In this document: piece after piece, positions 1 through 64,000 of the stretch
Layout: the number at the start of each line of letters is the position of its first letter
How positions within the stretch are numbered: the stretch's first letter is position 1
Assembly: GCF_014822185.1 (NCBI RefSeq)
Contig: NZ_QVLR01000079.1
Span: 1 to 64,000 of the forward strand
DNA from: Azoarcus sp. Aa7
Lineage (GTDB): Bacteria > Pseudomonadota > Gammaproteobacteria > Burkholderiales > Rhodocyclaceae
Direction: 5' to 3'
Length of the DNA: 64,000 bases
Notes under the pieces: model-generated
What the model saw: only the letters and a program-made list of their open reading frames with translations
Database searches by the model: none
Told to the model about the DNA's origin: nothing
Program-made: the position numbers and the translations under genes

Positions 1-119
1 TCGCTCCACGCTTCCTCCCCACGCTCAGTCGCCCTCACGCAGTTGCGCTTCGCTTCGTTCGCTGTGATCAACTTACGGCGGGACTTTCACCCGCAAGAGT
101 GCGCCCATGCTGGGCGCAC
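1..119 (-). mobile_element. Group II intron, 5' end (partial, runs off left edge)
   Basis: Read on the minus strand from 119 downwards, the sequence starts with GTGCG, the usual 5' boundary of bacterial group II introns. It forms a 9 bp hairpin (GTGCGCCCA, loop GCA, TGGGCGCAC; 119-99). A second short stem follows, GCGGG-TGAAAG-TCCCGC, with the GUGAAAGUCC-like segment typical of domain I. No protein gene explains the stretch. The putative splice point lies one base after the T-tract of a Rho-independent terminator (121-149), the kind of site preferred by group IIC introns. The reverse transcriptase and domains V/VI would lie beyond the left edge, so completeness cannot be judged. Confidence 0.7.
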
Positions 120-120
120 C

Positions 121-149
121 AAAAAAAGCGGGGCGCCAAGCGCCCCGCT
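121..149 (-). terminator. Rho-independent terminator of the host-attachment gene
   Basis: On the minus strand, AGCGGGGCG and CGCCCCGCT pair as a perfect 9 bp stem with a 5-base loop (127-149), followed by seven T residues (127-121). It lies about 70 bases after the stop codon of the gene at 218-658. A second GC-rich hairpin (157-177, GGGACCG/CGGTCCC) lies between them. The intron-like element begins right after the T-tract. Confidence 0.85.
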
Positions 150-217
150 GCTCTTCGGGACCGCTCTTCACGGTCCCATCGTCTCCGGAAGAGAGACGCT
201 CGAAAAATCGGTCGGAA

Positions 218-658
218 TCAGACGAACAGGCAGGACGCGAGGCGTTCGCGCAGCACCGGTTCAGGTTCCTTGGTGTAGTCCTTTTCGAAGCGGTCCGTGA
301 TCAGCTGTGCGGTCGGGCTGTCGAGCACCGAATTGAGCATTCCCATGAATGCCGGTGGCGCGAAGACGATGGCCCGGCCGAATGCGTTCGTGGCTCGTCC
401 TTTGTATAGCTCCTGTGCAATCTCCTGCGCAAATACTTTGGCCTCGTGAGTTTTGGGCGGGGTCTGTGCCTGCTTCGAACCCGATGCGTTGCCTGCCGAG
501 GGCGACGCGCCCGCGCGGTCGGTAACGAGTTCGGAATTTTTCTGTCGACTTTCGGGGTGGATCAGCTCCTTAACCAGCGTCAGGCCCTTGTTGGGACCAA
601 GGTTCGCATACAGTTTGGCCAGGCTGGCATTGGCAACCAGAATCCAGGTAATCGCCAT
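218..658 (-). CDS. Host attachment family protein
   Basis: The 146-residue product begins with ITWILVANASLAKLYA and ends with an LRERLASCL motif. This matches the small 'host attachment protein' family (Pfam Host_attach), first named from plant-associated Rhizobiales and common in proteobacteria. The biochemical role is unknown. There is no signal peptide or membrane segment, so it is probably cytoplasmic. The middle (about residues 45-70) is Ser/Pro/Lys-rich and looks like a disordered linker between two conserved halves. It is monocistronic, with a candidate promoter upstream and a strong terminator downstream. Confidence 0.75.
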   Translation of the reverse strand: MAITWILVANASLAKLYANLGPNKGLTLVKELIHPESRQKNSELVTDRAGASPSAGNASGSKQAQTPPKTHEAKVFAQEIAQELYKGRATNAFGRAIVFAPPAFMGMLNSVLDSPTAQLITDRFEKDYTKEPEPVLRERLASCLFV

Positions 659-721
659 GAATCGTCCTCCGGGATTTGAGTCGAACGAACAGCACGCTGC
701 GCCTGCGAAAGCAGCGATTCC

Positions 722-750
722 AGCTTAGACCGGCTGTCACAGGATCGCAA
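722..750 (-). promoter_or_regulatory. Candidate sigma70 promoter for the host-attachment gene
   Basis: On the minus strand TTGCGA (750-745) and TAAGCT (727-722) are separated by 17 bases. This would start transcription near 715 and give a leader of about 57 bases before the ATG at 658. It is a match by eye only. Confidence 0.35.
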
Positions 751-901
751 TCGAATTTCGTCTGCAGAGTTTGCCGAAATTTGTAAATAGCCCGCGGGGC
801 AAGAATTCAAAGGATTTTTCGGGCGTTGTGCATACGTCTCAAAACCTGTATGGAATATCGGCAAAGAGCATTCATCGCGCCCTGCGGGCCGCCGGGGTCG
901 T

Positions 902-1366
902 TCAGAAGATCCCGAGCGCCAGCCCACTCGCGATCGCCTCGCCGAGCTCCTCGCATTGCACCAGCGCGTCGTCGGTGACGAGCTTGCGCACGATCACCGC
1001 GTCCGCCACCGCCTTCCATCCGTATCCGTGGGCAATGCGCTCGATCTCGCGCACCGCGCCCGTCCCGTCATTCCCGGCACTGACGAACACCGCATAGGGC
1101 AGGGCCGTGAGCTTGCCTTCGCAGGGGTAATAGGTGCGGTCGAAGAAGTCCTTGAGCGCGCCGGACATGTAGCCGAAATTCTCGGGCGTGCCGAGCAGCA
1201 GGGCGTCGCACCCGAGCAGGTCGTCGACGCCCGCATCGAAGGCCCGCTTCACGACGGTGTCCGTCTCGGCCACGCGCCGCGCGCCGCGCACGACCGCCTC
1301 CGCCAGACGGCCGGTATTGCCGGACTGGGTGTGATACACGACGAGCAGCCGCTTGCGTTCGCTCAT
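902..1366 (-). CDS. Flavodoxin-like / NAD(P)H-dependent FMN oxidoreductase
   Basis: The 154-residue protein opens with LLVVYHTQSGNTGRLAEAV, the FMN phosphate-binding loop of flavodoxin-fold proteins. It continues with GTPENFGYMSGALKDFFDRT, the flavin-side loop of WrbA/flavodoxin-like reductases. It is a soluble flavoprotein whose partner is not evident. The ATG at 1366 is chosen because it overlaps the stop of mtfA (1363) as ATGA, showing translational coupling. A longer reading frame continues upstream, but that part only shadows mtfA. Confidence 0.8.
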   Translation of the reverse strand: MSERKRLLVVYHTQSGNTGRLAEAVVRGARRVAETDTVVKRAFDAGVDDLLGCDALLLGTPENFGYMSGALKDFFDRTYYPCEGKLTALPYAVFVSAGNDGTGAVREIERIAHGYGWKAVADAVIVRKLVTDDALVQCEELGEAIASGLALGIF

Positions 1367-2178
1367 CGCGATTCGACGCCGGCGTCCGGCGGCGGTTCGC
1401 CATACACGCGCCGTTCGCCGGCTGCGGGATCGGCGCCGTAGAACTGCCGGAGCTGTTCGTAGATCGCCGGGAAGTCCTCCTGCAGCAGGCAAGGGGCTTC
1501 GAAGAAGGTTTCGGACGCGACGGCGAAGAACTCGCCCGGACTTTCGGCGCCGTAGGGGTCCAGCGCCGTCTCCTGGTGCGAGTCGACCTGCCGGCAGAAG
1601 CGCTCGTAGCCCGCCGAGAAAGCCTCCGCCCAGGCTTTGCGCGACATCCCGGCGGGCAGCAGGGGCAGGCCGTCGACCTCGCCGTTCTCCATGTCCAGCT
1701 TGTGGGCGAACTCGTGGACTACGACGTTCACGCCTTCCGGCGCAGCCTCTTCGTCGTGCCACGACACCAGCACCGGGCCGCCTTCCCACGCTTCACCGAG
1801 CACCTCGTCGTCGTATTCATGCACGATGCCGGTCTCGTCCATGACCTTGCGCGGAATGACGAAATCCCCCGGGTAGACGATGACGCCGACCCAGCCGCGG
1901 TAGGCGTGCAGCCCGATGCGCAGCACCGGCAGGCAGGCCTGCAGGGCGATCGTGACGATGACCTCGTCGGTGAGCGCGAAGCCGTGGGCGCCGTAGAACT
2001 GCTTCTCGGCGATGAAGGCGCGCGCCAGTTCGCGCAGCCGCCGGCGGTGCTCCGGCTCGAGGTAGTCGAGGAAGGGCAGCCGCGCTTCCGCGCGCGCCCA
2101 TATTTCGTCGGAAACCGACACCGCATCGACGCGGCGCGCCCTGCGCCAGCGGCGGAAGCGTTCCAGGATGCCGATCAT
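1363..2178 (-). CDS. mtfA: MtfA-type zinc metallopeptidase
   Basis: The 271-residue protein carries VVHEFAHKLDMENG near residue 150, the HEXXH-like zinc site of the M90 peptidase family (MtfA/YeeI). It also has the family's VIVYPGDFVIPR and GPVLVSWHD segments. In E. coli MtfA binds the Mlc repressor and so affects glucose PTS genes; whether that applies here is unknown. It sits in the middle of a three-gene minus operon, 4 bases after the EamA transporter and overlapping the flavodoxin-like gene. Confidence 0.88.
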   Translation of the reverse strand: MIGILERFRRWRRARRVDAVSVSDEIWARAEARLPFLDYLEPEHRRRLRELARAFIAEKQFYGAHGFALTDEVIVTIALQACLPVLRIGLHAYRGWVGVIVYPGDFVIPRKVMDETGIVHEYDDEVLGEAWEGGPVLVSWHDEEAAPEGVNVVVHEFAHKLDMENGEVDGLPLLPAGMSRKAWAEAFSAGYERFCRQVDSHQETALDPYGAESPGEFFAVASETFFEAPCLLQEDFPAIYEQLRQFYGADPAAGERRVYGEPPPDAGVESR

Positions 2179-2182
2179 CGCG

Positions 2183-3076
2183 TCAGCGCCCCGGGCCGCG
2201 GGTGGCCAGCACGATGCCCGAAAACACCAGTGCGATCCCCGCGAAGTGGTACCACAGCGGCCGCTCGCCGAGGAAGATCGCCGCCAGCAGGGTCGTGAAC
2301 ACGGGCATCAGATGGATGAACTGCGCGCCGCGGTTCGGGCCGACGGCTGCCACGGCGGCGTTGTAGAACACATAGCCGAGAAAGCCGGGGAAGATCCCCG
2401 TGTAGAGAATGCCGGCGACCGACACGGCGCTGACGGCAATCGTCCGTCCTTGGTCGATTTCCCAGAGATAGGCGGGGATCAGCGGCAGCAGGCCGACCAG
2501 CGTGAACGCGGCGAGCAGCAGCATCGGATCCACCCCGGCAGGGCGTCGCTGCAGCCCGACGGTGTAGATGCCCCAGGTCAGCACCGCGAGCAGCATCCAC
2601 AGGTCGCCGCGGTTCAGGCTCAGCCCGAGCAGGGTCGCGATGCTGCCGTGGCTCACGATCGTCATGACGCCGGCGAAGGACAGCGCGATCGCCAGCATCT
2701 CCAGCCGCCCGAGGCGCTTGCCGAGGAACAGGAAGGCCAGCACGATCGTCGCGATGGGTGTGAACGAATTGAGCAGTGTCGCATTCGTCGCGGTGGTGTA
2801 CTGGAGCGCGATGTAGGCGAAGGTGTTGTAGCCCCCGACGCCGACGAGGCCGAGGAACACCACCGTCGGCCAGCGCGCCCGGAGTTGCGGCCACTGGCTG
2901 CGCAGGTGCGGCAACGCGAACGGGAGCATCAGCATGAGTGCGATCGTCCAGCGCCAGAAGGCCAGCGCCAGCGGCGGGACCGCGCCATGCAGGCCGCGGC
3001 CGACGATCATGTTGCCGGACCAGAACAGCACGGTGAGGGTGAGCAGGAGGTAGGGGTTGGCGAAGGTTTTTTTCAT
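2183..3076 (-). CDS. EamA/DMT-family inner-membrane transporter
   Basis: The 297-residue product has ten hydrophobic segments arranged as two EamA repeats, the first opening with LLLTLTVLFWSGNMIVGRGL. This is the drug/metabolite transporter superfamily, usually exporters of amino acids or other metabolites; the substrate cannot be told. The start at 3076 (MKKTFANPY) is preferred over an upstream in-frame codon that would add 13 Arg-rich residues. It is the first gene of the operon with mtfA and the flavodoxin-like gene, divergent from relA. Confidence 0.85.
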   Translation of the reverse strand: MKKTFANPYLLLTLTVLFWSGNMIVGRGLHGAVPPLALAFWRWTIALMLMLPFALPHLRSQWPQLRARWPTVVFLGLVGVGGYNTFAYIALQYTTATNATLLNSFTPIATIVLAFLFLGKRLGRLEMLAIALSFAGVMTIVSHGSIATLLGLSLNRGDLWMLLAVLTWGIYTVGLQRRPAGVDPMLLLAAFTLVGLLPLIPAYLWEIDQGRTIAVSAVSVAGILYTGIFPGFLGYVFYNAAVAAVGPNRGAQFIHLMPVFTTLLAAIFLGERPLWYHFAGIALVFSGIVLATRGPGR

Positions 3077-3194
3077 TATGCGTGTGCGCCCGGGCGCGTG
3101 TCGGCGCAGCCGCATGGCGCATCGGTCGGGCCGAAGATGATCTCACAATGCGCGTGTGTGGCGTGCTGCGCGGCGTGTTCGACGCACCATATGG

Positions 3195-3200
3195 GATAAT
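3195..3200 (+). promoter_or_regulatory. Candidate -10 box very close to the relA start
   Basis: GATAAT lies six bases before the relA ATG at 3207. A start site at the usual distance would fall on or next to the A of the ATG, implying a leaderless or near-leaderless transcript. No good -35 is visible 16-18 bases upstream. Confidence 0.35.
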
Positions 3201-3206
3201 CCGCAC

Positions 3207-5411
3207 ATGGTTTCCGTCACGCATGCAATTTCCCAGTCCGAGTCCGCGGCCCCCATCGACCTGCTCGCCGAAGGGCTGAGCACGGAGGAGCGCGCGGCCA
3301 TCGTCGATGCCGTTGCCCTTGCCGAGGGTGTCTATGAAGGACATTTCCTCGGCACCGGCGAATCCGTCTGGACCCACGCGATCGGCATGGCGCTGATCGT
3401 GGCTTCGCTACGCCTCGACGTAGAGACGCGGATCGCGGCGATCCTGTTCGCGGTCGGGGACTACATCGACGGTGCCACCGACAAGATCGCCGAAAAGTTC
3501 GGCCAGCCCGCCGCCCGGCTTGTCGATGGGCTGTGCCGCCTCAACGGCCTGCGTCTGCTCACGCGCATGACCGCCACGGCGACCGCGCCCGAGATCCGCG
3601 CCCAGACGGAAGTCCTGCGCAAAATGCTGCTCGCGATGGTCGAGGACATCCGCGTCGTGCTGCTGCGGCTCGCGTCGCGCACGCAGACGCTGCGCTACTT
3701 CACGGAACACAAGGTCGATGTTCGGGCGGACGTCGCGCGCGAAAGCCTCGACATCTACGCACCGCTCGCGAACCGTCTCGGCGTGTGGCAGCTCAAGTGG
3801 GAGCTGGAAGACCTGTCCTTCCGCTTCCTCGAACCGGAGACCTACAAGCGCATCGCCAAGATGCTCGACGAGCGCCGGGTCGAGCGCGAGGAATTCATCC
3901 AGTCCTCGATCGAGCGGCTGCAGAAGGAAATCGCCGCAGTCGGCATCAAGGCCGAGGTCTACGGGCGGCCGAAGCACATCTACAGCATCTACAACAAGAT
4001 GCGCGCCAAGCGGCTCGATTTCTCGCAGGTCTACGACATCCGCGCGCTGCGCGTGCTGGTCGACAACGTGCGCGATTGCTACACCGTGCTCGGCATCGTG
4101 AATCAGCTGTGGCAGCCGATCGGCCAGGAGTTCGACGACTACATCACGAACCCCAAGGGCAACAACTACCAGTCATTGCACACCGCCGTGCTGGCCGGGG
4201 ACGGCCGCGCGCTGGAAGTCCAGATCCGCACGCACGACATGCACCGTCACGCCGAACTCGGCGTTGCCGCGCACTGGCGCTACAAGGAAGGCAGCAAGAG
4301 CCACGGCAGCGATTACGACGAAAAGATCGCGCTGCTGCGCAGCCTGCTGTCGTGGCGCGACGAAGTGACCGACTCGGCCGACTGGGTCGAGAAGTTCAAG
4401 CGTGCCTCGCTCGACGATGCAATCTACGTGCTCACGCCCCAGGGTAAGGTCGTTGACTTGCCGCGCGGCGCCACGCCGATCGACTTCGCCTACCGCCTGC
4501 ACACCGACCTCGGCCACCGCTGCCGCGGCGCCAAGGTGGACGGCCACCTGGTGACGCTCAACACTCGGCTCGAGAACGGGCAGACCGTCGAGATCAACGT
4601 CGCCAAGGAGGGCGGTCCCTCCCGCGACTGGCTTAACCCGACGCAGCACTACGTCGCAACCAGCCGCGCGCGCAACAAGATCCGCCAGTTCTTCAGCCAG
4701 CAGGAAGAGGAAGAGCTGCTGGCGCGCGGGCGCAGCTTCGTCGCGCGCGAACTGCAGCGCGAGCGCCAGTCGCGTGCGAACATCGACGAGCTTGCCGGCA
4801 GGCTGGGTTTCAAGAATGCGGAATCGATGTACCTCGCCGCCGGGCGCGGCGAGGTCGGGCCCCGCTCGGTGCAGATGGCGCTGCGCGAGGGTGAGGCGCC
4901 CGAAGCGGCCGTTCCGGAACCCGAGATCGTCATCGGCCGGAGCCACAAGAACGACTCCAACGACAAGGTACTGGTCGTCGGCGTCGGCAAGCTGATGACC
5001 TCGCTCGGCCGCTGCTGCAAGCCGGCCCCTCCGGATGCCATTGAAGGCTTCGTCACCCGTGGCCGCGGGGTGTCGATCCACCGCATCGATTGTCCCGACT
5101 TCCAGCGCCTGGTGCGCGATCATCCGGAGCGGGTCATCAAGGCGGATTGGGGTGAGCAGGCCTTCAACAGTCGCGATTCGGTCTTTCCGGTGGATGTCGC
5201 CGTTCAGGCAGCCGACCGGCAGGGGCTGCTGCGCGACATTTCCGAGGTGCTGTCGCGCGAGAAACTCAACGTCATCGCCGTGAATACGATCACGAAGAAG
5301 GGTACGGCGTTCATGCGCTTCACGATGGAGGTCAACAGCGTCGCGCAGGTGCAGCGTGCGATCGCGCTCATCCGCGAAGTGCGCGACGTGATCGACGTGC
5401 AACGCAAGTAA
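3207..5411 (+). CDS. relA: RelA, (p)ppGpp synthetase I
   Basis: The 734-residue protein has the full long-RSH layout: degenerate HD region (about residues 45-190), synthetase (about 240-360), TGS (about 404-465), a Cys-containing region with GRCCKPAPPD, and a C-terminal ACT domain (about 659-733). The hydrolase HDxxED motif is replaced by GDYIDGA, so hydrolysis should be lost. The synthetase carries EFDDYI near residue 308, the EXDD signature of monofunctional RelA rather than the RXKD of SpoT. It should make (p)ppGpp on ribosomes stalled with uncharged tRNA. A separate SpoT is expected elsewhere. The ATG at 3207 gives the usual N-terminus; upstream in-frame codons encode an unrelated Arg-rich extension. 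Confidence 0.95.
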   Translation: MVSVTHAISQSESAAPIDLLAEGLSTEERAAIVDAVALAEGVYEGHFLGTGESVWTHAIGMALIVASLRLDVETRIAAILFAVGDYIDGATDKIAEKFGQPAARLVDGLCRLNGLRLLTRMTATATAPEIRAQTEVLRKMLLAMVEDIRVVLLRLASRTQTLRYFTEHKVDVRADVARESLDIYAPLANRLGVWQLKWELEDLSFRFLEPETYKRIAKMLDERRVEREEFIQSSIERLQKEIAAVGIKAEVYGRPKHIYSIYNKMRAKRLDFSQVYDIRALRVLVDNVRDCYTVLGIVNQLWQPIGQEFDDYITNPKGNNYQSLHTAVLAGDGRALEVQIRTHDMHRHAELGVAAHWRYKEGSKSHGSDYDEKIALLRSLLSWRDEVTDSADWVEKFKRASLDDAIYVLTPQGKVVDLPRGATPIDFAYRLHTDLGHRCRGAKVDGHLVTLNTRLENGQTVEINVAKEGGPSRDWLNPTQHYVATSRARNKIRQFFSQQEEEELLARGRSFVARELQRERQSRANIDELAGRLGFKNAESMYLAAGRGEVGPRSVQMALREGEAPEAAVPEPEIVIGRSHKNDSNDKVLVVGVGKLMTSLGRCCKPAPPDAIEGFVTRGRGVSIHRIDCPDFQRLVRDHPERVIKADWGEQAFNSRDSVFPVDVAVQAADRQGLLRDISEVLSREKLNVIAVNTITKKGTAFMRFTMEVNSVAQVQRAIALIREVRDVIDVQRK

Positions 5412-5468
5412 TGTGCGGTTCCGGAGGAGCAGGAAGCGTAACGAAGTCCTGAAGCCGAGCGCCCGATC

Positions 5469-8400
5469 ATGAATTCACTGGACTGGTGTCGCCCCGACAG
5501 GTTGCGTGCAAGCGTGGCGAAGTTGTGCGCCGGGCTCGGGGTCGTCCTGACGGCTGGCCTCGTATCGCTCCAGCCGGGCGCTCTCCACGCGGAGGAGGTT
5601 CCTGCCGGGGGAGTCGCACACGATCCGGTCGAGTTCGCCGTCCTGTCCTTCAGTCCGCTGGAGGAAACCCGCGCGCGCTGGCAGCCGCTCGTCGAATACC
5701 TGAATGGCGCGGTCGAGGGCGGGCGCTTCGTGCTGCGCGTGCATCATCTCGACGATCTCGTCGCGGCACTGGCGGACGGGCATATCGATTTCGTGCTTGT
5801 GAACCCCGCGCTGTACGTGCAACTGACCTACGAGCACCATCTGTCGTCCCCGCTCGTCACGCTGGTGAACAAGGAAGGCGGCGTGCCGGTAAGCGCGTTC
5901 GGCGGCGTCATCTTCACCCGCGCCGACCGCTCCGACATCGATTCCTTTGCCGATATCGGTCGCGTCCGTGTCGCCACCGCGGGGCGTGCCGCATTCGGTG
6001 CTTACCAGATGCAGGTGGCCGAGCTGCTGCGCGCCGGCGCCCGTCCGCCGCGTGAGCATCTCCTCATCGAAACCGGGCAGCCGCAGAACAAGGCCATCGA
6101 TGCTGTGCTGGAAGGCAGCGCCGACGTCGGTTTCGTCCGCTCCGGCCTGATCGAATCGCTCGTGCGCCAGGGGCGGCTCGACCCTGCAAGCCTCAAACTC
6201 ATCAGCGTGCGGCGCTACCCCGGTTTCCCCTTTCCGGTCAGCACGCGTCTGTATCCGGAATGGCCAGTGGTCGCGATGCCGCAGGTGCCCCACGATCTCG
6301 CCCGGCGCGTGACTGCGGCGCTGCTCGCCTTGCCCCATGACGGCGCAATTGCCGACGCTCTACGGATCTCCGGCTTCACGATTCCGGGCGATTACCGGCC
6401 GGTCGATGACCTGCTGCGCGAACTGCGGCTGCCGCCTTTCGACCGGGCGCCGGAATTCACGCTCTTCGACGTCTGGCGGCGCTGGAAACCCTATGCCGTC
6501 GCGCTGCTGCTGGCAGGCTTCGCGCTCGCTGCGTTCGCGACCTTCCGCCTCGGCTGGATCAACCGCCGCCTTGCCCGCGCGCAACAGGAAAGCCAACGCC
6601 TCGCGGCGAACCTTTCGCAGGCGCAGTCGGTGGCGCGGATAGGCAGCTGGAACCTCGACGCGGGAAGCAACACGCTCGTGTGGTCGGACGAGACTTACCG
6701 GCTGTTCGGCGTGCCGGCCGGGACGCCCGTCACATACGAGGACTTCCTGCAGTTCATCCATCCCGACGACCGGGCCGCGGTGGATCGGGCCTGGCAGGTC
6801 GCCCTGCAAGGTGCGCCTTACGACGTCGAGCACCGCATCCTGCGCAATGGCGGAATCGCATGGATGCAGGAGCGTGCGGACCTGCGCTTCGACGCGAACG
6901 GCAAGCTTCTCGGGGCCATCGGCACGGTCCAGGACGTCACCGCGCGCAAGCTCGCCGACGAGGAATTGCGCAAGCTCTCGCTCGCCGTCGAGCAGAGTCC
7001 GGAGTGCATCTTCATCACCGACCCGGACGGAAACATCGAATACGTGAACGACGCGCTGGTGCGCATCACGGGTTTTTCCCGCGACGAGGTGCTCGGGTGC
7101 AATCCGCGCATCTTCAAATCGGGCAAGACTTCGTCCGAAACTTTCGGCGAGATGTGGCAGATGTTGCAGCGTGGCGAGATCTGGCAGGGCGAGATCGTGA
7201 ACCGGCGGCGCGACGGCAGCGAAATCATCGAATATTCGATCATCGCGCCCGTGCGGGAGTCCGACGGCACCGTCAGCCATTACCTCGCGATCCAGCAGGA
7301 CATCACCGAACGCAAGGTGGCCGCCGAGCGCATCCATCATCTCGCCTTCTACGACGAGCTGACCGGGCTGCCGAATCGCAGCCTGCTGATCGACCGTCTC
7401 ACGCTGGTGCTGGCCTCGCGCCAGCACCAGGGCTACAGGGAGGCGCTGCTGCTGTTCAACATCGACCGCTTCAAGGTCGTCAACGACGCGCGCGGTAGTG
7501 TGCTCGGCGACGCGCTCCTGAAGGCCGTGGCCGTGAGACTGCGCGATGTCGTGCGCGAAGGCGACACCGTGGCGCGCCTGGCCGGCGACGAGTTCGCCCT
7601 GATGCTGCCCGTGGTCGACCGCACGGCCGAGGCCGCCAGCCGGCATGCGCTACAGGTCGCCCGCAAGATCCGGTCGGTTCTGGAAACCCCGTTCGAGCTG
7701 GGCGGGGAGACGGTACGCATCACGGGCAGCATCGGCATCACGCTGTTCCCCGAAGAAGACAGCGACACGCCGAGCGAAATCCTGCGCCGCGCCACGACGG
7801 CGCTGCATCGAGCCAAACAGGGCGGTGGAAGCCACCCCGCATTCTTCGAAGCCAGCATGGGCGAGACGGCCGCCGAGAGCTTCCGCATCGAGCGGGAATT
7901 GCGTGCCGGCATTCCGTGCGGCGAACTGCGCCTGTTCCTCCAGCCGCAATTCAGCGCCGCCGGCACCATGGTCGGCGCGGAAGCGCTGGTGCGCTGGCAG
8001 CACCCGCAGCGCGGACTGGTGCCTCCGGGCGACTTCGTGCCCATCGCGGAAGAATCGGATCTCATCGTCGAGTTGGGCATCTGGGTCATGAACGAGGCCT
8101 GCCGACTGATCGCGGCTGCGGCGAGGGACGGCTTTCCGCTCGCGCTGTCGGTGAATATCAGTCCGAGGCATTTTCGCAAGCCCGAATTCAGTTCCTGGGT
8201 GCGGGAGGTGCTCGACAGGACCGGTGCCCAGCCTGCACGGCTCACGCTCGAGATCACGGAGGGGCTGATCATCGACAACATGAGCGACGTCGTCGCGAAG
8301 ATGAACGAACTGTCGGCCCTCGGCGTCCGTTTTTCGATCGACGACTTCGGTACGGGCTACTCCTCGCTCGCCTACCTCAAGCGCCTGCCCATCGATGAAC

Positions 8401-8651
8401 TCAAGATCGACAAGACCTTCGTGCAGGATGCGCCCCATGACCCCAGCGATGCCGCCCTCGTCGAGACCATTCTGGCGGTTGCGCGCCACTTGCAGCTGAA
8501 GGTGGTCGCCGAAGGGGTGGAAACGACCGAGCAGGCCGAGTTCCTCAACAGCCGTGGCCAGGTGGTGCATCAGGGCTACCTCTTCGGTCGCCCGGCGCCT
8601 GCCGACGAATGTGTGGCGCGCTGGACCGCCAAGGCCTCGGCCGACGCCTGA
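5469..8651 (+). CDS. PhnD-like sensor with PAS-PAS-GGDEF-EAL
   Basis: The 1060-residue membrane receptor begins with a signal-like hydrophobic stretch (about 10-42) and a periplasmic domain (about 45-320) resembling phosphate/phosphonate-binding PhnD proteins. A transmembrane helix follows (about 341-362), then two PAS domains (about 390-495 and 500-625), GGDEF and EAL. The cyclase motif reads AGDEF (near 705) with an RxxD inhibitory site (REGD) five residues before it. The EAL domain keeps EALVRW (838), NISPRHF, LEITEG, DDFGTGYSS and AEGVET, so c-di-GMP hydrolysis looks intact. It probably couples a periplasmic ligand to c-di-GMP level. It follows relA by 57 bases on the same strand. Confidence 0.9.
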   Translation: MNSLDWCRPDRLRASVAKLCAGLGVVLTAGLVSLQPGALHAEEVPAGGVAHDPVEFAVLSFSPLEETRARWQPLVEYLNGAVEGGRFVLRVHHLDDLVAALADGHIDFVLVNPALYVQLTYEHHLSSPLVTLVNKEGGVPVSAFGGVIFTRADRSDIDSFADIGRVRVATAGRAAFGAYQMQVAELLRAGARPPREHLLIETGQPQNKAIDAVLEGSADVGFVRSGLIESLVRQGRLDPASLKLISVRRYPGFPFPVSTRLYPEWPVVAMPQVPHDLARRVTAALLALPHDGAIADALRISGFTIPGDYRPVDDLLRELRLPPFDRAPEFTLFDVWRRWKPYAVALLLAGFALAAFATFRLGWINRRLARAQQESQRLAANLSQAQSVARIGSWNLDAGSNTLVWSDETYRLFGVPAGTPVTYEDFLQFIHPDDRAAVDRAWQVALQGAPYDVEHRILRNGGIAWMQERADLRFDANGKLLGAIGTVQDVTARKLADEELRKLSLAVEQSPECIFITDPDGNIEYVNDALVRITGFSRDEVLGCNPRIFKSGKTSSETFGEMWQMLQRGEIWQGEIVNRRRDGSEIIEYSIIAPVRESDGTVSHYLAIQQDITERKVAAERIHHLAFYDELTGLPNRSLLIDRLTLVLASRQHQGYREALLLFNIDRFKVVNDARGSVLGDALLKAVAVRLRDVVREGDTVARLAGDEFALMLPVVDRTAEAASRHALQVARKIRSVLETPFELGGETVRITGSIGITLFPEEDSDTPSEILRRATTALHRAKQGGGSHPAFFEASMGETAAESFRIERELRAGIPCGELRLFLQPQFSAAGTMVGAEALVRWQHPQRGLVPPGDFVPIAEESDLIVELGIWVMNEACRLIAAAARDGFPLALSVNISPRHFRKPEFSSWVREVLDRTGAQPARLTLEITEGLIIDNMSDVVAKMNELSALGVRFSIDDFGTGYSSLAYLKRLPIDELKIDKTFVQDAPHDPSDAALVETILAVARHLQLKVVAEGVETTEQAEFLNSRGQVVHQGYLFGRPAPADECVARWTAKASADA

Positions 8652-8685
8652 CGCAGGCGCCGGAGCGGGGTCCCCGCGCTCGCGC

Positions 8686-10767
8686 TCAGTGGCCTTTCGC
8701 GAGTTCCGCCAGCAGGATGGTCTGTGCGGCGCGATGCACGCCGCGCGGCGTCTTGTGCCGGTAGCGGCCGTCTTCCAGCATCTCCCACGCCTGGCAGTTG
8801 TCGCCGAGGTAGGCGCGCAGGCCTTCCTTGATCACGCGGCGCTTGAGGCGCTGGTCGAGTACGGGGAAGGCGATCTCGATGCGGCCGAAGAAGTTGCGGT
8901 CCATCCAGTCCGCGCTCGACAGGTAGACGCGGTCATCGCCGCCCGAGCGGAAGTAGAAGATGCGATGGTGTTCGAGGAAGCGCCCGACGATGGAGCGCAC
9001 GCGGATGTTGTCCGACAGGCCGGGAACACCCGGACGCAGGGCGCACGGGCCGCGCACGATGAGGTCGATCTCCACGCCGGCCTGCGACGCCGCATACAGC
9101 GCCTCGATCGTTTCCGGTTCGAGCAGCGCGTTCATCTTCGCCATGATCTGCGCGCGTCCACCCTGGCGTGCGATCTCCGCTTCGGCCTCGATCGCCTCGA
9201 TCACGTTGCGCTGCAGCGAGAACGGCGCCTGCCAGAGATGCCTGAGGGTGGATGCCTGGCCCAGGCCGGTCAGCTGCTTGAAGACCTCGGCGACGTCCTG
9301 GCCGATCTCCTCATTGCAGGTGAGGAGGCCGAAATCGGTGTAGAAACGCGTCGTGCGCGGGTGGTAGTTGCCGGTGCCCATGTGCACGTAACGGCGCAGC
9401 CCGCCTTCCTCGCGCCGCACCAGCATCAGCAGTTTCGCGTGGGTCTTGTAGCCGAACACGCCATACACCACGTGGGCGCCGACCTCCTCGAGCTTGTTCG
9501 CCCAGGTGATGTTGGCCTCCTCGTCGAAGCGGGCGCGCAGTTCCAGCACCACCGTCACCTCCTTGCCCTTCTGTGCCGCGCGCACGAGATGATCCATCAA
9601 CACCGAGTCGGTGCCCGTGCGATACACCGTCATCTTGATCGCGAGCACCTGCGGATCGTCGGCCGCCGCCCGCAGCAGCTCGATCACCGGGCTGAAGCTC
9701 TGGAACGGGTGGTGCAGCAGGATGTCCTGGCGCCGGATCGCATCGAAGATCTCGACGCGCTGCTCCAGCGCCTTCGGCAGGCGCGGCTGGAAGGGCGGGT
9801 AGTTCAGGTCCGGACGGTTCACCCAGTCCGGCACCTGCATCAGCCGCACCAGGTTCACGATGCCCGGTGTGCGGTACAACTCGGTCGGGGTCAGGCGGAA
9901 ATGCTGCAACAGGAAGGCGGCCATTTCTTCCGAGCAGTTGTCGGCCACTTCCAGGCGCACCGCGTCGCCGAAATGGCGCTGCTGCAGTTCGCCCTTCAGC
10001 GAGGCGCGCAGATCCTTCACCTCTTCCTCGTCGACGAAGAGGTCCGAGTTGCGCGTCACGCGGAACTGGTAGCAGCCGTGTACGTGCATGCCCGAGAAGA
10101 GCTCCCCGACGTGGCGGTGCAGGACGGAGGACAGGAACACGAAGCTGTACTCGTGCTCGCAGATCTCGGAGGGCAGGCGGATCACCCGGGGCAGCGCGCG
10201 CGGCGCCTGCACGATCGCCGCGCCCGAGTCGCGCCCGAAGGCGTCGAGGCCTTCCAGCTCGACGGCGAAATTCAGGCTCTTGTTCAGTACGCGCGGGAAC
10301 GGATGCGCCTGGTCCAGCCCGATGGGAGTGAGCACGGGCATCACTTCGCGCATGAAATAGTCGCGCACCCAGGCGCTCTGCGCGTCGTTCCACAGGCTGC
10401 GGCGCGGGAACACGATGCCCTGGGCTTCCAGCGCAGGCAGGATGTCGTTGTTCAGCAGCGCATACTGCTCGGCAATCAGCGTGTGGACTTCGTGGCTCAC
10501 GCGGTCCAGCAACTCGCTCGGCAGCAGGCCGTCGGTGCCCGGCGTGCGGCTGCCCAGCCTGATCTGCTCCTTGATCCCCGACACGCGGATCTCGAAGAAC
10601 TCGTCGAGGTTGCTCGATACGATGCACAGGAAGCGCAAGCGTTCGAGCAGCGGCACCGTCCTGTCCGCCGCCTGCGCCAGCACCCTGCGCTGGAACTGCA
10701 GGAGCGACAATTCGCGGTTGATGAAGTGGTCGGTGGGGAAGTTCTGCTGACGGGCTGGTCTGTGCAT
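8686..10767 (-). CDS. ppk: Polyphosphate kinase 1
   Basis: The 693-residue enzyme makes long-chain polyphosphate from ATP. It starts with the typical FINRELSLLQFQRRVLAQA and contains VLLHHPFQSFSPV, KTHAKLLMLVRR (the His near residue 441 is the expected phosphorylated residue) and HMGTGNYHPRTTRFYTDFGLLT. The length is normal for PPK1. The ATG at 10767 matches family N-termini; the frame stays open upstream, but that part crosses the divergent promoter region. It is transcribed away from ppx and converges with the EAL gene, 34 bases apart. Confidence 0.95.
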   Translation of the reverse strand: MHRPARQQNFPTDHFINRELSLLQFQRRVLAQAADRTVPLLERLRFLCIVSSNLDEFFEIRVSGIKEQIRLGSRTPGTDGLLPSELLDRVSHEVHTLIAEQYALLNNDILPALEAQGIVFPRRSLWNDAQSAWVRDYFMREVMPVLTPIGLDQAHPFPRVLNKSLNFAVELEGLDAFGRDSGAAIVQAPRALPRVIRLPSEICEHEYSFVFLSSVLHRHVGELFSGMHVHGCYQFRVTRNSDLFVDEEEVKDLRASLKGELQQRHFGDAVRLEVADNCSEEMAAFLLQHFRLTPTELYRTPGIVNLVRLMQVPDWVNRPDLNYPPFQPRLPKALEQRVEIFDAIRRQDILLHHPFQSFSPVIELLRAAADDPQVLAIKMTVYRTGTDSVLMDHLVRAAQKGKEVTVVLELRARFDEEANITWANKLEEVGAHVVYGVFGYKTHAKLLMLVRREEGGLRRYVHMGTGNYHPRTTRFYTDFGLLTCNEEIGQDVAEVFKQLTGLGQASTLRHLWQAPFSLQRNVIEAIEAEAEIARQGGRAQIMAKMNALLEPETIEALYAASQAGVEIDLIVRGPCALRPGVPGLSDNIRVRSIVGRFLEHHRIFYFRSGGDDRVYLSSADWMDRNFFGRIEIAFPVLDQRLKRRVIKEGLRAYLGDNCQAWEMLEDGRYRHKTPRGVHRAAQTILLAELAKGH

Positions 10768-10793
10768 CGGTGCGTTTCTTGTGCGCGAAATCG

Positions 10794-10811
10794 GTCGCAC
10801 AATTATGTGAC
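10794..10811. promoter_or_regulatory. Imperfect palindrome in the ppk-ppx promoter region
   Basis: GTCGCACAATTATGTGAC matches its own reverse complement at 14 of 18 positions. On the minus strand it contains CATAAT, a possible ppk -10. It also resembles half a Pho box (ATGTCACATAAT), but the second half is poor. Confidence 0.3.
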
Positions 10812-10959
10812 ATTTGTGTTGCGGAATCATGACGCGGTGCGATCGGCATGAACGGCTGCGTGCCGGGTGACCTTGCCGCGAGCGCCTGCGCCGGGCGACT
10901 CCCGCGTGCGGTGATAGAATGCCCACTTGCCCCGTAGCCGTCGCCTTAGCCCCCTACCC

Positions 10960-12468
10960 ATGATGCACGAGCTGATCGCCGCGATCGATCTCGGATCCAA
11001 CAGTTTCCGGCTGCAGGTCGGAAGGATCGTCAACGATCAGATCTATCCGCTGGACGGGCTCAAGGAAGCGGTGCGCCTTGCGGCGGGATTGTCTCCCAAC
11101 AAGATTCTCGATACGGCAGCCCAGCAGCGCGGCCTTGCGGCGCTGCAGCGCTTCAACGAGCGTCTGCGCGGTTTCGACGGCGACTCCGTGCGCGCGGTGG
11201 CGACGAACACCCTGCGCGTGGCGAAGAACGCGCCCGAGTTCCTGGTGCAGGCGGAGGCCGCGCTGGGCGTGCCGATCGAAGTCATCGCCGGTCGGGAGGA
11301 GGCGCGGCTCATCTACGTCGGCGTCGCGCACACGCTGCCCGATCCGCATCGCCAGCAACTCGTCGTCGATATCGGCGGCGGCTCCACCGAGTTCATCATC
11401 GGCAAGAGCTTCGAGCCCATCCTGCTCGAATCGCTGTACATGGGCTGTGTCAGCTACAGCCTGCAATATTTCCCGGACGGGAAGATCGACAAGCGCGGGC
11501 TGAAGGACGCCGAGATGGCGGCCAGCCGCGAGCTGCAGGCGATCGCCCACGCGTACCGCGAGGTCGGCTGGGAAGTGGCCGTGGGCTCGAGCGGTTCGGC
11601 CAAGGCACTCGTCGAGATCCTCGAGCAGAACGGCCTGTCCGACGGCGGCGTCACGCGTGAGGGCATGGAGCGCCTGAAAGCCATCCTGCTGCGCGCCGGC
11701 AGCCTCGACCGCCTGCAACTCGCCGGACTCAGGGGCGACCGCCTGCCGGTCCTGCTCGGCGGCTTTGCGATCATGTCGGCGGTGTTCAAGGAATTCGGCC
11801 TCGAGCGCATGGTGTTCTCCGAAGGTGCGTTGCGGCTGGGGGTGCTCTACGACCTTCTCGGGCGCTACCACCACCATGACCTGCGCGATGCCACCGTGTC
11901 GGCGTTCGTCGCGCGCTACGGGGTGGACCGCCGTCAGGCCGACGAGGTCGCGAACACCGCGGCCCACCTTTTCGCCGGGCTCGTTCCGGAGAGCGTGCAC
12001 GGGGACGGCCAGCATCCCGACCTGCGCTTCCTGCGCTGGGCCGCGTCGCTGCATGAGATCGGGATATCGGTCGCGCACTCCAGCTACCACAAGCACAGCG
12101 CCTACATCCTTGCGAACGCGGACATGCCCGGCTTCTCGCGCATGGACCAGGGGCGGCTCGCGCGCCTGGTGCTCGCACATCGCGGCAAGATCGAGCGCGT
12201 TGCCGCGCTCGATCCCGACAGCCCCGACTGGCCGTTGATCGTCTGCCTGCGTCTGGCGGCCGTCATTCACCGCGCGCGCGACGGCCGAGGCGTGCCGCCG
12301 ATCCAGCTCAGGCGCGACGGCCGCGGCTTCATCGTGACGGCGCAGGATGGCTGGCTCAAGCAGCTGCCCCTCACGGCGGCGGCGATCGACGAGGAACAGC
12401 GGCAATGGTTCTCCGTCGGGCGCAGCCTCGTCCTGCACACGCACACAGGCCGCACGCTCGCAGCCTGA
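10960..12468 (+). CDS. ppx: Exopolyphosphatase / pppGpp phosphatase
   Basis: The 502-residue protein has the Ppx/GppA actin-like fold: AAIDLGSNSFRLQ at the start, EVIAGREEARLIYVGV, and the phosphate-binding DIGGGSTEF. The C-terminal HD-like region contains WAASLHEIGISVAHSSYHKHSAYIL. It releases phosphate from polyphosphate ends and, in relatives, removes the gamma phosphate of pppGpp. Two adjacent ATG codons (10960, 10963) are possible starts. A -10-like TAGAAT lies about 40 bases upstream. It is divergent from ppk and seven bases before the first Mla-like operon. Confidence 0.93.
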   Translation: MMHELIAAIDLGSNSFRLQVGRIVNDQIYPLDGLKEAVRLAAGLSPNKILDTAAQQRGLAALQRFNERLRGFDGDSVRAVATNTLRVAKNAPEFLVQAEAALGVPIEVIAGREEARLIYVGVAHTLPDPHRQQLVVDIGGGSTEFIIGKSFEPILLESLYMGCVSYSLQYFPDGKIDKRGLKDAEMAASRELQAIAHAYREVGWEVAVGSSGSAKALVEILEQNGLSDGGVTREGMERLKAILLRAGSLDRLQLAGLRGDRLPVLLGGFAIMSAVFKEFGLERMVFSEGALRLGVLYDLLGRYHHHDLRDATVSAFVARYGVDRRQADEVANTAAHLFAGLVPESVHGDGQHPDLRFLRWAASLHEIGISVAHSSYHKHSAYILANADMPGFSRMDQGRLARLVLAHRGKIERVAALDPDSPDWPLIVCLRLAAVIHRARDGRGVPPIQLRRDGRGFIVTAQDGWLKQLPLTAAAIDEEQRQWFSVGRSLVLHTHTGRTLAA

Positions 12469-12475
12469 GGACGGA

Positions 12476-13600
12476 ATGCGCAGCCCCGAGATCGCCACCG
12501 ACCCGGCGAAGGCGCCCGGCGCACGCAGCCGGGTGCGCCTGCAGGGCGACTGGACGCTGCGCGCGCTCGCCCACCGGCTGAGGGGCTTCCGCGAGCAGCT
12601 GGCGGGCAGGCGCGACGACGTGGCGTGGTCCTTGACGGGCATCTCGCGTCTCGACAGCTTCGGCGCCGCGCTGATGTGGCATGCGTGGGGCAAGCGCTGG
12701 CCGGAATGCATCGAAATCCCGGACGATCTGCGTGCGATCATCGACCGCGTGGCCGCCAGCGCGGAGTCGCCCCTGCCGCGGGTGCCGCGCTTCAACATCG
12801 TAGACGCCGTCATCGTGCTCGGCAGCGCGCTGCTCTCGTTCCGCGACCACGCGCTCGACTTCACCCGCCTGCTCGGCCTGTTGTGCCTCGATCTCGCGTA
12901 CCTCATGCGCCACCCGGCGGAATGGCCGCTGCGCGAGATCTCCGCCAACGTATACAAAGCCGGGTTCAAGGCGATGCCGGTGGCCGCGCTCGTCGGCTTC
13001 CTGATCGGCGTCGTGATGTCCTATCTTTCGGCGCTGCAGCTGCGCGCCTTCGGCGCGGACATCTTCATCGTCAACATCCTCGGGCTCGGCATCATCCGCG
13101 AGCTCGGGCCGGTGCTGGTGTCGGTGCTGGTCGCCGGCCGTTCCGGTTCCGCGATGACCGCCCAGCTCGGCGTGATGCGCGTGACCGAGGAGATCGACGC
13201 TCTCACCGCGATGGGGGTCTCACGCACCATCCGTCTCATCCTGCCCAAAGTCATCGCGCTGACCCTGGCGATGCCTTTGCTGGTGCTGTGGACCTCGTCG
13301 GTCGCGCTGCTTGGGGGCATGCTGTCGGCGTGGCTGCAGCTCGATCTTGGCATGGCCTTCTTCGTCGATCGCCTGCCGCAGGTTGTGCCGTTTGCGAATC
13401 TCGTCATCGGCTTCGCCAAGGGGGCGGTGTTCGGGCTGATGATCGCCCTCGTGGCCTGTCATTTCGGCCTGCGCGTCAGCCCCAACACGGAAAGCCTGTC
13501 GGCCAACACGACGGCGTCGGTCGTCTCGTCGATCACCGTCGTGATCCTGGTCGACGCGCTGTTCGCGATCGCCACGCGCTCGATCGGGGTGCCGCGATGA
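12476..13600 (+). CDS. MlaE-type permease with N-terminal STAS domain (system 1)
   Basis: The 374-residue protein has an N-terminal STAS/MlaB-like domain (about residues 20-95, VRLQGDWTLRALAHRLRG) fused to an MlaE/YrbE permease (about 110-374). The permease part has RELGPVLVSVLVAGRSGSAMTAQLGVMRVTEEIDAL, the family signature. It forms the inner-membrane core of an ABC lipid transporter linking inner and outer membranes. In E. coli MlaB is separate; here it is built in. GAGGACGG precedes the ATG. It is the first gene of a four-gene operon and overlaps the ATPase gene by ATGA. Confidence 0.88.
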   Translation: MRSPEIATDPAKAPGARSRVRLQGDWTLRALAHRLRGFREQLAGRRDDVAWSLTGISRLDSFGAALMWHAWGKRWPECIEIPDDLRAIIDRVAASAESPLPRVPRFNIVDAVIVLGSALLSFRDHALDFTRLLGLLCLDLAYLMRHPAEWPLREISANVYKAGFKAMPVAALVGFLIGVVMSYLSALQLRAFGADIFIVNILGLGIIRELGPVLVSVLVAGRSGSAMTAQLGVMRVTEEIDALTAMGVSRTIRLILPKVIALTLAMPLLVLWTSSVALLGGMLSAWLQLDLGMAFFVDRLPQVVPFANLVIGFAKGAVFGLMIALVACHFGLRVSPNTESLSANTTASVVSSITVVILVDALFAIATRSIGVPR

Positions 13601-14376
13601 ACGCGAAGCCGGTGATCGAACTGCGCGGCATCGTCACGCGCTTCGGCGCCACGGTCGTGCACGATGGCCTCGACCTGACCGTGCATCGCGGCGAAGTCGT
13701 CGCGCTGGTCGGCGGCTCCGGGAGCGGCAAGACGACCCTGCTGCGCCATATCATCGGCCTCACGCGACCGGCCGCGGGTGAGGTGTCGGTGTTCGGTGCG
13801 CCGCTGTTTTCGGGCAGCGTCCGCGAACAGCGCACGCGGCGGCGCCGCTTCGGCGTCCTGTTCCAGCATGGCGCGCTGTTCTCTGCGATGAACGTCGCCG
13901 ACAACATCGGCTTCCCTCTGCGGGAACTGCGCCTCGCAACCGACGCCGAGATCGCCAACCTCGTCGCCCTGAAACTCTCGCTGGTCGAACTCGATCCTTC
14001 GACCGCGCTGCTGATGCCAGCGGAGCTGTCCGGCGGCATGGTCAAGCGCGTTGCCCTGGCGCGGGCACTCGCCCTCGAGCCCGAACTGCTGTTGCTCGAC
14101 GAACCGACTGCCGGCCTGGACCCGGACCGCAGCATGGCCTTCGTCGAACTCGTCCGCAGCCTGCAGCGCCAGCTCGGACTGACCGTGGTGCTCGTGACCC
14201 ACGACGTCGACACGCTTGCCGCGCTAGCGACAAAAATCGCCATACTTTCGGATCGACGCATCGTGAGCTGCGTCTCGCTCGAGGAAACGATGGAACTGGA
14301 CCATCCCTTTGTCGACAGCTTCTTCCGCAAGCCCTTCGGCCTTCGCGCCGGCGTCCGGGGCGGAGGGATGCGCTGA
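13597..14376 (+). CDS. MlaF-type ABC ATPase (system 1)
   Basis: The 259-residue ATPase has Walker A GGSGSGKTT, the signature LSGGMVKRVALARAL (the SGGM variant typical of Mla/Ttg2 ATPases) and Walker B LLLLDEPTAGLDP with a following VTHD switch. It drives lipid movement through the neighbouring STAS-MlaE permease. The start overlaps the permease stop (ATGA), and the stop overlaps the MCE gene start (TGATG), so the three subunits are translationally coupled. Confidence 0.9.
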   Translation: MNAKPVIELRGIVTRFGATVVHDGLDLTVHRGEVVALVGGSGSGKTTLLRHIIGLTRPAAGEVSVFGAPLFSGSVREQRTRRRRFGVLFQHGALFSAMNVADNIGFPLRELRLATDAEIANLVALKLSLVELDPSTALLMPAELSGGMVKRVALARALALEPELLLLDEPTAGLDPDRSMAFVELVRSLQRQLGLTVVLVTHDVDTLAALATKIAILSDRRIVSCVSLEETMELDHPFVDSFFRKPFGLRAGVRGGGMR

Positions 14377-15329
14377 TGGAAAATCGCGCCCACGCCCTCG
14401 CGGCGGGACTCTTCGCCATCGTTCTCGGCACTGCGCTGCTCGCGTCGCTGTGGTGGTTCTCGGACGACGGTGACTCGCAGCGCACCTACATCCTCGAGTC
14501 GGTCGGCACCGTCACCGGCCTCAACCTCGAGGCGCGGGTGCGCTATCGCGGCATGGCCGCCGGCAAGGTTTCGGACATCGCGATCGACCCCGAGGATCAG
14601 CGCAAGATCCTCGTCTTCATCCGCCTGCGCAGCGACATCCCGCTGACGCGGGGAACGCGGGCCAGTCTCGCGTACCAGGGTGTCACCGGGCTCGCCTACG
14701 TACAGCTCAACGACCGTGGCGAGAATCCGGAACCGCTGGCCGGGGAGGGCGACGAACCCCCGCGGCTCAAGATGGAGCCGGGGACGATGGAACAACTTAC
14801 CGACACAACCCTCGACGCCGCGCGCAGGCTCAGGCTCGTCGCCGACAAGCTCGGCGAGCTCGTTACCGACGACAACATCCGCCGGGTCGGAAATACCCTG
14901 CAAAAGCTGGAGTCCGCGGCGGCGGGAGCCGACCGGACGCTCGCCGACGCGCCGAAGACGTTGGCATCGATCCGCGCGGTCCTCAACCCGGAGAATCTCG
15001 CCCGACTTTCGAACACCCTGCAGAACCTCGAGCGTGCGAGTGTCGATGCCGGGCCTGCCATCGGCGAACTCAAGGTCCTGATGGCGAGACTGCAGGGGCT
15101 CGCCGAACGCGTGGATGCCGCGACTGCAGCGACCGGTGAGCGGGTGGCTGACGAAACCTTGCCGCAGCTCAATGCCCTGCTCGAGGAGCTGAAAGGAACC
15201 TCGCAACGTATCGGGCATCTCGTCGAGGAAGTCGACGCGTCTCCGCAAATGCTGTTGCTCGGGCGGCAGCCGGCGCAGCCCGGACCCGGCGAGAGCGGAT
15301 TCACTTCCACCGCGCTCCCGGCCCGGTGA
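14376..15329 (+). CDS. MlaD-type MCE domain protein (system 1)
   Basis: The 317-residue protein has one N-terminal transmembrane anchor (about 8-28, AAGLFAIVLGTALLASLWWF). A single MCE domain follows (about 38-115, GTVTGLNLEARVRYRGMAAGKVSDIAID). The rest is a long helical, probably coiled-coil tail with repeated Leu/Ala heptads to about residue 290. It is expected to form the periplasmic ring that carries lipid between permease and outer-membrane partner. The long tail resembles PqiB/LetB-like or LinM-like proteins more than short MlaD. Confidence 0.86.
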   Translation: MENRAHALAAGLFAIVLGTALLASLWWFSDDGDSQRTYILESVGTVTGLNLEARVRYRGMAAGKVSDIAIDPEDQRKILVFIRLRSDIPLTRGTRASLAYQGVTGLAYVQLNDRGENPEPLAGEGDEPPRLKMEPGTMEQLTDTTLDAARRLRLVADKLGELVTDDNIRRVGNTLQKLESAAAGADRTLADAPKTLASIRAVLNPENLARLSNTLQNLERASVDAGPAIGELKVLMARLQGLAERVDAATAATGERVADETLPQLNALLEELKGTSQRIGHLVEEVDASPQMLLLGRQPAQPGPGESGFTSTALPAR

Positions 15330-15346
15330 ACCACCACGGAACTCTC

Positions 15347-15955
15347 ATGACACTTCGAGCCTGGAAGCGGGGGGCAAGGATCCTCGGCGTGCTCTGCACG
15401 GGCCTTGCGCTGGGCGCATGCGGCGGTCTGTCGCAACGGCCGGTCGTTGCCGCCATCTATGATCTCGGCCTGGCCGGGGCCGTTTCCCCGGCGCCTGCCG
15501 TCCTGCCGTCGCAGATCGAAGTCCGGGCGCCGTCCTGGCTTGCGACGTCGGCGATGCAGTACCGGCTGGACTACCGCCAGCCGGCGCAACGCCAGGTGTT
15601 CGCCGAAAGCCGGTGGGCCGCGCCGCCGGCCGAAATGCTGCAGCGACGGCTGCTTCAGGCCCTGTCGGCGCCGTCTTCGACCGGTGGCGGCTGCCGGCTG
15701 CGCCTTGATGTGGACGAATTCACCCAGGCGTTCGACGCCCCCGAGGCCAGCACGGCGGTCATCGTTGCGCGTGCCGAACTGCTGCCGCCGCGCGGTGAGA
15801 ATGCGCTCGCACGGCGCATGTTCGAACTGCGCGAGCCCGCGTCCAGCGCCGACGCCAAGGGCGGTGTCACGGCATTCCGCAAGGCGGGCGAACGGCTGAC
15901 GAACGAAATCGCGGGCTGGACGGCGGAGCTCGGCGCCCAGGCGTGTCGCCGATAG
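15347..15955 (+). CDS. ABC-type transport auxiliary lipoprotein (system 1)
   Basis: The 202-residue product begins with a lipoprotein signal ending in LALGAC, so Cys 24 or nearby would be lipidated. The remainder resembles the ABC_trans_aux/PqiC family, outer-membrane lipoproteins that accompany MCE transporters. The ATG at 15347 is preferred because it gives a normal signal peptide. A GTG at 15326, overlapping the MCE stop, is an alternative that adds seven residues. It closes the operon; a REPIN-like repeat follows. Confidence 0.8.
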   Translation: MTLRAWKRGARILGVLCTGLALGACGGLSQRPVVAAIYDLGLAGAVSPAPAVLPSQIEVRAPSWLATSAMQYRLDYRQPAQRQVFAESRWAAPPAEMLQRRLLQALSAPSSTGGGCRLRLDVDEFTQAFDAPEASTAVIVARAELLPPRGENALARRMFELREPASSADAKGGVTAFRKAGERLTNEIAGWTAELGAQACRR

Positions 15956-16027
15956 CCCGGCTTGCCGGCGCAGGGCGATCGCACGAATGCCGAAGGCGCG
16001 GTGGAGCATGGATGGATGCTGCGGCCC

Positions 16028-16095
16028 GTAGGGCGGGATGGAATCCCGCCGCGTCGGGCGCCGGATCGCGACGGCGGGATTTCATCCCGCCCTAC
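16028..16095. repeat. REPIN-like repeat, copy A
   Basis: Two 23 bp imperfect palindromes built on GTAGGGCGGGAT...ATCCCGCC face each other (16028-16050 and 16073-16095) across a 22 bp spacer. The whole unit is the reverse complement of the one at 33036-33124, with one mismatch in the outer arm, one in the spacer, and lacking a 21 bp internal segment. It sits between the Mla-like operon and the enoyl-CoA hydratase gene. Confidence 0.85.
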
Positions 16096-16160
16096 AGGGA
16101 TTCGCGGGATCGGGCAAAATCAGTGGTTCATTACACGCAAACATCACGGGAGAGATGACG

Positions 16161-16967
16161 ATGAGCGCACTGCCTCAGCAATCCGACAACGCACCGCTGC
16201 TGCTGCTGCGCCGCGACGAAGGGGGCGTTGCCTGGCTGACCCTGAACCGTCCCGGCCAGTTCAACTCCCTCTCGCGCGCGATGCTCGAAGCCCTGATCGC
16301 CGAGATCGACGCGATCGCGAAGGACGCGAGCGTGCGCGCGGTCGTGCTGGCGGGCGAGGGCAAGGCCTTCTGCGCCGGGCATGACCTGAAGGAGATGCGC
16401 GGCAATCACACCCTGCAGTTCCAGCAGGATCTTTTCCGCCTGTGCGGCAGGTTCATGGTCAAGCTCACCGAGCTGCCGCAGCCCGTCATCGCCCGTGTCC
16501 ACGGCATTGCGACCGCGGCGGGCTGCCAGCTGGTGTCGATGTGCGACCTCGCCGTCGCCGCCGATGTCGCGCGCTTCGCCGTATCGGGGATCAACGTCGG
16601 CCTCTTTTGCGCGACTCCCAGTGTAGGTCTGTCGCGCAACATGGGGCGCAAGGAAGCGTTCGAGATGCTGGTCACCGGCGACTTCATCGACGCCGCGGAA
16701 GCGCAGCGCCGCGGGCTCGTGAACCGCGTCGTGCCGCTCGAGGAACTCGACACCGAGATCGCGAAGCTCGCCGCCGCGATCTGCGCCAAATCCCCTCTCG
16801 CGATCCGCATGGGCAAGCAGATGTTCTACCGCCAACTGGAGATGGGCATGGAAGCCGCCTACCAGATGGCGGCCGAATCCATGGCCTGCAACATGATGAG
16901 CGAGGATGCGGCCGAGGGGATCGACGCCTTCATCGCTAAGCGCAAGCCCGAATGGCGCGGCCGCTGA
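16161..16967 (+). CDS. Enoyl-CoA hydratase/isomerase family protein
   Basis: The 268-residue crotonase-fold protein has AFCAGHDLKEM, one oxyanion-hole strand, and GIATAAGCQLVSMCDLAVAADVARFAVSGINVGLFC, closest in style to ECHDC3-like hydratases. The usual two catalytic Glu positions are not clear, so the exact reaction (hydration, isomerisation or other) is open. GGGAGAG lies seven bases before the ATG at 16161; another ATG at 16155 is too near the ribosome binding site. The context of etfBA and an acyl-CoA dehydrogenase downstream supports a role in acyl-CoA metabolism. Confidence 0.85.
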   Translation: MSALPQQSDNAPLLLLRRDEGGVAWLTLNRPGQFNSLSRAMLEALIAEIDAIAKDASVRAVVLAGEGKAFCAGHDLKEMRGNHTLQFQQDLFRLCGRFMVKLTELPQPVIARVHGIATAAGCQLVSMCDLAVAADVARFAVSGINVGLFCATPSVGLSRNMGRKEAFEMLVTGDFIDAAEAQRRGLVNRVVPLEELDTEIAKLAAAICAKSPLAIRMGKQMFYRQLEMGMEAAYQMAAESMACNMMSEDAAEGIDAFIAKRKPEWRGR

Positions 16968-16981
16968 GGGGGGACCCGAAA

Positions 16982-17012
16982 GTAGGGCGGGAGTAGCGCA
17001 GCGAATCCCGCC
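16982..17012. repeat. Solitary REP-like hairpin
   Basis: GTAGGGCGGGA and TCCCGCC enclose GTAGCGCAGCGAA. The outer arms match the REPIN-like units at 16028 and 33036, but the loop is different and there is no inverted partner. It lies between the hydratase and tatD-like genes and could also act as a weak terminator. Confidence 0.55.
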
Positions 17013-17052
17013 ACCCGGCGTCCGGCCAAGCATCGCTGCCAAGGAATGCCCG

Positions 17053-17823
17053 ATGCTCATCGACACCCACATCCACCTTGACGCAGCGGAGTTCGACGGC
17101 GATCGCGATGCGGTGATGGCAGCAGCGCGCGCGGCGGGCGTTGCCCGCTTCGTCGTGCCGGCAGTCGAGGTTGCGAATTTCGACAGGGTCGCTGCCCTCT
17201 CCGCCACCCACGCCGACATCGTCCATGCCTTCGGCATCCATCCGCTGTACGTCGGGGGCGCCCGCAAGGAAGATCTCGACGTCCTGCAGGAGCGCCTTGC
17301 GCAAGGGCGGGCGGTCGCCGTAGGGGAGATCGGTCTCGATTTCTTCGGCCCGGAGTTCGACCGCATCACCCAGGAACTGTATTTCGTCGAACAGCTGAAG
17401 CTTGCCCGCCGCTTCGGCCTTCCCGTGGTCCTGCATGTCCGGCGCGCGGTCGACGACATCCTCAAGCACCTGCGCCGCATCGAGGTGCCCGGTGGCATCG
17501 CGCACGCGTTCAACGGCAGCCGTCAGCAGGCCGACGCCTTCATCGCGCTGGGTTTCAGGCTGGGGTTCGGCGGGGCGATGACTTTCGAAGGCTCGCGCCG
17601 CATCCGCAGCCTCGCGGCGACCCTGCCGATGGACGCGATCGTGCTCGAAACGGACGCACCGGACATCCCCCCTGCCTGGGCGCAGGGAGGACGCAACGAA
17701 CCTGCCGATCTGCGGCGCTTTGCCGAAGTGTTGGCCGGGCTGCGCGGCGCGTCGCCGGCCGAAATCGCCGAAGCGACGGGACGGAATGCCTGTGCCGTCT
17801 TCCCGGCGCTTGCGTCCGGCTGA
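17053..17823 (+). CDS. TatD-family metal-dependent hydrolase
   Basis: The 256-residue TIM-barrel protein begins with MLIDTHIHLD, the HxH metal site. It continues with GIHPLY, VGEIGLDF, VLHVRRA, HAFNGS and LETDAPD, in the order of the TatD DNase family. Such enzymes act as 3'-5' DNases or related phosphodiesterases. The ATG at 17053 follows AAGGAA and gives the standard N-terminus. It reads towards the TetR gene on the opposite strand. Confidence 0.9.
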   Translation: MLIDTHIHLDAAEFDGDRDAVMAAARAAGVARFVVPAVEVANFDRVAALSATHADIVHAFGIHPLYVGGARKEDLDVLQERLAQGRAVAVGEIGLDFFGPEFDRITQELYFVEQLKLARRFGLPVVLHVRRAVDDILKHLRRIEVPGGIAHAFNGSRQQADAFIALGFRLGFGGAMTFEGSRRIRSLAATLPMDAIVLETDAPDIPPAWAQGGRNEPADLRRFAEVLAGLRGASPAEIAEATGRNACAVFPALASG

Positions 17824-17847
17824 TCCGTGCAATCCCGTCCCGGTGCC

Positions 17848-18459
17848 TCAGCTGCTGGTCGCCGCGGCCGTGCGCTTCATGCTCGCGGACTGGGCGATGA
17901 GATCGGCGATGTCGCGTTTCAGGCGTGCCACGTCGCTGTCGAACTTGTCGTAGATCATCAGCGATATGCCGAACACGTAGGCGTAGAGCAGCATGCAGCG
18001 GCTCGACGCTTCCTCCATCGGCACGCCGCACGCGAGGAAGAGATCGCGTGCGCAACGCAGGCGGATGTCGTCCACTTCGGCGACGATCGCGGCAGCGTCG
18101 GCATCGCGGCGCGCCCAGTCGCGCACGGCGAGCTCGATTGCAGCGCCGCGCCGGCTGCGGCTCGTGCTATAAACATCGATCACGTGGTAAATCTGCTCCA
18201 GCTCCCGGCCGGGCTGGGCGCGTGTCTGTTTGACGATGTCGCGGATCCGCCCGTCCTTCCACACCTGAAGGACGGCCAGCAGCAGGTCCCGACGATCCTG
18301 GAAGTGCCAGTAGAAGCTGCCTTTCGTGACCTTCAGGCGCTTTGCGAGCACTTCGACGCGAAGTCCGGCGATGCCCTCTTCGGCGAGGACCTCGGTGGCA
18401 GCGCTTACCCATGCATTGCGGTCTAGCTGGACGCGCGGTTTTAGAGGCTTGTTTTCCAT
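17848..18459 (-). CDS. TetR/AcrR-family regulator, likely controlling etfBA
   Basis: The 203-residue repressor has an N-terminal helix-turn-helix (about 15-60) ending in VTKGSFYWHFQDRRDLL, the TetR signature. A divergent all-helical ligand domain follows. Its start codon lies inside the last of three CATAC-N6-GTAT(G/T) palindromes that fill the gap to etfB. Placement beside etfBA, acyl-CoA dehydrogenase and enoyl-CoA hydratase suggests an acyl-CoA-responsive repressor of fatty-acid oxidation and of itself. That role is inferred from position. Confidence 0.88.
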   Translation of the reverse strand: MENKPLKPRVQLDRNAWVSAATEVLAEEGIAGLRVEVLAKRLKVTKGSFYWHFQDRRDLLLAVLQVWKDGRIRDIVKQTRAQPGRELEQIYHVIDVYSTSRSRRGAAIELAVRDWARRDADAAAIVAEVDDIRLRCARDLFLACGVPMEEASSRCMLLYAYVFGISLMIYDKFDSDVARLKRDIADLIAQSASMKRTAAATSS

Positions 18460-18472
18460 ACCACCTAGTATT
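18457..18472. promoter_or_regulatory. Operator candidate 3 (CATAC-N6-GTATT)
   Basis: CATAC-CACCTA-GTATT overlaps the tetR start codon and matches the two better palindromes to the right except for the last base. Its centre is 30 bp from that of the next site. Confidence 0.45.
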
Positions 18473-18486
18473 GACTAAAGGATGAC

Positions 18487-18502
18487 CATACGGTACCGTA
18501 TG
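18487..18502. promoter_or_regulatory. Operator candidate 1 (perfect 16 bp palindrome)
   Basis: CATACGGTACCGTATG equals its own reverse complement. It lies between tetR and etfB and shares CATAC-N6-GTATG with the site at 18507-18524, 21 bp away centre to centre (two helical turns). Confidence 0.65.
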
Positions 18503-18506
18503 CACT

Positions 18507-18524
18507 CCATACCCATGCGTATGG
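18507..18524. promoter_or_regulatory. Operator candidate 2 (CCATAC-N6-GTATGG)
   Basis: CCATACCCATGCGTATGG has perfect 6 bp arms around the same six-base spacing as operator 1. Two in-phase sites beside a TetR gene suit a pair of dimers. Confidence 0.6.
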
Positions 18525-18643
18525 AACGATTTTTTCGGTCGGCGGTCAAGTGTTCATCGCAACGGCGTATTTTTCGCCTGGTGGCGGTAACATAATTCCC
18601 TTTCCACAATTTCGACCGACCTAACACGCAAAGGAGCGCGGCA

Positions 18644-19393
18644 TTGAAGATCCTGGTACCCGTCAAACGCGTAGTCGATTACAACGTCAAGGTGCGAGTG
18701 AAGGCTGATGGCACGGGCGTCGACATCGCGAACGTGAAGATGTCCATGAACCCCTTCGACGAAATCGCCGTCGAGGAAGCCGTGCGGCTGAAGGAAGCCG
18801 GCATCGCTACCGAAGTCGTGGCCGTGAGCTGCGGTGTCGCGGCCTGCCAGGAGACGATCCGCGCCGCGATGGCGATCGGTGCCGACCGCGGCATCCTGGT
18901 CGAGTCGGACGTCGAGCTGCAGCCGCTCGCCGTGGCGAAGCTGCTGAAGGCGCTGTGCGACAAGGAGCAGCCGACGGTCGTGATCTGCGGCAAGCAGGCG
19001 ATCGACGACGATTCGAACCAGACCGGCCAGATGCTGGCGGCGCTGATGGGCTGGCCGCAGGCGACTTTCGCCTCCAAGGTCGCACTCGGCGACGGTGTTG
19101 CCACCGTGACGCGCGAGATCGACGGCGGTCTCGAGACCCTCGAGATCAAGCTGCCGGCGGTGGTCACCACCGACCTGCGCCTGAACGAGCCGCGCTACGC
19201 GACGCTGCCGAACATCATGAAGGCGAAGAAGAAGCCGCTCGACATCGTCAAGCCTGCCGACCTTGGCGTCGATGTCGCGCCGCGCCTGGCGACGCTGAAA
19301 GTGGCCGAACCGCCCAAGCGCAGCGCCGGCGTGCGCGTCGCGGACGTCGCGCAACTCGTCGACAAGCTCAAGAACGAAGCGAAGGTGATCTGA
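18644..19393 (+). CDS. etfB: Electron transfer flavoprotein, beta subunit
   Basis: The 249-residue protein starts with [19 protein letters not shown] and contains [45 protein letters not shown] and [16 protein letters not shown]. These are the standard EtfB AMP-binding and ETF signature regions. With EtfA it passes electrons from acyl-CoA dehydrogenases to ETF:ubiquinone oxidoreductase. The start is TTG at 18644: AAGGAG lies at 18631-18636, seven bases upstream, and no ATG or GTG fits the conserved N-terminus. Two bases separate it from etfA. Confidence 0.93.
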
Positions 19394-19395
19394 AC

Positions 19396-20340
19396 ATGGC
19401 GATCCTGGTTATTGCTGAACACGACAACGCGAGCCTGAAGGCCGCCACCCTCAACACCGTCTCGGCTGCCGCCAAGCTTGGTAGCGAGATCCACGTGCTG
19501 GTCGCCGGTGCCAACTGCGGCGCCGCCGCGGCGGAAGCCGCCAAGGTGGCAGGTGTGACCAAGGTGCGCGTTGCGGACGCCGCCCACTACGACTCGCAGA
19601 CCGCCGAGAACGTCGCCGCGCTGGTCGTCGGGATAGTGGCAAATGAGGCGGCCGGTTACACCCACATCCTCGCCCCCAGCACCGCCAACGGCAAGAACGT
19701 CGCTCCGCGCGTCGCCGCGCTGCTGGATGTCGCGCAGATCTCCGACGTCACCGGCATCGAATCGGCCGACACCTTCGTGCGCCCGATCTACGCCGGCAAC
19801 GCGATGGCCACCGTGAAGTCGGCCGATGCCGTGAAGGTGATGACCGTGCGTACGACCGCCTTCGAAGCGGCCGCGCAGGGCGGTGCAGCTACGGTGGAAG
19901 CCGTCGCCGCCGGTGCGGATCTGGGCCTGACCAGCGTCAAGGGCCGCGAACTGACCAAGAGCGCGCGCCCCGAACTCGGCGCCGCGAAGATCATCGTCTC
20001 GGGCGGCCGTGGCCTCGGCAACAGCGAGAACTACCACAAGCTGCTCGAGCCGCTCGCCGACGCCCTCGGTGCCGCGTTGGGCGCCTCGCGTGCCGCGGTT
20101 GACGCGGGCTACGTGCCGAACGACTACCAGGTCGGCCAGACCGGCAAGATCGTCGCCCCGCAGCTCTACATTGCGGTCGGCATCTCGGGCGCGATCCAGC
20201 ACCTGGCGGGCATGAAGGACTCCAAGGTGATCGTCGCGATCAACAAGGATCCCGAAGCGCCGATCTTCCAGGTGGCGGATTACGGCCTCGTCGGCGATTT
20301 GTTCGAAGTCGTGCCGGAGTTGGCCAAAGCTGTCGGCTGA
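19396..20340 (+). CDS. etfA: Electron transfer flavoprotein, alpha subunit
   Basis: The 314-residue subunit begins [15 protein letters not shown]. It carries the FAD-binding C-terminal domain with [53 protein letters not shown] and [20 protein letters not shown]. It holds the FAD that shuttles electrons between acyl-CoA dehydrogenase and the quinone pool. It lies two bases after etfB, and a terminator-like hairpin (20374-20393) follows before the dehydrogenase gene. Confidence 0.95.
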
Positions 20341-20373
20341 ATGCTCTGGAAATATAAAAAAGCTGTACAAGGA

Positions 20374-20396
20374 CTGCGCCCACCCGGGCGCAGTTT
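20374..20396 (+). terminator. Hairpin between etfA and the acyl-CoA dehydrogenase gene
   Basis: CTGCGCCC and GGGCGCAG form an 8 bp stem with a 4-base loop, followed by TTT only. It may be a weak terminator or a processing/stability hairpin that lets part of the transcript continue. Confidence 0.5.
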
Positions 20397-20426
20397 CACA
20401 ATAAGCAGGTCTCGGGAGAAGAACAC

Positions 20427-22223
20427 ATGAGTCAATACACTGCGCCGATCCGCGACATGCAGTTCGTCATGCGCGAGCTGGCTGGCCTCGACGAAGTCGC
20501 GAAATTGCCCGGATGCGAGGAAGTGTCCGCGGATCTGGTGGATGCGATCCTCGATGAGGCGAACAAGTTCGCCAGCGGCGTCCTCGCCCCGCTGAACCGG
20601 ATTGGCGACCAGGAAGGTGCCAAGTGGGACAACGGCAACGTCCGCACCGCGCCGGGCTGGAAGGAAGCCTACAAGCAGTTTGCCGAAGCCGGCTGGACCG
20701 CGCTCGCCTGCGAACCCGAATTCGGTGGCCAGGGCCTGCCGAAGCTTGTCGCGACCGCAGTGATGGAAATGTGGAAGGCTGCCAACATGGCCTTCTCCCT
20801 GTGCCCGATGCTGACCAACGGCGCGATCGAAGCGGTCACGCTGCGCGGCACCGATGAACAGAAGGCAGCGTACCTGCCGAAGATGGTGAGCGGCGAATGG
20901 ACCGGCACCATGAACCTGACCGAACCGCAGGCCGGTTCCGACCTCGCGGCCGTGCGCACCCGCGCCGAGCCGCAGCCTGACGGCACCTACAAGATTTTCG
21001 GCCAGAAGATCTTCATCACCTACGGCGAACACGACATGACGGACAACATCGTCCACCTCGTGCTCGCCCGCCTGCCGGACGCACCGGAAGGCGTGAAGGG
21101 CATCTCGCTCTTCGTCGTGCCCAAGTTCCTGCTCAACGCCGACGGTACCCCGGGTGCGCGCAACGACGTCCACTGCGTGTCGATCGAACACAAGCTGGGC
21201 ATCCACGCGAGCCCGACCTGCGTGCTTGCGTTCGGCGACCACGGCGGCGCGATCGGTACCCTCGTCGGCGAGGAGAATCGCGGCCTCGAGTACATGTTCA
21301 TCATGATGAACGAAGCGCGCTTCGCGGTCGGTATGGAAGGTGTGGCGCTGTCCGAGCGTGCCTACCAGCACGCGCTCGGCTACGCCAAGGACCGCGTCCA
21401 GGGCACCGAGGTGGGCGTGCGTGGCGGCCCGAAGGTCTCGATCATCCACCACCCCGACGTCCGTCGCATGCTGATGTCGATGAAGTCGCAGACCGAAGCC
21501 ATGCGTGCGCTGGCTTACGTCGTGGCAGCGGCGAACGACGCTGCGCACCGGGATCCGGATGCCGCCGTGCGCGCGGAGAATCAGGCGTTCGTCGACCTCA
21601 TGATCCCGGTCGTCAAGGGCTGGTCGACGGAAAATTCGATCGACGTCGCCTCGACCGGCGTGCAGGTGCACGGCGGCATGGGCTTTATCGAGGAAACCGG
21701 CGCCGCGCAGCATCTGCGCGATTCGCGCATCACGACGATCTACGAAGGCACGACCGCGATCCAGGCGAACGACCTCATCGGCCGCAAGACCGCGCGCGAG
21801 GGCGGAGTCACCATCAAGGCCCTGATCGCGGAGATGCGCGGGGTGGTTGCCCAACTCGGCGAGCACGGCGGCGACGAGGCGTTCGTGGCGATCCGCAGGT
21901 CCCTCGAGCAGGGCATCGCCGCGCTGGAAGCGGCGGTCGAGTATGTGCTCGCGACCTACGGTAAGGACATCAAGGCCGCCTCCGTGGGCTCGGTGCCCTT
22001 CCTCAAGCTCCTGGGCATCGTGGCCGGCGGCTGGCTCATGGCGCGTGCCGCGCTGGTGTCGTCGATGCGCATCGCGGAAGGATCCTCCGACGAGTTCTAC
22101 AAGACCAAGATCGTCACCGCGCGCTTCTACGCCGACCACATCCTGCCGCAGGCGCAAGGGCTGTCGTACTCGGTCGTGAATGGCGCCGCGGGTGCGCTGG
22201 CGCTCGACGAAGCACAGTTCTGA
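20427..22223 (+). CDS. Acyl-CoA dehydrogenase (long form with extra C-terminal domain)
   Basis: The 598-residue enzyme is longer than classic 380-residue acyl-CoA dehydrogenases and matches the group with an N-terminal extension and a C-terminal helical domain. Visible motifs include TMNLTEPQAGSDL, KIFITYGEHD, VHGGMGFIEETGAAQHLRDSRI and TIYEGTTAIQANDLIGRK; the Glu of YEGTT is the expected catalytic base. It removes hydrogen from an acyl-CoA with FAD and hands electrons to EtfAB, encoded just upstream. Chain-length preference cannot be told. GGGAGAAG precedes the ATG. Confidence 0.93.
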   Translation: MSQYTAPIRDMQFVMRELAGLDEVAKLPGCEEVSADLVDAILDEANKFASGVLAPLNRIGDQEGAKWDNGNVRTAPGWKEAYKQFAEAGWTALACEPEFGGQGLPKLVATAVMEMWKAANMAFSLCPMLTNGAIEAVTLRGTDEQKAAYLPKMVSGEWTGTMNLTEPQAGSDLAAVRTRAEPQPDGTYKIFGQKIFITYGEHDMTDNIVHLVLARLPDAPEGVKGISLFVVPKFLLNADGTPGARNDVHCVSIEHKLGIHASPTCVLAFGDHGGAIGTLVGEENRGLEYMFIMMNEARFAVGMEGVALSERAYQHALGYAKDRVQGTEVGVRGGPKVSIIHHPDVRRMLMSMKSQTEAMRALAYVVAAANDAAHRDPDAAVRAENQAFVDLMIPVVKGWSTENSIDVASTGVQVHGGMGFIEETGAAQHLRDSRITTIYEGTTAIQANDLIGRKTAREGGVTIKALIAEMRGVVAQLGEHGGDEAFVAIRRSLEQGIAALEAAVEYVLATYGKDIKAASVGSVPFLKLLGIVAGGWLMARAALVSSMRIAEGSSDEFYKTKIVTARFYADHILPQAQGLSYSVVNGAAGALALDEAQF

Positions 22224-22277
22224 CGACGCGACGGAGGAGGGCGGCAGCTCTCCTCCGCGTGCCGGCCCCGGAACGCA

Positions 22278-22309
22278 AAGGGCCGCCCCGATCGCTCGGG
22301 GCGGCCCTT
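22278..22309. terminator. Bidirectional hairpin between converging genes
   Basis: AAGGGCCGCCCCG and its complement form a perfect 13 bp stem with loop ATCGCT. It lies between the convergent acyl-CoA dehydrogenase and ppiC-like genes. No long T-tract is present on either strand. Confidence 0.7.
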
Positions 22310-22329
22310 CGTGCTTCAGGTCGGGATGC

Positions 22330-23112
22330 TTACTGGACCTTCGCCTTGGCGCGCAGGTCCATGATGTGCTTCTCGATCTTCTGCTGCTGCAGGCGCTGCT
22401 CGAGCTGCGGCTTGACCTCCTCGAAGTCGGGCGCCTTCAGGTCGCGCACGTCGTCGAGCTGGATCACGTGGTAGCCGAAGTCGCTCTTGATCGGCGTATC
22501 GCTGTACTTGCCCTTCTCGAGCTTGACCATCGCATCGGAGAACGGCTTCACGAACATGCCCGGATTGCTCCAGCCGAGGTCGCCGCCGTTATCCTTGGAG
22601 CCCGGATCCTTCGACTGCTTGGCGAGGGCGTCGAACTTCTCGCCGGCCTTCAGCTTGGCGATGATCGCCTTGGCCTCGTCCTCGGTTTCGACCAGCACGT
22701 GACGGGGCTTGTATTCCTTCGAGCCCATCTTGCTCTTGACGGTGTCGTATTCCTTCTTCAGGTCGGCGTCGGTGACCGGATTGGTCTTCACGTAGTCCTG
22801 GATGTAGGCGCGCAGCAGCACAGCCTGGCGGGCGAGGTCCATCTGGGCTTGTACTTCGCTCTTCTTGTCGAGACCCTTCTTGGCTGCTTCCTGGGCCAGG
22901 ACTTCGCGGCGGATCAGCTCCTCGCGCACCGCGTCGCGGAGCTGCGGGTTGTCAGGAGCGCCCTGGGCGCGCTGCTCGTTGAACATCACGTCGGCGCGCG
23001 CGGCGGGGATCGCGGTGCCGTTCACCGTGGCAGCAGGGCCTGCGGCCTGGGCCGCCTGGCCGATCAGGCCGGCCATGAGACAAAGAGCGAGACGGCTGGG
23101 AAAGCGAATCAT
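22330..23112 (-). CDS. Periplasmic parvulin-type peptidyl-prolyl isomerase
   Basis: The 260-residue precursor has a signal peptide ending near AQAAG and a SurA-N-like helical region (about 30-125). A parvulin domain follows (about 130-225), with YKPRHVLVETEDEAKAIIAKL, FDALAKQSKDPGSKDNGGDLGW and GYHVIQLDD. It should help fold exported proteins. The ATG at 23112 has AAGGA six bases upstream; a TTG just before it is less likely. It overlaps the bolA stop as TGATG and is the last gene of the yciB-yciI-bolA operon. Confidence 0.88.
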   Translation of the reverse strand: MIRFPSRLALCLMAGLIGQAAQAAGPAATVNGTAIPAARADVMFNEQRAQGAPDNPQLRDAVREELIRREVLAQEAAKKGLDKKSEVQAQMDLARQAVLLRAYIQDYVKTNPVTDADLKKEYDTVKSKMGSKEYKPRHVLVETEDEAKAIIAKLKAGEKFDALAKQSKDPGSKDNGGDLGWSNPGMFVKPFSDAMVKLEKGKYSDTPIKSDFGYHVIQLDDVRDLKAPDFEEVKPQLEQRLQQQKIEKHIMDLRAKAKVQ

Positions 23113-23402
23113 CAAAGTTCCTTCCTGTTGGGTTGAGTGTTGGCCTCTTCGGCCGTCAGGGCGCGAATGGCGAGTGCATGGATGCGGGTTCGCATCAGTT
23201 CGCCGAGCGCGCCATATATGAGTCGGTGACGTGCAACCGTATTTTTGCCGATAAATGCGTCCGACACCATCGTCATGCGGTAGTGTCCGCCGCCGCCCTT
23301 GGCGCCGGCATGTCCGGCGTGCAGGGCGCTGTCGTCCTCGATTTCGATCGATAGGGGATTGAGGACCGCGAGCCGGTCCCTGATCTCGTCGATCACCGTC
23401 AC
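23112..23402 (-). CDS. bolA: BolA family protein
   Basis: The 96-residue protein shows the BolA fold signature: [41 protein letters not shown]. The His in RHRLIY and the Ser/His loop are the residues that, with a monothiol glutaredoxin, bind a [2Fe-2S] cluster in this family. The start is GTG at 23402, overlapping the yciI-type stop (GTGA). It sits third in a four-gene operon whose order is common in betaproteobacteria. Confidence 0.88.
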
Positions 23403-23698
23403 GGCAGGACCTTCTTGTACGGGTGGACGCTGGTGCGCGCGAAGACTCCGTTCGTGACGTAGGGGTCGGTCGCGAGCCAGGCTTCGGCGTCGGCCCGGGA
23501 CGGGAATTCGGCGATCACGAGGCTGCCGAAGAAGCCGGCTGGGCCGGGGTCGGGCGAGTCGATCGCGGGCATGGGGCCGGCCACCACAAGCCGCCCCTCG
23601 TCACGCAGCGCTTCGAGGCGCGCGAGGTGCGCCGGGCGCACGGACATGCGGGCGTCGAGTTTGCCCGGGGCGTCTTCGCCCGTCAGCACGTAAAGCAT
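23399..23698 (-). CDS. YciI family protein
   Basis: The 99-residue protein opens with [37 protein letters not shown] and has GPMPAIDS and a conserved [15 protein letters not shown]. This is the YCII/dimeric alpha-beta barrel family related to muconolactone isomerase. Its substrate is unknown. Start and stop overlap the flanking yciB and bolA genes by one to four bases, so it is tightly coupled to both. Confidence 0.85.
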
Positions 23699-24306
23699 CA
23701 GCTGGTTTCCTCCTGGATGTGTTTGGAGAGATAGAGGCCCTGGGCGAGGACGAACAGAAGCATCAGGCCCATGCCGCCGAAGAGTTTGAAATTGACCCAG
23801 GCTTCTTCGGAAAAGTTGTAGGCGACGTACAGGTTGAGGACGCCCATGCCGAGGAAGAACGCGGCCCAGGCATGGCTGAGGCGCGCCCACACCGGTTCGG
23901 GGAGGCGCACCTGCGCTTCGAGCATCTTGCGGATCAGGTTGCGGCGGAACAGCAGCTCCGAGCCGGTGAGCGTGAGGCCGAACAGCCAGTAGAGCGCGGT
24001 GGGCTTCCACTTGATGAAGGTCGGATTGTGGAAGAACAGGGTCGCGCCGCCGAAAACGACGATGATCGCGAGGCTGACCCACAGCATCGTGTCGACCTTG
24101 CGGTGCCTGAACCATACCCAGGCGATCTGGCCGGCCGTGGCGAGGATCGCCACCGCCGTCGCGATGAGGATGGGCGCCTGGGTGGCCTGGATGCCCTCGC
24201 CGAGGACCCGGGTGGCGAGGTCGTGCGCCGCTGCCGGATCGTGTCCGGCGAACTTGTAGGCGGCGAAGAACAGGATGACGGGAAGCAGGTCGAAAAGAAT
24301 CTTCAT
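23698..24306 (-). CDS. yciB: Inner-membrane-spanning protein YciB / septation protein A
   Basis: The 202-residue integral membrane protein begins [21 protein letters not shown] and has five to six hydrophobic helices. The conserved [30 protein letters not shown] and [38 protein letters not shown] are YciB/IspZ hallmarks. It is linked to envelope synthesis and septation in other bacteria. It is the first gene of the yciB-yciI-bolA-ppiC operon. Confidence 0.93.
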
Positions 24307-24347
24307 GCGCGGGGATTATAGCGAACCGGCGTGGCAATCGGTTTGCA

Positions 24348-25808
24348 CTACTGGTCGTTTGCCTCGCTGTCCGCAGCGAGCAGGCGGCCACGACCGCGCT
24401 TCGGTCCTTCCAGGGGCAGATGGATGATTGCGCGCAGGCCGCCGCCGCTGCGGGCACGCAATTCGAGCCGGCCCTCGTGCGAGGCAACGATGCGTTCGAC
24501 GATGGCGAGGCCGAGGCCGGCGCCCTTGGTGTTCGAGCGTGCGGTCTCGAGGCGCGTGAAGGGATGGCGCATGCGCTCCATGTCGGCCTCGGGAATGCCG
24601 GGGCCGCGATCGGCGACTTCGATCAGGGCTTCGTCGCCGCGGCTCGAAAGGGTGAGGCTGATGGGGCTTTCTTCTCCGGCGTAGCGCACCGCGTTGTCCA
24701 TGAGATTGCGGATCGCGCGGCGCAGCGGGAGGGTGCGCACCGGCACCGGGAGGCTCTCGGGTGTGCCGAGGCGCACCTTGATCCCTCGCAGGCGATAGGG
24801 TTCGGCGAGATCGGCGAGCAGGCCGGGGAGGTCCTCGACCTGCAGGGGTTCCTGCGGTTCGCCGCGCCCGAAATCGAGGAACTGGCCGATGATGCGGTCC
24901 ATTTCCTCGACGTCCGCGACCATTGCGCGAACGTCGGTATCGGGCGCGCCGGACATCTCGATGCCAAGGCGCAGGCGTGCGAGGGGCGTGCGCAGGTCAT
25001 GCGACACGCCGGCGAGGATCAGGGCGCGGTCGGCGTCAGTGCGGGCGAGGTCGCCGGCCATCTGGTTGAAGGCGCGCGCAACCGTGGCGATCTCCAGCGG
25101 CCCGCTTTCCGGCAGGTGCGGCGGCGTGCGCCCGCTGCCGACGACGCGCGCCGAGCGGGCCAGGTTGCGCAGCGGGACGCCGATGCGGGAAACGATCATG
25201 TAGGCGCCGATCAGCGCGGCGAGGAGCGCGCCGCCTCCCCAGATGAGCCATTCCAGTGCGCCAGTCTGTTCAATGCGCTCGGACGGGAGCATCAGCCAGA
25301 AGTCCTGGTCGTCGTCGGGGTCGAGGCGGAAGCTCACCCAGAAGCCGTCGAGGGTCTTCCAGCGCGAGGCGAAGCGCGTATGGGTTCCGAGCTGCCGGCG
25401 GACTTCCTGCGTCAGCAGCTGCATCCCGCGCGTATCGGGCAGCGGTTCGAGTTCGTCGCTGGGCTCCGCGGGGTAGATGCGCATTCCCTCCAGCGCCGCC
25501 AGCTCGATCAGCAGCTCGGTGCGCCGCTCCACTTCGGAGTTGATGAGCGCCGTGCGCGTGAGATTCACGACGCTGGCGACCATCTGGGCCAGGCTGCGGG
25601 CGCGCGCCGGCTCCTCGAAGTGACTGAAGATCTGCGACCAGGTCGCCAGCGCCAGCGTCAGAAGCAGGGCGATGAGGAAGAAGGTCTGCCAGAGGAGCGT
25701 GCGCGGCAGGAGCTGCGCGAGTAGCGGCTCCTGGCTGGCGGGATCGGGCGAGGCTTCCCCTGCGTCTGCCGCGGACGGCTCAGGCTTCGTTGGCAGGCTT
25801 CGATTCAT
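24348..25808 (-). CDS. envZ: EnvZ-type sensor histidine kinase
   Basis: The 486-residue membrane kinase has two transmembrane segments (about 41-61 and 186-208) flanking a periplasmic domain of about 125 residues. HAMP, the HisKA phosphoacceptor [20 protein letters not shown], the N box [11 protein letters not shown], and the G boxes DRGPGIP and GAGLGLAIV follow. Its start lies inside the preceding response-regulator gene (29 bp overlap), making it the cognate kinase. The roughly 30-residue Pro/Ala-rich cytoplasmic tail before the first helix is an addition to the E. coli plan. Confidence 0.9.
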
Positions 25809-26517
25809 CCGGCACGAACACGTATCCGAAGCCCCACACGGTCTGGATGTAGCGCGGCTTGGCAGGGTCGTCTTCGACGAGCTTGCGCAGGCGGCTCACC
25901 TGCACGTCGATGGCGCGATCGAAGACGCCGTATTCGCGGCCTCGCGCCAGTTCCATCAGCTTGTCGCGCGACAGCGGCTGGCGCGGATGCTGGAGCAGGA
26001 CCTTCAGCAGCGAGAATTCGCCGGTCGTGAGCGAGATTTCCTCGCCGTCGCGCACGAGCGAACGCACGCCGAGGTTCACCTGCACATTGCCGAACTTGAC
26101 GACCTCGTCCTCGATCGTCGGTGCTCCGGGCAGCGTCGGAGGCTGCCGGCGCATCACGGCGTGGATGCGGGCGACGAGTTCGCGGGGGTTGAACGGTTTG
26201 GCGAGGTAGTCGTCGGCGCCCATCTCGAGGCCGATGATGCGGTCGACGTCGTCGCCCTTGGCGGTGAGCATGATGATGGGGATGGCGTTCTGGTCGGCCC
26301 GCAGGCGCCGGCAGATGGCAAGGCCGTCTTCGCCGGGAAGCATCAGGTCCAGCACCATCACGTCGTAATGTTCGCGGTGCAGGGCGCGATCCATGGACGC
26401 GGCGTCCACGACCGCCTTGACGGTGAAGCCCTGTTCCTGAAGGTAGCGCGACAACAGTTCGCGCAGGCGCGCGTCGTCGTCGACCAGCAAAACTCGATAT
26501 CGGATCTTGGTGTTCAT
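25780..26517 (-). CDS. ompR: OmpR-type response regulator
   Basis: The 245-residue protein has a receiver domain (about 6-120) with VDDDARLRELL, the phospho-acceptor Asp in MVLDLMLPGEDG and the Lys in DYLAKPFNPRELVARI. A winged-helix DNA-binding domain follows (about 140-238), with ELARGREYGVFDRAIDVQVSRLRKLVEDDPAKPRYIQTVWGFGYVF. Regulated genes are probably porins and osmotic-response genes, by analogy. It is the first gene of the pair and overlaps envZ. Confidence 0.94.
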   Translation of the reverse strand: MNTKIRYRVLLVDDDARLRELLSRYLQEQGFTVKAVVDAASMDRALHREHYDVMVLDLMLPGEDGLAICRRLRADQNAIPIIMLTAKGDDVDRIIGLEMGADDYLAKPFNPRELVARIHAVMRRQPPTLPGAPTIEDEVVKFGNVQVNLGVRSLVRDGEEISLTTGEFSLLKVLLQHPRQPLSRDKLMELARGREYGVFDRAIDVQVSRLRKLVEDDPAKPRYIQTVWGFGYVFVPDESKPANEA

Positions 26518-26728
26518 GGTGCGAATCCTATCCGGTTACATTTTCGCGTGCCAGCGCCGAATTCGATGATTCGCCGGCAACGGGTAACGTTTCGTAAGGG
26601 CTTGGGAAATACGCAACACGCCCTTACACGTTGGTCTTTAAATCTTCGTCCAGAAGCGCCGTAAATACCAATACGAGGGTATGGTTTCATCGTCCGAACC
26701 CGCAATACGAACTCCGCCCGCAGCGATC

Positions 26729-27112
26729 ATGGCAAACAGCTGTTCAACTTCCTGTACGGCATGTTCCCCCGGCGACCGCGGGTTGCAGGGGAAACGGTCG
26801 CGACGTCGGGCGACCGGCATCGTCCTGTTCCTGCTCGCGCTTGCGTCGACACTCGCTGCCGCCCCCGGGTTCGCACGCGAGAGCGCGTCGTCGCGCCAGG
26901 GGAAGGAAAGTGTGACTTCGCCGGGGCATTCGAGCGCGCGGGACAAGCGTCGGGTCGAGTTGCGCCGTGCCCTCATGAGCGGCCCCGAGACCCCCCGTCC
27001 TGCTGCGCAGGAGCCGCGCCGTCTGTCGCGCGAGCAGCGTGAAGCCCTCTACCATGAACTGCGGCAGGCGATGCGTGATGCGAACCGTCCCCGCAGCGTG
27101 ACGGAGCGCTGA
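26729..27112 (+). CDS. Small exported protein of unknown function
   Basis: I do not recognise a family. From the ATG at 26729 the product is 127 residues, with a basic stretch (KRSRRRA), a hydrophobic core (GIVLFLLALASTLAAAPGFA) that looks like a signal peptide, and a charged tail. The tail ends in LSREQREALYHELRQAMRDANRPR, a likely amphipathic helix. The frame opens earlier at 26681. A TTG about 18 codons downstream of 26729 would give a cleaner signal peptide but has no ribosome binding site. It is divergent from ompR and precedes tsaB. Confidence 0.55.
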   Translation: MANSCSTSCTACSPGDRGLQGKRSRRRATGIVLFLLALASTLAAAPGFARESASSRQGKESVTSPGHSSARDKRRVELRRALMSGPETPRPAAQEPRRLSREQREALYHELRQAMRDANRPRSVTER

Positions 27113-27196
27113 TCGGGATCCTCCTGCGTTTCCGCCGCACACAATCGCGGTACGGGCGCTCCGCAGTCTGGCCGCTGCCGGTAAAATGGGCGGCCT

Positions 27197-27889
27197 ATGA
27201 AAATCCTCTCGATCGAGACCTCGTGCGAGCACGCGAGCGTCGCCCTGCTGTTCGACGGCGAGACCGTCGAACGAACCCTGGAAGGACATTCCAATCATTC
27301 CGAGCGTCTGCTGCCCACCCTGAAGTCCCTGCTTTCCGAGGCGGGCGTTGCGCTCGGGGCGCTCGATGCCGTGGCGTTCGGCGCCGGTCCGGGGGCCTTT
27401 ACGGGCCTGCGCCTCGCATGCGGCGTGGCGCAGGGCCTGGCGATGGGCGCGGACCTGGGAGTTGCGCCGATATGCAGCCTCGAGGCGCTGGCGCTGCAGG
27501 GCAGGGGGGGCGCGATCTACGTCGCGACCGATGCGCGCATGGGCGAGGTGTATTCCGCGGCCTACCGTCTTTCCGACGGACTTCCCGTCGTGGTCGCGCC
27601 GCCGACGTGCTGCCCGCCCGAGATGCTGGCACTGCCTGCCGATGGCCGATGGTCCGGCATCGGATCGGCGTTCGCGGTGTACGGCGATCGGATTCGGCAG
27701 GAAGTGCTGGATCGGCTGGGGCCGCCGCAGCGGGATGCGGTACCCCGCGCGGCGGACGTCGCAAGGCTGGCGGTGCGCCTCGTCGACGGCGGGGCCCTGG
27801 TCGCCGCCGAAGTCGCCGCGCCGCTGTATGTGCGCGACAAGGTGGCGCTGACGACTGCCGAGCGACTGGCGCGCGGAGGGCGGGCGTGA
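27197..27889 (+). CDS. tsaB: TsaB, tRNA N6-threonylcarbamoyladenosine synthesis partner
   Basis: The 230-residue protein starts MKILSIETSCEHASVALLFDG and has HSERLLPTLKSLL, FGAGPGAFTGLRLACGVAQGLAMG and YVATDARMGEVYSAAYR, the TsaB/YeaZ pattern. It has the ASKHA fold but lacks the metal site of TsaD, which it helps activate in making t6A at position 37 of ANN-decoding tRNAs. TAAAAT lies eleven bases before the ATG and may be a -10. Its stop overlaps rimI (GTGA). Confidence 0.93.
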   Translation: MKILSIETSCEHASVALLFDGETVERTLEGHSNHSERLLPTLKSLLSEAGVALGALDAVAFGAGPGAFTGLRLACGVAQGLAMGADLGVAPICSLEALALQGRGGAIYVATDARMGEVYSAAYRLSDGLPVVVAPPTCCPPEMLALPADGRWSGIGSAFAVYGDRIRQEVLDRLGPPQRDAVPRAADVARLAVRLVDGGALVAAEVAAPLYVRDKVALTTAERLARGGRA

Positions 27890-28338
27890 CCGCGGAATTC
27901 GGCTTCATGCCCATGACGGAGGAGGATCTGCCGTGGGTGGTCGAGAACGAGCGCGAGCTGCACGCTTTTCCCTGGAGCGACGGCAATTTCGCGGACTCCC
28001 TGCGCGCCGGCTACAACTGCTGGGTGATGCGCAACGGGGCAGGGCCGGTCGCTTACGCTGTGATGCTGACGGTGATCGACGAGGCCCACCTGCTCAACAT
28101 CAGCGTCGCGCGTACGGTGCAGCGCCGCGGAATCGGCGGGAAGCTGCTCGAATACCTGTCTTCCGAGGCGCTGCGGGCGGGGGCGACGCAGTTCTTTCTC
28201 GAGGTGCGACCCTCGAACACCACGGCCCTTGCGCTGTATGAGCGCCATGGCTTTGTTGCGATCGGGCGGCGGAAGGGTTATTACCCGGCCTCCGGCGGTC
28301 AGCGCGAGGATGCGATCGTGATGAGGCGCGAGCTGTGA
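27886..28338 (+). CDS. rimI: RimI-type N-alpha-acetyltransferase
   Basis: The 150-residue GNAT enzyme has VARTVQRRGIGGKLLEYL (acetyl-CoA pyrophosphate loop, Q/RxxGxG) and EVRPSNTTALALYERHGFVAIGRRKGYYPASGGQREDAIVMRREL. These are the RimI features for acetylating ribosomal protein S18 and perhaps other N-termini. The GTG at 27886 overlaps the tsaB stop; ATG at 27907 or 27913 is a less likely start. The tsaB-rimI neighbourhood is widely conserved. Confidence 0.88.
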   Translation: MTAEFGFMPMTEEDLPWVVENERELHAFPWSDGNFADSLRAGYNCWVMRNGAGPVAYAVMLTVIDEAHLLNISVARTVQRRGIGGKLLEYLSSEALRAGATQFFLEVRPSNTTALALYERHGFVAIGRRKGYYPASGGQREDAIVMRREL

Positions 28339-29225
28339 GGTACGCGCGCCGCGATGCCGTGCTGCGCGAGATGGGGCTCGCTCCCGTGTGGCGTTTGCGC
28401 GCGGGGGGCGAAGACGGCGTTGCGGAAGCAATCGACGTGTTGCCGGAGTCGGCGCCGGTCGCGGCGGAGCTGGATCGGGGCGGCGCTGCGTCGTCCTTGC
28501 CCGCGGAACCGGTGCCGGTGCCGGTGCCCGAAGTGCGTTCCGCGCGTGCGGCGATTCCCGTCCGCGACCTGATTCCGCGCCCCGCAGGGGCGGCCGTGCC
28601 GGTCGAGGCATCGGCCCGGCGTGACGATGGCGATCCTGCCAGGGCGGGCCGTATCGCAGGGATGGATTGGGACGAGCTGGAAACGGACATCCGCGCGTGT
28701 GGGGCGTGCCGCCTGTGCGAGAAGCGCAGGCAGGCCGTTCCGGGTGTCGGCGACCGGCGCGCGGAGTGGATGTTCGTCGGGGAGGGGCCGGGGTCCGAGG
28801 AGGATCAGCGCGGGGAGCCCTTCGTCGGTGCCGCGGGCAAGCTGCTCGATGCGATGCTCGCCGCGATCGGCCTGAAGCGGGGCGAAAACGTCTATATCGC
28901 GAATGCGGTGAAATGCCGGCCGCCGCACAACCGTACGCCGCAGGCCGACGAGATCGCGACCTGCCACCCTTATCTTGCGCGTCAGATCGAGCTGGTGCGG
29001 CCGCGCGTGCTGGTTGCGCTGGGCCGTCCCGCAGCTCTGGCGCTGCTGGATGCCGAGATCAGCATCGGCGCTTCGCGCGGTCGGGTGTTCCGCCGCGGCG
29101 ATACGCCTGTGGTCGTGACCTATCATCCCGCGTACCTGCTGCGGAATCAGGCCGACAAGGCCAAGGCGTGGGAGGACCTGTGCTTTGCGCGCCGCCTGAT
29201 GCGGGAGCTCGCGGAAAAGGCCTGA
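28335..29225 (+). CDS. Uracil-DNA glycosylase, family 4/5 type (4Fe-4S)
   Basis: The 296-residue protein has a conserved C-terminal domain (about 110-296) with WMFVGEGPGSEEDQRGEPFVGAAGKLLD, NAVKCRPPHNRTPQADEI and VVVTYHPAYLLR. These match iron-sulphur uracil-DNA glycosylases. Four cysteines (CGACRLC region, VKC, TCHPY) can bind the cluster. The first 110 residues are Ala/Pro/Val/Arg-rich and probably a flexible linker, as in other betaproteobacterial copies. The GTG start overlaps rimI (GTGA). It removes uracil from DNA. Confidence 0.88.
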   Translation: MRYARRDAVLREMGLAPVWRLRAGGEDGVAEAIDVLPESAPVAAELDRGGAASSLPAEPVPVPVPEVRSARAAIPVRDLIPRPAGAAVPVEASARRDDGDPARAGRIAGMDWDELETDIRACGACRLCEKRRQAVPGVGDRRAEWMFVGEGPGSEEDQRGEPFVGAAGKLLDAMLAAIGLKRGENVYIANAVKCRPPHNRTPQADEIATCHPYLARQIELVRPRVLVALGRPAALALLDAEISIGASRGRVFRRGDTPVVVTYHPAYLLRNQADKAKAWEDLCFARRLMRELAEKA

Positions 29226-29236
29226 CGGGCGCCGGG

Positions 29237-29256
29237 CGGGCCGCGACGGCGGCCCG
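29237..29256. terminator. Hairpin between converging udg and lplT
   Basis: CGGGCCGC and GCGGCCCG pair around GACG, with outer GGCGC/GCGCC arms extending it. No T-tract follows on either strand, so termination is likely but not certain. Confidence 0.5.
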
Positions 29257-29264
29257 TGCGCCAG

Positions 29265-30518
29265 TCAGTGCGTGTGGTCTTCGAGCAGCCCGACCGAATC
29301 GACTTCGCGCTGGTTGAGGTGGTGCCGGCGCAGCACGAGGTACATCATGCCGGCGACGAACAGGCCGAACATGACGATCACCACGCTGATCGACAGGCCC
29401 GACATGATCAGCAGGGCATACAGGCCCGTCATGATCAGGATGGACAGGTTCTCGTTGAAGTTCTGCACGGCGATCGAATGGCCCGCGCCCATGAGGATGT
29501 GGCCGCGATGCTGGAGCAGGGCGTTCATCGGCACGACGAAGAAGCCGGCGAGACAGCCGACGACGACCATCAGGAACATTGCCAGCGTGGGCTGCGTGAC
29601 GACGACCATGACCATCACGACGAGGCCCATGGCGATGCCCAGCGGGATGACCCGGACGGAGCGGCGCAGGCTGATCATGCGCGCGGCCATCACGGCGCCG
29701 ACCGCGATTCCGACCGCGACGACGCCCTGCATCATCGAGGCCTTGGAGAGGTCGAAGCCGAGGTTGTGCTCGGCCCACTTGATCACGATGAATTGGAGCG
29801 TGGCGCCGGCTCCCCAGAACAGGGTCGTGACGGCGAGGGAGATCTGGCCGAGCTTGTCGCGCCACAGCAGTTTCATGCAGTGCACGAAGTCGTGGACGAG
29901 GTACACCGGATTGTTCTTGAGCGGCTTGTGATCGACGCCGGTGTCGGGGATGCGCAGGTTGAAGGCCGCTGCGGCAAGGTAGAGCAGGCCGACGATGGCG
30001 ATGGTCGCGTGCAGGGCATCGCCCTTCACGAGCGGCAGGCCCAGGCCGGTGATCCAGTTGCCGACGTCGGGACGGATCAGCACGCCGCCGATGACGGTGC
30101 CGAGGATGATGGCGCCGACCGTGAGGCCTTCGATCCAGCCGTTGGCGACGACGAGCAGGCGGTGGGGCAGGTATTCGGTGAGGATGCCGTACTTGGCCGG
30201 GGAGTAGGCGGCAGCGCCGAGCCCGATGACGGCATAGGCGAAGAGCGGGTGCGCGCCGAGGAGCAGCATCAGGCAGCCGCCGATCTTGATGGTGTTGCTG
30301 ATGAACATCACGCGCCACTTGGGCATCGAGTCGGCAAAAGCACCGACGAAGGCGGCCAGCGCGACGTAGGAAACGGTGAAGAACAGTTTCAGCAGCGGTT
30401 CGTACGTTGCCGGGGCGGACATCTCGCGCAGCAGCGCGATGGCAATGATCAGCAGCGCATTGTCGGCCAGCGCAGAGAAGAACTGCGCCGCCATGATGAT
30501 GTAGAAGCCGAGCGGCAT
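29265..30518 (-). CDS. lplT: Lysophospholipid transporter LplT
   Basis: The 417-residue MFS protein begins MPLGFYIIMAAQFFSALADNALLIIAIALL, close to known LplT N-termini. It has about twelve helices, with GAAAYSPAKYGILTEYLPHRLLVVANGWIEGLTVGAIILGTVIGG in the middle. LplT flips lysophospholipids, notably lysophosphatidylethanolamine, to the inner leaflet for re-acylation. No fused or adjacent acyltransferase (aas) is present here. It is divergent from the lysR-radA pair. Confidence 0.9.
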   Translation of the reverse strand: MPLGFYIIMAAQFFSALADNALLIIAIALLREMSAPATYEPLLKLFFTVSYVALAAFVGAFADSMPKWRVMFISNTIKIGGCLMLLLGAHPLFAYAVIGLGAAAYSPAKYGILTEYLPHRLLVVANGWIEGLTVGAIILGTVIGGVLIRPDVGNWITGLGLPLVKGDALHATIAIVGLLYLAAAAFNLRIPDTGVDHKPLKNNPVYLVHDFVHCMKLLWRDKLGQISLAVTTLFWGAGATLQFIVIKWAEHNLGFDLSKASMMQGVVAVGIAVGAVMAARMISLRRSVRVIPLGIAMGLVVMVMVVVTQPTLAMFLMVVVGCLAGFFVVPMNALLQHRGHILMGAGHSIAVQNFNENLSILIMTGLYALLIMSGLSISVVIVMFGLFVAGMMYLVLRRHHLNQREVDSVGLLEDHTH

Positions 30519-30553
30519 CGGGTTGGAGACGGCCGTCTGAAGGTGAAGCGCGG

Positions 30554-30562
30554 TTTATATCA
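30554..30562 (-). promoter_or_regulatory. Candidate extended -10 promoter of lplT
   Basis: Reading the minus strand, TGATATAAA fits an extended -10 (TGnTATAAA) with transcription starting near 30547, about 30 bases before the ATG. No clear -35 is seen, as is usual for extended -10 promoters. Confidence 0.4.
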
Positions 30563-30636
30563 CGACATGTGTCTGTTTGTTGTGATTTGGCTCATTGCCA
30601 CTGCTCGCGCCGTGATGTCAGGTGATTGTCAGACAT

Positions 30637-30665
30637 TTCACGTAGCGCATGAGCTGTGCTTTAAT
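30637..30665 (+). promoter_or_regulatory. Candidate promoter of the lysR-radA pair
   Basis: TTCACG (30637-30642) and TTTAAT (30660-30665) are spaced by 17 bases, placing a start near 30672 ahead of the GTG at 30697. Two GTCAG repeats at 30617 and 30628, 11 bp apart, lie just upstream and could be a regulator site. Confidence 0.35.
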
Positions 30666-30696
30666 GGAGCGTATAAACGAGACTTATGGAGTAGCC

Positions 30697-31614
30697 GTGG
30701 CTGATCGCAGACTTCAGGTATTCAGCGCCGTGGCCAAATACGGTTCGTTCACCCGGGCCGCGGAACATCTGTTCATGACGCAGCCGGCCGTGACCTTCCA
30801 GATCAAGCAGCTGGAGGAGCATTTCAACACGCGCCTGCTCGAGCGCGGGCACGGGCGCGTGAGCCTGACGCCGGCCGGGGAGGTGGTGCTCGCCTACGCG
30901 GACCGGATTCTCGATCTGTCCGACGAGCTGGAGTCGCGCGTGTCGGAACTGACCGACGAGCTCGGCGGCACGCTCAACATCGGGACCAGTACGACGATCG
31001 CGGCTTACTGGCTGCCGCAGCTGCTGGAAGGATTCAAGCGCAAGTATCCGCGCGTGGTGCCGCGTGTGGTGGTCGGCAACTCGCAGCTGACCGAGGACCG
31101 CGTCGCGTCGCGCGAGCTCGACCTCGGGCTGATCGAGATCGTGTCGGAGCAGCCGGCGATCGAGCGCATGACCGCGACGCGCGACGAGCTGTTCGTGATC
31201 TGTTCCCCCGGACATGCGCTGGCGAAGCACAAGAGCCTCAGCGCCAAGGTGCTGAAGGACCACCCGTTGATCACGCGCGATCCGGGCAACGCGATCCGCG
31301 TGCTGGCCGAGGATTTCTTTGCCGCCGCGGGTATCGGCATCGACGAACTGACGATCTGCGCCGAACTGGGCAGCCTGGCGACGGTGAAGTACCTGGCGGC
31401 CGAGGGCATGGGGTTCGCTATCGCGTCGCGCGCCGCGATCCAGCGCGACATCCGCGAGGGGCGCCTGGTCGGGATTCCGCTGGAGCCGCGCCAGTACACG
31501 CCGCTCGAGGTGATCGTGCCGCGCGACAAGTTCCGTTCCCGTCTGATCACGACCTTCGCGGAGTATGCGGTCGCCGAGTTCAAGCGCATGGCGGTCGATG
31601 ACGTGAGCGCGTGA
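30697..31614 (+). CDS. LysR-family transcriptional regulator
   Basis: The 305-residue protein has an N-terminal winged HTH (LQVFSAVAKYGSFTRAAEHLFMTQPAVTFQIKQLEEHFNTRLLER) and a periplasmic-binding-like effector domain (about 90-295) with GTLNIGTSTTIAAYWLP. It resembles CysB/CbbR-like LysR proteins, but the effector is unknown. The GTG at 30697 is preferred because GGAG lies five bases before it; an ATG at 30664 would add eleven residues and overlap the proposed -10. The stop overlaps radA (TGATG). Confidence 0.85.
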   Translation: MADRRLQVFSAVAKYGSFTRAAEHLFMTQPAVTFQIKQLEEHFNTRLLERGHGRVSLTPAGEVVLAYADRILDLSDELESRVSELTDELGGTLNIGTSTTIAAYWLPQLLEGFKRKYPRVVPRVVVGNSQLTEDRVASRELDLGLIEIVSEQPAIERMTATRDELFVICSPGHALAKHKSLSAKVLKDHPLITRDPGNAIRVLAEDFFAAAGIGIDELTICAELGSLATVKYLAAEGMGFAIASRAAIQRDIREGRLVGIPLEPRQYTPLEVIVPRDKFRSRLITTFAEYAVAEFKRMAVDDVSA

Positions 31615-32987
31615 TGGCGAAGGCTAAGACGAGCTTCGTCTGCAGCGAGTGCGGCGGACAGGCGCCGCGCTGGCAGGGCCAGTGTCCGCAATGCAAGGGC
31701 TGGAACACGCTGGTCGAGACGGTGATCGAGGCCGCAGCTCCCGGTAACAGCCGCTTCGCGGCGCTGGCCGGCACGACCGGCAGGCTGCAGTCGCTCGCGG
31801 AACTCGAACCGCGCGAGGAACCGCGCACGCCGACGGGGATCGAGGAGTTCGACCGCGTGCTCGGCGGTGGCCTGGTCGCCGGTGGCGTGGTGCTGATCGG
31901 CGGCGATCCGGGCATCGGCAAGTCGACGCTGCTGCTGCAGGCGCTGTCGGCGCTCGCGGCGCGGCAGACGGCGATCTACGTGAGCGGGGAGGAGTCGGGC
32001 GAGCAGGTGGCGCTGCGCGCGCAGCGCCTGCAGCTCGATCCGGCGGGGCTGAAGCTGCTGCCCGAGATCAACCTCGAACGCATCCTCGCGACGCTGAAGG
32101 AGGCGAGGCCGCGCATCGCGGTGATCGACTCGATCCAGACGGTGTACTCGGAGGCGCTGCAGTCGGCGCCCGGTTCGGTGGCGCAGGTGCGCGAATGTGC
32201 GGCGCAGCTCACGCGTTTCGCGAAGCAGAGCGGTACGTGCCTGATCATGGTCGGGCACGTGACCAAGGACGGCACGCTGGCGGGGCCGCGCGTGCTGGAG
32301 CACATCGTCGATACGGTGCTGTATTTCGAGGGCGACACGCATTCCAGCTTCCGCCTCGTGCGGGCGTTCAAGAACCGCTTCGGCGCGGTGAATGAGCTGG
32401 GCGTGTTCGCGATGACGGAGCGCGGCCTGCGCGGCGTGAGCAATCCGTCGGCGATCTTCCTGTCACAGCACAGCCAGCAGGTGGCGGGCAGCTGCGTGCT
32501 GGTGACGCAGGAGGGCACGCGGCCGCTGCTGGTGGAGATCCAGGCGCTGGTCGACGGCGCGCACAGCCCGAATCCGCGCCGCCTGTCGGTCGGGCTGGAG
32601 CAGAACCGGCTGGCGATGCTGCTCGCGGTGCTGCATCGCCATGCCGGGGTGGTGTGCTTCGATCAGGACGTGTTCGTGAATGCCGTGGGGGGCGTGAAGA
32701 TCGCCGAACCGGCCGCGGACCTTGCGGTGTTGCTGGCGATCGTGTCCTCGTTGCGCAGCCGGGCACTGCCGCGCGAATTGGTGGTGTTCGGCGAGGTGGG
32801 CCTCGCGGGCGAGATCCGCCCGGCACCGCGCGGACAGGAGCGCCTGAAGGAAGCGGCCAAGCTCGGCTTCACCGTCGCGATCATTCCGAAGGCCAATGCG
32901 CCCAAGCAGGCGATCGCGGGCATGCGCGTGATCGCGGTGGACCGGATCGAGGAAGCGATCGAGCAGGCTCGCGAGATCGAAGCCTGA
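31614..32987 (+). CDS. radA: DNA repair protein RadA
   Basis: The 457-residue protein has a zinc finger (CSECGGQAPRWQGQCPQCKGW, about residues 10-32) and a RecA-like ATPase with GGDPGIGKSTLLLQ. The RadA-specific KNRFG motif and a C-terminal Lon-protease-like domain (about 285-457) follow. It is a DnaB-like helicase that helps branch migration in recombination. The ATG at 31614 overlaps the lysR stop, so the two are co-translated. A REPIN-like repeat follows. Confidence 0.95.
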   Translation: MAKAKTSFVCSECGGQAPRWQGQCPQCKGWNTLVETVIEAAAPGNSRFAALAGTTGRLQSLAELEPREEPRTPTGIEEFDRVLGGGLVAGGVVLIGGDPGIGKSTLLLQALSALAARQTAIYVSGEESGEQVALRAQRLQLDPAGLKLLPEINLERILATLKEARPRIAVIDSIQTVYSEALQSAPGSVAQVRECAAQLTRFAKQSGTCLIMVGHVTKDGTLAGPRVLEHIVDTVLYFEGDTHSSFRLVRAFKNRFGAVNELGVFAMTERGLRGVSNPSAIFLSQHSQQVAGSCVLVTQEGTRPLLVEIQALVDGAHSPNPRRLSVGLEQNRLAMLLAVLHRHAGVVCFDQDVFVNAVGGVKIAEPAADLAVLLAIVSSLRSRALPRELVVFGEVGLAGEIRPAPRGQERLKEAAKLGFTVAIIPKANAPKQAIAGMRVIAVDRIEEAIEQAREIEA

Positions 32988-33035
32988 AGTCCGTCGCCGG
33001 GGCGAGGGATCATCAAGGCAATCGCACTAATTCGG

Positions 33036-33124
33036 GTAGGGCGGGATGAAATCCCGCCGTCGCGATCATGCGTGCAGCGGGGCAATATCGGCGCCCGATG
33101 CGGCGGGATTCCATCCCGCCCTGC
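33036..33124. repeat. REPIN-like repeat, copy B
   Basis: The left palindrome (33036-33058) and its inverted partner (33102-33124) flank a 43 bp spacer. Read in reverse complement, copy A (16028-16095) matches both arms with one difference and both spacer ends with one difference. Copy B has 21 additional central bases, roughly 33068-33088. Confidence 0.85.
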
Positions 33125-33180
33125 GCACCGGGATGAGACGGATCTAGCGGGTGTACATCGCGGTTTGCTTATACTAAGCT

Positions 33181-33194
33181 AGTAATTAATTACT
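33181..33194. promoter_or_regulatory. AT-rich palindromic operator candidate (TetR)
   Basis: AGTAATTAATTACT is a perfect 14 bp palindrome in an AT-rich island just before the TetR gene. TATACT at 33170-33175 could be the -10, placing the palindrome at the transcription start. Alternatively TTGCTT (33165) and TAATTA (33187) form the promoter inside it. Either way bound repressor would block transcription. Confidence 0.55.
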
Positions 33195-33212
33195 TACTGG
33201 CGAGATGTCACG

Positions 33213-33824
33213 ATGGAATCCCCGCGCATCCGGCGCTCGTCGGAGCTCAGGCAGGCCGAGATCGTTCAGGCCGTGGTTGCCCTGGCGGCCGAAAGCAGCC
33301 CCGCGGACATCACGACGGCGCGCATCGCGGCTGCCATGAACCTCACGCAGGGGGCGGTATTCCGCCACTTCCCGACCAAGGAGGCGATCTGGCTGGCCGT
33401 CGCCGAATGGATCGAGGAGAACCTGCTTGCAGCGATCGAGGAGGCGTCACTTTCCAGCAGCGAGCCGCTCGCGCAGCTCCGTGCGATGTTCCGCGCGCAC
33501 ATCGGTTTCGCCGTTGCGCACCCGGGCGCGCCGCGCCTGATCTTCCACGAATTGCAGCAACCGGGCGACAGCGCGGTGAAGCGGCGCATCAGGGCGCTGC
33601 TCGGCAGTTACCGCGGGACCTTGTTGCAGGTCCTGAAATGCACCAAGGAGCGCGGGGTGGTTCGGCGCGAGCTCAACGTCGAGCACGCTGCGACCCTCTT
33701 TATCGGGGCCATCCAGGGGTTCGTGATGCAGTCGATGCTCGCGGGCAGCATGCGCGGCGTGGAAGGGGCGGCCGAAGGCGTGTTTGACGTCTATCTGGCC
33801 GGCGTCGTCGGGAGGCGGGAATGA
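33213..33824 (+). CDS. TetR-family regulator of the adjacent exporter
   Basis: The 203-residue protein has a TetR HTH (about 14-60) ending in MNLTQGAVFRHFPTKEAIWLAV, then a helical ligand domain with HPGAPRLIFHELQQPGD, as in regulators of HlyD/RND exporters. It is the first gene of an operon in which every junction overlaps or nearly does. The palindrome at 33181-33194 is the likely operator, giving autorepression and control of the exporter. The inducer is unknown. Confidence 0.88.
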   Translation: MESPRIRRSSELRQAEIVQAVVALAAESSPADITTARIAAAMNLTQGAVFRHFPTKEAIWLAVAEWIEENLLAAIEEASLSSSEPLAQLRAMFRAHIGFAVAHPGAPRLIFHELQQPGDSAVKRRIRALLGSYRGTLLQVLKCTKERGVVRRELNVEHAATLFIGAIQGFVMQSMLAGSMRGVEGAAEGVFDVYLAGVVGRRE

Positions 33825-35005
33825 AGCGACCAGTGCTGCGCGTGGTCGGTTTGTCCGTCCTCGGACTGGTTCTGCTGGCGGGATTCGTCCTGCTGATGGT
33901 GCGGAGCGGACCGTTGGCCCCGGTGCGGGTGACGACGGCGATGGTCGAGCGCGGGGCGTTCGAGAACGCCGTGTTCGGGGTCGGCACGGTGGAGGCGGAG
34001 CGGAGTTACGCGATCGGACCGACCACTCCCGGTCGCGTCCTCGCGGTGCACGTGGATGTCGGCAGCGAGGTGCGCGCGGGGCAGTCGCTCGCCGAGATGG
34101 ATCCGGTGGAACTGGACGCGCGCCTGTCGGCGTCGCGGGCGGCTGCGGCTCGCGCCGTTCATGCGCTGGCGGCGGCCCGTGCGCAGGTGCGCGATGGGGA
34201 GGTTCGTCAGGAGCTCGCGGGGCGCAACGCGCGGCGCTATGCGTCGCTGGGCGAGCAGGCCTTCTTCAGCGATGCGGCGGTCGAGGCGAAGCGGCAGGAG
34301 GCGGATTCGGCCGGCGCGCAGTTGCAGGCTGCGCGGGCGCAGCTCGATGCGGCACGAATGGATGTGGAGCGGCTCGAGGCGGAGCGCGCGGCGGCGGAGC
34401 GGCAACGGGCGAATGTGCGTCTCGTGGCCCCGGTGGCGGGGGTGGTGACGGCGCGCGATGCGGAGCCCGGAACGACGCTGGTGGCCGGGCAGACCGTGCT
34501 GCGCATGGTCGATCCCGCGAGCGTGCGCGTGCGGACGCGGATCGACCAGGGGCGCTCCGGCGGCGTGCGTGCGGGGCAGACGGCTTCGATCGTGCTGCGC
34601 TCGGGGTCCGGGCTGGCCTTGCCGGGCCGGGTTGCGCGCGTCGAGCTCAACGGCGACGCGGTGACCGAGGAGCGCATCGTGCAGGTGGTGTTCGACGAAG
34701 CGCCGAAGGATTTCGCCTTCGGGGAGTTGGCCGAGGTGACGATCGCGACGACCCGTGGTGGGGACGTGCTGGCGGTACCGGGCGCCGCGGTGCATGAGTA
34801 CGCTGGCCGGCGCGGTGTCTGGACCGTTGCGGACGGGATGGCGGACTTTGTGCCGGTGCGCACGGGGGAGACTTCGCTCGACGGGCGGGTCGTGGTGCTG
34901 GAGGGACTGCACGCGGGCGATCGCATCGTCGTCCATAGCGAACGCGAACTGGAGGCCGGCGACCGGGTGAGTCCGGCCGAGTCGCTGGCCGAGGTGCGTC
35001 GATGA
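33821..35005 (+). CDS. HlyD/RND-type periplasmic adaptor (membrane fusion protein)
   Basis: The 394-residue protein has one N-terminal transmembrane anchor (about 7-28). A lipoyl half (GTVEAERSYAIGPTTPGRVLAVHVDVGSEVRAGQSLAEMD), a long alpha-hairpin (about 110-200), the matching lipoyl half (VRLVAPVAGVVTARDAEPGTTLVAG) and beta-barrel domains follow. It links an inner-membrane exporter to an outer-membrane channel. The start overlaps the TetR stop (ATGA). With the next two genes it makes a MacAB/DevBCA-like tripartite exporter; no TolC is encoded here. Confidence 0.87.
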   Translation: MKRPVLRVVGLSVLGLVLLAGFVLLMVRSGPLAPVRVTTAMVERGAFENAVFGVGTVEAERSYAIGPTTPGRVLAVHVDVGSEVRAGQSLAEMDPVELDARLSASRAAAARAVHALAAARAQVRDGEVRQELAGRNARRYASLGEQAFFSDAAVEAKRQEADSAGAQLQAARAQLDAARMDVERLEAERAAAERQRANVRLVAPVAGVVTARDAEPGTTLVAGQTVLRMVDPASVRVRTRIDQGRSGGVRAGQTASIVLRSGSGLALPGRVARVELNGDAVTEERIVQVVFDEAPKDFAFGELAEVTIATTRGGDVLAVPGAAVHEYAGRRGVWTVADGMADFVPVRTGETSLDGRVVVLEGLHAGDRIVVHSERELEAGDRVSPAESLAEVRR

Positions 35006-36195
35006 TCAGCCTTGCCGGGCGCGACATCCTTCACCACTGGGCGAAGTATGTGTTCACCGGCGTCGGACTGGGCCTGCTGATCGGCGTGACGCTGTCGATG
35101 GCGGGGATCTACCGCGGCATGGTGGATGACGCGCAGGTGCTCCTGCGCAGCAGCGGGGCGGACATCTGGGCGGTGCAGCAGGAGACGCTGGGGCCGTACG
35201 CGGAGCCGTCGAACATGCGCGACGACGCGTACAGGGCGATCCTCGGGATGCCGGGTGTCGCGGAGGCGTCGAACGTGACTTACCTGACGATGCAGATCCG
35301 GCAAGGCGGGCGCGACGTGCGGGTGATGGCGGTGGGGTCCGAGCCGGGACGTCCGGGCGAGCCGCCGTTCCTGGTGGCCGGCCGGCGCATCGCGCGCAGC
35401 CATTACGAGGTGGTGGCGGATGTGCGTACGGGGTTCCGGCTCGGCGAACGGGTGCGCATCCGGCGGCACGAGTACGAGGTGGTGGGGCTCACGCGCCGCA
35501 TGGTGTCGTCGAGCGGCGATCCGATGGTGTTCCTGCCGCTCAAGGATGCGCAGGAGGCGCAGTTCCTCAAGGACAACGACGCGATCGTCAACGAGCGGGC
35601 GCGCACGGCGGCGAACCCCGCGCTGAACCGTCCGGGTGTGCCGGGGCTGTTCGATGCGATCCTGGCGTCGCAGACGGCCAGCCGCAGCGTGAATGCGGTG
35701 CTGGTCCGGGTCGCGAGCGGCCATGATCCGGAGCAGGTGGCCGAAAACATCCGTCGCTGGAAGCATCTGGAGGCGTACACGCGTGCGCAGATGGAGGAGA
35801 TCCTGGTATCCCGGCTGATCGAGACCTCGGCGCGGCAGATCGGGACCTTTCTGGTGATCCTGGCGATCGTGAGCGCCGCGATCGTGTCCTTCATCATCTA
35901 CACGATGACACTGGGCAAGGTCCGCGAGCTGGCGGTGCTGAAGCTGATCGGGACGCGCAACCGCACGATCGCGGCGATGATCCTGCAGCAGTCGTTGGGG
36001 CTCGGGCTGATAGGTTTCGTGATCGGCAAGACCGTCGCGACGCTGTGGGCGCCGTATTTCCCGAAGTATGTGTTGTTGTTGCCGGGGGATGCGGTGCGCG
36101 GACTGGTCGCAACGATGGTCGTGTGTGCGGTCGCGAGTCTGCTGGCGATCCGGGTCGCGCTGAAGGTCGATCCGGCAACGGCGATCGGGGGCTGA
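35002..36195 (+). CDS. MacB/DevC-type ABC exporter permease
   Basis: The 397-residue permease has one N-terminal helix (about 15-37), a large periplasmic domain (about 40-280) and three C-terminal helices (QIGTFLVILAIVSAAIVSFIIYTMTLGKVRELAVLKLIGTRNRTI). This is the FtsX/MacB topology without a fused ATPase, as in DevC. Such permeases squeeze substrate from the periplasm through the partner adaptor. Substrate is unknown. The ATG overlaps the adaptor stop. Confidence 0.85.
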   Translation: MISLAGRDILHHWAKYVFTGVGLGLLIGVTLSMAGIYRGMVDDAQVLLRSSGADIWAVQQETLGPYAEPSNMRDDAYRAILGMPGVAEASNVTYLTMQIRQGGRDVRVMAVGSEPGRPGEPPFLVAGRRIARSHYEVVADVRTGFRLGERVRIRRHEYEVVGLTRRMVSSSGDPMVFLPLKDAQEAQFLKDNDAIVNERARTAANPALNRPGVPGLFDAILASQTASRSVNAVLVRVASGHDPEQVAENIRRWKHLEAYTRAQMEEILVSRLIETSARQIGTFLVILAIVSAAIVSFIIYTMTLGKVRELAVLKLIGTRNRTIAAMILQQSLGLGLIGFVIGKTVATLWAPYFPKYVLLLPGDAVRGLVATMVVCAVASLLAIRVALKVDPATAIGG

Positions 36196-36196
36196 G

Positions 36197-36904
36197 GTGG
36201 ATGTTCCCGCGATCGAGGTCAGGGGGCTGAGCAAGCGTTATGGCGAGGGGGATGCCGCGGTCGATGCGCTGAAGGGCGTGGACATGCGGATCGCGCCCGG
36301 CGAGGTGGTGGGCCTGATCGGGCCGAGCGGTTCGGGCAAGAGCACCCTGTTGAAGTGCCTCGGCGCGGTGATCGAGCCGACTGGTGGGTACATGGTGCTG
36401 GGCGGGCGTGTCGCCTTCGACGGCGGCTGGAAGATCCGCGACCTGAGCGGCCTGCGGCGCGACAACATCGGCTTCGTGTTCCAGGCGCCTTACCTGATCC
36501 CCTTCCTCGACGTGACCGACAACGTCGCGCTGTTGCCGATGCTGGCCGGGAAATCGAACCGGGAGGCGCGTCGGCAGGCCGTCGAACTGCTCGAGGCGCT
36601 CGACGTCGGCCACCGTGCGAAGGCTGCACCGTCGGAGCTCTCCGGCGGCGAGCAGCAGCGCGTGGCGATTGCGCGGGCGCTGGTGAATCGGCCACCCGTG
36701 GTGCTCGCCGACGAACCGACCGCGCCGCTCGACAGCGAACGCGCGCTGAACGTGGTGCGCATCCTGAACCGGATGGCGGAGCAGTACCGCACGGCGATCA
36801 TCGTTGTGACGCACGACGAGAAGATCATCCCGACCTTCCGCCGTCTGTACCGCATCCGCGACGGACGAACCTTCGAAGAGGCCGGAGAGGGGCGCGGGAC
36901 TTAG
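36197..36904 (+). CDS. ABC exporter ATPase (MacB/LolD/DevA type)
   Basis: The 235-residue ATPase has Walker A GPSGSGKST, the Q loop FVFQAPYLIPFLDV, signature LSGGEQQRVAIARAL and Walker B VVLADEPTAPLDS. These are typical of the MacB/LolD class that drives mechanotransmission permeases. GTG at 36197 is the start, one base after the permease stop, with GGGGG upstream. It completes the TetR-controlled exporter operon and converges with the ubiB-like gene. Confidence 0.88.
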   Translation: MDVPAIEVRGLSKRYGEGDAAVDALKGVDMRIAPGEVVGLIGPSGSGKSTLLKCLGAVIEPTGGYMVLGGRVAFDGGWKIRDLSGLRRDNIGFVFQAPYLIPFLDVTDNVALLPMLAGKSNREARRQAVELLEALDVGHRAKAAPSELSGGEQQRVAIARALVNRPPVVLADEPTAPLDSERALNVVRILNRMAEQYRTAIIVVTHDEKIIPTFRRLYRIRDGRTFEEAGEGRGT

Positions 36905-36927
36905 GGATGATGGCGGCTGTCCGCCGA

Positions 36928-38616
36928 TCAATCTCCGCGGCCGCCGCGCCAGATCGACAGGAGCACCGCCACTCCGCCCGCGACGGCGCCGAAAAAGCCC
37001 AGCAGTCCCAGCGTATCGAGCGCGGCGAAGCCCGGTTCGCGCACGACCGTCATGACGATGGCGGAGCCGATGATCAGCGCCGCGGTGACGATGCCGATCG
37101 TCATGCGCGTGGCGGCACGGTCGAGCTGCTCGCCGAGGCGCTTGAGCGAGACGATGTCGACCTGCACCTGGAGTTTGCCGCGCCGGGCGGAGCGCAGAAG
37201 CTGGCTGAGGTCGCGCGGAAGGCCCGTGACGAGGTCCACGGCCTGGGCGAGCGTGCGCCAGCCGCGCTTGGCGACGGCTGCAGGGGCGTGATGGGCGAGC
37301 AGCACGCGCCGCAGGAAGGGGGCGGCCTCGGCACCCATGTCGAAGTCCGGATCGAGCTGGCGGCCCATGCCTTCCAGCGTGATGAAGGCCTTGATCAGCA
37401 GCGACAGGTCCGAGGGCAGGGCGATGCCGTGCTCGCGCAGGATCATCACGAGATCGGACAGCATCGCACCGATGTCGAGCTGCTTGAGGGGAACCCCCTT
37501 GTACTGGTCGACGAAGGTGTCGATCTCGTGGCGCAGGTGTTCCGGTTCGGTTTCGGGCGCTTCGGCGTCCCGCCATTCGAGCAGCACGTCGGCAACGGCA
37601 GCTGCGTCGTTCGAGACGAGGCCGTTGAGCAGGACGGCGAGCTCGTAGCGGCGCGATTCGGAAAGCCGGCCGACCATGCCGAAGTCGATGAAGGCGATGC
37701 GATTGCCGTGCAGGTAGAAGACGTTGCCGGGGTGCGGGTCGGCGTGGAAGAAGCCGTCTTCGAGCATCATCTTCAGCACGGCCGACGCGCCTCGGCGGGC
37801 GAGGAGCTTGCGTTCGAGCCCCGCGGTATCAACAGCTGCCAGGTCGCGCCCGGCGATGCCGTCGATGTAGTCCTGCACGTTCAGGCGTTCGCCGCACCAC
37901 TGCCAGTGCACGCGCGGGATGACGATCTCCGGGCGGCCGATGAAGCTTGCGGCGACACGTTCGGCGTAGCGGCACTCGGCGGCGAAGTCGATTTCGCGGC
38001 GTAGCGACAGCGTGAATTCGCGCACGACCTGGCAGGGGCGGTAGCGGCGCAGGTCCGGCGCTTCGGCTTCGATGATCTCGGCGAGGCGGGCGAGCAGCCG
38101 CAAGTCCGCCTCGATGATCGGGCGGATGCCAGGCCGGCGCACTTTCAGGATCACCGGGCGGCCGTCGTGTAGCCGGGCACGGTATACCTGCGCGAGCGAG
38201 GCCGCCGCGAGCGGCTGGGTGTCGAGTTCGGCGAAGGCGGTTTCGGGGGCTTCGCCGAGATCCTCGGTGAGCTGTTCGCGCACCTGTTCGAAGGGAACGG
38301 CGGGGGCCGAATCCTGCAGGCGGCCGAACTCGGCGATCCATTCCGGTGGAAACAGGTCGACCCGCGTGGCGAGGATCTGGCCGAGCTTGATGAAGGTCGG
38401 GCCGAGCTCTTCGAAGGCGCGGCGCACGCGCGCCGGAGGTTCGAGGCGGGCCAGTTCCTCGGGCTCGGTCCAGTGCAGGGCCTTGCCAGCGCGCTCCAGT
38501 GTGTCGGCAAGGCCTATGCGGCGTACGAGATCGCCGAAGCCGTAGCGGATCAGGACGGCGGCGATGTCGTGGGCGCGTGTCAGCTCACGCGCCGCGCCGA
38601 GCGCTTTCCACAGCAT
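36928..38616 (-). CDS. UbiB/ABC1-family atypical kinase
   Basis: The 562-residue protein has the ABC1 family KxGQ motif (FIKLGQILATRVDLFPPEW), the Ala-rich loop AAASLAQVYRA, the invariant Lys in VILKVRRPG, and catalytic HADPHPGN and FIDFGMVGRL. Two C-terminal transmembrane helices follow (about 505-555). Members support ubiquinone synthesis or lipid homeostasis by ATPase activity. Whether it is the main UbiB is unclear, as it is not next to ubiE/ubiJ. It overlaps the preceding gene by TGATG. Confidence 0.85.
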   Translation of the reverse strand: MLWKALGAARELTRAHDIAAVLIRYGFGDLVRRIGLADTLERAGKALHWTEPEELARLEPPARVRRAFEELGPTFIKLGQILATRVDLFPPEWIAEFGRLQDSAPAVPFEQVREQLTEDLGEAPETAFAELDTQPLAAASLAQVYRARLHDGRPVILKVRRPGIRPIIEADLRLLARLAEIIEAEAPDLRRYRPCQVVREFTLSLRREIDFAAECRYAERVAASFIGRPEIVIPRVHWQWCGERLNVQDYIDGIAGRDLAAVDTAGLERKLLARRGASAVLKMMLEDGFFHADPHPGNVFYLHGNRIAFIDFGMVGRLSESRRYELAVLLNGLVSNDAAAVADVLLEWRDAEAPETEPEHLRHEIDTFVDQYKGVPLKQLDIGAMLSDLVMILREHGIALPSDLSLLIKAFITLEGMGRQLDPDFDMGAEAAPFLRRVLLAHHAPAAVAKRGWRTLAQAVDLVTGLPRDLSQLLRSARRGKLQVQVDIVSLKRLGEQLDRAATRMTIGIVTAALIIGSAIVMTVVREPGFAALDTLGLLGFFGAVAGGVAVLLSIWRGGRGD

Positions 38617-39290
38617 CAGGCCTGCGGATCGTGCGGTCCGCCCTTCCCATTGTCCGAACCCGCCGGGTGCAGGCGGTCGGCGATGCCCCGGAGCATCCCC
38701 GAGGCGAGTGCGGCGAGCAGGCCCGCCTCGTTGCGCAGGGTCTGGGCGCTGCTTTGCACCTGCTCGCGCGTGAGCTCTGCGACGGCACGCGCGAGGTCTG
38801 CGCCCGCGTTCGCGACGCGACCACCGACTGCGGTGCCGCTGTTGCGGGCGTGCTCGGCGAGCTCGTGCAGCGTCGCGCGCGCGAGGCCGGTTGCGCCGCG
38901 TCCCGCGTCGGACAGCGTGCGCAGGAAGTTCGACTCCATGGCACCCAGCTGGTCGAGCGTGCCGCGGATTTCCTGGCGCGAGTATTCGCTGCCGCGCCCG
39001 ACCGCTTCCTTCACGGCGAGCAGCGTGGCTTGGGCCGCGGACGCAAGGGCCTCGTCCAGCCCGCGCACCGCTTCGCGGATGGCTTCGGTGCGTTCGCGAT
39101 CGGGGCGCTCGATGCCTTGTTGCGCGCCCCTGAGCACGGCGTCGGTGACGTGTTTGAGCGCGTCGGTGTCGAGCTTGCCGTGCGACAGCGCCCCCAGCGT
39201 GATCGTCCGTACGCGTTCGGCGACCACAGCCGGATCGCCGCCGACCGCAGCCTCGACGTCGCGTTCAATGCTTTCGAAGTCCTGACTCAT
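38616..39290 (-). CDS. Unknown helical protein coupled to the UbiB-like kinase
   Basis: The 224-residue product has no signal peptide or membrane segment and is predicted almost wholly helical. Long Ala/Glu/Arg amphipathic stretches (RTEAIREAVRGLDEALASAAQATLLAVKEAVGRG) look like coiled coil or an apolipoprotein/phasin-like surface helix. I believe it belongs to a small domain-of-unknown-function family (DUF6781-like), without certainty. AGGGGAAC precedes the ATG at 39290. Its stop overlaps the kinase start, so the two are translationally coupled and probably work together. Confidence 0.65.
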   Translation of the reverse strand: MSQDFESIERDVEAAVGGDPAVVAERVRTITLGALSHGKLDTDALKHVTDAVLRGAQQGIERPDRERTEAIREAVRGLDEALASAAQATLLAVKEAVGRGSEYSRQEIRGTLDQLGAMESNFLRTLSDAGRGATGLARATLHELAEHARNSGTAVGGRVANAGADLARAVAELTREQVQSSAQTLRNEAGLLAALASGMLRGIADRLHPAGSDNGKGGPHDPQA

Positions 39291-39491
39291 GACGTTCCCC
39301 TGTTCGTACGGCGTCCGGCGGGGCGCCGATGCTGTTGCCACATGTTTAAAGTATGGCCTCCGGAAAGGTGGATGGCGATGGAATTTTTGACGCTATCCAG
39401 ACTGCAACGCCGTGCTGCCGATCGTGTCCTGCGGTCTGTGTGGCTTACCATTGCGCACTCGACCATTGCCACCGTCTCCCCGTTTCTTGCC

Positions 39492-40979
39492 ATGTCCGAT
39501 TCCGTTTCGCCCGTCTTCTCCGGTCTCGAACCCGCTCCCGTGTGGGCGCATTTCTCCACGCTGTGCCGCATCCCGCGCCAGTCCAAGGCAGAGGGCACTC
39601 TGCGCGACCTGCTGCGTGACCGGGCACTGGCGCGCGGACTGACGGCATCGGTCGATGCGGCGGGAAACCTGCTGATCCGCAAACCCGCGCGCCGGGGTTG
39701 CGAGGGTGCGCCGGGTGTCGTGCTGCAGGCGCATCTGGACATGGTGTGCCAGAAGACGGCCGATTCGGCGCACGACTTTTCCCGCGACGCCATCCGGGTG
39801 GAGCGGGACGGCGACTGGCTCGCTGCCACGGAGACAACGCTCGGTGCCGACAACGGCATCGGTGTGGCGATGATCCTCGCGGTGTTGGAAGACGATTCGC
39901 TCGAGCACGGGCCGGTCGAGGCCTTGCTCACCGTGGATGAGGAAGCCGGCATGGGTGGCGCGCAGGGGCTCGCTGCCGACGCGCTGCAGGGGCGGCTGAT
40001 GCTGAACCTCGACACCGAGGAATGGGGCGAGTTCTATATTGGCTGCGCCGGCGGGCTGGATGTGAACGTGCGGCGCGCGGGGCAGGCGGAGCCGCCTCCG
40101 GCCGGGACGCAGCAGTGGCAGATCGAGCTGCACGGCCTGCGCGGCGGGCATTCGGGCGTCGATATCCACGAGGAGCGCGGCAATGCGATCAAGCTGCTGG
40201 TGCGCGTGCTGCGCGATCTGGAGCGGCGGTTCGACCTGCGTCTCGGGGCGCTCGAAGGCGGTTCGGCGCGCAATGCGCTGCCGCGCGACGCGCGGGCACG
40301 AGTGGTGCTGCGGGCCGGATGCGGCGATGAACTAAGGCTTGCCCTCGCGGATTGGCAGGCGCGGCTGCGCGAGGAGTTGAAGGGCGTGGACGAGGGCGTG
40401 AGCCTGCGGGCGGCGCCCGTCACGGCTGCGGAACCGGTGATGTCCGCGCCGGAGCAGGCGGTGTGGCTCGCGTCGCTGCACGCGGCGCCGCATGGGGTGC
40501 GTCGGCGCAGCCTGAGTGTGCCGGGCGTCGTCGAGACCTCGAACAACCTCGGGATCGTCGCGCTGGGCCCGGAGGGCGGCTCTTGCAGCTGCATGGTGCG
40601 CTCGCTGCTCGACGGGGCGGCCCGCGCGCTCGGCGACGAGATCGTCAGCCTCTTCGGCCTGTCGGGAACGCCGGCCGAGGCATCGGGACACTACCCGGGC
40701 TGGGCGCCGAAGGCCGACTCGCCGCTGCTGGCGCTGTGCCGCGACGTGTATCGGCGCGAGTACGGGGCCGAGTCGCGCGTGCAGGTCATCCATGCCGGCC
40801 TCGAGTGCGGGCTCATCGCGGCGAAGTACCCCGACATGCAGATCGTGTCCTTCGGGCCGACGATACGCGGCGCCCACGCGCCGGGCGAGCGCGTCGAGAT
40901 CGCGTCGGTGGGGCGCGTGTGGCACCTGCTGGGCGCGATTCTCGCGGCGATCGCCGAACGGCATGTGGAGGAAGCATGA
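39492..40979 (+). CDS. pepD: Cytosol nonspecific dipeptidase (aminoacyl-histidine dipeptidase)
   Basis: The 495-residue M20C metallopeptidase has VVLQAHLDMVCQK, TTLGADNGIGVAMILAVLED, LLTVDEEAGMGGAQGL, the central lid domain with GLRGGHSGVDIHEERGNAIKLL, and C-terminal HAGLECGLI. These hold the metal ligands and catalytic Glu. It cleaves Xaa-His and other dipeptides in the cytoplasm. The ATG at 39492 (MSDSVSPVFSGLEP) fits PepD N-termini; the frame is open far upstream, but that part covers another gene. It overlaps the next small gene by ATGA. Confidence 0.92.
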   Translation: MSDSVSPVFSGLEPAPVWAHFSTLCRIPRQSKAEGTLRDLLRDRALARGLTASVDAAGNLLIRKPARRGCEGAPGVVLQAHLDMVCQKTADSAHDFSRDAIRVERDGDWLAATETTLGADNGIGVAMILAVLEDDSLEHGPVEALLTVDEEAGMGGAQGLAADALQGRLMLNLDTEEWGEFYIGCAGGLDVNVRRAGQAEPPPAGTQQWQIELHGLRGGHSGVDIHEERGNAIKLLVRVLRDLERRFDLRLGALEGGSARNALPRDARARVVLRAGCGDELRLALADWQARLREELKGVDEGVSLRAAPVTAAEPVMSAPEQAVWLASLHAAPHGVRRRSLSVPGVVETSNNLGIVALGPEGGSCSCMVRSLLDGAARALGDEIVSLFGLSGTPAEASGHYPGWAPKADSPLLALCRDVYRREYGAESRVQVIHAGLECGLIAAKYPDMQIVSFGPTIRGAHAPGERVEIASVGRVWHLLGAILAAIAERHVEEA

Positions 40980-41185
40980 ATCCCGAGCACCTCGAAGCGC
41001 TTGTGACCACCGCGATGCCTTTCGGCAAGTACAAGGGGCGGCTGATCGCCGATCTGCCGGGGAACTACCTGAACTGGTTCGCCCGCGAAGGCTTTCCGCC
41101 GGGCAGGCTGGGGCAGTTGCTCGCCCTGATGCACGAGCTCGATCACAACGGCCTGTCCGGACTGCTGACGCCGCTGCGGAAGTGA
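40976..41185 (+). CDS. DUF3820 small protein
   Basis: The 69-residue protein has AMPFGKYKGRLIADLPGNYLNWFAREGFPPGRLGQLLALMHEL, the signature of DUF3820. Members are sometimes annotated as putative quorum-sensing-regulated virulence factors. The same 'PFGKYKG' pattern occurs in exonuclease C-termini, so a nucleic-acid role is possible. Its ATG overlaps the pepD stop, so it is co-translated with the dipeptidase. Confidence 0.75.
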   Translation: MNPEHLEALVTTAMPFGKYKGRLIADLPGNYLNWFAREGFPPGRLGQLLALMHELDHNGLSGLLTPLRK

Positions 41186-41275
41186 TTTCCGTATTGTCGA
41201 ATTCGGAAGCAAGGACCGGAGTGCGGTCGGGGCCACGGATGCCTACAGTGTGGTTCACCGGATTCTGACGGGGCA

Positions 41276-42355
41276 ATGAAGATGTCGAGGCGAATCGAGG
41301 CACGTGCCGCCGTGACGGCGGCCGATCCGCGCTGGGCGGCGGTGCAGGCGCGCGATGCGACCGCTGACGGGGCGTTCTGCTACGCGGTGCGGACCACCGG
41401 CGTGTATTGCCGGCCATCGTGCGCGGCGCGCACGCCGCGGCCGGAGAATGTGGAGTTCTTCGCGACGGGCGAGGAGGCGGTCCGTGCCGGATATCGCGCG
41501 TGCCGGCGTTGCTCGCCGGACGGGCCTTCGCTCGCGCACCAACATGCGGAAGCGGTGGCCGCCTTGTGCCGGCAGATCGAGCAGGCGGAGGCGCCACCGA
41601 CGCTGGACGAACTGGCATGCTCGGCGAACATGAGCGCCTTTCACCTGCACCGCATCTTCAAAGCCGTCACCGGGACCACGCCCCGCGCCTATGCGAAGGC
41701 CTGCCGGGCGGCGCGGATGCGGGCGAAGCTCGATGGTGGCGCGACGGTGACCGATGCGCTCTACGCGGCGGGTTACGGTTCGAGCGGGCGCTTCTACGCG
41801 GATGCCGGCCGGACGCTGGGCATGACCGCCGGCAGCTACCGTGCGGGCGGCGCACGGCAGCAGATCCGTTTCGCGGTCGGCGAGTGCTCGCTCGGCGCGA
41901 TCCTCGTCGCGAGCACTGCACGCGGCGTTTGCGCGATCCTCATCGGCGACGATCCCGGCATCCTCGTGCGCGACCTTCAGGACCGCTTCCCGCGAGCCGA
42001 ACTGATTGGCAGCGACACGGATTACGAGCGCGTCGTGGCAACCGTGGTCGGCTTCGTCGAGGCGCCGAAACTGGGCCTGGACCTGCCGCTGGACCTGCGC
42101 GGCACGGCTTTCCAGCTGCGCGTGTGGCAGGCGCTGCAGGAGATTCCGGCAGGCGCGACCGCGAGCTATACGGAGATCGCACGGCGCATCGGCGCGCCCG
42201 CTGCGGTGCGTGCGGTCGCCGGCGCCTGTGCGGCCAACCCGCTCGCGGTGGCGATTCCGTGCCACCGCGTCGTGCGCAGCGACGGCGGCTTGTCGGGCTA
42301 TCGCTGGGGCATCGAACGCAAGCGTCTCCTGCTGGCGCGCGAAGCGGCGCAATGA
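41276..42355 (+). CDS. ada: Ada, methylphosphotriester/O6-methylguanine-DNA methyltransferase and activator
   Basis: The 359-residue protein has all Ada parts. The N-terminal zinc domain has four Cys ligands (VYCRPSC, ACRRC), the first being the methylphosphotriester acceptor. An AraC-type HTH (LACSANMSAFHLHRIFKAVTGTTPRAYAKACR) and a C-terminal methyltransferase with AVAIPCHRVVRSDGGLSGYRWG follow; PCHR holds the O6-methylguanine acceptor Cys. Methylation of the N-terminal Cys should switch it to an activator of itself and alkA. An alternative ATG lies two codons downstream. It overlaps alkA by ATGA. Confidence 0.94.
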   Translation: MKMSRRIEARAAVTAADPRWAAVQARDATADGAFCYAVRTTGVYCRPSCAARTPRPENVEFFATGEEAVRAGYRACRRCSPDGPSLAHQHAEAVAALCRQIEQAEAPPTLDELACSANMSAFHLHRIFKAVTGTTPRAYAKACRAARMRAKLDGGATVTDALYAAGYGSSGRFYADAGRTLGMTAGSYRAGGARQQIRFAVGECSLGAILVASTARGVCAILIGDDPGILVRDLQDRFPRAELIGSDTDYERVVATVVGFVEAPKLGLDLPLDLRGTAFQLRVWQALQEIPAGATASYTEIARRIGAPAAVRAVAGACAANPLAVAIPCHRVVRSDGGLSGYRWGIERKRLLLAREAAQ

Positions 42356-43254
42356 CGCGACAGGCGGCCGTCTCGATCGCTCTTCCGGCCGGTTTCCGTG
42401 CGGGCGACATCCTGGCGTTCCATCGACGTGACACGCAGGAGCTGGCCGAACGCGTCACCGCGGAATCGCTCCACAAGGGCCTGTTGTGGGACGGGACTCC
42501 CGCCTGCCTGAGCGTGCGTTTCGCCGGCGGGATGGCGCGCGCGGAGATCGCGCTCGACGCGGAGCCGGCGCGGGACATCGAGCCGCGCTTCGGGACCATG
42601 GTGCGGCGCATGCTGGGGCTGGAGCAGGCGGTCGAGGCGTTCGAGGAACGCTTCCGCGACGATCCCGGTATCGGCCCGCTGATCTCGGCACAGAAGGGCC
42701 TGCGCGTGCCGGTCACGGCAACGCCCTTCGAGGCGCTGAGCTGGGCGGTGACGGGGCAGCAGATCAGCGTCGCAGCCGCCGTGTCGCTGCGGCGACGCTT
42801 GATCGCTGCCGCCGCTATCCGCCACACGTCGGGGCTGCTGTGCTATCCCGACGCGGCACGGCTCGCACACTTCGCCGAGGACGATCTCCGCGCCGCCGGC
42901 TTTTCGGCTGCGAAGGCGCGCACGCTACTGGCGCTGGCGCGGCAGGTCGCCGCCGGGGCGCTGCCGCTCGACGCCTGGGCCGAAACGGCATCCGTCGACG
43001 AGATGCGTTCCAGCCTGCTCGCGGTGCGCGGTGTCGGGCCGTGGACCGTCGATTACGTGCTGCTGCGGGGCTTCGGCTGGCTCGACGGATCGCTGCACGG
43101 CGACGTCGCGGTGCGTCGGGGGATGCAGGCGCTGCTGGGTGCGGAGGGCAGGGTGGGCGAAGCCGAGGCGAAGGAATGGCTCGCCCGCTATGCGCCGTGG
43201 CGTGCGCTGGTGGCCGCGCATCTCTGGGCTGCAGGGACGGCTGTGGCGTATTGA
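42352..43254 (+). CDS. alkA: DNA-3-methyladenine glycosylase II (AlkA type)
   Basis: The 300-residue HhH-GPD glycosylase has an N-terminal AlkA domain (about 5-110) and the core ALSWAVTGQQISVAAAVSLRRRL. The hairpin LLAVRGVGPWTVDYVLLRGFG is followed by the catalytic Asp in LHGDVAVRRG. It excises alkylated purines. Its ATG overlaps the ada stop, so both are made from one adaptive-response transcript. Confidence 0.92.
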   Translation: MTRQAAVSIALPAGFRAGDILAFHRRDTQELAERVTAESLHKGLLWDGTPACLSVRFAGGMARAEIALDAEPARDIEPRFGTMVRRMLGLEQAVEAFEERFRDDPGIGPLISAQKGLRVPVTATPFEALSWAVTGQQISVAAAVSLRRRLIAAAAIRHTSGLLCYPDAARLAHFAEDDLRAAGFSAAKARTLLALARQVAAGALPLDAWAETASVDEMRSSLLAVRGVGPWTVDYVLLRGFGWLDGSLHGDVAVRRGMQALLGAEGRVGEAEAKEWLARYAPWRALVAAHLWAAGTAVAY

Positions 43255-43458
43255 GTAGCGGGCGTTCCCGAACTTGTCCGCAAGGATGGGGGCCGGAGGG
43301 GCCCGGTTCCCGTGCGCACATCGCGGGTCGCCCGGCCATGCGCCATGCTCGCGGAAAGCGCCGTTCGCATGCAAGCTCGATTAGGATGGTATGGCCGTGT
43401 ACTTGGATATGGTGAAATTCGTGATTCGCGAGCACTTGGGTGGAGGAACGCACGGCCG

Positions 43459-44580
43459 ATGACGGAACCGGCATTCATCGACATCGACGGCCGGCAGGTG
43501 CGCCTGCGCGGCGACTGGACGATTGCGAACTACGCGGCGCTCGCGCCCGACGTCGCGCGTCAGCGGTCCCGAATCGCCGATACCGTGGATGTCGACCTCG
43601 GCGCAGTCGGCGCACTTGACACCGCTGGCGTCAGCCTGCTGCACGATTTGCTGGGCAAGGACCGGCTGGCGGCGCTGGCCTCGGGCGAGAGCCCGCTGCC
43701 GCCCGAACGGCGCGCGCTGCTGCAGGCCGTGGCCGGCGTAATCGACGCCGCCCCGCCCGCGCCGCGCGTTGCGGGCTATGCCTTCGGCGACATCATGGAG
43801 CATGCCGGCATCGGCATGCTCGCCTTCTGGCGCCACGTGATCGACATCGCGGGGTTCATCGGCATCACGCTGGAGACGGCGTTCCACGTGATGCTGCGCC
43901 CGCGGCGCTGGCGCATCACCTCGCTCGCCGCGAACCTCGAACGCACGGGCCTAGACGCCGTACCCATCGTCGCGCTGCTGACCTTTCTCGTCGGCGCGGT
44001 GGTCGCCTTCCTCGGCGCCACGGTGCTGGCCGGTTTCGGCGCCAGCATCTTCACGGTCGATCTCGTCGCGTTCTCCTTCCTGCGCGAGTTCGGGCCGATG
44101 CTCACCGCGATCATCGTCGCCGGACGCACGGCGAGCGCCTTCACCGCGCAGATCGGTTCGATGCGCGCGAACGAGGAAATCGACGCGATCCGCGTGGGCG
44201 GACTGAATCCCGTCGAGCTGCTCGTCGTACCGCGCGTCGCCGCACTGCTGCTGGCCCTGCCGATGCTGAGCTTCGTCGCGATGATTTCGGGCATCGTCGG
44301 CGGCATGCTGGTGTGTGCGCTGACGCTCGAGATTTCACCGACGATGTTCCTGTCGGTGCTGGAAAGCCACGTCGGGCTGCGGCATTTCTTCGTCGGCATC
44401 GCCAAGGCGCCGATCTTCGCCTTCCTGATCGCCGTCATTGGCTGCCTGGAAGGTTTCAGGGTGGAGGGCAGCGCGCAATCCGTCGGCGAGCACACGACCT
44501 CGTCCGTCGTGCAGTCCATCTTCATCGTGATCGTCGTCGATGCGGTGGCGGCGCTGTTCTGCATGGAGATGGGCTGGTGA
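43459..44580 (+). CDS. MlaE-type permease with N-terminal STAS domain (system 2)
   Basis: The 373-residue protein is a paralogue of the permease at 12476. It has a STAS-like domain first (about 10-95, VRLRGDWTIANYAALA, DTAGVSLLHDLLG), then the MlaE permease with REFGPMLTAIIVAGRTASAFTAQIGSMRANEEIDAI. The C-terminus EHTTSSVVQSIFIVIVVDAVAAL parallels that of system 1. GGAGG lies twelve bases before the ATG, a little far. The 204 bp upstream contain no other gene and should hold the promoter. It begins the second four-gene operon. Confidence 0.88.
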   Translation: MTEPAFIDIDGRQVRLRGDWTIANYAALAPDVARQRSRIADTVDVDLGAVGALDTAGVSLLHDLLGKDRLAALASGESPLPPERRALLQAVAGVIDAAPPAPRVAGYAFGDIMEHAGIGMLAFWRHVIDIAGFIGITLETAFHVMLRPRRWRITSLAANLERTGLDAVPIVALLTFLVGAVVAFLGATVLAGFGASIFTVDLVAFSFLREFGPMLTAIIVAGRTASAFTAQIGSMRANEEIDAIRVGGLNPVELLVVPRVAALLLALPMLSFVAMISGIVGGMLVCALTLEISPTMFLSVLESHVGLRHFFVGIAKAPIFAFLIAVIGCLEGFRVEGSAQSVGEHTTSSVVQSIFIVIVVDAVAALFCMEMGW

Positions 44581-45386
44581 CGAACGTCATCGAAGTGCGC
44601 GGCGTGCGCAACCAGTTCGGCCGCCAGGTGGTGCACGACGGCCTCGATCTGGACGTGCGCCGCGGCGAGATCCTGAGCGTGGTCGGCGGCTCGGGCACCG
44701 GCAAGTCCGTCCTGCTGCGCACCATCGTCGGCCTGAACCGGCCCGCGGCGGGCAGCGTCAGCGTGTTCGGCGAGGATCTGCTCGGCCTGCCCACAGCGCG
44801 GCGGGTCGCCATCGAGCGGCGCTTCGGCGTGCTATTCCAGAAGGGCGCGCTGTTCTCGTCGCTGACCGTCGCCGAGAACGTCGCGCTGCCGCTCATCGAG
44901 CACGCCGGGCTCAAGGCCGGCGAGGCGGCGCGGCTGGCTGCGCTCAAGATCGCGCTCGCCGGCTTGCCGGCCAATGCGGGCGAAAAATACCCGGCAGAGC
45001 TCTCCGGCGGGATGATCAAGCGCGCGGCCCTGGCGCGCGCGCTTGCGCTCGACCCCGACATCCTGTTCCTCGACGAACCGACCGCAGGGCTCGATCCGAT
45101 CGGCGCCGCCGCGTTCGACGAGCTGATCCTCACCCTGCGCGACGCGCTCGGCCTCACCGTCTTCATGGTCACGCACGATCTCGACACGATCTACACCATC
45201 ACCGACCGGGTGGCCGTGCTCGCGCAGAAGCGCGTTCTCGTGAATGACCGTCTCGACGTCGTCGCGGACTTCGACGACGCGTGGATTCGCGAATATTTCC
45301 ACGGTCCGCGCGGACGCGCCGCCGCGCAGGCCGCTCCGCCCGCGCAGCGGGCGCCGCATAACCTTTCCCACGGGGGACAAGCCTGA
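44577..45386 (+). CDS. MlaF-type ABC ATPase (system 2)
   Basis: The 269-residue ATPase has Walker A GGSGTGKS, signature LSGGMIKRAALARAL and Walker B ILFLDEPTAGLDP, with the Mla-type SGGM. The segment FGRQVVHDGLDLDVRRGE mirrors FGATVVHDGLDLTVHRGE of system 1. The GTG at 44577 overlaps the permease stop (GTGA). It has a longer, Ala/Pro-rich C-terminal tail than the first copy. Confidence 0.89.
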   Translation: MTNVIEVRGVRNQFGRQVVHDGLDLDVRRGEILSVVGGSGTGKSVLLRTIVGLNRPAAGSVSVFGEDLLGLPTARRVAIERRFGVLFQKGALFSSLTVAENVALPLIEHAGLKAGEAARLAALKIALAGLPANAGEKYPAELSGGMIKRAALARALALDPDILFLDEPTAGLDPIGAAAFDELILTLRDALGLTVFMVTHDLDTIYTITDRVAVLAQKRVLVNDRLDVVADFDDAWIREYFHGPRGRAAAQAAPPAQRAPHNLSHGGQA

Positions 45387-46328
45387 ATGGAAACACGTGC
45401 CCATCACGTGCTGATCGGATTCTTCACCCTGCTGGTGGTCGGGGCAGCGCTGATGTTCGCGCTGTGGCTCGGCAAGACCGACAGCGACAAGCAGTTCCGC
45501 ACCTACGACGTCGTCTTCCAGGAGGCGGTCACCGGCCTCTCCAAGGGCAGCACGGTCGAGTTCAACGGCATCAAGATCGGCGACGTGTCGAGCCTGCGAC
45601 TCGATCCGCAGGACCCGCGCCGCGTGTTCGCACGGGTGCGCGTCGACGCCGAGGCGCCAGTGCGAAGCGACACCCGCGCGCGCCTCGTCCCCGCCGGGAT
45701 CACCGGCATCTCGATCATCCGCCTGAGCAGCGGCGACGATCCTGCGAGCACGCCGCTCGAAGGCGAAGCGGGCCAGGTGCCGGTCATCGTCGCGACGCCG
45801 TCGCCGCTCAGCAAGCTGCTGGCCGACGGCGAGGACGCCATGCTCAATGCGAACCAGGTGCTGCTGCAGGCGCGCGAGCTCTTTTCCGCGGAAAACGTCG
45901 CAAGCGTCGGCCGCATGGTGCACAACCTGGAACAAGCCACCGGCGCGATCGCGGCCCAGCGCGAGGATCTCGGCCGCGCACTGAAAGAACTGGCCGGGGC
46001 GAGCGAGCAGGCCAACGCGACGCTGGCCGAAGCGGCGAAGCTGGCGAAGGCGACCAACCGGCTCGTCGACGAGCGCGGCGTGCAGACGCTGCAAAGCGCC
46101 CAGAACGCCATGGCCGCCTTCGAACGCGCGATGGAGAAGGTCGATACGCTGCTCGCCGAAAACCGCGTGCAGCTCGCCACCGGGGTGCGCGGCGCGGCCG
46201 AGCTCGGGCCAGCGCTGACCGAACTGCAGGACACGCTCGTGTCGGTGCGGGCGATCGCCCGGCAGCTCGAAAACCGGCCCGCGGACTACCTGCTGGGCAA
46301 TGAATCGATGAAGGAATTCAAGCCATGA
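45387..46328 (+). CDS. MlaD-type MCE domain protein (system 2)
   Basis: The 313-residue protein has an N-terminal anchor (about 7-29, VLIGFFTLLVVGAALMFALWL) and one MCE domain (about 40-118, AVTGLSKGSTVEFNGIKIGDVSSLRLDP). A long Ala/Leu/Glu-rich helical tail runs to about residue 300. It begins directly after the ATPase stop, with GGGGGA upstream. Like its counterpart in system 1, the tail is long enough to form a periplasmic coiled coil or tunnel. Confidence 0.87.
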   Translation: METRAHHVLIGFFTLLVVGAALMFALWLGKTDSDKQFRTYDVVFQEAVTGLSKGSTVEFNGIKIGDVSSLRLDPQDPRRVFARVRVDAEAPVRSDTRARLVPAGITGISIIRLSSGDDPASTPLEGEAGQVPVIVATPSPLSKLLADGEDAMLNANQVLLQARELFSAENVASVGRMVHNLEQATGAIAAQREDLGRALKELAGASEQANATLAEAAKLAKATNRLVDERGVQTLQSAQNAMAAFERAMEKVDTLLAENRVQLATGVRGAAELGPALTELQDTLVSVRAIARQLENRPADYLLGNESMKEFKP

Positions 46329-46978
46329 CCCTCGTTTGCCGGAGAGCCCGGCGCCCCAGGGCCGGGTCGCGCTGCGCGGTCGTGCTGGCGGCGACGCTGC
46401 TTCTTTCGGCGTGTTCCGTACTTCCTAAGGCGGAGCCGGTCGACACCTACCTCCTTCCCGGAGCGCCCGAGTGCACGCCGACCGCCGGCGCGCCACTTGC
46501 CGTGTCGTTGCGGGTGGCCAAACCTGCCAGCGGCGTCCATCTCGCCGGCCAGCGCATCGTGGTCATGCCGCAAAACAACCAGGTGAGCGTGTATCAGGGC
46601 GCGAGTTGGAGCGAGCCCGCGCCGGTGCTGGTGCGCGACCGCCTGATCGACGCCCTGCGGGCCGACGGCCGGATCGCGGCGCTGAGCAGCGACGAAGCCC
46701 GGCTGCAGGCGGACTACGAAATCGTCAGCGACCTGCGCGCCTTCCAGAGCGAATACCGCGGAGGCGTCCCGGAGGCTGTCGTGCGGCTCGATGCGCGCCT
46801 GGTCGAGCGTGAAGGGCGGCGCATCCTCGCCAGCCGGACCTTCGAGGCCGGAGCGCGTGCATCGGCTGCCCATGTTCCGGCCGTGGTGAATGCCTTCGGT
46901 GAGGCGTCGACGCGTCTCGCCTCCGAGCTTGCTGCGTGGGCAGTGGGGGAAATTCAGCGGGTCCCGCCGCGCCACTGA
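46325..46978 (+). CDS. ABC-type transport auxiliary lipoprotein (system 2)
   Basis: The 217-residue protein has an Arg-rich n-region, a hydrophobic core and the lipobox LLLSAC (Cys near residue 30). The family segment KAEPVDTYLLPGA and later [39 protein letters not shown] are typical of the ABC_trans_aux/PqiC group. It should sit in the outer membrane as partner of the MCE protein. It overlaps the MCE stop (ATGA). A Rho-independent terminator follows. Confidence 0.84.
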   Translation: MTLVCRRARRPRAGSRCAVVLAATLLLSACSVLPKAEPVDTYLLPGAPECTPTAGAPLAVSLRVAKPASGVHLAGQRIVVMPQNNQVSVYQGASWSEPAPVLVRDRLIDALRADGRIAALSSDEARLQADYEIVSDLRAFQSEYRGGVPEAVVRLDARLVEREGRRILASRTFEAGARASAAHVPAVVNAFGEASTRLASELAAWAVGEIQRVPPRH

Positions 46979-47013
46979 TGCCGCCCGCGGGTGGGGCATC
47001 AGTGCGGGGCGGC

Positions 47014-47033
47014 AGGGCGGAGCCCTATTTTTT
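47014..47033 (+). terminator. Rho-independent terminator of the second Mla-like operon
   Basis: AGGGC and GCCCT pair around GGA and are followed by ATTTTTT. A larger inverted repeat TGCCGCCC/GGGCGGCA (46979-47014) lies just before. The terminator overlaps the stop codon of the convergent marR gene. Confidence 0.75.
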
Positions 47034-47480
47034 GCGGTGCGACTCCTGCCACTTGTCGAGCGAAACCAGCACCCTGTCCAGCAGCGTGTGAAGGTGGTCC
47101 CAGTCCTCGCTGCTGAGATCCGCGAACATCTCGCGTTCGAGCCCCCGTCCGATCTCTTCGCCCTCGCGCCAGACGCGCATGCCGACTTCGGTCAGCGCGA
47201 GGTGTTGCTGGCGGTTGTCGTTCACGTTGGGGCTGCGCGTGATGAGGCCGCGGTCCTCGAGAAAGGCGATGTTCTTCGAGAGCAGCGTCTTGTCGAGGAC
47301 CAGCATGTTGCCGAGATCCTTCGCCGTGATGCCGGGGTGGTCGTGTACGAGACGCAGCACACGCAACTCGCGGACACCGAGGCCGAAGGCCTTCTTGTAG
47401 TACGCGTTGCCCGCCTTGATCGAGATGGTCTTGATCAGGTCGAGCTTGTAAGTGAGGTAGGGCGCGTTGGTGTCGTTCAT
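47025..47480 (-). CDS. MarR-family transcriptional regulator
   Basis: The 151-residue winged-helix protein has LGVRELRVLRLVHDHPGITAKDLGNMLVLDKTLLSKNIAFLEDRGLITRSPNVNDNRQQHLALTEVG, the complete MarR DNA-binding region including the beta wing. It lies downstream of the MFS and amidohydrolase genes on the same strand. It is the obvious candidate to bind the GTTGC-N5-GCAAC sites at the start of that unit. The ATG at 47480 is preferred over an upstream start that adds seven residues. Confidence 0.86.
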   Translation of the reverse strand: MNDTNAPYLTYKLDLIKTISIKAGNAYYKKAFGLGVRELRVLRLVHDHPGITAKDLGNMLVLDKTLLSKNIAFLEDRGLITRSPNVNDNRQQHLALTEVGMRVWREGEEIGRGLEREMFADLSSEDWDHLHTLLDRVLVSLDKWQESHRKK

Positions 47481-47533
47481 CACAATGCGTTGCCGGCACA
47501 ATGTCGCCCGGAAAGCTCCGTTGGCGTGAAAAA

Positions 47534-47572
47534 GGACAACCCCATTATGACGGAGTTGTCCCGGCCGGAACA
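47534..47572 (-). promoter_or_regulatory. marR promoter with flanking inverted repeat
   Basis: On the minus strand TGTTCC (47572-47567) and CATAAT (47549-47544) are 17 bases apart. GGACAAC and GTTGTCC (47534-47561, 14-base gap) are centred on the CATAAT. This suggests marR has its own regulated promoter besides read-through. Confidence 0.4.
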
Positions 47573-47595
47573 GCGCAAGCTGATATTTGCCGACC

Positions 47596-48753
47596 TCAGC
47601 TCAGGAAAGATTCCGCAAGTGCGACCCAATATGCCGCGCCGACCGGCAGGTTGCGGTCGTCGAAGTCGTATTGCGGATGGTGCACCATCGGCGTGTCGCC
47701 GTTGCCGATGAAGCAGTAGGTGCCGGGCTTGCGTTGCGCGAAGAAGGCAAAATCCTCGCTGCCCATGAAGCGGGGGCCATCGGTGACGACCTTGTCGGCG
47801 CCGAGCAGGTCCTTCGCCACCGTGGCCGCGAACGCGGTCTGCGTGGCATCGTTCACCAGCACGGCGCCCGGCGTGCCTTCGCGGATCGCCCAGGCGACCC
47901 CGTAGCAATCGGCCTGCGCAGCGGTGATCGAGCGCACCTTGCCGAGCACGAGTTCGCGCGTTTCCGGTCGGCTCGAGCGGATGCTCAGGCGCAGCAGTGC
48001 AGATTGCGGAATGACGTTGCCGGCGTCGCCGGCGAGGAAGGCGCCGACCGACACCACCGCGGAATCGAGCGGTGCGACGTTGCGGGAAGTGATCGTCTGC
48101 AGGGCCATCACCAGTGAAGCGCCGGCGACGACCGGATCGACGCTGCGTTCGGGCATCGATCCGTGACTGCCCTTGCCGGTCAGTTCGATCTCCCAGTTGT
48201 CGACCGCCGCCATCGCCGGCCCGCTCGTGAAGTAGATCTTGCCCAGCTCGAGTCCGGGCATGTTGTGCATGCCGAACACCGCGTCCATCGGGAAGCGCTC
48301 GAACAGACCGTCGTTGATCATCGCGAGGGCGCCGCCCATGACTTCCTCGGCCGGCTGGAAAATCAGGCGCACGGTGCCGTTGAAGTTGCGGGTGCGCGCG
48401 AGGTGCTGCGCCGCGCCGAGCAGCATTGCACTGTGGCCGTCATGGCCGCAGGTGTGCGAGCGGCACTCGACAGTGCTGCGGTGGTCGCCGGCCGCCTGCT
48501 CGGTCACCGGCAGGGCGTCGATATCGGCACGCAGCCCGATCGCCTTCGTGCTGTCGCCTGCGGTCAGCGAGGCGACGACGCCGGTCTTGCCGATTCCGGA
48601 GGCGACTTTGTAACCCCAGGAGCGGAGCAGGCCCGTGATGTATTCGGCGGTGTGGCGTTCCTCGAATGCCAGTTCGGGATGGCGGTGCATGTGGTGGCGC
48701 CAGCCGGTGATCTGTTGCTGGTCGTTCGAGAGGTCTTGCAGCAGCGTGTTCAT
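47596..48753 (-). CDS. M20D amidohydrolase (hippurate hydrolase type)
   Basis: The 385-residue metallohydrolase has RHHMHRHPELAFEE, LRADIDALP, ECRSHTCGHDGHSAMLLGAAQHL, IFQPAEEVMGGA and GMHNMPGLELG, the metal and catalytic motifs of the M20D N-acyl amino acid/hippurate/IAA-conjugate hydrolases. It should cleave an amide bond of an N-acyl or aryl-acyl amino acid in the cytoplasm; the substrate is not evident. GAGGTGAAG precedes the ATG at 48753. It lies 131 bp after the MFS gene, with a hairpin between. Confidence 0.88.
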   Translation of the reverse strand: MNTLLQDLSNDQQQITGWRHHMHRHPELAFEERHTAEYITGLLRSWGYKVASGIGKTGVVASLTAGDSTKAIGLRADIDALPVTEQAAGDHRSTVECRSHTCGHDGHSAMLLGAAQHLARTRNFNGTVRLIFQPAEEVMGGALAMINDGLFERFPMDAVFGMHNMPGLELGKIYFTSGPAMAAVDNWEIELTGKGSHGSMPERSVDPVVAGASLVMALQTITSRNVAPLDSAVVSVGAFLAGDAGNVIPQSALLRLSIRSSRPETRELVLGKVRSITAAQADCYGVAWAIREGTPGAVLVNDATQTAFAATVAKDLLGADKVVTDGPRFMGSEDFAFFAQRKPGTYCFIGNGDTPMVHHPQYDFDDRNLPVGAAYWVALAESFLS

Positions 48754-48813
48754 GTCTTCACCTCTGTAGGAGGAAGGGGGTGGCGTTCCAGCTTCCGGAT
48801 CGTGAGGTCGTGT

Positions 48814-48855
48814 CAGGCGGGGACCGGGGAGGGGTCGGGGGAGAGTCCCCGCCTG
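48814..48855 (-). terminator. Hairpin between the MFS and amidohydrolase genes
   Basis: CAGGCGGGGAC and GTCCCCGCCTG form a perfect 11 bp stem around a 20-base G-rich loop. No T-tract follows. It could lower read-through from the MFS gene into the amidohydrolase gene or protect the upstream transcript. Confidence 0.45.
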
Positions 48856-48884
48856 CACGAAACCGGTGCGGTGCTCGGTTCTTC

Positions 48885-50309
48885 TCAGTTTTTCTTCGCG
48901 GCCGGTACGCAGACCAATACCGAGACGATCGCGATCACGCAGGCGATGACCCCGGTCAGGATTCCGCCGAATGCAGCGCTTGCGAGTCCGGCGGGGTTGC
49001 CCGAGATCATCGTGCCGTACACCACCGTCGCGATCGCCAGGCCGAAGCTGCCGCCAAGCGAGCTCGCCATCTTGTAGATGCCCGAGGCCGAGCCGGCCTT
49101 TTCCGGGGGCGCTTCGCCGACCGCGATGTTGGTCGACGGCGTGGCGGAGACGCCGAATCCGAGACCCATCAGCGCAAGGCCGACCGCCACCAGCATGAGA
49201 TACACGGTGCCGTCGATGAAGGTCAGGGCCTGCATGGCGATGCCGACCGCTGCCAGCGTGCAACCGACGAGCATCGGGCTGCGTGCGCCGAACTTGCGGC
49301 CGATCTTCTCGCCGACGCGGATCATCACCAGCGTTGCGGCGGTGTAGCCGAGCGTGAGCATGCCCGCGTCGAAAGGGGAGAGACCACGACCCTGCTGCAG
49401 GTAGGTCATCAGGATCATCAGGCTGCCGAGCGTCGAGTTCAGCATGAAGTTCGAGATCACGGCACCGTTGTAGGAGCGACGCTTGAGCAGCGACAGGTCC
49501 ACCAGCGGCGACTTGCGGCGCTTTTCGTAGAGAGCGAAGGCGAGCAGCACGACGAAGGAGATGACGAAGCCGCTGACGATCAGAATGTCGGTCCAGCCCA
49601 GCGAACGGCCTTTGGTGATGCTCAGGTTCAGCGTCAGCAGGCCCACGATGAACAGAACGAGACCGATGAAGTCGAAGCGCTGGTCGCGCGGCCCGTGTTC
49701 GTTCCTGCTTTCCGGCGTTCCAGACATCGCATACAGCGCGATCAGCGCAACCGGGATGACGAGCCAGAAGGCCCAGCGCCAGCCGAGATACGACGCGACC
49801 GCGCCGCCGAAGAGGTTGCACAGGCCGCCGCCGCCCCACGACGAGATCGACCAGAAGCTCAGCGCGCGAAGACGCTCCGGGCCGGTGTAATAGGCGTTCA
49901 CCAGCGCGAGCGTGGAGGGCATGATCATCGCGGCGGCGATACCCTGCAGGGCGCGGCCGATCGTCAGGATCGTGGTGTTTTCGGCAATGCCGCACACCGC
50001 AGCGCCAATCATCGCGACCACGAGGCCGGCGCGGGCGACCTTAACGCGTCCGATCTTGTCGGCGATACTGCCTGCCGGAACGATGAACACGCCGGACATC
50101 AGTGCAGTGATGCTGATGGGCAGGCCGAGTTCGTCGGCGCTGATCCCGAATGCGGTACTGATCGTCGGCACCAGGGCCGTGATTGCGAGTGCAAAGAGCC
50201 AATAAGTCGATACGCCGAGACACATGCCGAAAATCAGGCGATTGGTACCCCGGTAACCGGATGCCGCGGCATCCGCCGGAATCCGGGTTGTGGCTAGTGC
50301 AGTGGACAT
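48885..50309 (-). CDS. MFS transporter, DHA2-like (EmrB/QacA type)
   Basis: The 474-residue membrane protein has about fourteen hydrophobic segments, motif A-like GSIADKIGRVKVARAG and a motif C-like LVNAYYTGPERLRALSFWSISSWGGGGLCNLFGGAVASYLGWRWAFWLVIP. This fits the 14-helix drug:H+ antiporter class. It may equally take up an amide conjugate for the adjacent amidohydrolase. The ATG at 50309 follows GGTGAG; the frame extends upstream across the promoter. It is the first gene of the MarR-linked unit. Confidence 0.85.
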   Translation of the reverse strand: MSTALATTRIPADAAASGYRGTNRLIFGMCLGVSTYWLFALAITALVPTISTAFGISADELGLPISITALMSGVFIVPAGSIADKIGRVKVARAGLVVAMIGAAVCGIAENTTILTIGRALQGIAAAMIMPSTLALVNAYYTGPERLRALSFWSISSWGGGGLCNLFGGAVASYLGWRWAFWLVIPVALIALYAMSGTPESRNEHGPRDQRFDFIGLVLFIVGLLTLNLSITKGRSLGWTDILIVSGFVISFVVLLAFALYEKRRKSPLVDLSLLKRRSYNGAVISNFMLNSTLGSLMILMTYLQQGRGLSPFDAGMLTLGYTAATLVMIRVGEKIGRKFGARSPMLVGCTLAAVGIAMQALTFIDGTVYLMLVAVGLALMGLGFGVSATPSTNIAVGEAPPEKAGSASGIYKMASSLGGSFGLAIATVVYGTMISGNPAGLASAAFGGILTGVIACVIAIVSVLVCVPAAKKN

Positions 50310-50403
50310 GATGCTCACCTTTAGTTTTGCGGACTCGATTCGCCGCCGATGCTTCCGCCGCGTAACGCGGAGGCGCGGTCGGTGTTCTGGTGCCGAAGTA
50401 GTA

Positions 50404-50418
50404 GTTGCGTATTGCAAC
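50404..50418. promoter_or_regulatory. Operator candidate, GTTGC-N5-GCAAC (downstream site)
   Basis: GTTGCGTATTGCAAC shares exact half-sites and spacing with the site at 50438-50458. It lies in the leader of the MFS transcript, 37 bp away centre to centre. Confidence 0.55.
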
Positions 50419-50437
50419 CAGTGCAAAATTAAACAAG

Positions 50438-50458
50438 ATAGTTGCACGTGGCAACTAT
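50438..50458. promoter_or_regulatory. Operator candidate over the MFS promoter
   Basis: ATAGTTGC-N5-GCAACTAT has perfect 8 bp arms. It overlaps the -10 box and start point of the promoter at 50456-50485, so a bound dimer would block RNA polymerase. It suits a MarR dimer in size and symmetry. Confidence 0.65.
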
Positions 50459-50485
50459 AAATGAGCAGATGTTGACGAATGTCAA
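50456..50485 (-). promoter_or_regulatory. Sigma70-type promoter of the MFS-amidohydrolase unit
   Basis: On the minus strand TTGACA (50485-50480) and TTTATA (50461-50456) are spaced by 18 bases, a near-consensus promoter. TTGAC-N4-GTCAA (50472-50485) is itself palindromic at the -35. Confidence 0.6.
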
Positions 50486-50545
50486 AAGGCCGTAGGGGAG
50501 GTGCCGGGCGCCGCGGATGGGCGGCCCGGAGGTGCGGTCGCGCGC

Positions 50546-50580
50546 CGTGCCACCCCTCGCCTCAGGCGGGGCGTGGCACG
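50546..50580. terminator. Long hairpin downstream of recJ
   Basis: CGTGCCAC...CGCC and GGCG...GTGGCACG form a stem of about 16 bp with two mismatches and a 3-base loop. It lies in the 411 bp gap between the MFS start and the recJ stop. Apart from this hairpin and the MFS control region, I see nothing in that gap. Confidence 0.5.
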
Positions 50581-50720
50581 GGAGTCGTTCGATTTGTGCG
50601 TGCGACGGTGTCGCGGAGGCGAGCTCGGCTTTGCGCGGGAAGTGCCGCCGCCACGACGAGTGAACGCGCGGGCGGGGCAGGTGCCGGTCGGCAGGGGGGG
50701 GGCGCTGTGGCGGACGCGGC

Positions 50721-52412
50721 TCAGGCCGCTTCGAAGTGCTCCAGCATCAGCTGCAGGCTGGCGACGCCGTTGTATTCGTTCGGCGCAAGGCGGAATGCCG
50801 CGCGGATCTGCTGCGGCGCACCCTCGGCAAAGTTGAAGCGGATGCCGTCGAAGCGCACATTGTTCTTCGATAGCTGCAGCTTGAGGTGCTTGTCCTTGAG
50901 CAGGCGCTGGTTGTCGACGCGGAACACGTCGTCGAACAGCGGTGCCGGAAAGCCCTGGCCCCATATGTCCTGTTCGATCAGCCTAGCGGCCTCCAGACTC
51001 ATGTAGGCGGTCTCGAGCGGTCCGTCGGTGTCCAGCGTGCGGGTCAGGTCCGCCGGTTCCACGAGGGACCTGACAGTTTCCTCGAACACGCGCTGGAAGC
51101 GGTCGTAGTCGGTCTCGCGGATCGTCAGGCCCGCCGCCATCGAATGCCCGCCGAAGCGCAGGATCAGATCGGGGTATTGCTTGCTCACCAGATCGAGGGC
51201 GTCGCGCAGATGCAGGTTCTGGATCGAGCGGCCGGAGCCCTTCAGCTGCCCCTCGTCGCCGCGGGCGAAGGCGATCACCGGGCGGTGCAGCCTTTCCTTG
51301 ATCCGGCCGGCGACGATCCCGATCACGCCCTGGTGCCAGTCCGGCTCGAACAGGCTGACGGTGGCGCAATTGCCGGGATCGAAATCCGCCAGGCGCGCGA
51401 GCGCTCCTTCCTGCATATCCTGCTCGATGCTGCGCCGTTCGCGGTTCAGCCGGTCGAGTTCCTGCGCGATGTTGAGCGCCCGGCCCATGTCGTCGGTGAT
51501 CAGGCACTCGATGCCGAGGCTCATGTCCGACAGGCGCCCGGCGGCGTTCAGGCGCGGGCCGAGCCCGAACCCCATGTCGAAGGTGCTCGCGCGCAATGCG
51601 TCGCGGCCGGCGACGGAGAACAGCGCGCGGATGCCGGGCTGCATGCGGTCGGCGCGCATCCGCGCGAGGCCTTGCGAGACGAGGATGCGGTTGTTGTGGT
51701 CGAGCTTCACGACGTCCGCGACCGTGCCGAGGGCCACGAGGTCCAGCAGTTCGCCGAGGTTCGGCTCCTGGCGCCCGGCAAACGCGCCGCGCTCGCGCAG
51801 TTCGGCGCGCAGCGCAAGCATGGTGTAGAACATCACGCCGACGCCGGCAAGCGACTTGCTCGGGAAGTCGCAGCCGGGCTGGTTCGGGTTCACGATCACG
51901 TCGGCATCGGGCAGCGTATCGCCCGGCAGGTGGTGATCGGTGATCACCGTCGCCATGCCGTAGCTGCGCGCCGCGGCAACGCCCTCCACGCTGGCGATGC
52001 CGTTGTCGACGGTGATCAGGACGTCGGGCTCCATGCGCGCGGCCAGCTCGACGATGGCGGGCGTCAACCCGTAGCCGTACTCGAAGCGGTTCGGCACCAG
52101 GTAGCCGACGTCCGCGCCGAAGGCCCGCAGGGCGCGCACGCCTACCGCGCACGCCGTTGCGCCGTCGCAGTCGTAGTCGGCGACGATCACCATGCGCGCG
52201 CCGGCTTCGATCGCATCGGCCAGCAGCGCGGCGGCTTCGTGCGCGCCCTTCAGCGCGGCGGGCGGAATCAGGGCCTTGAGCGAGTAGTCGAGTTCTTCGC
52301 GACGGGAGATGCCGCGCGCGGCATAGATGCGGGCGAGCAGCGGATGGGTGCCGGCGTCGATCAGGCGCTGCATGGAGCGGGGTGGAATCGCCCGCGGCTG
52401 GATTCGGGTCAT
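50721..52412 (-). CDS. recJ: Single-stranded-DNA-specific exonuclease RecJ
   Basis: The 563-residue enzyme has the DHH-family motifs VIVADYDCDGATA, ITVDNGI, VITDHHLPGD, NPNQPGCDFPSKSLAGVGV and LVALGTVADVV. The C-terminal DHHA1 domain has LRFGGHSMAAGLTI, and an OB-like end domain follows. It degrades single-stranded DNA 5' to 3' in recombination and mismatch repair. The ATG at 52412 overlaps the stop of the upstream gene (ATGA). The length is normal. Confidence 0.95.
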   Translation of the reverse strand: MTRIQPRAIPPRSMQRLIDAGTHPLLARIYAARGISRREELDYSLKALIPPAALKGAHEAAALLADAIEAGARMVIVADYDCDGATACAVGVRALRAFGADVGYLVPNRFEYGYGLTPAIVELAARMEPDVLITVDNGIASVEGVAAARSYGMATVITDHHLPGDTLPDADVIVNPNQPGCDFPSKSLAGVGVMFYTMLALRAELRERGAFAGRQEPNLGELLDLVALGTVADVVKLDHNNRILVSQGLARMRADRMQPGIRALFSVAGRDALRASTFDMGFGLGPRLNAAGRLSDMSLGIECLITDDMGRALNIAQELDRLNRERRSIEQDMQEGALARLADFDPGNCATVSLFEPDWHQGVIGIVAGRIKERLHRPVIAFARGDEGQLKGSGRSIQNLHLRDALDLVSKQYPDLILRFGGHSMAAGLTIRETDYDRFQRVFEETVRSLVEPADLTRTLDTDGPLETAYMSLEAARLIEQDIWGQGFPAPLFDDVFRVDNQRLLKDKHLKLQLSKNNVRFDGIRFNFAEGAPQQIRAAFRLAPNEYNGVASLQLMLEHFEAA

Positions 52413-53473
52413 CGTGTGCCTGAGTGGTGTGGGGGGCTGGCGTCGGCAGGCGCGATCGACTTCAGCAGCGTGTCCAGCGGCAGGGGTTTGCGCCAGAACT
52501 TCCATGTATCGGCGGCGCGCACCTCGAGGTCGAGCGTCCCGCGGTCGCCCGGCGCCGTGATCTTCAGCACCCGCAGGCGCTTGCAGCGCAGGGCCGCCGC
52601 GAGTGGCGCGAACCAGGTGTGTTCGAGCCTCGCGAGCCGGGTTCTCCAGTTGTCGATGTCGAGATGGAGCGCAGGCAACAGCAGATCCTCGAGCACGACC
52701 AGCGAGTCACCGTCCAGGGCCTTGGCGCAATCGGGCGCGGCGACAGTGCGGCCCGCGGCGAGCGCGAAGCCGCGCATCAGCGGATCGTCCGCCTGGATGG
52801 CGCGCGCGGCCGACTGCGCCGCGGGGCGCGGCATGCCGGCCCCCCATAACCAGAGGCTGTTCGCCGGCCGGTGACCGGCGGCCTCGCGCGCCTGATTGAC
52901 CGGATGGTTGTGCAGCATGACCTGCAGCTCGTTGATCGTGCGCTGCCACAGGCGGGCGTCCTCGCCTTCCGGAAGGAAATCGCGCACCGGGCGGCCGACC
53001 ACGTCGTGCAGGGGAAAGAAGCGTGCGCGGGCCGGAGCCGCGAGGCGCAGGTACCAGCGGTTCGGCGTGGCGGCCTCGAAGGTTCCGAGGTCGCCGAAGG
53101 TGTCGTTCAGGGCCGCGACGAGCGCCGCGACCTCCTCCGGCCGGAACTCGTCCGCCGGAAATTCGCTGAGCAACAGGTGCTCGCGCGCGAACGAGAGGCT
53201 GACCGGGTCCGCGCACAGCCAGTCCGCGCCGGCGGCAGGGACGGGCAGGGCGGGTTCGCCGAGCCTGCGCAAGGCGGCGAGCGGAAGCGCTCCCGCCTCG
53301 TCGGGGTAGCCCATCAGTCGCGCGAGCTGCGCGTCGAGCGGTTCGAAGGGCGCGAAGCTGCGTCTTCCCTGGCCGAGCAGCCACGCGAGCGAAGTCAGTT
53401 CGAGGCGCGAGGCGGGGCCGAGGGCGGAGACCGCCGGCCAGATCAGGCCGGGGACGACAAGATGAATCTGCAT
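52409..53473 (-). CDS. Conserved protein of unknown function coupled to recJ
   Basis: The 354-residue product starts MQIHLVVPGLIWP and has no obvious catalytic signature. Recognisable parts are RWYLRLAAPARARFFPLHDVVGRPVRDFLPEG, MLHNHPVNQAREAAGHRPANSLWLWGAG and ITAPGDRGTLDLEVRAADTWKFWRKPLPLD. It resembles a betaproteobacterial family often labelled 'phosphoglycerate mutase-like' (COG4255-like), because its start and end recall cofactor-independent phosphoglycerate mutase. Key metal ligands of that enzyme are not evident. Overlap with recJ (ATGA) shows co-translation. Confidence 0.65.
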   Translation of the reverse strand: MQIHLVVPGLIWPAVSALGPASRLELTSLAWLLGQGRRSFAPFEPLDAQLARLMGYPDEAGALPLAALRRLGEPALPVPAAGADWLCADPVSLSFAREHLLLSEFPADEFRPEEVAALVAALNDTFGDLGTFEAATPNRWYLRLAAPARARFFPLHDVVGRPVRDFLPEGEDARLWQRTINELQVMLHNHPVNQAREAAGHRPANSLWLWGAGMPRPAAQSAARAIQADDPLMRGFALAAGRTVAAPDCAKALDGDSLVVLEDLLLPALHLDIDNWRTRLARLEHTWFAPLAAALRCKRLRVLKITAPGDRGTLDLEVRAADTWKFWRKPLPLDTLLKSIAPADASPPHHSGTR

Positions 53474-53571
53474 GGGGCGCCGGGTGAAATTCCGCGGCGG
53501 AGTCTAGCATACCGGCCCGCCCGGCCCGAGCGCGGAACGCCGGGCGCGGGCGGATTTCGCCATTGTGGCCC

Positions 53572-53835
53572 TTATGCCTTCTTCGCCCAGGCGATGCAGT
53601 AGCCGTTCGGCGAGATCTCGGTGTCGTTGGGGAAGACCTTACAGCCGCCCGGGGCGGTCGGCGACGCACCCGGAACGAACAGGTTGCAGTCCGCGCATTT
53701 CTTGTCGCCTTCGGGTGTGTCCTTGTATTTCATCGAGGTGCGGATGCCGTCGTTTTTCGCAGCCAAGGCGACGATCGGGATCATTGCGAGGGTCATGCCA
53801 CCCATCTTCAGCATGTTGCGGCGAGACTGATTCAT
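53572..53835 (-). CDS. High-potential iron-sulphur protein (HiPIP)
   Basis: The 87-residue precursor has a twin-arginine-type start (SRRNMLKMGGMTLAMIPIVALAA). The mature part carries four Cys in HiPIP spacing, CADCNLF, GGCKVF and NGYCIAW, that bind one [4Fe-4S] cluster. It is a small periplasmic electron carrier, exported folded through Tat, that can replace cytochrome c in some respiratory or photosynthetic chains. It stands alone with its own strong promoter. Confidence 0.93.
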   Translation of the reverse strand: MNQSRRNMLKMGGMTLAMIPIVALAAKNDGIRTSMKYKDTPEGDKKCADCNLFVPGASPTAPGGCKVFPNDTEISPNGYCIAWAKKA

Positions 53836-53874
53836 CGGACTCTCCTGTTTTCTGGCCCACGTCGGGCGACAGCT

Positions 53875-53903
53875 ATTATCCGTATGGAATTCTAATATTC
53901 CAA
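53875..53903 (-). promoter_or_regulatory. HiPIP promoter with overlapping inverted repeat
   Basis: On the minus strand TTGGAA (53903-53898) and GATAAT (53880-53875) are 17 bases apart. TGGAATTCTAATATTCCA (53885-53902), with perfect 6 bp arms, overlaps the -35 and spacer and could be a repressor site. An AT-rich stretch lies upstream. Confidence 0.6.
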
Positions 53904-53979
53904 TAGAATTTTATGGAGGGCCCGGCGGCTGCGTGCGGTGCTTCGCTATTGCCCGGGTGAGCGGCCCCGAAAATGATCC

Positions 53980-54018
53980 GGGCGCCCCGGAACCATCACT
54001 GATGGCCTCGGGGCGCCC
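53980..54018 (-). terminator. Hairpin downstream of the universal stress gene
   Basis: GGGCGCCCCG and CGGGGCGCCC pair perfectly over 10 bp with a 19-base loop. It lies 45 bases past the stop of the universal stress protein. No T-tract is present. Confidence 0.45.
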
Positions 54019-54063
54019 GTCCATGGGTGGAATCGCGGATGCCCTGGTGGCATCCGGTCCGGC

Positions 54064-54531
54064 TTATTTTCCGCGCACGAGTACCAGCGACGTAGTGGCG
54101 AGGCGAACCAGATCCTCGGCCACGTTGCCGACGAACAAGCGCGCGAAGCCGCGGCGTCCGTGCGTTCCGGCGACGATCACGTCCGCCTGCCAGGCGGTCG
54201 CGCCTTCGACGATCCACTCGGCGACGCGCCTGTGCGCGAGTTCGATCTTGTCCTCGCTTTCGAGCAGTGCGGTATCGGCCTGCACGCCCGCGTCGGCGGC
54301 CTTCTTCGCTGCCGCGTCGAGCAGGGCGGTGCCGGCCTTCCGCATGGCGTCCTCGACCTGGGCGACGTCCAGAATCGCCTCCAGGCCCACGGTGCTGCGG
54401 ACGGGCGCCTCGTCGGCGACGTGCACGATGCGCAGGGCGGCGCCCAGAGCCTTGGCGAGCGTGATCGCTTCGTCCAGGGCGGCGTTGGAGGTCGCGCTGT
54501 CATCGACCGCGACCAGAATCCTCTTGTACAT
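54064..54531 (-). CDS. Universal stress protein (UspA family)
   Basis: The 155-residue protein starts MYKRILVAVDDSATSNAALDEAITLAK. It ends with the ATP-binding motif VIVAGTHGRRGFARLFVGNVAEDLVRLATTSLVLVRG (G-2x-G-9x-G-S/T), typical of single-domain UspA-like proteins that bind ATP. The ATG at 54531 is the conserved start; the frame continues upstream without homology. It lies 88 bases after the lactate permease stop and may be read from the same transcript or its own. Confidence 0.9.
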   Translation of the reverse strand: MYKRILVAVDDSATSNAALDEAITLAKALGAALRIVHVADEAPVRSTVGLEAILDVAQVEDAMRKAGTALLDAAAKKAADAGVQADTALLESEDKIELAHRRVAEWIVEGATAWQADVIVAGTHGRRGFARLFVGNVAEDLVRLATTSLVLVRGK

Positions 54532-54619
54532 GTGATGCTCCGATGAATACGGGATGATTGGTTTTCGCGAAGGGGCCGGCACCGTCCGCGAACGGGGCGC
54601 CGGCCACAGTTCCCGGCCT

Positions 54620-56299
<1,680 letters not shown>

Positions 56300-56372
56300 G
56301 TCGTGTGCCCCCTTTAATTGTTTGAAGGACCGTGAACCGAATTCCCGGTGCGGATCGAACGATACGAAGAAG

Positions 56373-56383
56373 TTGTCAGACAA
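56373..56383. promoter_or_regulatory. LldR/FadR-type operator candidate
   Basis: TTGTCAGACAA is a perfect odd palindrome that fits TNGTNNNACNA, the pattern reported for GntR-family lactate regulators of the LldR type. It lies about 75-85 bases upstream of the lactate permease start. Confidence 0.45.
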
Positions 56384-56550
56384 GCTACGGGGGTATTCCC
56401 TGTTCGGGGAAACCCGTACGGAACGTCCATTTGCGCCGGCCCGGTCCTGGCAGGCACGCCGGTCGCGGGACGCGCAAACTCCCAATTCCCCGGCGCAAAG
56501 GGCACAATGCCGGGTTTCCCGATAAATGCTGGCGGTTTCCGCCCGAAGCA

Positions 56551-57804
56551 ATGCGATACGAATTACTGGTTGGACTGCGTTACACCCGGTCGCGAAAACG
56601 CGCCCAGGGTCGCAATCGCTTCATTTCCTTCATCTCGCTCGTGTCGATGTTGGGCACGGGCTTGGGCGTCGCGGCGCTGATCGTCGTGCTGTCCGTGATG
56701 AACGGTTTCCAGGATGAATTGCGCACGCGCATTCTCGGTGTCGCCTCGCATATCCAGATCTCCGGCCCCGGCGGAGAACTCGAGTCGTGGCAGCAGGTGG
56801 CCGATGAGGCGAGCCGCCATCCGGATGTGCGGGCGGCGGCTCCCTATGTTCAGGAGCAGGGCATGCTGTCCTTCGACCAGGTGGTGCGCGGCACGCTCGT
56901 GCGCGGCGTGCTGCCGGATGCCGAGGACAAGGTGGCGGACTTCGCGCGCCACATGCGCGCGGGCCGTTTCGACGCGCTGCAACCGGGGCGCTTCGGCATC
57001 ATCCTCGGGCGCGATCTGGCCTTCGCGCTGCGGGTGCAGGTCGGCGACAAGGTGACCCTCATCGCCCCGCAGGGGCTCGTGACGCCGGCCGCAGTGCTGC
57101 CGCGGGTCAAACAGTTCGAAGTGGTCGGCATCTTCGAGGCCGGCATGTACGAATACGATTCGGGATTGGCGCTCGTGCACATGCAGGACGCGCAGGTCCT
57201 GTACCGGCTGGACGAGCGCGTGAGCGGCGTGCGTCTCAAGCTCGACGACCTCTTCGCCGCGCCGCGCGTGGCGCTGGAGCTGGTCGGATCGCTGGAATCC
57301 GACCTCGCCGTCAGCGACTGGACGCGCAGCCACGCCAACTTCTTCCGGGCGGTGGCGCTGGAGAAGACGATGATGACGATCATCCTCTTCCTGATCGTCG
57401 CAGTCGCGGCCTTCAACATCGTCTCGACGCTGGTGATGGCGGTGCAGGAAAAGTACGCGGACATCGCCATCCTGCGCACGCTGGGCGCGAGCCCGGGTTC
57501 GATCATGGCGATCTTCGTGCTGCAGGGCGCGATCATCGGGCTCGTGGGCCTTGCGGGCGGCGTGATCGGCGGGCTGCTGCTGGCCAACAACCTCGACGTG
57601 ATCATTCCGGCGCTCGAGACGCTCACCGGCGCGACGCTGTGGAACAAGGAAATCTACTACATCAGCGAGTTGCCGTCGAAGGTGCTGCCGTCGGACGTCG
57701 TCACCATCGTGTCGGTGTCCTTCGTCCTGACCCTGGTGGCGACCCTGTATCCGAGCTGGCGTGCGAGCCGCGTGAATCCTGCCGAGGCGCTGCGCTATGA
57801 GTGA
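56551..57804 (+). CDS. lolC: LolC/E-type lipoprotein-releasing permease (possibly LolF)
   Basis: The 417-residue permease starts [17 protein letters not shown] and has [43 protein letters not shown] (first helix). A large periplasmic domain (about 50-265) and three C-terminal helices follow, with [20 protein letters not shown]. It extracts mature lipoproteins from the inner membrane for LolA. No second LolC/E gene is next to it, so it may act as a homodimer (LolF). It overlaps lolD by 8 bp. Confidence 0.9.
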
Positions 57805-58483
57805 GCCGATGAACGATAGCGTACTGGCCTGCCGCGGCCTGTCCAAGAGTTTCCGCGAGGGCGCCGATGCCGTGCGGGTGCTGCACGACGTGACGCTGGA
57901 GGTGAAGCGCGGCGAGCGGCTGTCCATCGTCGGGGCGTCCGGTTCGGGCAAGAGCACCCTGCTGCACTTGTTGGGCGGGCTGGACGTGCCGGGCGCGGGC
58001 TCCGTCGAGCTGATGGGGCGCGAGTTCTCGCACATGTCGGATGCCGAGCGGGGCGAGGCACGCAACGAAAGGCTGGGCTTCGTGTACCAGTTCCATCATC
58101 TGCTGCCGGAGTTCTCGGCCCTCGAGAACGTCGCCATGCCGCTCTACATCCGGCGTCTCGACCGGGCCGAGGCGGAAGCGCGCGCGGAGGGCATGCTCAA
58201 GGAGGTCGGGCTCGGTCACCGCCTCGACCACGCGCCGGGCGAACTCTCCGGGGGCGAGCGCCAGCGCGCCGCGATCGCGCGTGCGCTGGTGACGCAGCCG
58301 GCCTGCGTGCTCGCAGACGAGCCGACCGGCAACCTCGACCGCAAGACCGCCGAGGTGATCTTCGACCTGATGCTGAGCCTCAACGAGCGGCACGCAACCA
58401 GCTTCGTCATCGTCACGCACGACGAGGGGCTCGCGCGCCGCACGCAGCGCACCCTGCGTCTCGAGGACGGGCGCCTGCTCTGA
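57797..58483 (+). CDS. lolD: LolD, lipoprotein-releasing ATPase
   Basis: The 228-residue ATPase has Walker [10 protein letters not shown] followed by LLHLLGGLD, the LolD-specific [22 protein letters not shown] (the LolD motif that contacts LolC/E), signature [15 protein letters not shown] and Walker [13 protein letters not shown]. It powers lipoprotein release. The overlap with the permease gene gives a coupled pair. Confidence 0.95.
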
Positions 58484-58513
58484 AACGGAGCGCTGCGTTC
58501 CCGAACCGCGCGC

Positions 58514-59062
58514 TCAGGATTCGCAGTTGCGCCGCGCGCGGCGGCCATGCCATGCACGGATCAGCCATAGCCGCCAGGCTGCCTTGACGCCGATGTAACC
58601 CGCCAGGGAGAAGATCGCCGCGAGCAGGATCAGCCCCAGCGCCAACGGCTTGCCCAGTCCGACCATCCAGCCGGTCAGTTCGCCGAGCCACTGGGCGAAC
58701 TGCAGCTCCCCCATGTCCGGCGGCTTCACGAAGCCATTGGTACTCATGCCCATCACGCGACTGCCCAGACCGTACGCGAGCACGTAGAGCGGCACGATGG
58801 TGAGCGGGTTCGAATACAGCGTGGTCACCACCGCGAGCGGCAGATTGACGCGAAACAGCACGCATCCGGCCGCAGCGGCGAGTGCCTGGAAGGGGCCGGG
58901 AATCAGTCCGCAGAACAGGCCCAGCGCGATCGCCCCCGCCGCCGAGTGGCGGTTCAGGTGCCACAGGCGCGGGTGGAGCAGGGTGTTGGCGAACGGGCGC
59001 AGCCAGCGGTTGTTGTGTACCGACTCGTGATTCGGCAGGAAACGCTTGATCGTCTTGCGCAT
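58514..59062 (-). CDS. DUF2062 inner-membrane protein
   Basis: The 182-residue protein has a basic N-terminus (MRKTIKRFLPNHESVHNNRWLRPF) and AGAIALGLFCGLIPGPFQALAAAAGCVLFRVNLPLAVVTTLYSNPLTIVPLYVLAYGLG, which is the DUF2062 core. Three to four membrane helices are present. The function is unknown; DUF2062 domains also occur next to lipid or glycan enzymes. It is convergent with lolD and divergent from comEC. Confidence 0.85.
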   Translation of the reverse strand: MRKTIKRFLPNHESVHNNRWLRPFANTLLHPRLWHLNRHSAAGAIALGLFCGLIPGPFQALAAAAGCVLFRVNLPLAVVTTLYSNPLTIVPLYVLAYGLGSRVMGMSTNGFVKPPDMGELQFAQWLGELTGWMVGLGKPLALGLILLAAIFSLAGYIGVKAAWRLWLIRAWHGRRARRNCES

Positions 59063-59165
59063 TCTGAGTGTGGGGTCGTAGTCCTGCTAATCTGTTGCGT
59101 GTCGGAGCGGTCGGGGCCGCCTTCGCGCTTGTCCGCAATTCGTTCCGCGGGCATGATTCCGGCGT

Positions 59166-61511
59166 ATGCAAATTGCAATATTCGTGTTCGCGGCCGGTGT
59201 CTGGGGTGGGCAATACCAGACGCAGCTGCCCTCGCATGCATGGCTCGCCGTTCTTTCGAGCGGTTTGACCGTCGCCGGTGCCGCCGCGTTTCAATGGTAC
59301 AAGTCGGGCGTGGTGCGCGCGAACCTGTTTCGTGCGCTGGTCCTCGCGATCGCGCTGGGTGCCGGGTTCGGTTGGTCGACCTGGCGTGCGGCATGGCGGA
59401 TTGCCGACGAACTGCCCAGGGCGCTCGAAGCGCGGGACGTCGAACTCACCGGCATCGTCGCGGAGTTACCTGAGCCCGGCGGGCAGGGGGTGCGCTTCGT
59501 CTTCCAGGTCGAGAAGGCCTCTGCCGCGGTGCCGGAACGCGTGCTCCTGTCATGGTACGCGGCCGAGCGGGGCGGAGGCGCTGCCGCCGTGCCGGCCCTG
59601 CGGCCAGGCGAACGCTGGCAGTTCACGGTCCGGCTCAAGCGGCCCCACGGACTTGCGAATCCGGAGCTTTTCGATTATGAGGCGGCACTGCTCGAACGCG
59701 GCATTCGCGCCACCGGCAGCGTGCGTCCGTCTCCGCCACCGGTTCGCGTCGATGATTTCGTCGTGCGCCCGGCAACGCTCGTGCATCGCCTGCGCGACGC
59801 GATCCGCACGCGTTTCCTGGCTGCGCTGCCGGGAGCCGACTACGCCGGGGTGCTCGTCGCATTGGCCGTAGGGGACCAGCGTGCCATTCCCGACGAGCAG
59901 TGGACGGTCTTCCGCAACACGGGCATCAGCCATCTCATCAGCATCTCCGGACTGCACGTGTCGATGGTCGGGCTGCTCGTGGGCTGGCTGGCCGGCAAGG
60001 CATGGCGCCGGTCGCAGCGGCGGATGTTGCGGGTGCCGGCGATGAAGGTGGCTGCGGCGACCGGGCTCGTCGCGGCCGCCGTCTACGCGGTGCTTGCCGG
60101 CATGGGCATCCCGACCCAGCGTTCGCTGATCATGATCGCCGTGGTCGCGATGGCGCTCCTCGGCGGGCGGTCGCCATCCGGCGGCATCGTGCTCGCGCTC
60201 GCCTTGCTGTGCGTGCTGCTGTTCGATCCGTGGGCGGTGCTGGCGGCGGGGTTCTGGCTGTCCTTCGGTGCGGTCGCGATCCTGATGTTCCTGCTCGGCG
60301 GTCGCGTCCGCGCGGCAAAGGGCTGGCGCGCGGCAGTGGCGGGCCAGCTCGGCATCACCCTTGCGATGATCCCGGGGCTGGTCGTCCTGTTCAACGGCTT
60401 CTCGCTGGTTTCCCCGCTCGCCAATGCGCTGGCGATTCCGTTCGTGAGTTTCGTGATCACGCCGCTGACGCTGCTGGCCATCGTCCTGCCCTTCACGGGG
60501 CTGCTGGAACTGGCGCATTGGTTTTTCGGCGTGCTGATGATGTTCCTCGAGTGGCTGTCGGCCTTGCCCTTCGCGATGTGGTCGCAGGCCGCGCCGCCGG
60601 GCGTGCTGGCGGCTGCAGCGGTTGCCGGCGTCGCATGGCTGATGCTCCCGCGCGGCACGCCGGCGCGTGCGGCGGGGGCGCTGGCAATGCTGCCGATGCT
60701 CGCGTGGGTGCCGGATCGGCCCGCGTACGGAACGTTCCGCATGGTCGTGCTGGATGTCGGGCAGGGTACTGCCGTGCACGTCCGCACTGCCCGCCACGAA
60801 CTCATCTACGACACCGGGCCGGCCTACCGCCAGGGCGGCGATGCGGGGATGCGGGTGCTCGTCCCGTATCTCGGCGCTGCCGGTGTCCGGCGGGTCGACC
60901 GTCTCGTCGTATCGCACGACGACCTCGATCATTCTGGCGGCATGGCGTCCGTGCTCGCCGGTGTCGAAGTGGGCGAGGTCATGGCGAACTTCGCAGTTCC
61001 CGCGGACGCGCGGCCGCCACGTGCGACGCGCCCGTGTCTTGCGGGCGACAGCTGGTCGTGGGATGGGGTGGAGTTCCGCATCCTGCATCCCGACGAAAGG
61101 GAACTCGGCAAGACGTCGGACAACGATGCGTCCTGTGTGCTGCGGGTCGCTGCCCCCGGCGGATCGGCCTTGCTCGCGGGCGACATCGAGCGCGGTGCCG
61201 AGCGGCGACTGGTCGCGCAGGCGGGCGAATCCCTCGCGAGTACGGTCGTTATCGTGCCGCATCATGGGAGCCGGTCGTCCTCAGGCGATGCCTTCGTCGC
61301 CGGTGTGGCGCCGCGTGCGGCGATCCATTCGGCGGGCTACCTCAACCAGTTCCATCACCCGCACCCGACCGTGCTGCAGCGCTGGTCGGAGAGCGGGGCG
61401 GCGAACTGGCGCACGGACGAGCAGGGCGCGATCCTCGTCGATGCCGGTGCGCACGGGGTCGAAATCACGTCCTGGCGCGATCTGGCGCGCCGTTACTGGT
61501 ACGGGCGTTAG
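59166..61511 (+). CDS. comEC: ComEC/Rec2 DNA-uptake channel
   Basis: The 781-residue protein has the three expected parts. An N-terminal OB-like domain (DUF4131, about 25-190) comes first, then the Competence membrane domain (about 215-500, SHLISISGLHVSMVGLLVGWLAGK and GMGIPTQRSLIMIAVVAMALLGGR). A metallo-beta-lactamase-like domain follows (about 525-775, LDVGQGTAVHVRT, VSHDDLDHSGG, VPHHGSRSS). It should carry single-stranded DNA through the inner membrane in transformation. All domains look intact. Confidence 0.93.
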   Translation: MQIAIFVFAAGVWGGQYQTQLPSHAWLAVLSSGLTVAGAAAFQWYKSGVVRANLFRALVLAIALGAGFGWSTWRAAWRIADELPRALEARDVELTGIVAELPEPGGQGVRFVFQVEKASAAVPERVLLSWYAAERGGGAAAVPALRPGERWQFTVRLKRPHGLANPELFDYEAALLERGIRATGSVRPSPPPVRVDDFVVRPATLVHRLRDAIRTRFLAALPGADYAGVLVALAVGDQRAIPDEQWTVFRNTGISHLISISGLHVSMVGLLVGWLAGKAWRRSQRRMLRVPAMKVAAATGLVAAAVYAVLAGMGIPTQRSLIMIAVVAMALLGGRSPSGGIVLALALLCVLLFDPWAVLAAGFWLSFGAVAILMFLLGGRVRAAKGWRAAVAGQLGITLAMIPGLVVLFNGFSLVSPLANALAIPFVSFVITPLTLLAIVLPFTGLLELAHWFFGVLMMFLEWLSALPFAMWSQAAPPGVLAAAAVAGVAWLMLPRGTPARAAGALAMLPMLAWVPDRPAYGTFRMVVLDVGQGTAVHVRTARHELIYDTGPAYRQGGDAGMRVLVPYLGAAGVRRVDRLVVSHDDLDHSGGMASVLAGVEVGEVMANFAVPADARPPRATRPCLAGDSWSWDGVEFRILHPDERELGKTSDNDASCVLRVAAPGGSALLAGDIERGAERRLVAQAGESLASTVVIVPHHGSRSSSGDAFVAGVAPRAAIHSAGYLNQFHHPHPTVLQRWSESGAANWRTDEQGAILVDAGAHGVEITSWRDLARRYWYGR

Positions 61512-61564
61512 GCGGTCGTCCTGCTACACTTGGCCACTCACCCGTACTCCAGGATCTCGATTCG

Positions 61565-62503
61565 ATGAGCCTGCTCGACTCCCTGCGCCGTCTGCTGCGA
61601 CCCGAACCGTACCCTTCGCCCGCTGTGGAGGCCGCGGTCGATCGGCCGTGGCACGGCGTGCGCGAACGGTCGGTGCAGTGCATCGGGCCGCACGGGTTTC
61701 ACCGCATGGCCTATACGGAATGGGGCAAGCCGGCGAACCGCAAGGTGCTCGTGTGCGCGCACGGTCTCACGCGTAACGGCCGTGACTTCGATTTTCTCGC
61801 CCAGGCACTGGCGGACGATTACCGCGTGGTCTGCCCGGACGTGGTCGGACGCGGACGCAGCGACTGGCTCGGAGTGAAATCCGACTACGGTTTTCCCGTG
61901 TACGTCGCGGATATGGTCACGCTGCTGGCGCGGCTCGATGCCGACACGGTGCATTGGGTCGGTACCTCGATGGGCGGGATCATCGGCATGCTGCTCGCCA
62001 GCAGGCCGCACACGCCGATTTCGCGGCTGGTGCTCAATGACGTCGGTCCGGTAATCACCGCGGCTTCGCTGCGGCGCATCGGCGAGTACGTCGGGAAGGC
62101 GCCGAAGTTCGCCAGCATGGCGGAGGCCGAGGCCTGGATCCGCACGGTCAGCGCGCCCTTCGGCCCGCTCACGGACGAGCAGTGGCAACACCTCACGTGT
62201 TATTCGGTGCGTCCCGTCGAGGGGGGCTTCGCGATGGTGTACGACCCGGGGCTGGGCGACGTCTTCCGCGAGGCCCCCGTCGTGGTCGATGTCGATCTGT
62301 GGGACGTGTACAAGGCGATCCAGTGCCCGACGCTCGTGATTCGCGGCGCGGAATCCGACCTCCTCCCGCCCGAAACCTTCCGCCAGATGGGCGAAACCGG
62401 GCCTGGTGCGCGGCTCGCCGAGATCGCCGGCGTCGGTCACGCGCCGGTGCTCATGGACCGCGCCCAGATCGCGCTGGTGCGCGATTTCCTGCTGGAACGA
62501 TGA
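61565..62503 (+). CDS. Alpha/beta-hydrolase family protein
   Basis: The 312-residue enzyme has the oxyanion HGLTRNGRDFD, the nucleophile elbow GTSMGG (Ser near residue 134) and a C-terminal GVGHAPVLM giving the catalytic His. An acid is likely in the RGAESDLLPPE segment. The fold matches proline iminopeptidase/haloalkane-type hydrolases, but substrate cannot be told. It lies 53 bases after comEC and 28 before the DUF599 gene. Only the frame from 61565 has a family-like N-terminus. Confidence 0.85.
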   Translation: MSLLDSLRRLLRPEPYPSPAVEAAVDRPWHGVRERSVQCIGPHGFHRMAYTEWGKPANRKVLVCAHGLTRNGRDFDFLAQALADDYRVVCPDVVGRGRSDWLGVKSDYGFPVYVADMVTLLARLDADTVHWVGTSMGGIIGMLLASRPHTPISRLVLNDVGPVITAASLRRIGEYVGKAPKFASMAEAEAWIRTVSAPFGPLTDEQWQHLTCYSVRPVEGGFAMVYDPGLGDVFREAPVVVDVDLWDVYKAIQCPTLVIRGAESDLLPPETFRQMGETGPGARLAEIAGVGHAPVLMDRAQIALVRDFLLER

Positions 62504-62531
62504 AGCGCGCGCGGCAGGGGAGCGGGATCCG

Positions 62532-63215
62532 ATGAGCGGCATCTCGACACTCGACTGGATTGCGCTTGGCTGGTTCCTCGCGGCCTGGGCGGGCTACGGC
62601 TGGCTCTCGGAAAACAGCCGATGGTCGCAGCGCGGGCTGATGGGGGTGAGCCATCGCTTCCGGCTCGACTGGGCGCGCGAGATGCTGGCACGCGATCTGC
62701 GCGTCAGCGATGCGGCACTGGTGGGAAACCTGATGCAGAGCGTGTCCTTCTATGCCAACACGACGATCTACATCATCGCCGGCCTGCTTGCCGTCCTCGG
62801 GGCACTCGATCAGGCGATGCGCTTCACCGCCGACCTGCCGTTCGCGCGCGCAACCTCGCGCGAATTGGGGGAACTGAAGCTGGTGTTGTTGCTGACCGTC
62901 TTCGTCGTCGCGTACTTCAAGTTCACTTGGTCGCTGCGCCAGTTCAATATGCTGTCGATCCTGATTGGCGCCAGTCCGACGAATCCGGACGGGGAGGCGC
63001 GCGAGCGCATGGTGCAGCGGGTGGCGATGGTGAACTCGCTGGCCGGTGACGAGTTCAATCGCGGCATCCGTGCCTACTATTTCGGCCTGGCCGCGGTCGC
63101 CTGGTTCATCCAGCCTTGGCTCTTCCTGTTCCTGACCGCCTTGGTCGTCGTGGTGCTGTATCGCCGCGATTTCGCGTCGGCGGTGCTGGTGGCGCTCGAC
63201 AGCGACCGCGCCTGA
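62532..63215 (+). CDS. DUF599 membrane protein
   Basis: The 227-residue protein has about four membrane segments: LDWIALGWFLAAWAGYGWL, TTIYIIAGLLAVLGALDQAM, ELKLVLLLTVFVVAYFKFTWSLRQFNMLSILIGA and VAWFIQPWLFLFLTALVVVVLY. The FTWSLRQFN motif is characteristic of DUF599. The function is unknown. It follows the alpha/beta-hydrolase closely and is convergent with msrB. Confidence 0.83.
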   Translation: MSGISTLDWIALGWFLAAWAGYGWLSENSRWSQRGLMGVSHRFRLDWAREMLARDLRVSDAALVGNLMQSVSFYANTTIYIIAGLLAVLGALDQAMRFTADLPFARATSRELGELKLVLLLTVFVVAYFKFTWSLRQFNMLSILIGASPTNPDGEARERMVQRVAMVNSLAGDEFNRGIRAYYFGLAAVAWFIQPWLFLFLTALVVVVLYRRDFASAVLVALDSDRA

Positions 63216-63246
63216 AGTCACCCCGAGATGGGTGACTCCGGGGGCA

Positions 63247-63663
63247 TCAGTCCTCGCCCTCTGACGAGCGTTGCGGATCGAAGCGGATGGAGGCCGAGTT
63301 GATGCAGTAGCGCAGCCCCGTAGGGGCCGGTCCGTCCTCGAACACATGTCCGAGATGGGCGCCGCACTGTCGGCACAGTACCTCGGTGCGATGCATGAAG
63401 TGGGAGCGGTCTTCCGCCTCGTCGACGTTTTCGGGTGTGGCGGCGGTCGAGAAGCTGGGCCAGCCGCAGCCTGCGTCGAACTTGTGTTCGGAGTCGAACA
63501 ACGGCGCCCCGCAGCAGATGCAGCGGTACTCGCCGTTTTCCCAGAAGTTCCAGTATTCGCCGGTGAAGGCACGCTCGGTGCCTTTCTCCCGGGCGACCTG
63601 ATATTGCGTCGGTGACAGTTGCGCGCGCCACTCGGCGTCGGTCTTTTCGATCTTGCGGGCCAT
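63247..63663 (-). CDS. msrB: Peptide-methionine (R)-S-oxide reductase MsrB
   Basis: The 138-residue enzyme has two zinc-binding CxxC pairs (CICC and CRQC). Its [16 protein letters not shown] and [11 protein letters not shown] place the catalytic Cys near residue 122. It reduces methionine-R-sulphoxide in proteins. There is no signal peptide, so it is cytoplasmic. The next gene on the same strand ends 35 bases upstream. Confidence 0.95.
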
Positions 63664-63698
63664 TCGTCTTCCCTCCGTCGGAACCGCGCGCGCAAATT

Positions 63699-64000
63699 TC
63701 AGTGCAGGTGGCGGGGTGCCTGCTCGCCGTGCTCGTCAGGCATCTCCGCGTGCACGATTTCGCCCTCCGGCGAGGGGTAGAGCGGTGCGCCGCAGTCGTC
63801 GCAGTATTCGAGCGGGAAACGGTGCTCGAGGTTCACGATTTCGGTGACGCCGCAGTCGCGCAGCACTGCCTCGATCTCGGTGTGCGAATCGGCCGTTTCG
63901 TCCTCTGCGCCCAGCAGCGGCCAGACGACGCCGTGAACGACCTCTTCCTTGCCGCGCATCGTCAGTCCGACGCGATATTCCTCGAGCTCGCGGTCGTAGA
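63699..64000 (-). CDS. C-terminal part of a conserved protein (DUF2863-like), runs off right edge
   Basis: The reading frame is open from the right edge to the stop at 63699, giving about 100 C-terminal residues. An ATG at 63959 lies inside it, but in-frame codons continue upstream without a stop, so the true start is beyond the window. The end has [27 protein letters not shown], a single CxxC pair like the tail of betaproteobacterial DUF2863 proteins as I recall them. The function is unknown. Confidence 0.6.

Follow-up and report, generated by a model that had tools for sequence, protein, structure and literature searches.

Background

Insertion after terminators was reportedly described for group II introns by Robart et al. 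in 2007. According to the accessible part of PMC4424553, introns of the IIC class insert at intrinsic terminators and the corresponding class C maturases lack an endonuclease domain. The accessible part of PMC10190682 describes the E.r. IIC intron-maturase holoenzyme on a DNA stem-loop, with four contiguous EBS1-IBS1 pairs and an extra discontinuous pair, and an intron named A.v.I2 appears in the accessible part of PMC7161350. Among the part of the literature matches listed, no title or abstract opening concerned the intron described here in Aromatoleum or tandem insertion of IIC introns.

Here we examine a 64,000-nt stretch of the draft genome of Azoarcus sp. Aa7 (the window; contigs of this genome, G000, are designated by C-numbers, the window lying on C79). 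Read on the minus strand, the first 119 nt of the window almost certainly form the 5' end of a mobile group IIC intron that is present in at least eight copies. The assignment to class IIC is supported, at the level of sequence comparison, by the likeness of the maturase, the preference for terminators and a covariation of four bases between EBS1 and IBS1. It is a known kind of element and nothing in it departs from known IIC biology: with the introns described in the accessible part of PMC4424553 it has in common the GTGCG start, the ribozyme domains, an endonuclease-free maturase and insertion at terminators, and it departs from what is described there solely in its host lineage and in its EBS1 sequence. 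The current understanding of IIC introns is left as it was.

Results and discussion

The intron 5' end and its insertion site

An initial annotation of the window had proposed a group II intron start directly behind a terminator with a 9-bp stem and seven T's on the minus strand. The terminator and its seven T's are present, but the stem, AGCGGGGCGC-TTG-GCGCCCCGCT, folds with 10 bp (-21.7 kcal/mol; matched by 1 of 200 shuffles) and takes up the first T as a paired base. After a single G comes the start proposed in that annotation, one base past the T-run, with GTGCG at 119-115 and then the predicted hairpin and second stem, namely GTGCGCCCAGCATGGGCGCAC, which folds as a 9-bp stem-loop, and a 5-bp stem (Table 1); the boundary itself was set by relatives and empty sites. 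Taken alone the 119-nt 5' fold has no exceptional stability (z -1.46; 17 of 200 shuffles fold as well), and structure by itself is therefore no proof: it is repetition, homology and insertion sites that carry the case.

Table 1. Features at the left end of the window (positions are those of the window)
Feature	Position	Strand	Basis
Group IIC intron, 5' 119 nt	1..119	-	repeats in own genome; Rfam D1-D4 match in C62; same start in relatives; empty sites
Intron 5'-terminal stem-loop, GTGCGCCCA-GCA-TGGGCGCAC	99..119	-	fold; same or near-same sequence in relatives
Intron stem-loop, GCGGGTGAAAGTCCCGC	78..94	-	sequence and fold; putative domain I assignment
IBS1, last four exon bases TTTG	120..123	-	complementary, with one G.T, to EBS1 CAGA read in C62
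Intrinsic terminator, 10-bp stem (149-140/136-127), T-run (127-121) and exon G	120..149	-	fold; intron-free in relatives
Host_attach family gene, 146 aa	218..658	-	PF10116, 138.7 bits; its terminator is the intron target

The window gave no Rfam match at gathering thresholds, and at a lax threshold a weak match to group-II-D1D4-4 over positions 1-96 (20.7 bits against a gathering score of 49, E 0.092), because only 119 intron nt lie inside it. Its start coincides with the end of C79 (G000:C79:1) in a 107-contig draft, so that this contig holds no sequence further to the left. That the visible 119 nt stay below every Rfam gathering score would also be expected of a repeated intergenic element of unknown kind, REP/MITE-like or a structured small RNA, beginning with GTGCG by chance; however, the copy in C62 runs on into Rfam group II domains and the start of a maturase frame, and relatives contain complete introns with a reverse transcriptase (RT), which leaves such an element a vanishingly small probability.

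The placement of the insertion downstream of a host-attachment gene was accurate, the PF10116 gene being separated from the intron by the terminator. As this gene keeps its terminator, the insertion probably does little harm. The stretch from its stop codon to the terminator contains a further pair of hairpins (window 157-198, minus strand), which are well kept across the genus (the same region in L088-L097 and L100-L103) and of which the second displays, by eye, apparent compensatory changes (GGGACCG/CGGTCCC, GGGGCCG/CGGCCCC, GAGGTC/GACCTC). The pair has no Rfam match at gathering thresholds and is possibly a 3'-UTR RNA.

Copies of the intron in the Aa7 genome

The sequence at the window start is found again at eight further sites in the genome, giving nine matches in all. 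Six of these other copies are 98-100% identical (C45, both ends of C66, C62, C84 and C18), and the matches in C28 (89%) and C51 (73%, decayed) are weaker. The seven 5' ends, with that of C79 included, are identical over all 115 shared intron nt, and by inspection each of the seven lies behind a different hairpin and T-rich tail, with an exon that always ends in TTTG before GTGCG. Six of the seven halt at a contig end 115-123 nt into the intron, which we infer to be the behaviour of the assembler at a collapsed repeat. The longest copy, that of C62, has 556 intron nt visible and matches RF02001 (group-II-D1D4-3; 103.5 bits, gathering 32), thereby displaying the domain I-IV signature, as well as RF01998 (group-II-D1D4-1; 43.6 bits, gathering 35); it also encodes a homologue of maturase residues 1-59 (71% identity, E 4e-17). 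Thus the Rfam group II models that are silent at gathering thresholds on the window do recognise the intron in C62. The 564-nt C62 match had suggested group IIB, and this was rejected as the frame starts at about position 380 and the remainder is coding.

When the 3' end of an intron from a relative was used as query, eight 3' ends were recovered at a 95% match, each of them at the end of a contig, together with a weaker match inside C28 (the other six of the 15 matches had E > 0.05). These eight share 121 identical nt and diverge beyond; the 3' exon opens with C in seven of them and with T in the eighth, and the C63 end encodes the maturase C-terminus (DRLGVPRLS-stop). Since seven 5' ends stand against eight 3' ends, one copy is incompletely seen. 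When the 15 flanks were queried against seven relatives, five of the seven 5' ends were paired with a 3' end (C79-C63, C66-C59, C62-C92, C66-C14 and C18-C28 end), C63 being the partner of the window copy; no partner emerged from this comparison for the 5' ends of C45 and C84 or the 3' ends of C9, C1 and C39. The expected continuation to the left is hence absent from C79, which ends there, but can be followed in the 556 nt of C62 and in the 3' partner C63. Likewise, the RT/maturase with a YADD motif that was expected there is found in the full copies of relatives, and its first 59 residues in C62, but the RT core is missing from the draft assembly of Aa7 (0 matches to PF00078).

The last 78 nt of the 3' ends form two hairpins, with a UA left unpaired close to the terminus, and this domain V-VI fold is far more stable than expected (z -5.25; 0 of 200 shuffles as good). 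At all eight 3' ends we found a domain V followed by a domain VI with a bulged A, both the triad, CGC (in GAACCGCCC), and the branch-point A being assigned by eye. The domain V sought under the initial annotation is thus present at eight contig ends, but the Rfam model for domain V, RF00029, did not pick it up at any of them, in a run in which 150 of 267 candidates were scored, nor, at E up to 1, in the introns of relatives at five loci. As the model is silent on these introns, domain V is identified here from fold and position.

With regard to the window copy, as distinct from the family, a reading compatible with the main one is that it lacks the ORF or carries an internal deletion and was mobilised in trans, with maturase supplied by another copy. 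Such forms do exist: C28 has an ORF-less one of 408 nt, G120 one of about 0.6 kb, and G008 a pair with the same internal deletion; the interior of the window copy lies beyond the contig end. Against this, the maturase frame can be seen to start in C62 and to end in C63, and none of the eight 3' ends differs from the one in C63, so that the copies look like recent full-length sisters; we consider a deleted window copy rather unlikely.

The C28 copy (L015:2703-3110, minus strand; G000:C28:8702-9109) is an ORF-less intron with 89% identity at its 5' end and 82% at its 3' end. It has a G in place of the assigned branch-point A and ACTGCCC for ACCGCCC in domain V, and is probably inactive on account of these changes. 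It starts one base past a match to RF02278, a Betaproteobacteria toxic small RNA (L015:3111-3176, minus strand; 61.8 bits, gathering 50). Elsewhere, a weak RF00029 match at L017:3600-3671 (G000:C56:43599-43670; 34 bits, gathering 40) may be what is left of domains V and VI of a different group II intron; no match to the G008 maturase turned up in L017 by tblastn.

Complete introns and maturases in relatives

The 564-nt C62 piece is matched in 39 of 121 genomes, Aa7 included (E up to 0.001, in some cases over short stretches only), and in 247 plasmid records (E up to 1e-5). Full introns of 1828, 1841 and 1880 nt are present in G008, G050 and G120, and the start sequence is the same in relatives. 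Their full copies encode an RT/maturase of about 456 aa with a YADD motif, in a frame that begins about 380 nt into the intron. Four such maturases of 455-456 aa (from G008, G050 and two plasmids) score 401.9-420.5 bits against TIGR04416, and the only Pfam matches of the G008 protein are PF00078 (RVT_1) and PF08388 (GIIM), with no endonuclease domain. The class C architecture of RT and X domain without endonuclease is thus present in relatives; the Aa7 genome shows residues 1-59 and the C-terminal end.

The RT of GsI-IIC is the enzyme of a thermophile. Among proteins of solved structure it is the best relative of the G050 maturase (PDB 6ar1; 452.5 bits over residues 48-452), with divergent sequence, followed by 7uim (330.1 bits), LtrA (139.4) and 6me0 (126.4). 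We take 7uim to be the structure from the work on the E.r. IIC holoenzyme. The intron of Azotobacter vinelandii CA (L218) is 88.8% identical to that of Aa7 over the first 349 aligned nt, its frame is 68.6% identical to the G008 maturase over 456 aa, and it too lies behind a hairpin and T-run.

Several copies in relatives have altered interiors. In G008, the copy at L053 (G008:C37) is broken by about 1.5 kb with a 436-codon open stretch, presumably an IS110-type transposase, and those at L054 and L055 have a common internal deletion of about 537 nt. The copy at L063 (G120), of about 0.6 kb, is without the RT frame, and that at L069 (G026), where 579 nt separate the intron start from domain V, is probably ORF-less too.

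Empty sites and the preference for terminators

As for strains without the insertion, the Host_attach gene was matched in all 16 other genomes of the genus, and relatives have the gene and its terminator with no intron. The intron was absent downstream of the gene in 11 of the 11 genomes read out of these 16; five gave no downstream reading as the start motif was absent, of which three, shown separately, are also intron-free and two were unread. Uninterrupted target sites were found in genus relatives for four copies, the window site among them, and the flanks join in them without duplication or loss: C79/C63 in G015, and C62/C92, C66/C59 and C66/C14 in G002, the last with one T fewer in the run. 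The C18/C28 site is adjacent in G005, but too divergent for an exact junction. The C79 site in G015 reads exactly TTTTTTTG^CCTGC and is the only exact one of seven relatives; the tail differs in the other six (G016 and five more).

Using the first 43 bases of the intron as a pattern, we obtained 118 matches in at least 117 stretches of named genomes; there were no duplicates, and three matches were dropped (two with less than 50 nt upstream, one with an N), leaving 115 insertions. A hairpin score of at least 12 near the junction together with at least five T's in the last 12 bases was found in 108 of these 115 insertions, among the matches listed, as against 25 of 6000 positions drawn at random from these loci; a hairpin alone was found in 112 of the 115, likewise among the matches listed, as against 454 of 6000 control positions. 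Six of the seven exceptions still have an inverted repeat by eye, and the seventh (L216) lies behind the end of another intron. An earlier run on the 80 loci among the matches listed had given 75 of 79 against 20 of 3897. The IIC-like preference for terminators surmised from the single site in the window therefore extends to all seven copies of Aa7 and to these wider insertions.

The failure of RF00029 on this intron might suggest a group IIA or IIB intron lying behind terminators by chance. Such an origin is hard to reconcile with a maturase that is nearest to GsI-IIC and far from LtrA and 6me0, with Pfam matches that include no endonuclease domain, with a frame beginning about 380 nt into the intron and with the count of insertions behind a hairpin and T-run, and we hold it to be very improbable compared with a IIC intron.

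The EBS1-IBS1 landing code

The EBS1 loop was read at [C/T]GGGC-NNNNNN-CC and compared, as the complement, with the exon end. In Aa7 it could be read in C62 only, as CAGAAA. The G at position 120 is exon base -1 and pairs with the C of EBS1, which accounts for the one-base gap in the initial annotation. A set of 49 insertions with 25 distinct extended loops, among the matches listed, paired at positions -1 to -4 with frequencies of 0.93, 0.99, 0.88 and 0.91, against 0.54, 0.46, 0.67 and 0.62 in shuffles, and showed no clear excess at -5 (0.74 against 0.72) or -6 (0.75 against 0.69). This set derives from 107 introns, from which 57 were dropped (loop missing through a contig end or the pattern, wrong loop, or N) and the duplicate L111 was left out. 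In a second set, the 43 of the 115 insertions among the matches listed that gave a loop, with 25 distinct six-base loops, the corresponding values were 0.93, 0.94, 0.83 and 0.79, against 0.60, 0.55, 0.61 and 0.51 in shuffles, with 0.80 against 0.80 at -5 and 0.80 against 0.75 at -6. The two sets overlap, and the shuffle statistics ignore kinship among the introns. The covariation between EBS1 and the exon spans positions -1 to -4 only, a short EBS1-IBS1 pairing, and covers exactly four positions, as do the contiguous pairs of the E.r. IIC holoenzyme in the accessible part of PMC10190682. A natural collection of EBS1/target pairs thus recovers the four-base landing code of IIC introns from genome sequence alone.

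By analogy with established IIC biology, the following course of events may be proposed. The full element would be of about 1.8 kb, as in relatives, and would comprise a ribozyme and, encoded between domains I-III and V-VI, the RT/maturase of about 456 aa without an endonuclease domain. The intron RNA and maturase would recognise the terminator hairpin in DNA, EBS1 (CAGA) would pair with TTTG, the four bases that close the T-tail, and the intron would reverse-splice directly behind these, with reverse transcription then completing the copy; the inserted element would presumably be removed from transcripts by splicing. For splicing and retromobility the indications are indirect, namely that the copies have identical ends and that empty sites exist. 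Copies of this intron explain why many contigs of the draft end where they do, and what is missing there.

Tandem introns

Among the loci examined there are two head-to-tail intron junctions, in L051 and L216, and a decayed one in L158. In plasmid 2 of Polaromonas sp. JS666 (L051:4001-7715) two IIC introns lie head to tail, the second starting at 5833, exactly past the domain VI hairpin at the 3' end of the first, and the EBS1 of the second (ATCG) is complementary in four of four bases to the end of the first (CGAT). In L216, a Rhodoferax MAG, EBS1 CAGA matches by eye two of the four exon bases, so that the idea of landing on introns derives from one case. It is conceivable, as a tentative possibility, that one IIC lineage uses a modular code in which recognition of the hairpin is fixed and the four EBS1 bases drift, variants landing on tails that match, and that the JS666 intron might be specialised for the ends of other introns.

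A search of 369 genomes of the class with the tandem-junction pattern gave two matches, with no intron sequence around them by eye, which were taken as chance. The Polaromonas tandem-junction piece has matches in 373 plasmid records, 230 of them from Escherichia; in those listed the match consists of two segments inside a span of about 480 nt, and they perhaps represent one widespread ORF-less IIC intron and not tandems.
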